Below the pieces are notes generated by a model. It saw only the letters and a program-made list of their open reading frames with translations, made no database searches and had not been told where the DNA came from. The position numbers were made by a program, and so were the translations under genes. Below are positions 1 to 15,122 of a stretch of DNA of 15,122 bases, one piece after another. Every line of letters begins with the position of its first letter. Position 1 is the first letter of the stretch. This stretch comes from Chloroflexota bacterium (GTDB lineage Bacteria > Chloroflexota > Dehalococcoidia > Lucifugimonadales > UBA826), in contig PBDP01000001.1 in assembly GCA_002718095.1 (NCBI GenBank), positions 54,390-69,511 of the forward strand. The letters run 5' to 3'.

Positions 1-113
1 CACTTAGCCCATATCAAAGCAGATTCATTTAATTTTATTTTAGCCCTTATGTTATATTCCCATTATCATGAAACAAATATTAAGTTACAATTGATAGCTA
101 AAATAGTGGATTT

Positions 114-189
114 GCCCCTATAGCTCAGGTGGATAGAGCACGGGTTTCCTAAACCCGGTGCACAGGTTCGAGTCCTGTTAGGGGTACCA
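114..189 (+). tRNA. tRNA-Arg (anticodon CCT)
   Basis: A 76-nt cloverleaf can be folded by eye. The acceptor stem pairs 114-120 with 179-185, the first pair being a G-T wobble. The D arm is GCTC/GAGC, the anticodon stem CGGGT/ACCCG closes a TTCCTAA loop, and the T arm ACAGG/CCTGT holds TTCGAGT. The discriminator base is A186 and CCA (187-189) is encoded in the DNA. Loop bases CCT are the anticodon, which reads the AGG arginine codon. A TAAAAT hexamer at 99-104 could be its -10 element, but no convincing -35 is visible. The opposite-strand permease stop codon starts at the very next base (190), so there is no spacer between the two genes. Confidence 0.95.
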
Positions 190-1137
190 TTAATATCTGA
201 TTCTTGGATCGATATATGCATACAATATATCAATCAATAGAATCCATAAAGTTATAATAATACTGAGAGCAACTATTATGCCAACGATCATATCAGTGTC
301 TCTTGCATAAGTGGCCCTTACTAATTCTAATCCTATTCCGTGAACGTTAAATACTTTTTCGATTACGACTACTCCACTTAAGGTTGTACTAAAGTAAAAT
401 CCAAACATAGTAAGCACTGGTATTAAAGCATTTGGTATCACATGATGGATGATTATTTTAAATTCACTTATTCCTTTTGATCTAGCCGTTCTAACGAAAT
501 CGTCATTTAATACTTCTAGAGTCATGGATCTCATATATCTGATTATTACAGCAGATGCAGACAACCCAACTGAAATTATAGGGAATGCAAGTATAGTTAG
601 ATTTGTTAAAGGATCTGCATATATAGGTTTGTAATGTAATGGAGGAACCCAGTCAAAATAAACAGATGTCGTGTATACAATGATTAGACCGATCCAAAAT
701 GGAGGCATTGCTATATTTACTCCTGAAATTATTCCAATTATTTGATCTGTTAAGCTACCTCGCTTAACAGCAGCTAATACTCCTAATGGAATCGCAATTA
801 ATGCTGACATAATTGTGGATAACAAGGCTAGAGTCGTTGTAGTTTCCAGTCTCTTAGCAACTACTTGTTCTACCTCTACATCACGGAATCTAGAATACCC
901 TAAATCACCTTTTGCAGTAGCAAATAACCATCTGCCATATTGGATAATTAAAGGATCGCTTAATCCAACATCACCTCGAACTTTATCCATTGCTTCTTGT
1001 GTAGCTCCACCCCCAGAATTGAGAGCGGTTACAAAATCACCGGGTATTGCTGAAGGTAACACAAAAAAAGCAAGACTCCCTGTAAATAACACGGTGGGAA
1101 TGACTAGCAGTATGCGTTTTAAAATATAGGCTAAAAT
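190..1137 (-). CDS. Dipeptide/oligopeptide ABC transporter permease (DppB/OppB type)
   Basis: Inner-membrane permease subunit of a peptide- or nickel-type ABC importer; family membership is clear, substrate is not. About six membrane segments are visible. The cytoplasmic EAA loop that docks the ATPase is recognisable from VLNDDFVRTARSKG to HHVIPNAL, and the C-terminus DPRIRY is typical and complete. The first conventional start, GTG at 1092, would cut off the usual basic lead and half of the first membrane helix. In-frame codons upstream encode LAYILKRILLVIPT, a classic DppB N-terminus, and the codon placed for Met is ATT at 1137-1135. AAAGAG lies 7 nt before it. I therefore call an ATT start (315 aa), with an ATG-to-ATT assembly or mutational change as the alternative. 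The gene follows the hydrolase stop by 1 nt. No DppC, ATPase or binding protein is in the window, so it is an orphan here. Confidence 0.9.
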   Translation of the reverse strand: MLAYILKRILLVIPTVLFTGSLAFFVLPSAIPGDFVTALNSGGGATQEAMDKVRGDVGLSDPLIIQYGRWLFATAKGDLGYSRFRDVEVEQVVAKRLETTTTLALLSTIMSALIAIPLGVLAAVKRGSLTDQIIGIISGVNIAMPPFWIGLIIVYTTSVYFDWVPPLHYKPIYADPLTNLTILAFPIISVGLSASAVIIRYMRSMTLEVLNDDFVRTARSKGISEFKIIIHHVIPNALIPVLTMFGFYFSTTLSGVVVIEKVFNVHGIGLELVRATYARDTDMIVGIIVALSIIITLWILLIDILYAYIDPRIRY

Positions 1138-1138
1138 G

Positions 1139-1936
1139 TTAATACTCTTTTATGAAATTCAAGACTTCTTTATTGAAATTCCCGGGATTTTCCATATTCG
1201 ACATGTGCCCAACTCCAGGCAATATAACTTTTTTAGAATTGGGAATATTAGCCTCTAATATATTAGCTACTTCAATAATTTTGTTGCCACGCCTTGTAGT
1301 ATTTTCTAATTCTCCTATAAGTATCAGAGTAGGAGATTTAATATTTTTGAGTATTTCGGGACTAGGAGCTTTATCACTTATAATTTGATCTACTGGATCG
1401 TCATTGAAAAAATGCCATCCCGAATAACTTAATAGCATTTGAGATAGCAAAGAAAATACCTTGGGATGGGCTTGAGCAGATTTGAGGACATCACCTTCTG
1501 CCAAATTTTTCAAGAAATTAGTTAAGCCATTTTTTTGAACTTCCTCTTCCCATAAATGCATATCTAATATTGGAGCTACCATTGAATCTGCTAGTACAAG
1601 CTTATTTACTAATTCAGGGTATCGTAATACAAATTCAGCTGCTATATGCCCTCCTTTCGAAAGACCTAAAACATGAGTACTCGATATTCCCAAATACTCT
1701 AATAAACATTTTAAATCTGTAGCATGTGAATACGGATCTGTGGTAGGTACTGCAGATTTACCAAAACCTCGATTATCATACCTAACTACTTGATATTCTT
1801 TTGAAAATACTTCAAATTGATCATCCCACATTCGTGTATCAGTTCCAAATCCGTTTATTAAAACTAAAGACTTTCCAGTCCCTGATACTTCGTAATAAAG
1901 TGAGGTCCCATTTACGTCGGCTATGTTAGGCCCCAT
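1139..1936 (-). CDS. Alpha/beta hydrolase (3-oxoadipate enol-lactonase-like)
   Basis: A 265-residue single-domain alpha/beta hydrolase, cytoplasmic because no signal peptide is present. The oxyanion region is NGFGT (28-32). YDNRGFGKS (53-61) is typical of the PcaD/BioH-like group. The nucleophile elbow GLSKG puts Ser93 at the catalytic position, and GVGHMSN supplies His244. The acid region reads GELEN (208-212), so Glu211 may replace the more common Asp. Members of this group hydrolyse esters, lactones or C-C bonds; the substrate cannot be named from sequence. The ATG is preceded by AGGAG about 8 nt upstream. It starts 10 nt after the M48 stop and ends 1 nt before the proposed permease start, so it is probably co-transcribed with the chaperone module, although a functional link is not evident. 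Confidence 0.88.
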   Translation of the reverse strand: MGPNIADVNGTSLYYEVSGTGKSLVLINGFGTDTRMWDDQFEVFSKEYQVVRYDNRGFGKSAVPTTDPYSHATDLKCLLEYLGISSTHVLGLSKGGHIAAEFVLRYPELVNKLVLADSMVAPILDMHLWEEEVQKNGLTNFLKNLAEGDVLKSAQAHPKVFSLLSQMLLSYSGWHFFNDDPVDQIISDKAPSPEILKNIKSPTLILIGELENTTRRGNKIIEVANILEANIPNSKKVILPGVGHMSNMENPGNFNKEVLNFIKEY

Positions 1937-1946
1937 TTATATTCTC

Positions 1947-3047
1947 CTATAATATATTAGTTATATCTTTCAACGGTATTTCCAATTGAGCACACCAATT
2001 TGTTAAGAGTCTTTCAGTCTTTTTCTTAGAATGAACTGACATTTTATAAAAGGAATCTTGCATCTTATTTATTAATATATTGTTTACTGATTCCTTACTT
2101 CTATTTTTTAAAATATAGGTAATTTTTTTTGCGTCATCACCGCACTCTTCAAATAAAAATTTTTGATCTTTTTTTGTTAAATCCCCATCTTGTACTAATG
2201 CATATGTGAAAATTATTAATTTTAAAAAATCTTTTTCTATATTGAAAATTTCTTCTTCTCTTTTGTCTATAAATTCTAATGTATCTTTACGGATTTGGTC
2301 ATTTATGGAATTTATATGGGTATTAATTTCAGTGTTCGGTTTCACTAAATTACCCGACATATCAAATAGGTTTACGGTTGATAGTAAAACTAATGCTCTA
2401 GCTCTTAGTGGTAATGGGGGGTGAGTAGATTGAGTATTTTGAGACGATTGCATCTGGCTGCCTAGATAGTTGGTCTGGTCAATAAAGGGTCTTATATCAA
2501 GATTTAGATATTCATCTTCTAAACCTGACGCTATCTTCATCATTGCTCTTACAGACTCTTCAAGGGAATTAGTGCATATGTATCCAATTCTATCTGCTGA
2601 TATTTCCATGTCGCGTATTTTTTTTGATGAATCATAATCAAAATTATTTTGTGATAAATGAGTTGACTCAGAATGATTAAAAATAGCATGTCCTAACTCA
2701 TGTCCTAAAAGGAATCGTAATTCTATAAGATTTAAAGTTTTGACCAAACTTGATGAGATACCGATTAAAATTTCATCTTTTGAATTGCTGATAGAAAAAG
2801 CATTGTAATCTTGCTTTGAATAAATATAAGCATCTATATTTTTCAGGTTCAAATTTAAAATTTTTGCACATATTTCTATTTGAGTATATACGAGAGGGAC
2901 AGTTGTTTCTGTCACACGTAAAGAATTTGACAATAAACTTTGACGTGTTTCTTGCAACTTGTGAAATAAAATTCGATCGTCATCTAATATTGTGTCAGAT
3001 TCTGATTCTAGTCTTATAAAATTTAAATATTTATCGTTAACAACCAT
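1947..3047 (-). CDS. M48-like zinc metalloprotease with C-terminal TerB-like region
   Basis: A 366-residue soluble protease of the M48 (HtpX/Ste24-related) gluzincin class. The zinc motif HELGH is at 116-120, with His116, Glu117 and His120. The downstream EISAD (148-152) supplies the third ligand Glu148, and THPPLPLRARAL (208-219) is the M48 substrate-cleft motif. YNAFSI at 81-86 matches the conserved NAF element before the active site. HtpX-type membrane helices are absent. After about residue 268 there is an alpha-helical region with IIFTYALVQDGDLTKKD (278-294), resembling the acidic DG-E/D-L core of TerB-like domains; this assignment is moderate. The ATG lies inside the end of the upstream TerB gene (11-nt overlap, no strong Shine-Dalgarno), indicating translational coupling. 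Likely role: proteolysis of clients presented by the neighbouring Hsp70 system (inference). Confidence 0.85.
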   Translation of the reverse strand: MVVNDKYLNFIRLESESDTILDDDRILFHKLQETRQSLLSNSLRVTETTVPLVYTQIEICAKILNLNLKNIDAYIYSKQDYNAFSISNSKDEILIGISSSLVKTLNLIELRFLLGHELGHAIFNHSESTHLSQNNFDYDSSKKIRDMEISADRIGYICTNSLEESVRAMMKIASGLEDEYLNLDIRPFIDQTNYLGSQMQSSQNTQSTHPPLPLRARALVLLSTVNLFDMSGNLVKPNTEINTHINSINDQIRKDTLEFIDKREEEIFNIEKDFLKLIIFTYALVQDGDLTKKDQKFLFEECGDDAKKITYILKNRSKESVNNILINKMQDSFYKMSVHSKKKTERLLTNWCAQLEIPLKDITNIL

Positions 3048-4254
3048 TATTTATTCTAGATTCTGAGATTAAGTCAATCATATTTTGAGCATATACTTTT
3101 TCCTCACCTTCAAGTTGCTCTATGCGTGAATTCCATTGCAAAAATTCATTCGTCAAATGCTCACATACCTCCTCTTTATTCATAGAAGATGTTATTCCCA
3201 AAATTTCATTAGTGTCTTGAGAGTTTGTACTTATTGTTTCATCATTTATTATTTTTAGGTTTTTAAGATTTTGTATTTCAGATATTGAAACCCCTAGTTT
3301 GGATCCTAGATCATTAATAAATGCTAATTCGTCTCGGTGGGCTTCCTCATCTGAAGTCATTATATCTATTAATAACTCTATAGTTTCGAAATAATCTTTT
3401 TTAGTCCCTTTTATACGTAATGTTTCTATTTTTTCATTTATATTTGAATTGTCTGTTTTAGCTTCTTGGTAAGCTTCTGCCATTGAAGTATTCATTCGAG
3501 TTTTTATTTCTTCTTTTTCCTCACCAGTGAAATCACCTACATATTTTTCAATCCAACTTTTTATTAGTGCTCCTTCTTTTTTGTGAAGTTCGCCATCTAT
3601 TAAAGCTATGTGTACAGCAATTTTAAGAGCCATTTCTTGAGCAATTATCGAGTCTTCATATGCTTCTTCGTATCCGGATTCGGAGAATTTAAATGTGACA
3701 TGTTCTGTAGTACGTTGTTTCGGTGTATCTAATGATGCTAGAACATTTATTGTAGATATAGGTTCGCCAATCAATATTTTGTCCACATTGGTTGCTGATA
3801 GGAATCTGATTTTGGCAAGTAGTTGTATTTGACCTGATTTAGCTGGAATTAGTGTCTGTTCAAACGCGAATCCTATTGGTGTCCAATCAGGAAAATATGA
3901 ACCAAAATTGATTTTATTTAAATTTTGGCTAGATAAAAAAAATCTTGAATAGTGTTCTTGTTGCCAATCAAGAATAGACATTATGCATTTCATGTCTCGA
4001 TAGTCAAACAACGATATAGCAACAGCAATATTATTCTTTCCGTAAACGGTCGGAGGAAAACTACCTCGCATTTGGAATTCAAATATCTGTTGAATACTAC
4101 CATCATCAAGTGTGAATGGTTTTTTTATAATTCTGAATTTAGGCGGATTCTTTTTGACAAGTTTGTTTGTTTCTTCGTGGGCACCAAATTTTTTGGCCTG
4201 ATTGACTACAAACCAAATTGCCCCTACTACTATGATGATGATGATGATTTCCAT
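3037..4254 (-). CDS. Membrane-anchored TerB-domain protein with possible degenerate J-like C-terminus
   Basis: A 405-residue protein in four parts. An N-terminal membrane anchor (about 2-18) begins with six consecutive Ile and is followed by KK, predicting N-out/C-in topology. Residues 40-195 form a predicted beta-rich region I do not recognise. Residues 200-335 are TerB-like: HIALIDGELHKKE (215-227) carries the acidic DGE core, and IDIMTSDEEAHRDELAFI (297-314) a second acidic helix. Residues 348-400 (LGITSSMNKEEV, FLQWNSRIEQ, MIDLISESR) resemble J-domain helices I-III in layout but lack the HPD tripeptide. TerB next to a J domain is known in DjlA. The gene starts 10 nt after the Hsp70 stop and overlaps the M48 gene by 11 nt. 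It could be the J-type or adaptor subunit for the adjacent Hsp70 (inference). Confidence 0.8.
   Translation of the reverse strand: MEIIIIIIVVGAIWFVVNQAKKFGAHEETNKLVKKNPPKFRIIKKPFTLDDGSIQQIFEFQMRGSFPPTVYGKNNIAVAISLFDYRDMKCIMSILDWQQEHYSRFFLSSQNLNKINFGSYFPDWTPIGFAFEQTLIPAKSGQIQLLAKIRFLSATNVDKILIGEPISTINVLASLDTPKQRTTEHVTFKFSESGYEEAYEDSIIAQEMALKIAVHIALIDGELHKKEGALIKSWIEKYVGDFTGEEKEEIKTRMNTSMAEAYQEAKTDNSNINEKIETLRIKGTKKDYFETIELLIDIMTSDEEAHRDELAFINDLGSKLGVSISEIQNLKNLKIINDETISTNSQDTNEILGITSSMNKEEVCEHLTNEFLQWNSRIEQLEGEEKVYAQNMIDLISESRINNGC
4232..4248. repeat. Trinucleotide microsatellite (ATG)5 in the TerB protein anchor
   Basis: On the plus strand five ATG units run in tandem, followed by AT. Read on the minus coding strand these are five ATC codons which, with the following ATA, make the six-isoleucine run right after Met-Glu. 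Slippage by whole units would change the length of the membrane segment without shifting the frame. Confidence 0.85.
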
Positions 4255-4264
4255 GGTTATCTAG

Positions 4265-5779
4265 TTACTCCACAAAAAACTCTTCTATTTCTAATTTTTT
4301 TTCTTTTGTTACTTCATATTGTGGAGTAATGTTTACAGATTGCTCTGAACTGCTAGGCTTATGCAAAAAATGACAATCTACCGTACCGTCTTCAAGCATT
4401 TGGAATGTGAAATCTATAGGTTCCCCTTGAGGAAGTCCCGGGGGGAGTGGGAAGTCATCTTCCCACAATATATCTACCCATTTCACATCTTTTTCTGGCA
4501 TAGAACTTTGAATCACTTGTATCTTACTATTCGTTTGATTCTCGTATATTGTTGTATATTGTTCAGTTATGGGTTCAGATGGGATTGGTGTACCTTTATC
4601 AATGATATATGTTGGCATCAGATCTAATTGATTAGTTGTTTCATTAAATGACACAGCGATAACGCCAAAATACATATTTGAAACTTCTTTAAAATTTACT
4701 CTTTCTAATAATTCTGATTGCGCAGAATTTAAAATTGTTTTATCAGATTTTAAACCTGAATATAATGCAGCGCCTAAGGCTACCACTTCATCAGGATTAT
4801 CTACTGTTATGGGGTGTTTACCAAATACCTTTAATATGCTTTCTTTTACTGCAGGTATTCTAGTTGATCCACCAACAAGTAGAATGTCTAACAAGTCATC
4901 ATGTTTTTTTAATAAAGTTGAACATATCATCTCAGATTGTGCCAGTAAACCAGAAACTGAACTTTCAAATTCGGACCTTGTTACGGTTAACGTTACGGGC
5001 GGACCTTCTTCTCTTCGTATGATTACTTTTCTTTCCTCATTTATACTTAAACTTTTTTTCAATTCTTCAAATAGAGAACTAGCTCTAAAATTTTGGATAG
5101 AATAATTGATTTCAGAGTCTGTTTCTGATTGGAATTTTTTTTCTACGAGGTCTTGTAATTTTTCGTCAAAGTCTTTGCCGCCCAATTTGCTAATACCCTC
5201 TGATTCTAATATTTCGACTTCTGTTCCTGACACAGATACTATACTTATATCCCATGTACCACCTCCAAAGTCATATACAGCATATTTTCCTGGCTTCAAA
5301 TTACTTTTCATAGCGAAGTAAAATGCAGCAGCGGAAGGTTCATTTATTACTTGTGATACTGGTAGATCGGCTAATTTCCCTGATGCTAGTGTTGCTTCAC
5401 GTCTGTCTACTCCAAAATTTGCGGGAACTGTTATGACAGCCTGGCTTATGTTAGGGTCGAAATCGGTACTGATTTTTTTTAATACTAATGTACTTAAAGT
5501 TTCAGGTGTTATTTTTTTTGAATTTATTTCTAGATAGACTGTATCTGAACCTATATCTCTTTTGTAGTCGCGAAATATGCTAAACCCCTGGTCGGACAAT
5601 CTTAAAGCCTCTTTACCTATAGATGTTTGATCGGTTTCTGGGTCTATATATACTGCGGATGGTGTTAAGTTATCTCCTTCAGGGGTACGAACTATTTGTG
5701 GGTCACCAACTTCATCTAAATATGCTAAGACCGTATTAGTTGTTCCTAAATCTACCCCTATAATCTTTGGATTTTGCAT
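4265..5779 (-). CDS. Hsp70-family chaperone lacking the helical lid
   Basis: A 504-residue Hsp70 relative; DnaK has about 640. The ATPase domain is complete by motif: phosphate loop DLGTTNT (10-16), catalytic-type Lys73 in DYKRDIG, VPANFGVDRREAT (118-130), EPSAAAFYF (147-155), second phosphate loop DFGGGTWDIS (170-179), GGKDFD (200-205) and adenosine motif LVGGSTRIPAV (301-311). The usual hydrophobic DVLLLDV linker is replaced by EVSNMYFGV (365-373). What follows resembles a shortened substrate-binding beta sandwich (to about 480), with no room for the alpha-helical lid. Such a protein may bind clients loosely or depend on partners. TAGGAGA 5 nt before the ATG is a strong ribosome binding site. 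The GrpE-like gene ends 8 nt upstream and the TerB gene starts 10 nt downstream. No DnaJ with an HPD motif is in the window. Confidence 0.92.
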   Translation of the reverse strand: MQNPKIIGVDLGTTNTVLAYLDEVGDPQIVRTPEGDNLTPSAVYIDPETDQTSIGKEALRLSDQGFSIFRDYKRDIGSDTVYLEINSKKITPETLSTLVLKKISTDFDPNISQAVITVPANFGVDRREATLASGKLADLPVSQVINEPSAAAFYFAMKSNLKPGKYAVYDFGGGTWDISIVSVSGTEVEILESEGISKLGGKDFDEKLQDLVEKKFQSETDSEINYSIQNFRASSLFEELKKSLSINEERKVIIRREEGPPVTLTVTRSEFESSVSGLLAQSEMICSTLLKKHDDLLDILLVGGSTRIPAVKESILKVFGKHPITVDNPDEVVALGAALYSGLKSDKTILNSAQSELLERVNFKEVSNMYFGVIAVSFNETTNQLDLMPTYIIDKGTPIPSEPITEQYTTIYENQTNSKIQVIQSSMPEKDVKWVDILWEDDFPLPPGLPQGEPIDFTFQMLEDGTVDCHFLHKPSSSEQSVNITPQYEVTKEKKLEIEEFFVE

Positions 5780-5787
5780 GGTGTCTC

Positions 5788-6420
5788 CTACTCACTAGTT
5801 TCACTGTATACAATTACTTCTGCTGGTTTAACTATATTCTTACCAGATTCTTTTTCAGGTAATATAGTTCTCCATCCTGATTTTTTTATTTCTGATATTG
5901 TCCCTATTTGTGAATCGCTTTTTGTATATTCTTTCCCAACCATTTCAACTCCTAAAGCAGTCTTATATTCGGAACCAATGGGAGGATTAAATTCTTCTAT
6001 GCCTGCGTCATGCAAACCTTGTAATAAATGTTGTTGGATTGCATAAATATATCCATTTATATCGTCAGATGTATCCTTCTCAATTGCCTTAATTGAGTCG
6101 GTTGCATATATTGTTGCATTTATAAATTCCAAACTAGCATCTTTAAACTTTGAAAAATTATAACCGTTGACATACTCTTTTAAAGTTCTTTCTATTTGAT
6201 GTTTTTCTTCTCTAAGGGTTGACTGAGTCTCTAATATTTTTGTTAGATTTTGGATCTGTATTTCGACATTTTTTATTAATGATGCTATTTCATGAGAATC
6301 ATTTTTGATTTCACTAGAAACAGGATGTTTACTGAGAAAATATTGAGATGCAATTATAATCGATAATAATATTATGAAATAGAAGATACATATTAATAAT
6401 AATAGTGATACATTATCCAT
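5788..6420 (-). CDS. Membrane-anchored GrpE-like nucleotide exchange factor
   Basis: A 210-residue protein. Residues 5-27 are one strongly hydrophobic helix preceded by Asp and followed by Lys-His, predicting C-terminus in the cytoplasm. Residues 40-135 look helical with coiled-coil character (NVEIQIQNLTKILETQSTLR), as in the GrpE stalk. Residues 126-206 match the GrpE head in layout: QQHLLQGLHDAGIEEF, then IGSEY, GTISEIKKSGWR and KPAEVIVY, the last two corresponding to the conserved G-x-V-x-x-x-x-x-x-GY and RPAxVxV elements. GrpE releases ADP from Hsp70, and the Hsp70 gene follows after 8 nt. A transmembrane anchor is not typical of GrpE. AAGG about 11 nt before the ATG is a modest ribosome binding site. 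This is the first gene of the leftward operon. GrpE similarity is weak in places, so a divergent relative is also possible. Confidence 0.75.
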   Translation of the reverse strand: MDNVSLLLLICIFYFIILLSIIIASQYFLSKHPVSSEIKNDSHEIASLIKNVEIQIQNLTKILETQSTLREEKHQIERTLKEYVNGYNFSKFKDASLEFINATIYATDSIKAIEKDTSDDINGYIYAIQQHLLQGLHDAGIEEFNPPIGSEYKTALGVEMVGKEYTKSDSQIGTISEIKKSGWRTILPEKESGKNIVKPAEVIVYSETSE

Positions 6421-6448
6421 AAATATCTAACCTTGATGATGTGGGTTC

Positions 6449-6476
6449 ATAATACACTAGTTTTATTGATTATAAA
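6449..6476 (-). promoter_or_regulatory. Candidate sigma70-type promoter for the leftward operon
   Basis: On the minus strand TTTATA (6476-6471) and TATTAT (6454-6449) are separated by 16 nt, giving four of six and five of six consensus matches. Transcription would start near 6442, about 20 nt before the GrpE-like ATG. The 75-bp divergent region must also hold the promoter of the rightward SDR; for that direction I see only weak combinations. Confidence 0.4.
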
Positions 6477-6495
6477 AATAATTAAGGATTTAAAT

Positions 6496-7314
6496 ATGGA
6501 TTTGAATTTGAATGGAAAAAAAGCTTTTGTAGCTGGTGGTAGTAGAGGTATGGGAAAAGCTATTGCAAAAGTGCTTGTTGAAGAAGGGGTTGATGTTGCT
6601 ATTGCTGCTAGAGATATTGAACGGTTAGAGAACGCTGCAAATGATATAAGAAAAAATACAAGTACAAAGATAGTACCTATAAGTTTTGATACGGGAGATA
6701 AAGAAAGTGTAGACTCTGCTATTAAAAATGCTCACTCAGAATTAGGTGGAATTGATATATTAATTAACTCAGCAGCTATACCTAATGGTTCCCCTGCTGC
6801 AGTTCGCCCTATCGATTCATTGGATGAAAATGCTTTAATAGGAGACTTCAATATTAAATATGTTGGTGCGCTCAGGTGTGCACGAGCTGTTCTTCCTTAT
6901 ATGCAGCAACAAGGTTGGGGCAAAATAGTTAATATCAGTGGTATTAATGCTAGAAAAGCGGGTAATTTAACTGGAGGTGCAAGGAATGTAGCTCTTATGC
7001 ATCTGACGAGATCATTAGCAATGCAATTTGGGAGATTTGGGATTAATGTTAATTGTATATATCCAGGTGCCACTAGGACGGAAAGAACTCCTGAAGCTAT
7101 GTTGAAAAGAGCAAAAGTATTAGGGATATCAGCTGAAGAATTAGAAAAACAAGATTTTGCACCTGATTCCCCGTTAGGTAATTTTATTTGTCGACTGGTA
7201 GATGCTAAAGAAGTTGCTGATGTTGCAGTTTTTTTATGTTCAGACAAATCCTCTTCTATATCAGGAGAAGCTATAGCAACAGATGGCGGAGCAGGTTCTT
7301 TTATTTCTTATTAA
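6496..7314 (+). CDS. Classical SDR-family protein lacking the YxxxK catalytic pair
   Basis: A 272-residue Rossmann-fold oxidoreductase of the FabG-like SDR family. The cofactor loop is AGGSRGMG (13-20), NSAA (91-94) replaces NNAG, and Ser148 (VNISG) sits at the catalytic Ser position. The segment that should carry YxxxK reads GGARNVALMHLTRSLA (160-175), so the expected Tyr is Gly160 and the expected Lys is Asn164. PGATRTE (190-196) is the usual nicotinamide-side loop. Either the protein uses an altered mechanism or it is a non-reductase member. I start it at ATG 6496, preceded by AAGGA with 7-nt spacing, rather than the in-frame ATG at 6433, because MDLNLNGKKAFVAGG is the normal family N-terminus. 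The next gene follows after 12 nt, so the two are probably co-transcribed. Confidence 0.88.
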   Translation: MDLNLNGKKAFVAGGSRGMGKAIAKVLVEEGVDVAIAARDIERLENAANDIRKNTSTKIVPISFDTGDKESVDSAIKNAHSELGGIDILINSAAIPNGSPAAVRPIDSLDENALIGDFNIKYVGALRCARAVLPYMQQQGWGKIVNISGINARKAGNLTGGARNVALMHLTRSLAMQFGRFGINVNCIYPGATRTERTPEAMLKRAKVLGISAEELEKQDFAPDSPLGNFICRLVDAKEVADVAVFLCSDKSSSISGEAIATDGGAGSFISY

Positions 7315-7326
7315 CAAGGAGAAACA

Positions 7327-8238
7327 ATGGATAAAATATTAGTTACTGGTGGTGTAGGCTATTTAGGTCAGTGGGTTGTAAAAGAATTAGAAAAACACTA
7401 TAGCGTTGTAGTCGCAGATTTAAATTTACCCAACTATGAGACTACTCCTGGTACGATTTATGAAAAAATTGATCTTAAAAATAGTTTAGAACTTGATACA
7501 TTACTAAATGGAATTCATTCGATTGTCCATTTAGCAGCAATTCCACGACCAGTTGGCTATAGAGCAGAAAATGTCTTTGAAAACAACATGGTCACTACAT
7601 TTAATATAGTAGAAGCAGCCATTAGGTCTAATGTAAAAAAAATTGTATTTAGTAGTAGCGGATCAGCTTTAGGCTTTGCGTATAGTTTTACTAATATGAT
7701 TCCGGATTATATGCCTATAGATGAAGAGCATCCTTTAAAACCACAAGATTCATATGGGTTATCAAAAGCATTTGGTGAAGATATTCTTGAGGCTGCAACT
7801 ATTAGAAGTGGTATCTCTACGATCTCATTGCGCCCTACTACTGTTATAGTTCCGTCAGATTATGGAGAACGTGTCCTTCAGATGCTTAGTACTGAGTATG
7901 AAACTGAAAATAGAATGGATGTGCCAGATAATATAGAAGGATTAAATGGTGGAAATGAAACTCAGACGGCTATATTAGCTTATGTAGATGCTAGGGATTA
8001 TGCTCAAGGAGTTTTGTTAGCTTTACAAAATACGGATATTAAACATGACCGATTTTTTATTAGCGCTGATGATGCTATGAGTAGAGAACCTATATCACAA
8101 GCTTTCCCAAAAATATTTCCAGGGTCAGAAAAAGTAGCCTCAAAACTTACTGGTATCGAGAGCCCTATATCATCAGAAAAAGCAAAACGTATTTTGGGTT
8201 ATAAACCTAAATATACTTGGAGAGATTTTTTAGATTAA
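7327..8238 (+). CDS. NAD-dependent epimerase/dehydratase (extended SDR)
   Basis: A 303-residue extended SDR. TGGVGYLG (7-14) is the nucleotide loop, and Asp31 in VADLN (29-33) favours NAD over NADP. VHLAAIPRP (67-75) and FSSSGSALGF (108-117) lead to the active site, where YGLSK gives Tyr143 and Lys147 intact. The family acts on nucleotide sugars, sugars or related alcohols as epimerases, dehydratases or dehydrogenases; the substrate is not readable from sequence. AAGGAG (7316-7321) lies 5 nt before the ATG. Unlike the preceding SDR its catalytic residues are complete, so in this pair it may do the redox chemistry. The downstream 101 bp is AT-rich with no strong terminator. Confidence 0.9.
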   Translation: MDKILVTGGVGYLGQWVVKELEKHYSVVVADLNLPNYETTPGTIYEKIDLKNSLELDTLLNGIHSIVHLAAIPRPVGYRAENVFENNMVTTFNIVEAAIRSNVKKIVFSSSGSALGFAYSFTNMIPDYMPIDEEHPLKPQDSYGLSKAFGEDILEAATIRSGISTISLRPTTVIVPSDYGERVLQMLSTEYETENRMDVPDNIEGLNGGNETQTAILAYVDARDYAQGVLLALQNTDIKHDRFFISADDAMSREPISQAFPKIFPGSEKVASKLTGIESPISSEKAKRILGYKPKYTWRDFLD

Positions 8239-8339
8239 TAATTCCAAATTTTGATAATAATAATTTAATAAAATTCTGTATTTATTTACTTTATATGTGT
8301 AAGAATATTAATGTGAAATTTTATTTGAGGATTTAATTA

Positions 8340-9467
8340 ATGTTAAAAAATGATTCTGAATTACCTCCTAGGATTCTCCTAGGCCCTGGACCAAGTATGG
8401 CAAACGCTAGGGTTCTTGATGCCATGTCTCATAGCATGCTTGGTTATTTAGATCCTGATTTTATGGTTGTATTAGATGAAATTTCGGATTTGATTGCGCG
8501 ATTATATAAGACAAAGAATTTGGCAATGGCTATTCCAGGTACAGGCTCTGCAGGAATGGAAGCTGGATTTTCTAGTCTCCTAGAACCAGGGGATAAAGTT
8601 GTGATGTGTCTGTATGGACATTTTTGTGAAAGAATGTTTGAAATGGCTACTAGAGTAGGAGCAAATGTTGTTCCAATTAGGGCTCAGTGGGGAGAACCGT
8701 TTCCAGAAGAATTATTAGAGAATGAATTAAAAAATCATGCTGATGTTAAATTAGTAACAGCAATACACGGAGAAACTTCTACTGGCATTTGTCAACCACT
8801 AGAGAATATTTCGAGTATAACAAAAGAGCATGGAGCTATGTTAATGGTCGATGCGGTTACTACTTTAGGTGGAACAGACTTAGATGTTGATAAATTATCT
8901 ATTGATTACGCATACTCAGCATCCCAAAAATGTTTGGGTGCTCCTCCAGGATTGTCTCCTGTTGTTGTTAGTGATGAAGCTATGGCCACTATTCTGTCTA
9001 GAAAAACTAAGCCGTATTCATGGTATTTAGACCTTAGTTTACTTGCAAATTACTGGAATGAAAGACGAATATACCATCATACAACTCCTGTTTCGATGAT
9101 GTTTGGTATAAGAGAAGCTCTTAACATAATATTTGAAGAAGGATTGGAAAATAGATTTGCGAGGCATGAAAAAAATGCAGAGATTTTAAGGTCTGGTCTT
9201 AAGTCTATGCAATTTGATTTATTAGGATCAGGTAAATCGAGATTAAATCAAATAACTCCAGTTATTATTCCACCAGGTGTGGATGGAAATGAAGTTGCTG
9301 ATCAGTTATTAAGAGAATTTAATATTGAGATAGGAAAGGGGCTAGGTGATTTTGCGGGTAAAATATGGAGAATAGGTTTGATGGGAGAATCTAGCCAAAC
9401 AGAATATGTTTTTGCATTCTTGTCTGCATTGGAGTCTGTATTAATTCATCAGGAATTCCCCTTGTAA
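8340..9467 (+). CDS. Class V PLP aminotransferase (alanine/serine-glyoxylate type)
   Basis: A 375-residue fold-type I PLP enzyme of the alanine-glyoxylate/serine-glyoxylate aminotransferase group. LLGPGPS (13-19) is the family N-terminal signature. GTGSAG (67-72) binds the cofactor phosphate, Asp171 in VDAVTTLGG contacts the pyridine nitrogen, and Lys197 in SASQKCLG forms the Schiff base. Arg345 in WRIGLMG is the likely substrate-carboxylate ligand. Length matches the family. Typical reactions transfer an amino group to glyoxylate or pyruvate; the exact donor is uncertain. GAGGA (8327-8331) lies 8 nt before the ATG. It is separated from the SDR pair by 101 bp and from the sulfatases by a probable terminator, so it may be its own transcript or the end of the SDR operon. 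Confidence 0.92.
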   Translation: MLKNDSELPPRILLGPGPSMANARVLDAMSHSMLGYLDPDFMVVLDEISDLIARLYKTKNLAMAIPGTGSAGMEAGFSSLLEPGDKVVMCLYGHFCERMFEMATRVGANVVPIRAQWGEPFPEELLENELKNHADVKLVTAIHGETSTGICQPLENISSITKEHGAMLMVDAVTTLGGTDLDVDKLSIDYAYSASQKCLGAPPGLSPVVVSDEAMATILSRKTKPYSWYLDLSLLANYWNERRIYHHTTPVSMMFGIREALNIIFEEGLENRFARHEKNAEILRSGLKSMQFDLLGSGKSRLNQITPVIIPPGVDGNEVADQLLREFNIEIGKGLGDFAGKIWRIGLMGESSQTEYVFAFLSALESVLIHQEFPL

Positions 9468-9473
9468 TACTTC

Positions 9474-9504
9474 TCATTTTACTGAAAAGTGACAGTTTTT
9501 TTTT
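9474..9504 (+). terminator. Probable intrinsic terminator after the aminotransferase
   Basis: TCATTTT (9474-9480) pairs with AAAAGTGA (9485-9492) with one bulged G around an ACTG loop, and nine T residues follow at 9496-9504. The stem is AT-rich and short, so termination may be partial. Confidence 0.5.
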
Positions 9505-9505
9505 C

Positions 9506-9536
9506 TTGGTGTAAAGTGGTAACCTGACTTTATAAA
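9506..9536 (+). promoter_or_regulatory. Weak candidate promoter for the sulfatase cluster
   Basis: TTGGTG (9506-9511) and TATAAA (9531-9536) are 19 nt apart, a longer than ideal spacer, just downstream of the probable terminator and 24 nt before the first sulfatase ATG. AGGAG (9549-9553) is the ribosome binding site with 7-nt spacing. Confidence 0.3.
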
Positions 9537-9560
9537 CGATATATTCTCAGGAGATTACTG

Positions 9561-11207
9561 ATGGCTGATAATTCTAAACGACCTAATATTGTCTTTTTAT
9601 TTGCGGATGATTGGGGTAGATACGCAAGCGCATATAGGAAATTTGGTTCTCCTAACTCTATCAATCATTTAATTGAAACTCCAAATTTTGATCGTATAGC
9701 ATCAGAAGGAGCTTTGTTTACTAACGCTCATGTTCCAGCTCCAACCTGTACCCCTTGTAGAAGTTCTATACTTTCAGGTACTTATTTTTGGGAAACTGGG
9801 TTAGGGGCAATATTAGAAGGTGCGTATTGGGATGAGTCTATACCTTCTTATCCTTTGATGTTAGAAGAAAAAGGCTATCATATTGGGCATACATATAAAG
9901 TTTGGTCTCCGGGTAAATCGGAGAATGCTCCATATGGAGGAGCTAGAACAAAATATGAATCTGCTGGGAATGAATGGCGGAAATTCTCACAATATGCTAC
10001 ATATTGGATTTCTGAATGGGGAGTGGAAGGAGCTAAAGAAAAACTTTACGATGAAACTCGGAATAATTTCAAATCATTTTTAGATGATAGGGCAGGTGAT
10101 GACCCGTTTTGTTATTGGTGGGGTCCTGTAAATACTCATAGACCATGGCACAAGGGTTCAGGTAAAGAATTGTGGGGTATTAATCCGGATGATTTAGAAG
10201 GTAAGATGCCAGAATTCGTGCCAGATGTTCCTGAAGTTAGAGAAGATTTTGCTGATTATCTTGGAGAAATATTAGCTGTCGATGCTGGCGCAGGAGTTAT
10301 TTTAGATGAGCTTGAGAAAGCTGGAGAATTAGATAATACACTTGTTGTTATGAGTGGAGATCATGGAATTCCCGGATTACCACGAGCAAAATGTAATTTA
10401 TATGATTTTGGAAGCCAGGTAGCATTAGCTGCTCGATGGCCAGGTAAAATTAAACCAGGCAAAGTTGTTAATGAACTTGTTAACCTTATGAGTTGGGGGC
10501 CAACATTTCTTGAAGCTGCAGGAGAAAATCCAACAGATAATATGGTCGATAGCATTATGCCTTTACTTACATCTGATGATGCTGGTATTGAAGAAGGCGG
10601 GCGAGTGATATTTGGAAGAGAAAGGCATGTTGCCTTTGCTAGGCAAGGTGGCTTGCCATATCCATCTAGAGGGATTAGAACTAAGGATTATCTATATATT
10701 CGTAATTTTGAACCTGATAGATATCCAATTGGAGAATTATTTGGATTGGAATCTAAAGATTCAGATCCTGAAGATTTGGATGATTTATTAATTACAGCTT
10801 CTGTTTGGAATCGAAGAAGAGATCTAAAGAATGCATTATCTGATATGGATACAGGTCCATCTAAGGCTTGGGTAATAGGGAACAGGAACCAGGAATTCTA
10901 TAGAGAAAGGTTTGATTTAGCTTTTAATAAAAGACCAGCATTAGAACTCTATGATGTTAAAAAAGATCCTAATCATATGACGAATCTTGCTGAAGATCCT
11001 AAATATAAAGAAATAATGGATAAGTTAAATGAAGAACTTTTTTCAGTCTTAGAAGAGCGAAATGACCCTAGGGTTATTGAAGGTGATGATTGTAAATTTG
11101 AGCATCAACCTTATGCAGGTATGCCTGATCCTGAATGGTATACAAGTTCTGCGATGAATGGTGAAAATTGGGATCCATATCCAGCTCAAGCTAAATATAC
11201 GACTTAA
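9561..11207 (+). CDS. Type I sulfatase, first of three tandem paralogs
   Basis: A 548-residue formylglycine-dependent sulfatase of the alkaline-phosphatase superfamily, closest by motif memory to the heparan N-sulfatase/arylsulfatase-like group. FADDWG places metal ligands Asp16 and Asp17. CTPCR (63-67) is the CxPxR motif whose Cys63 becomes formylglycine. Lys113 (YKVW), His193 (NTHRPW), GDHG with Asp267 and His268, and Lys277 (PRAKCNLYD) complete the site. The protein begins directly with RPNIVFLFADD and has no signal peptide, so it should act in the cytoplasm. It hydrolyses a sulfate ester or sulfamate; the substrate is unknown. No formylglycine-generating enzyme or anSME is in the window. 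It is the most divergent of the three copies, for instance ARTKYESAG where the others have QRTKYEPLG. Confidence 0.93.
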   Translation: MADNSKRPNIVFLFADDWGRYASAYRKFGSPNSINHLIETPNFDRIASEGALFTNAHVPAPTCTPCRSSILSGTYFWETGLGAILEGAYWDESIPSYPLMLEEKGYHIGHTYKVWSPGKSENAPYGGARTKYESAGNEWRKFSQYATYWISEWGVEGAKEKLYDETRNNFKSFLDDRAGDDPFCYWWGPVNTHRPWHKGSGKELWGINPDDLEGKMPEFVPDVPEVREDFADYLGEILAVDAGAGVILDELEKAGELDNTLVVMSGDHGIPGLPRAKCNLYDFGSQVALAARWPGKIKPGKVVNELVNLMSWGPTFLEAAGENPTDNMVDSIMPLLTSDDAGIEEGGRVIFGRERHVAFARQGGLPYPSRGIRTKDYLYIRNFEPDRYPIGELFGLESKDSDPEDLDDLLITASVWNRRRDLKNALSDMDTGPSKAWVIGNRNQEFYRERFDLAFNKRPALELYDVKKDPNHMTNLAEDPKYKEIMDKLNEELFSVLEERNDPRVIEGDDCKFEHQPYAGMPDPEWYTSSAMNGENWDPYPAQAKYTT

Positions 11208-11233
11208 AATATTATTAGATTTGAGAAATAATA

Positions 11234-12856
11234 ATGGCATATTCTAAACGTCCAAATATTGTTTTTTTATTTGCAGACGATTGGGGTAGATATGCTAGTG
11301 CGTATAGAGAATTTGGGGATTTGAATTCCATAAACCATGTTATAGAAACCCCAAATTTTGATCGTATAGCATCTGAAGGAGCTATATTTACTAATGCCCA
11401 TGTTCCAGCTCCTTCATGTACTCCTTGCCGTAGTTCCATACTTTCGGGAACCTATTTTTGGGAGACAGGTTTGGGGGCCATACTAGAAGGTTCTTATTGG
11501 GATGATTCAATCCCTACATATCCCTTAATGTTAGAAAAAAAGGGATATCACATAGGTTATACATATAAAGTTTGGTCTCCCGGGAAAACAGAAAATGCTC
11601 CTTATGGTGGACAACGCACAAAATATGAACCTTTAGGAAATAAATGGAAAGAATTTTCTCAGGAAGTCACACAAAGAGTTCCTGAAATGGGAATTGACTC
11701 AGCTAAACAAGTATTATTTGATGAGACTCGAGATAATTTCAAATCATTTCTGGGTGATAGATCAGTCGATAGCCCATTTTGTTACTGGTGGGGACCTGTT
11801 AATACTCATAGGTCTTGGCAAAAAGGTTCGGGTAAAGAATTATGGGGATTAGATCCTGATGACTTAAAAGGACGTATGCCAGATTTCCTTCCTGATGTTC
11901 ACGATATAAGAGAAGATTTCAATGATTATTTAGGTGAAGTATTAGCAGTTGACCATGGCGTTGGAATTATTTTAGATGAATTAGAAAAAGCTGGTGAATT
12001 AGATAATACTTTAATTGTAATAAGTGGAGATCATGGAATCCCTGGTATGCCACGAGCAAAATGCAATTTATACGATATTGGAACTCAAGTAACGATGGCT
12101 GCCCGTTGGCCCGGTAAAATAAAACCAGGAAAAATTGTGAATGAATTTGTTAATTTGATGAGCCTTGGTCCTACATTTCTTGAAGCAGCAGGGGAAGAAC
12201 CCTTAGACAATATGGTTGATAGTATTATGCCACTATTTATTTCAGAAGATGAAGGTAAAGATGATTCTGGATACGTTGTAACTGGTAGAGAACGACATTC
12301 AACATTTGCCAGGACAAAAGGACTACCTTATCCGTCACGAGCTATTAGGACAAAAGATTTTTTGTATATCTATAATTTTGCTCCTGATAGGTGGCCTATT
12401 GGAGCACCGAATGGGTTTGAAGATCCAGAATTTTTAACTGACCCAAGTGAAATTGAAGATTTGTTAGCAGCAGGATTCCCAGGAAGAAAAGTTAGTGAAT
12501 CTTTTGCTGATATCGATAATGGTCCTACAAAAGTATGGATGTTAGCTAATAGAGATAAAGTGAATGTTCGACCAAAATTTGATTTAACATTTGGAAAAAG
12601 ACCTGCAAAGGAATTATACGACCTTAGAATTGATCCACATCATATGAATAATCTTGCTTCACTTCCTGATTATAATGATATTTTGAATAAACTACATGAA
12701 AAACTTTTTACAGTTTTAGAAGAGCGAAATGATCCTAGGGTTATTGAGGGTGCGGATTGTAAATTTGATAAATATCCTTATGCGGGCATGCCTGATCTTG
12801 ATTGGTTTAACGAAGTTGGAAATGATCGTGTAGTTCCTCCTCCTATTCCTTTTTAA
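11234..12856 (+). CDS. Type I sulfatase, second tandem paralog
   Basis: A 540-residue paralog with the full motif set: FADDWG (13-18), formylglycine Cys62 in CTPCR, YKVW, NTHRSW, GDHG and PRAKCNLYD. No signal peptide. It is closer to the third copy than to the first (shared EVTQRVPEMG and RMPDFLPDVHD segments). Differences concentrate around residues 395-440 and in the C-terminal tail, which ends in a proline-rich VVPPPIPF. The gene follows the first sulfatase by 26 nt, with only a weak GAG-type ribosome binding site, so co-translation or shared transcription is likely. Substrate unknown; the copies may handle related but distinct sulfated compounds (inference). Confidence 0.93.
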   Translation: MAYSKRPNIVFLFADDWGRYASAYREFGDLNSINHVIETPNFDRIASEGAIFTNAHVPAPSCTPCRSSILSGTYFWETGLGAILEGSYWDDSIPTYPLMLEKKGYHIGYTYKVWSPGKTENAPYGGQRTKYEPLGNKWKEFSQEVTQRVPEMGIDSAKQVLFDETRDNFKSFLGDRSVDSPFCYWWGPVNTHRSWQKGSGKELWGLDPDDLKGRMPDFLPDVHDIREDFNDYLGEVLAVDHGVGIILDELEKAGELDNTLIVISGDHGIPGMPRAKCNLYDIGTQVTMAARWPGKIKPGKIVNEFVNLMSLGPTFLEAAGEEPLDNMVDSIMPLFISEDEGKDDSGYVVTGRERHSTFARTKGLPYPSRAIRTKDFLYIYNFAPDRWPIGAPNGFEDPEFLTDPSEIEDLLAAGFPGRKVSESFADIDNGPTKVWMLANRDKVNVRPKFDLTFGKRPAKELYDLRIDPHHMNNLASLPDYNDILNKLHEKLFTVLEERNDPRVIEGADCKFDKYPYAGMPDLDWFNEVGNDRVVPPPIPF

Positions 12857-12864
12857 GTTATAGT

Positions 12865-12905
12865 GTAGAATCCTCATAAATAGTTTCTAATTCTACGACG
12901 AGGAT
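12865..12905 (+). promoter_or_regulatory. Intercistronic leader with two alternative hairpins before sulfatase 3
   Basis: GTAGAAT (12865-12871) is perfectly complementary to ATTCTAC (12890-12896). Overlapping it, ATCCTC (12870-12875) is perfectly complementary to GAGGAT (12900-12905), which contains the ribosome binding site of the third sulfatase. The pairings share bases 12870-12871, so they cannot form together: one leaves the site open, the other covers it. This may be a translation switch or chance. Confidence 0.35.
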
Positions 12906-12910
12906 AAATT

Positions 12911-14542
12911 ATGATAGATTCAAAACGTCCAAACATCGTTTTTTTATTTGCAGACGATTGGGGCAGGTATGCAAGTGCATATAGGATATTTGAAGGGTCT
13001 GATTCAATAAATCAATTGATAGAAACTCCAAATTTTGATCGAATAGCCACAGAAGGTGCTATTTTCACTAATGCTCATGTTCCTGCTCCAACTTGTACAC
13101 CATGCAGGAGCTCGATTCTTTCAGGAACTTATTTTTGGGAGACAGGATTGGGAGCAATATTAGATGGAGCGTATTGGGATGATTCTATTCCGACGTATCC
13201 TTTAATGTTGGAAGAAAAGGGATATCATATTGGTTATACTTATAAAGTTTGGTCTCCTGGAAAATCTGAAAATGCACCTTATGGAGGGCAACGCACTAAG
13301 TATGAACCTTTAGGAAATAAGTGGAAAAGATTCTCGCAAGAAGTTACTCAAAGAGTTCCTGAAATGGGAGTTGATTCAGCTAAGCAAGTTCTATTTGATG
13401 AGACCAGAGAAAGTATTAAGGCTTTTTTAGATGACAAATCAGAAGATCAACCATTTTGTTACTGGTGGGGTCCTGTTAATACTCATAGAGAATGGCAAAG
13501 AGGTTCCGGTAAAAAATTGTGGGGACTAGACCCTGATGACTTAAAAGGGCGTATGCCAGATTTCCTTCCTGATGTTCATGATGTAAGAGAAGATTTCAAT
13601 GATTATTTGGGTGAAGTATTAGCAGTTGATTATGGTGCTGGAATCATTTTAGATGAATTGGAAAAAGCCGGTGAATTAGAGAATACTTTAGTAGTTATAA
13701 GCGGAGATCACGGTATTCCAGGTGTTCCTCGAAGTAAATGTAATTTATACGATATTGGAACACAAGTAGCTATGGCTGCCCGTTGGCCCGGTAAAATAAA
13801 ACCGGGAAAGGTTGTGAATGAATTTGTTAATTTGATGAGACTTGGGCCAACATTTCTTGAAGCTGCTGGTGAAGATCCTTTGGAGAATATGGTTGATAGT
13901 ATTATGCCTTTACTGACTTCAGAGAATGAAGGTAATGATGATTCTGGGTATGTTGTTACAGGACGAGAAAGACATGTAATGTATGCACGTACGGGGGGGT
14001 TGCCATATCCTTGTCGTTCAATTAGGGATAAAGATTATTTGTATATTTATAACTTTGCTCCAGACAGATGGCCAGCCGGTAATCCACATGGGTTTGATAG
14101 CTACGATTCTTCCAATGACGACCCTGATATGGTTATTGAATTAGTTAATTCATCATATGATCGTTCACTGAGCGATAGGAATCCTTTTATAGATGTTGAT
14201 CCTAGTCCTACAAAACATTGGATAGTTGTTAATAGAAATCTAGAAGACGTTAGACCAAAGTTTGATTTAGCATTTGCTAAGCGGCCATTTATGGAATTGT
14301 ATGATATTAACTCGGATCCAGATAATATGAATAATCTTGCATCTGATCCTAAATATAAAGATATTGTTGATAAATTACATAAAAAACTCTTTTCAGTTTT
14401 GGCAGATAGAGATGATCCAAGAGTAACCGAAAAAGATGATTGTAAATTTGATAAATATCCTTATGCAGGATTAGCTGATGACGACTGGTATGACGCTCCG
14501 GCTAACGATAAAATCAATAACACTCGCCCTACCCCGTATTAG
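12911..14542 (+). CDS. Type I sulfatase, third tandem paralog
   Basis: A 543-residue paralog with all catalytic motifs: FADDWG (13-18), formylglycine Cys62 in CTPCR, YKVW, NTHREW, GDHG, and PRSKCNLYD with Ser in place of the Ala found in the other two. No signal peptide. GAGGA (12900-12904) with 6-nt spacing precedes the ATG, inside a leader that can fold two ways. Several nucleotide blocks are identical or nearly so to the second copy including synonymous sites, while the 395-440 region (SYDSSNDDPD) and the tail (NNTRPTPY) are divergent. The gene converges with the NHL-repeat gene, leaving 13 nt and no visible terminator. Confidence 0.93.
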   Translation: MIDSKRPNIVFLFADDWGRYASAYRIFEGSDSINQLIETPNFDRIATEGAIFTNAHVPAPTCTPCRSSILSGTYFWETGLGAILDGAYWDDSIPTYPLMLEEKGYHIGYTYKVWSPGKSENAPYGGQRTKYEPLGNKWKRFSQEVTQRVPEMGVDSAKQVLFDETRESIKAFLDDKSEDQPFCYWWGPVNTHREWQRGSGKKLWGLDPDDLKGRMPDFLPDVHDVREDFNDYLGEVLAVDYGAGIILDELEKAGELENTLVVISGDHGIPGVPRSKCNLYDIGTQVAMAARWPGKIKPGKVVNEFVNLMRLGPTFLEAAGEDPLENMVDSIMPLLTSENEGNDDSGYVVTGRERHVMYARTGGLPYPCRSIRDKDYLYIYNFAPDRWPAGNPHGFDSYDSSNDDPDMVIELVNSSYDRSLSDRNPFIDVDPSPTKHWIVVNRNLEDVRPKFDLAFAKRPFMELYDINSDPDNMNNLASDPKYKDIVDKLHKKLFSVLADRDDPRVTEKDDCKFDKYPYAGLADDDWYDAPANDKINNTRPTPY

Positions 14543-14555
14543 AATTACAACAAAA

Positions 14556-15122
14556 TTATATATTAAATACTTGAAGTCTATGTCGGTTACATTCGAGTAT
14601 ATATAATTTTCCGTCTGGTCCTATGTTTAGTGATGTAGGTCCCCAAAAATATTCTTCAATGTGAGAAGAAATTTCGTGTCTGTCATTCATATTTGAGAAA
14701 GGGATATCTTCTATATGTAGGTTTGCAGTAGCTCTTGTTTGGGCTTCCTCTACATTTACTGAAAAGAAATCTTTGGCCCATCCGGACAACTCTGATTCTC
14801 CTAAGTTCATTTCAAGAAAATCTCCAGAATTACTAAAAACTTGAATTCTTTCATTTCCCCAATCAGCAACATGCACATTACCTGATTTGTCAACTACAAC
14901 ATCTGCAGGTTTTAGCAATTCCCCTTCATTAAATCCGGATTTTCCATATAGTGATAATAAATTTCCGTTTTTATCATAAGAACAAACTCGGTCATTGCCC
15001 CAATCAGCAACATAAATATTAGAATCAGGGCCTATGCTGAGGCGCCAAGGTAATTTCAATCCATCTTTTTCTTTGCTTAGACCGATAGTTTGCAGATATT
15101 TCCCATCATCTGTAAAAACTTT
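14556..15122 (-). CDS. NHL-repeat beta-propeller protein, N-terminal part missing (window edge)
   Basis: The C-terminal 188 residues of a longer protein; the frame stays open to the right edge, so the TTG at 15059 is not taken as the start. The visible part holds NHL-type repeats of the form IYVADWGNDRVCSYDKNGN and VHVADWGNERIQVFSNSGD, each with the NxxxVADWGN-RI/VQ-F core, and a further blade near the C-terminus (LYILECNRHRLQVFN). Such propellers bind proteins or ligands, or act as lyases in the PAL family; the role here is unknown. An insert rich in acidic residues (about 100-145 of the visible part) separates the last two blades. Oriented toward the sulfatases with a 13-nt gap; a shared function is not shown. 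Confidence 0.85.
   Translation of the reverse strand, partial: KVFTDDGKYLQTIGLSKEKDGLKLPWRLSIGPDSNIYVADWGNDRVCSYDKNGNLLSLYGKSGFNEGELLKPADVVVDKSGNVHVADWGNERIQVFSNSGDFLEMNLGESELSGWAKDFFSVNVEEAQTRATANLHIEDIPFSNMNDRHEISSHIEEYFWGPTSLNIGPDGKLYILECNRHRLQVFNI

Follow-up and report, generated by a model that had tools for sequence, protein, structure and literature searches.

The locus described here raises the question of what an Hsp70 encoded beside a GrpE-like factor, a TerB protein and a protease does in a bacterium whose genome of about 1.4 Mb carries a separate grpE-dnaK pair elsewhere, and of which of these neighboring genes belong together. Within the window, by which we mean the whole 15,122-nucleotide stretch of Chloroflexota DNA analyzed, all of the genes discussed lie on the minus strand. 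The first (positions 5788 to 6420) encodes a 210-amino-acid GrpE-like protein with an N-terminal transmembrane (TM) segment. It is followed, after 8 nt, by the gene for a 504-amino-acid Hsp70 (positions 4265 to 5779) made up of a nucleotide-binding domain and a beta substrate-binding subdomain, and, after another 10 nt, by the gene for a TM-anchored, DjlA-like TerB protein of 405 amino acids (positions 3037 to 4254), in which a TM segment, a beta domain, a TerB domain and a J-like tail succeed one another. These three genes are referred to here as the trio. The TerB gene overlaps by 11 nt with that for an M48 metallopeptidase of 366 amino acids (positions 1947 to 3047). The coordinates and spacing thus agree with the preliminary description of this DNA, which had reported four adjacent genes with gaps of 8 to 10 nt and a single 11-nt overlap. 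Kyte-Doolittle hydropathy places TM segments, both N-terminal, solely in the GrpE-like and TerB proteins among the four, with none in the Hsp70 or the M48 protein. A gene for an alpha/beta hydrolase (positions 1139 to 1936; Pfam Abhydrolase_1, 2.7e-25), overlooked previously, is found 10 nt past the M48 gene on the same strand; it has its own AGGAG ribosome-binding site and is probably a downstream passenger of the same transcript.

The Hsp70 is a member of the Hsp70 superfamily, as judged by its match to the Pfam HSP70 model (2.7e-69) and its catalytic residues. In DnaK numbering, D8, T11, K70, R71, R151, N170, E171, D194, T199 and D201 are identical in the window protein and in 30 of 30 relatives. 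It is, by the same sequence comparison, not a canonical DnaK, since it has no lid and no Arg167 and has partly lost the hydrophobic linker. The protein ends just after the beta substrate-binding subdomain, as had been proposed when it was called lidless; most relatives have about 516 amino acids and can be aligned collinearly with it as far as the final residues, with every protein ending shortly past this subdomain and the alpha-helical lid absent. In DnaK, Arg167 contacts the Asp of the J-domain HPD motif. The corresponding position is occupied by Gln in the window Hsp70 and by Gly or Ala in 30/30 relatives, compared with Arg in all eight of the DnaK and HscC sequences included. The DnaK linker VLLLD is replaced by VNFKE in the window protein, and the relatives retain one Leu and one Asp. 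In a maximum-likelihood tree that also took in DnaK and HscC-like proteins as well as Hsp70s from phages and plasmids, the window protein groups with 13 Hsp70s from planctomycete trio loci (bootstrap 100, SH-aLRT 97); its terminal branch is long (2.6), so that a strongly supported placement goes together with a diverged sequence.

Profile searches support both the GrpE and the TerB assignment. The window GrpE-like protein aligns with nearly the whole Pfam GrpE model (positions 13 to 163 of 165; E value, 1.4e-5) at a score of 25.2 bits, which is 0.6 bits below the cutoff of 25.8, and 26 of 34 family members match this model at E values of up to 0.01. Its TM segment reaches a Kyte-Doolittle maximum of 3.27, and a TM anchor is likewise predicted by hydropathy in 53/54 GrpE-like proteins from planctomycete loci, to which the window protein is 17 to 24% identical. 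These data favor the view of this protein as a TM-anchored GrpE-like factor.

The TerB protein matches the Pfam TerB model above its cutoff (1.2e-7; 32.5 bits versus 24.4), 29 of 41 family members also match a TerB model in Pfam, and the NCBIfam DjlA model matches its TerB stretch (1.9e-4). While a first AF2 model, built from two sequences only, was poor (pLDDT, 44), the model from 41 sequences reached a pLDDT of 83.5. It consists of a TM helix (residues 2 to 22; Kyte-Doolittle maximum, 2.26), a beta domain predicted partly with low confidence (residues ~39 to 190), the TerB helices, mostly with pLDDT values of >90 (residues 195 to 337), and a J-like tail of three helices (residues 348 to 351, 360 to 378 and 384 to 402). 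Using VIA-align, the TerB part was found to resemble the Nostoc tellurite-resistance protein (PDB 2ou3; Z 10.4) and PG1108 (2h5n; Z 10.3), and these TerB fold matches stand about 4 Z units above the other PDB matches shown. The 14-3-3 matches over residues 322 to 404 (Z ~6) were set aside as ordinary helical matches, and no J domains were seen among the matches shown. Hydropathy predicts a TM anchor in 41/56 TerB proteins from planctomycete loci, with which the window protein shares 14 to 21% identity.

The C-terminal tail of this protein had been put forward as possibly J-like. Against a J-domain profile it gave a weak HHalign score of 22.7 (probability, 29%), with column shuffles (n = 30) scoring at most 16.0, and no TerB family member matches a DnaJ model in Pfam. 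The HPD motif is absent from the window protein; it is present in 16 of the 47 relatives with a readable motif, and the final Asp, which the window protein also lacks, is present in 40 of these 47, but the motif lies about 5 residues further on than the canonical one and its homology to the canonical HPD is therefore unproven. The strongest mark of the tail is a W-N-x-R sequence in predicted helix II, whose W374 and R377 are invariant in the alignment. The three tail helices and the score above shuffles speak for the earlier reading, and the missing HPD speaks against it.

Searches beyond the host genome located the trio in a second phylum. In the phylum of the window, the TerB protein was not found in 399 other genomes, except for a tail-like match in one of them to a TerB/J-tail-like protein adjoining masked sequence; a 24,253-amino-acid open reading frame (ORF) in that genome is an artifact of masked N bases. 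No Hsp70 or M48 neighbor was detectable at TerB-family loci of this phylum, where the trio is known from one genome, on long branches. No match was found by tblastn for the TerB and M48 proteins in plasmids or for the TerB protein in phages, and the Hsp70 matches in plasmids and phages were mostly DnaK or HscA with a few other Hsp70 types. Seven scans of viral contigs contained no trio, five of them having no relative at all and two having only distant Hsp70s (28 to 33% identity). A single scan of genome contigs, steered to the motifs INEPSAAA and GGGTWD[IV]S by short made-up variant rows in the alignments, returned 80 Hsp70s of 27 to 35% identity, none of which had an M48, TerB or GrpE-like relative nearby according to phmmer. 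The genomes of these Hsp70s gave entry to the planctomycetes: the J-like tail had a weak match in 1 of 226 Planctomycetota genomes, and this match led to a locus, L201. There, three genes on one strand encode a GrpE-like protein with a TM anchor (1.3e-13 to that of the window), a lidless Hsp70 of 516 amino acids (9.1e-82 and 265 bits) and a TerB/J-like protein that is likewise TM anchored (2.5e-7).

With a profile built from two TerB/J-like proteins, those of the window and L201, a TerB/J-like protein was found in 98 of 161 genomes (61%) of one Planctomycetota order. Its flanks were varied and held no recurrent defense neighbors, and such presence in different surroundings is more in keeping with a routine cellular role than with defense. 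Outside the phylum of the window, this order was covered in depth together with small samples, the assignment to Planctomycetota resting on the seed genome (Pirellulaceae, L060). When 60 further regions were tabulated together with L201, 60 loci had at least one member of the trio. Of these 60, 47 yielded the complete trio, invariably on a single strand and arranged GrpE-Hsp70-TerB; the genes are separated by median distances of 28 and 18 nt, ORF starts and gaps being those of a simple ORF caller. Several of the incomplete loci run into the end of a contig, or their Hsp70 is masked by an antisense ORF in this caller. When all ORFs were clustered, no set of proteins other than the trio was shared across the loci: its three members occur in 56, 54 and 52 loci, and the family that ranks next occurs in 20. 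The homologues therefore co-occur elsewhere, and the trio is kept as a unit in another phylum. The outcome that the preliminary description had named as its refutation, homologues that are never found together or GrpE and TerB assignments that lack profile support, thus did not arise.

The M48 protein behaves differently. That it is an M48 protease is supported by its Pfam match (2e-16; 60.8 bits versus a cutoff of 20.3) and by intact motifs (HELGH at residues 116 to 120 and EISAD at residue 148), whereas the TerB-like tail once ascribed to it has no Pfam match and gave profile scores within those of shuffled controls. It is soluble by hydropathy, with a Kyte-Doolittle maximum of 1.24. We considered and rejected an identification as HtpX, a membrane M48 protease, as there are no TM helices and the best HtpX model gave 28.7 bits versus 245; an HtpX-type M48 relative is encoded elsewhere in the host genome. 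None of the 60 planctomycete loci has an M48 relative, and hence the conserved unit comprises three genes. The M48 and alpha/beta hydrolase genes are local and lie outside it. We consider it unlikely, though it is the best placed of the alternatives, that the locus encodes the four-part membrane quality-control machine of the preliminary description, with the trio passing unfolded clients to the M48 protein. The 11-nt overlap on the same strand and the intact motifs would fit such a machine, and a soluble protease is able to meet a cytosolic one; set against this are the 60 planctomycete loci, the other gene contexts in which the nearest M48 relatives of the window's phylum are found and the failure of the TerB-like tail in profile searches. 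A true fourth part is possible in the lineage of the window only. In the reading that we prefer, the M48 protein is a lineage-specific addition, which may degrade released clients or be a passenger.

We favor, as the probable reading, a dedicated Hsp70 machine that is formed by the trio and whose two helper proteins tether it to the cytoplasmic membrane, on the inner face, where it probably serves in protein quality control. A membrane-surface Hsp70 machine had been suggested before, and conservation of the trio in another phylum fits this suggestion. Domain assignments, TM anchors, gene order, the Hsp70 clade and the residue losses are established by sequence or prediction, from which we infer a physical complex of the three proteins and its quality-control role. 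Positively charged residues follow each TM segment, and the soluble domains would accordingly be predicted to face the cytosol. In the proposed mechanism, the soluble lidless Hsp70 would bind and hydrolyze ATP and be reset through nucleotide exchange by the membrane-anchored GrpE-like protein. The membrane-anchored TerB/J-like protein would recruit the Hsp70 and either present clients to it or couple it to the membrane. Because Arg167 of the Hsp70 and the HPD are both degenerate, docking of the J-like domain probably relies on an altered contact, and this domain may serve to recruit the Hsp70 rather than to stimulate its ATPase activity strongly. With no lid on the Hsp70, client binding would be fast, weak and brief, which would suit capture or remodeling of proteins at the membrane rather than refolding.

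The degenerate features could also be read as those of an Hsp70 that has become a sensor or scaffold with no chaperone activity. The absent lid, the lost R167, the partly lost hydrophobic linker and the degenerate HPD all point this way, and a non-chaperone role has been proposed for CoCoNuT Hsp70s (PMC11090510), by analogy with which the lidless Hsp70 might have such a role as well. However, the tested catalytic residues are invariant in 31 sequences, and each of the 47 complete loci also encodes a GrpE-like partner; together these argue for an active nucleotide cycle; we therefore regard this reading as rather doubtful. It is less probable still that the trio, instead of providing general quality control, is a chaperone unit serving a single envelope machine (for instance, type II secretion or type IV pili). 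In 14 inspected loci, the gene immediately upstream, on the strand of the trio, encodes a GspE/PilB-like ATPase, as identified by eye, but most trio loci have other neighbors and the window has no such genes nearby. An anti-phage or Ter-type stress-defense cassette acquired by horizontal transfer is the most improbable of all: the trio is sporadic in the phylum of the window, and other Hsp70 genes do occur beside defense genes (an Hsp70-kinase/AAA-TerB set adjoining BREX in Haliscomenobacter) or as Tn7-like cargo (Hsp70-AAA in Aeromonas), but these Hsp70s and those of plasmids fall outside the trio clade, the Hsp70, GrpE-like and TerB proteins have no match in PADLOC, where the only match among the four is a weak one of the M48 protein to capP (4.4e-4), and positive evidence for the stress/defense or tellurite machine once suggested was not obtained.

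The membrane-tethered Hsp70 machine that we prefer can be compared with several known systems. E. coli DjlA is a TM-anchored TerB-J co-chaperone of DnaK, and a similar TerB/J-like protein is known from proteobacteria. Like DjlA, the window TerB protein has a single N-terminal TM segment, a TerB domain and a C-terminal J-type domain, which in the window protein is only J-like; unlike DjlA, it has a beta domain (residues ~39 to 190) between the TM segment and TerB, it and most of its relatives have lost the HPD, and its own Hsp70 and GrpE-like protein are encoded alongside. As in DnaK-DnaJ-GrpE, an Hsp70, a J-type helper and a GrpE-type helper are encoded as a unit and the catalytic residues are kept, but both trio helpers are membrane anchored and the Hsp70 has neither lid nor R167. 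Ssz1 of the ribosome-associated complex RAC is an atypical, eukaryotic, ribosome-bound Hsp70 that has a reduced substrate-binding domain and a J-protein partner and no GrpE-type partner; by description, the trio Hsp70 resembles it in the reduced domain and the J-type partner. Ter stress systems and Shango-type TerB proteins have the TerB fold in common with the trio TerB protein; no TerC, TerD, TelA or helicase partner is present at the window, and none recurs at trio loci. The closest described parallel is HscC, a non-DnaK Hsp70 that works with membrane-inserted DjlC, encoded nearby, DjlB and DjlC being tail-anchored J-type proteins (PMC8215388). The trio differs from it in having an Hsp70 of a separate clade and in adding a GrpE-like partner and a TerB domain. 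Within the literature searchable here, the arrangement remains one that is not recognized as characterized.

It is conceivable, and we put this forward tentatively, as somewhat less than an even prospect, that the trio represents a separate class of Hsp70 machine that is tethered by both of its co-chaperones, in which the HPD-Arg167 trigger is replaced by a contact that includes the W-N-x-R sequence and in which TerB acts as a client or membrane sensor. J proteins are regarded as switching Hsp70s through a common trigger, the HPD-Arg167 contact, and an Hsp70 family without Arg167, paired with a J-like partner whose HPD is eroding, would allow a direct test of other switching modes. The trio also lets one test what a membrane-fixed lidless Hsp70 does, and TerB, a domain of unclear function, gains a defined and testable chaperone setting.

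In 14 planctomycete loci (including L238, L258, L262, L263, L270, L279, L282, L285 to L287, L289, and L290), the GrpE-like gene of the trio is directly preceded by a gene for a GspE/PilB-like ATPase, as identified by eye. A 780-aa Pirellulaceae Hsp70 with a long C-terminal extension (L060, positions 5327 to 7669) is sister to the trio clade in the maximum-likelihood tree (bootstrap/SH-aLRT, 97/94), on a long branch. Within the window's own phylum, genome G399 encodes a TerB/J-tail-like protein (L002, positions 1500 to 2127; 41% identity over about 100 aa), and no second Hsp70 was found in the unmasked part of this genome. The gene for the TerB/J-tail-like protein has an HD-domain, dGTPase-like neighbour and adjoins a masked stretch of 48 kb.

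In genome G092 (L137, positions 3604 to 8250), the nearest soluble relative of the window's M48 metallopeptidase is adjoined by two large proteins, one of which, judged by eye, looks like a dynamin-like GTPase; locus L138 (genome G083) may have a similar gene context. Elsewhere in the window, three tandem sulfatase-like genes (positions 9561 to 14542), each encoding about 540 aa, look like recent duplicates.

Genes for an HscC-like Hsp70 and a protein with an N-terminal J-like domain (LNIKPT/LGIAPT...AIKKAYAA) are paired in L051 (positions 6748 to 9710) and L116 (positions 3998 to 6678), and such pairing was found across several phyla. On a Halomicrobium plasmid, a 1,158-aa protein annotated as GrpE (L019, positions 6593 to 10069) looks like a fusion of Hsp70 with a protein kinase domain, the latter marked by a DIKPGN motif.

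On an Aeromonas caviae plasmid (L018, positions 1 to 14648), an Hsp70 family gene is followed by one for an AAA ATPase and one for a peptidoglycan-binding protein, a set that is probably cargo of a Tn7-like element; Tn7-like transposition genes lie directly upstream. A Haliscomenobacter plasmid carries a row encoding a CFI-box protein, a coiled-coil protein, Hsp70, a kinase-AAA fusion, and TerB (L017, positions 4366 to 13950), adjoined by the BREX genes brxL and pglZ. This row is a further case of Hsp70-TerB association, here in a defence setting.
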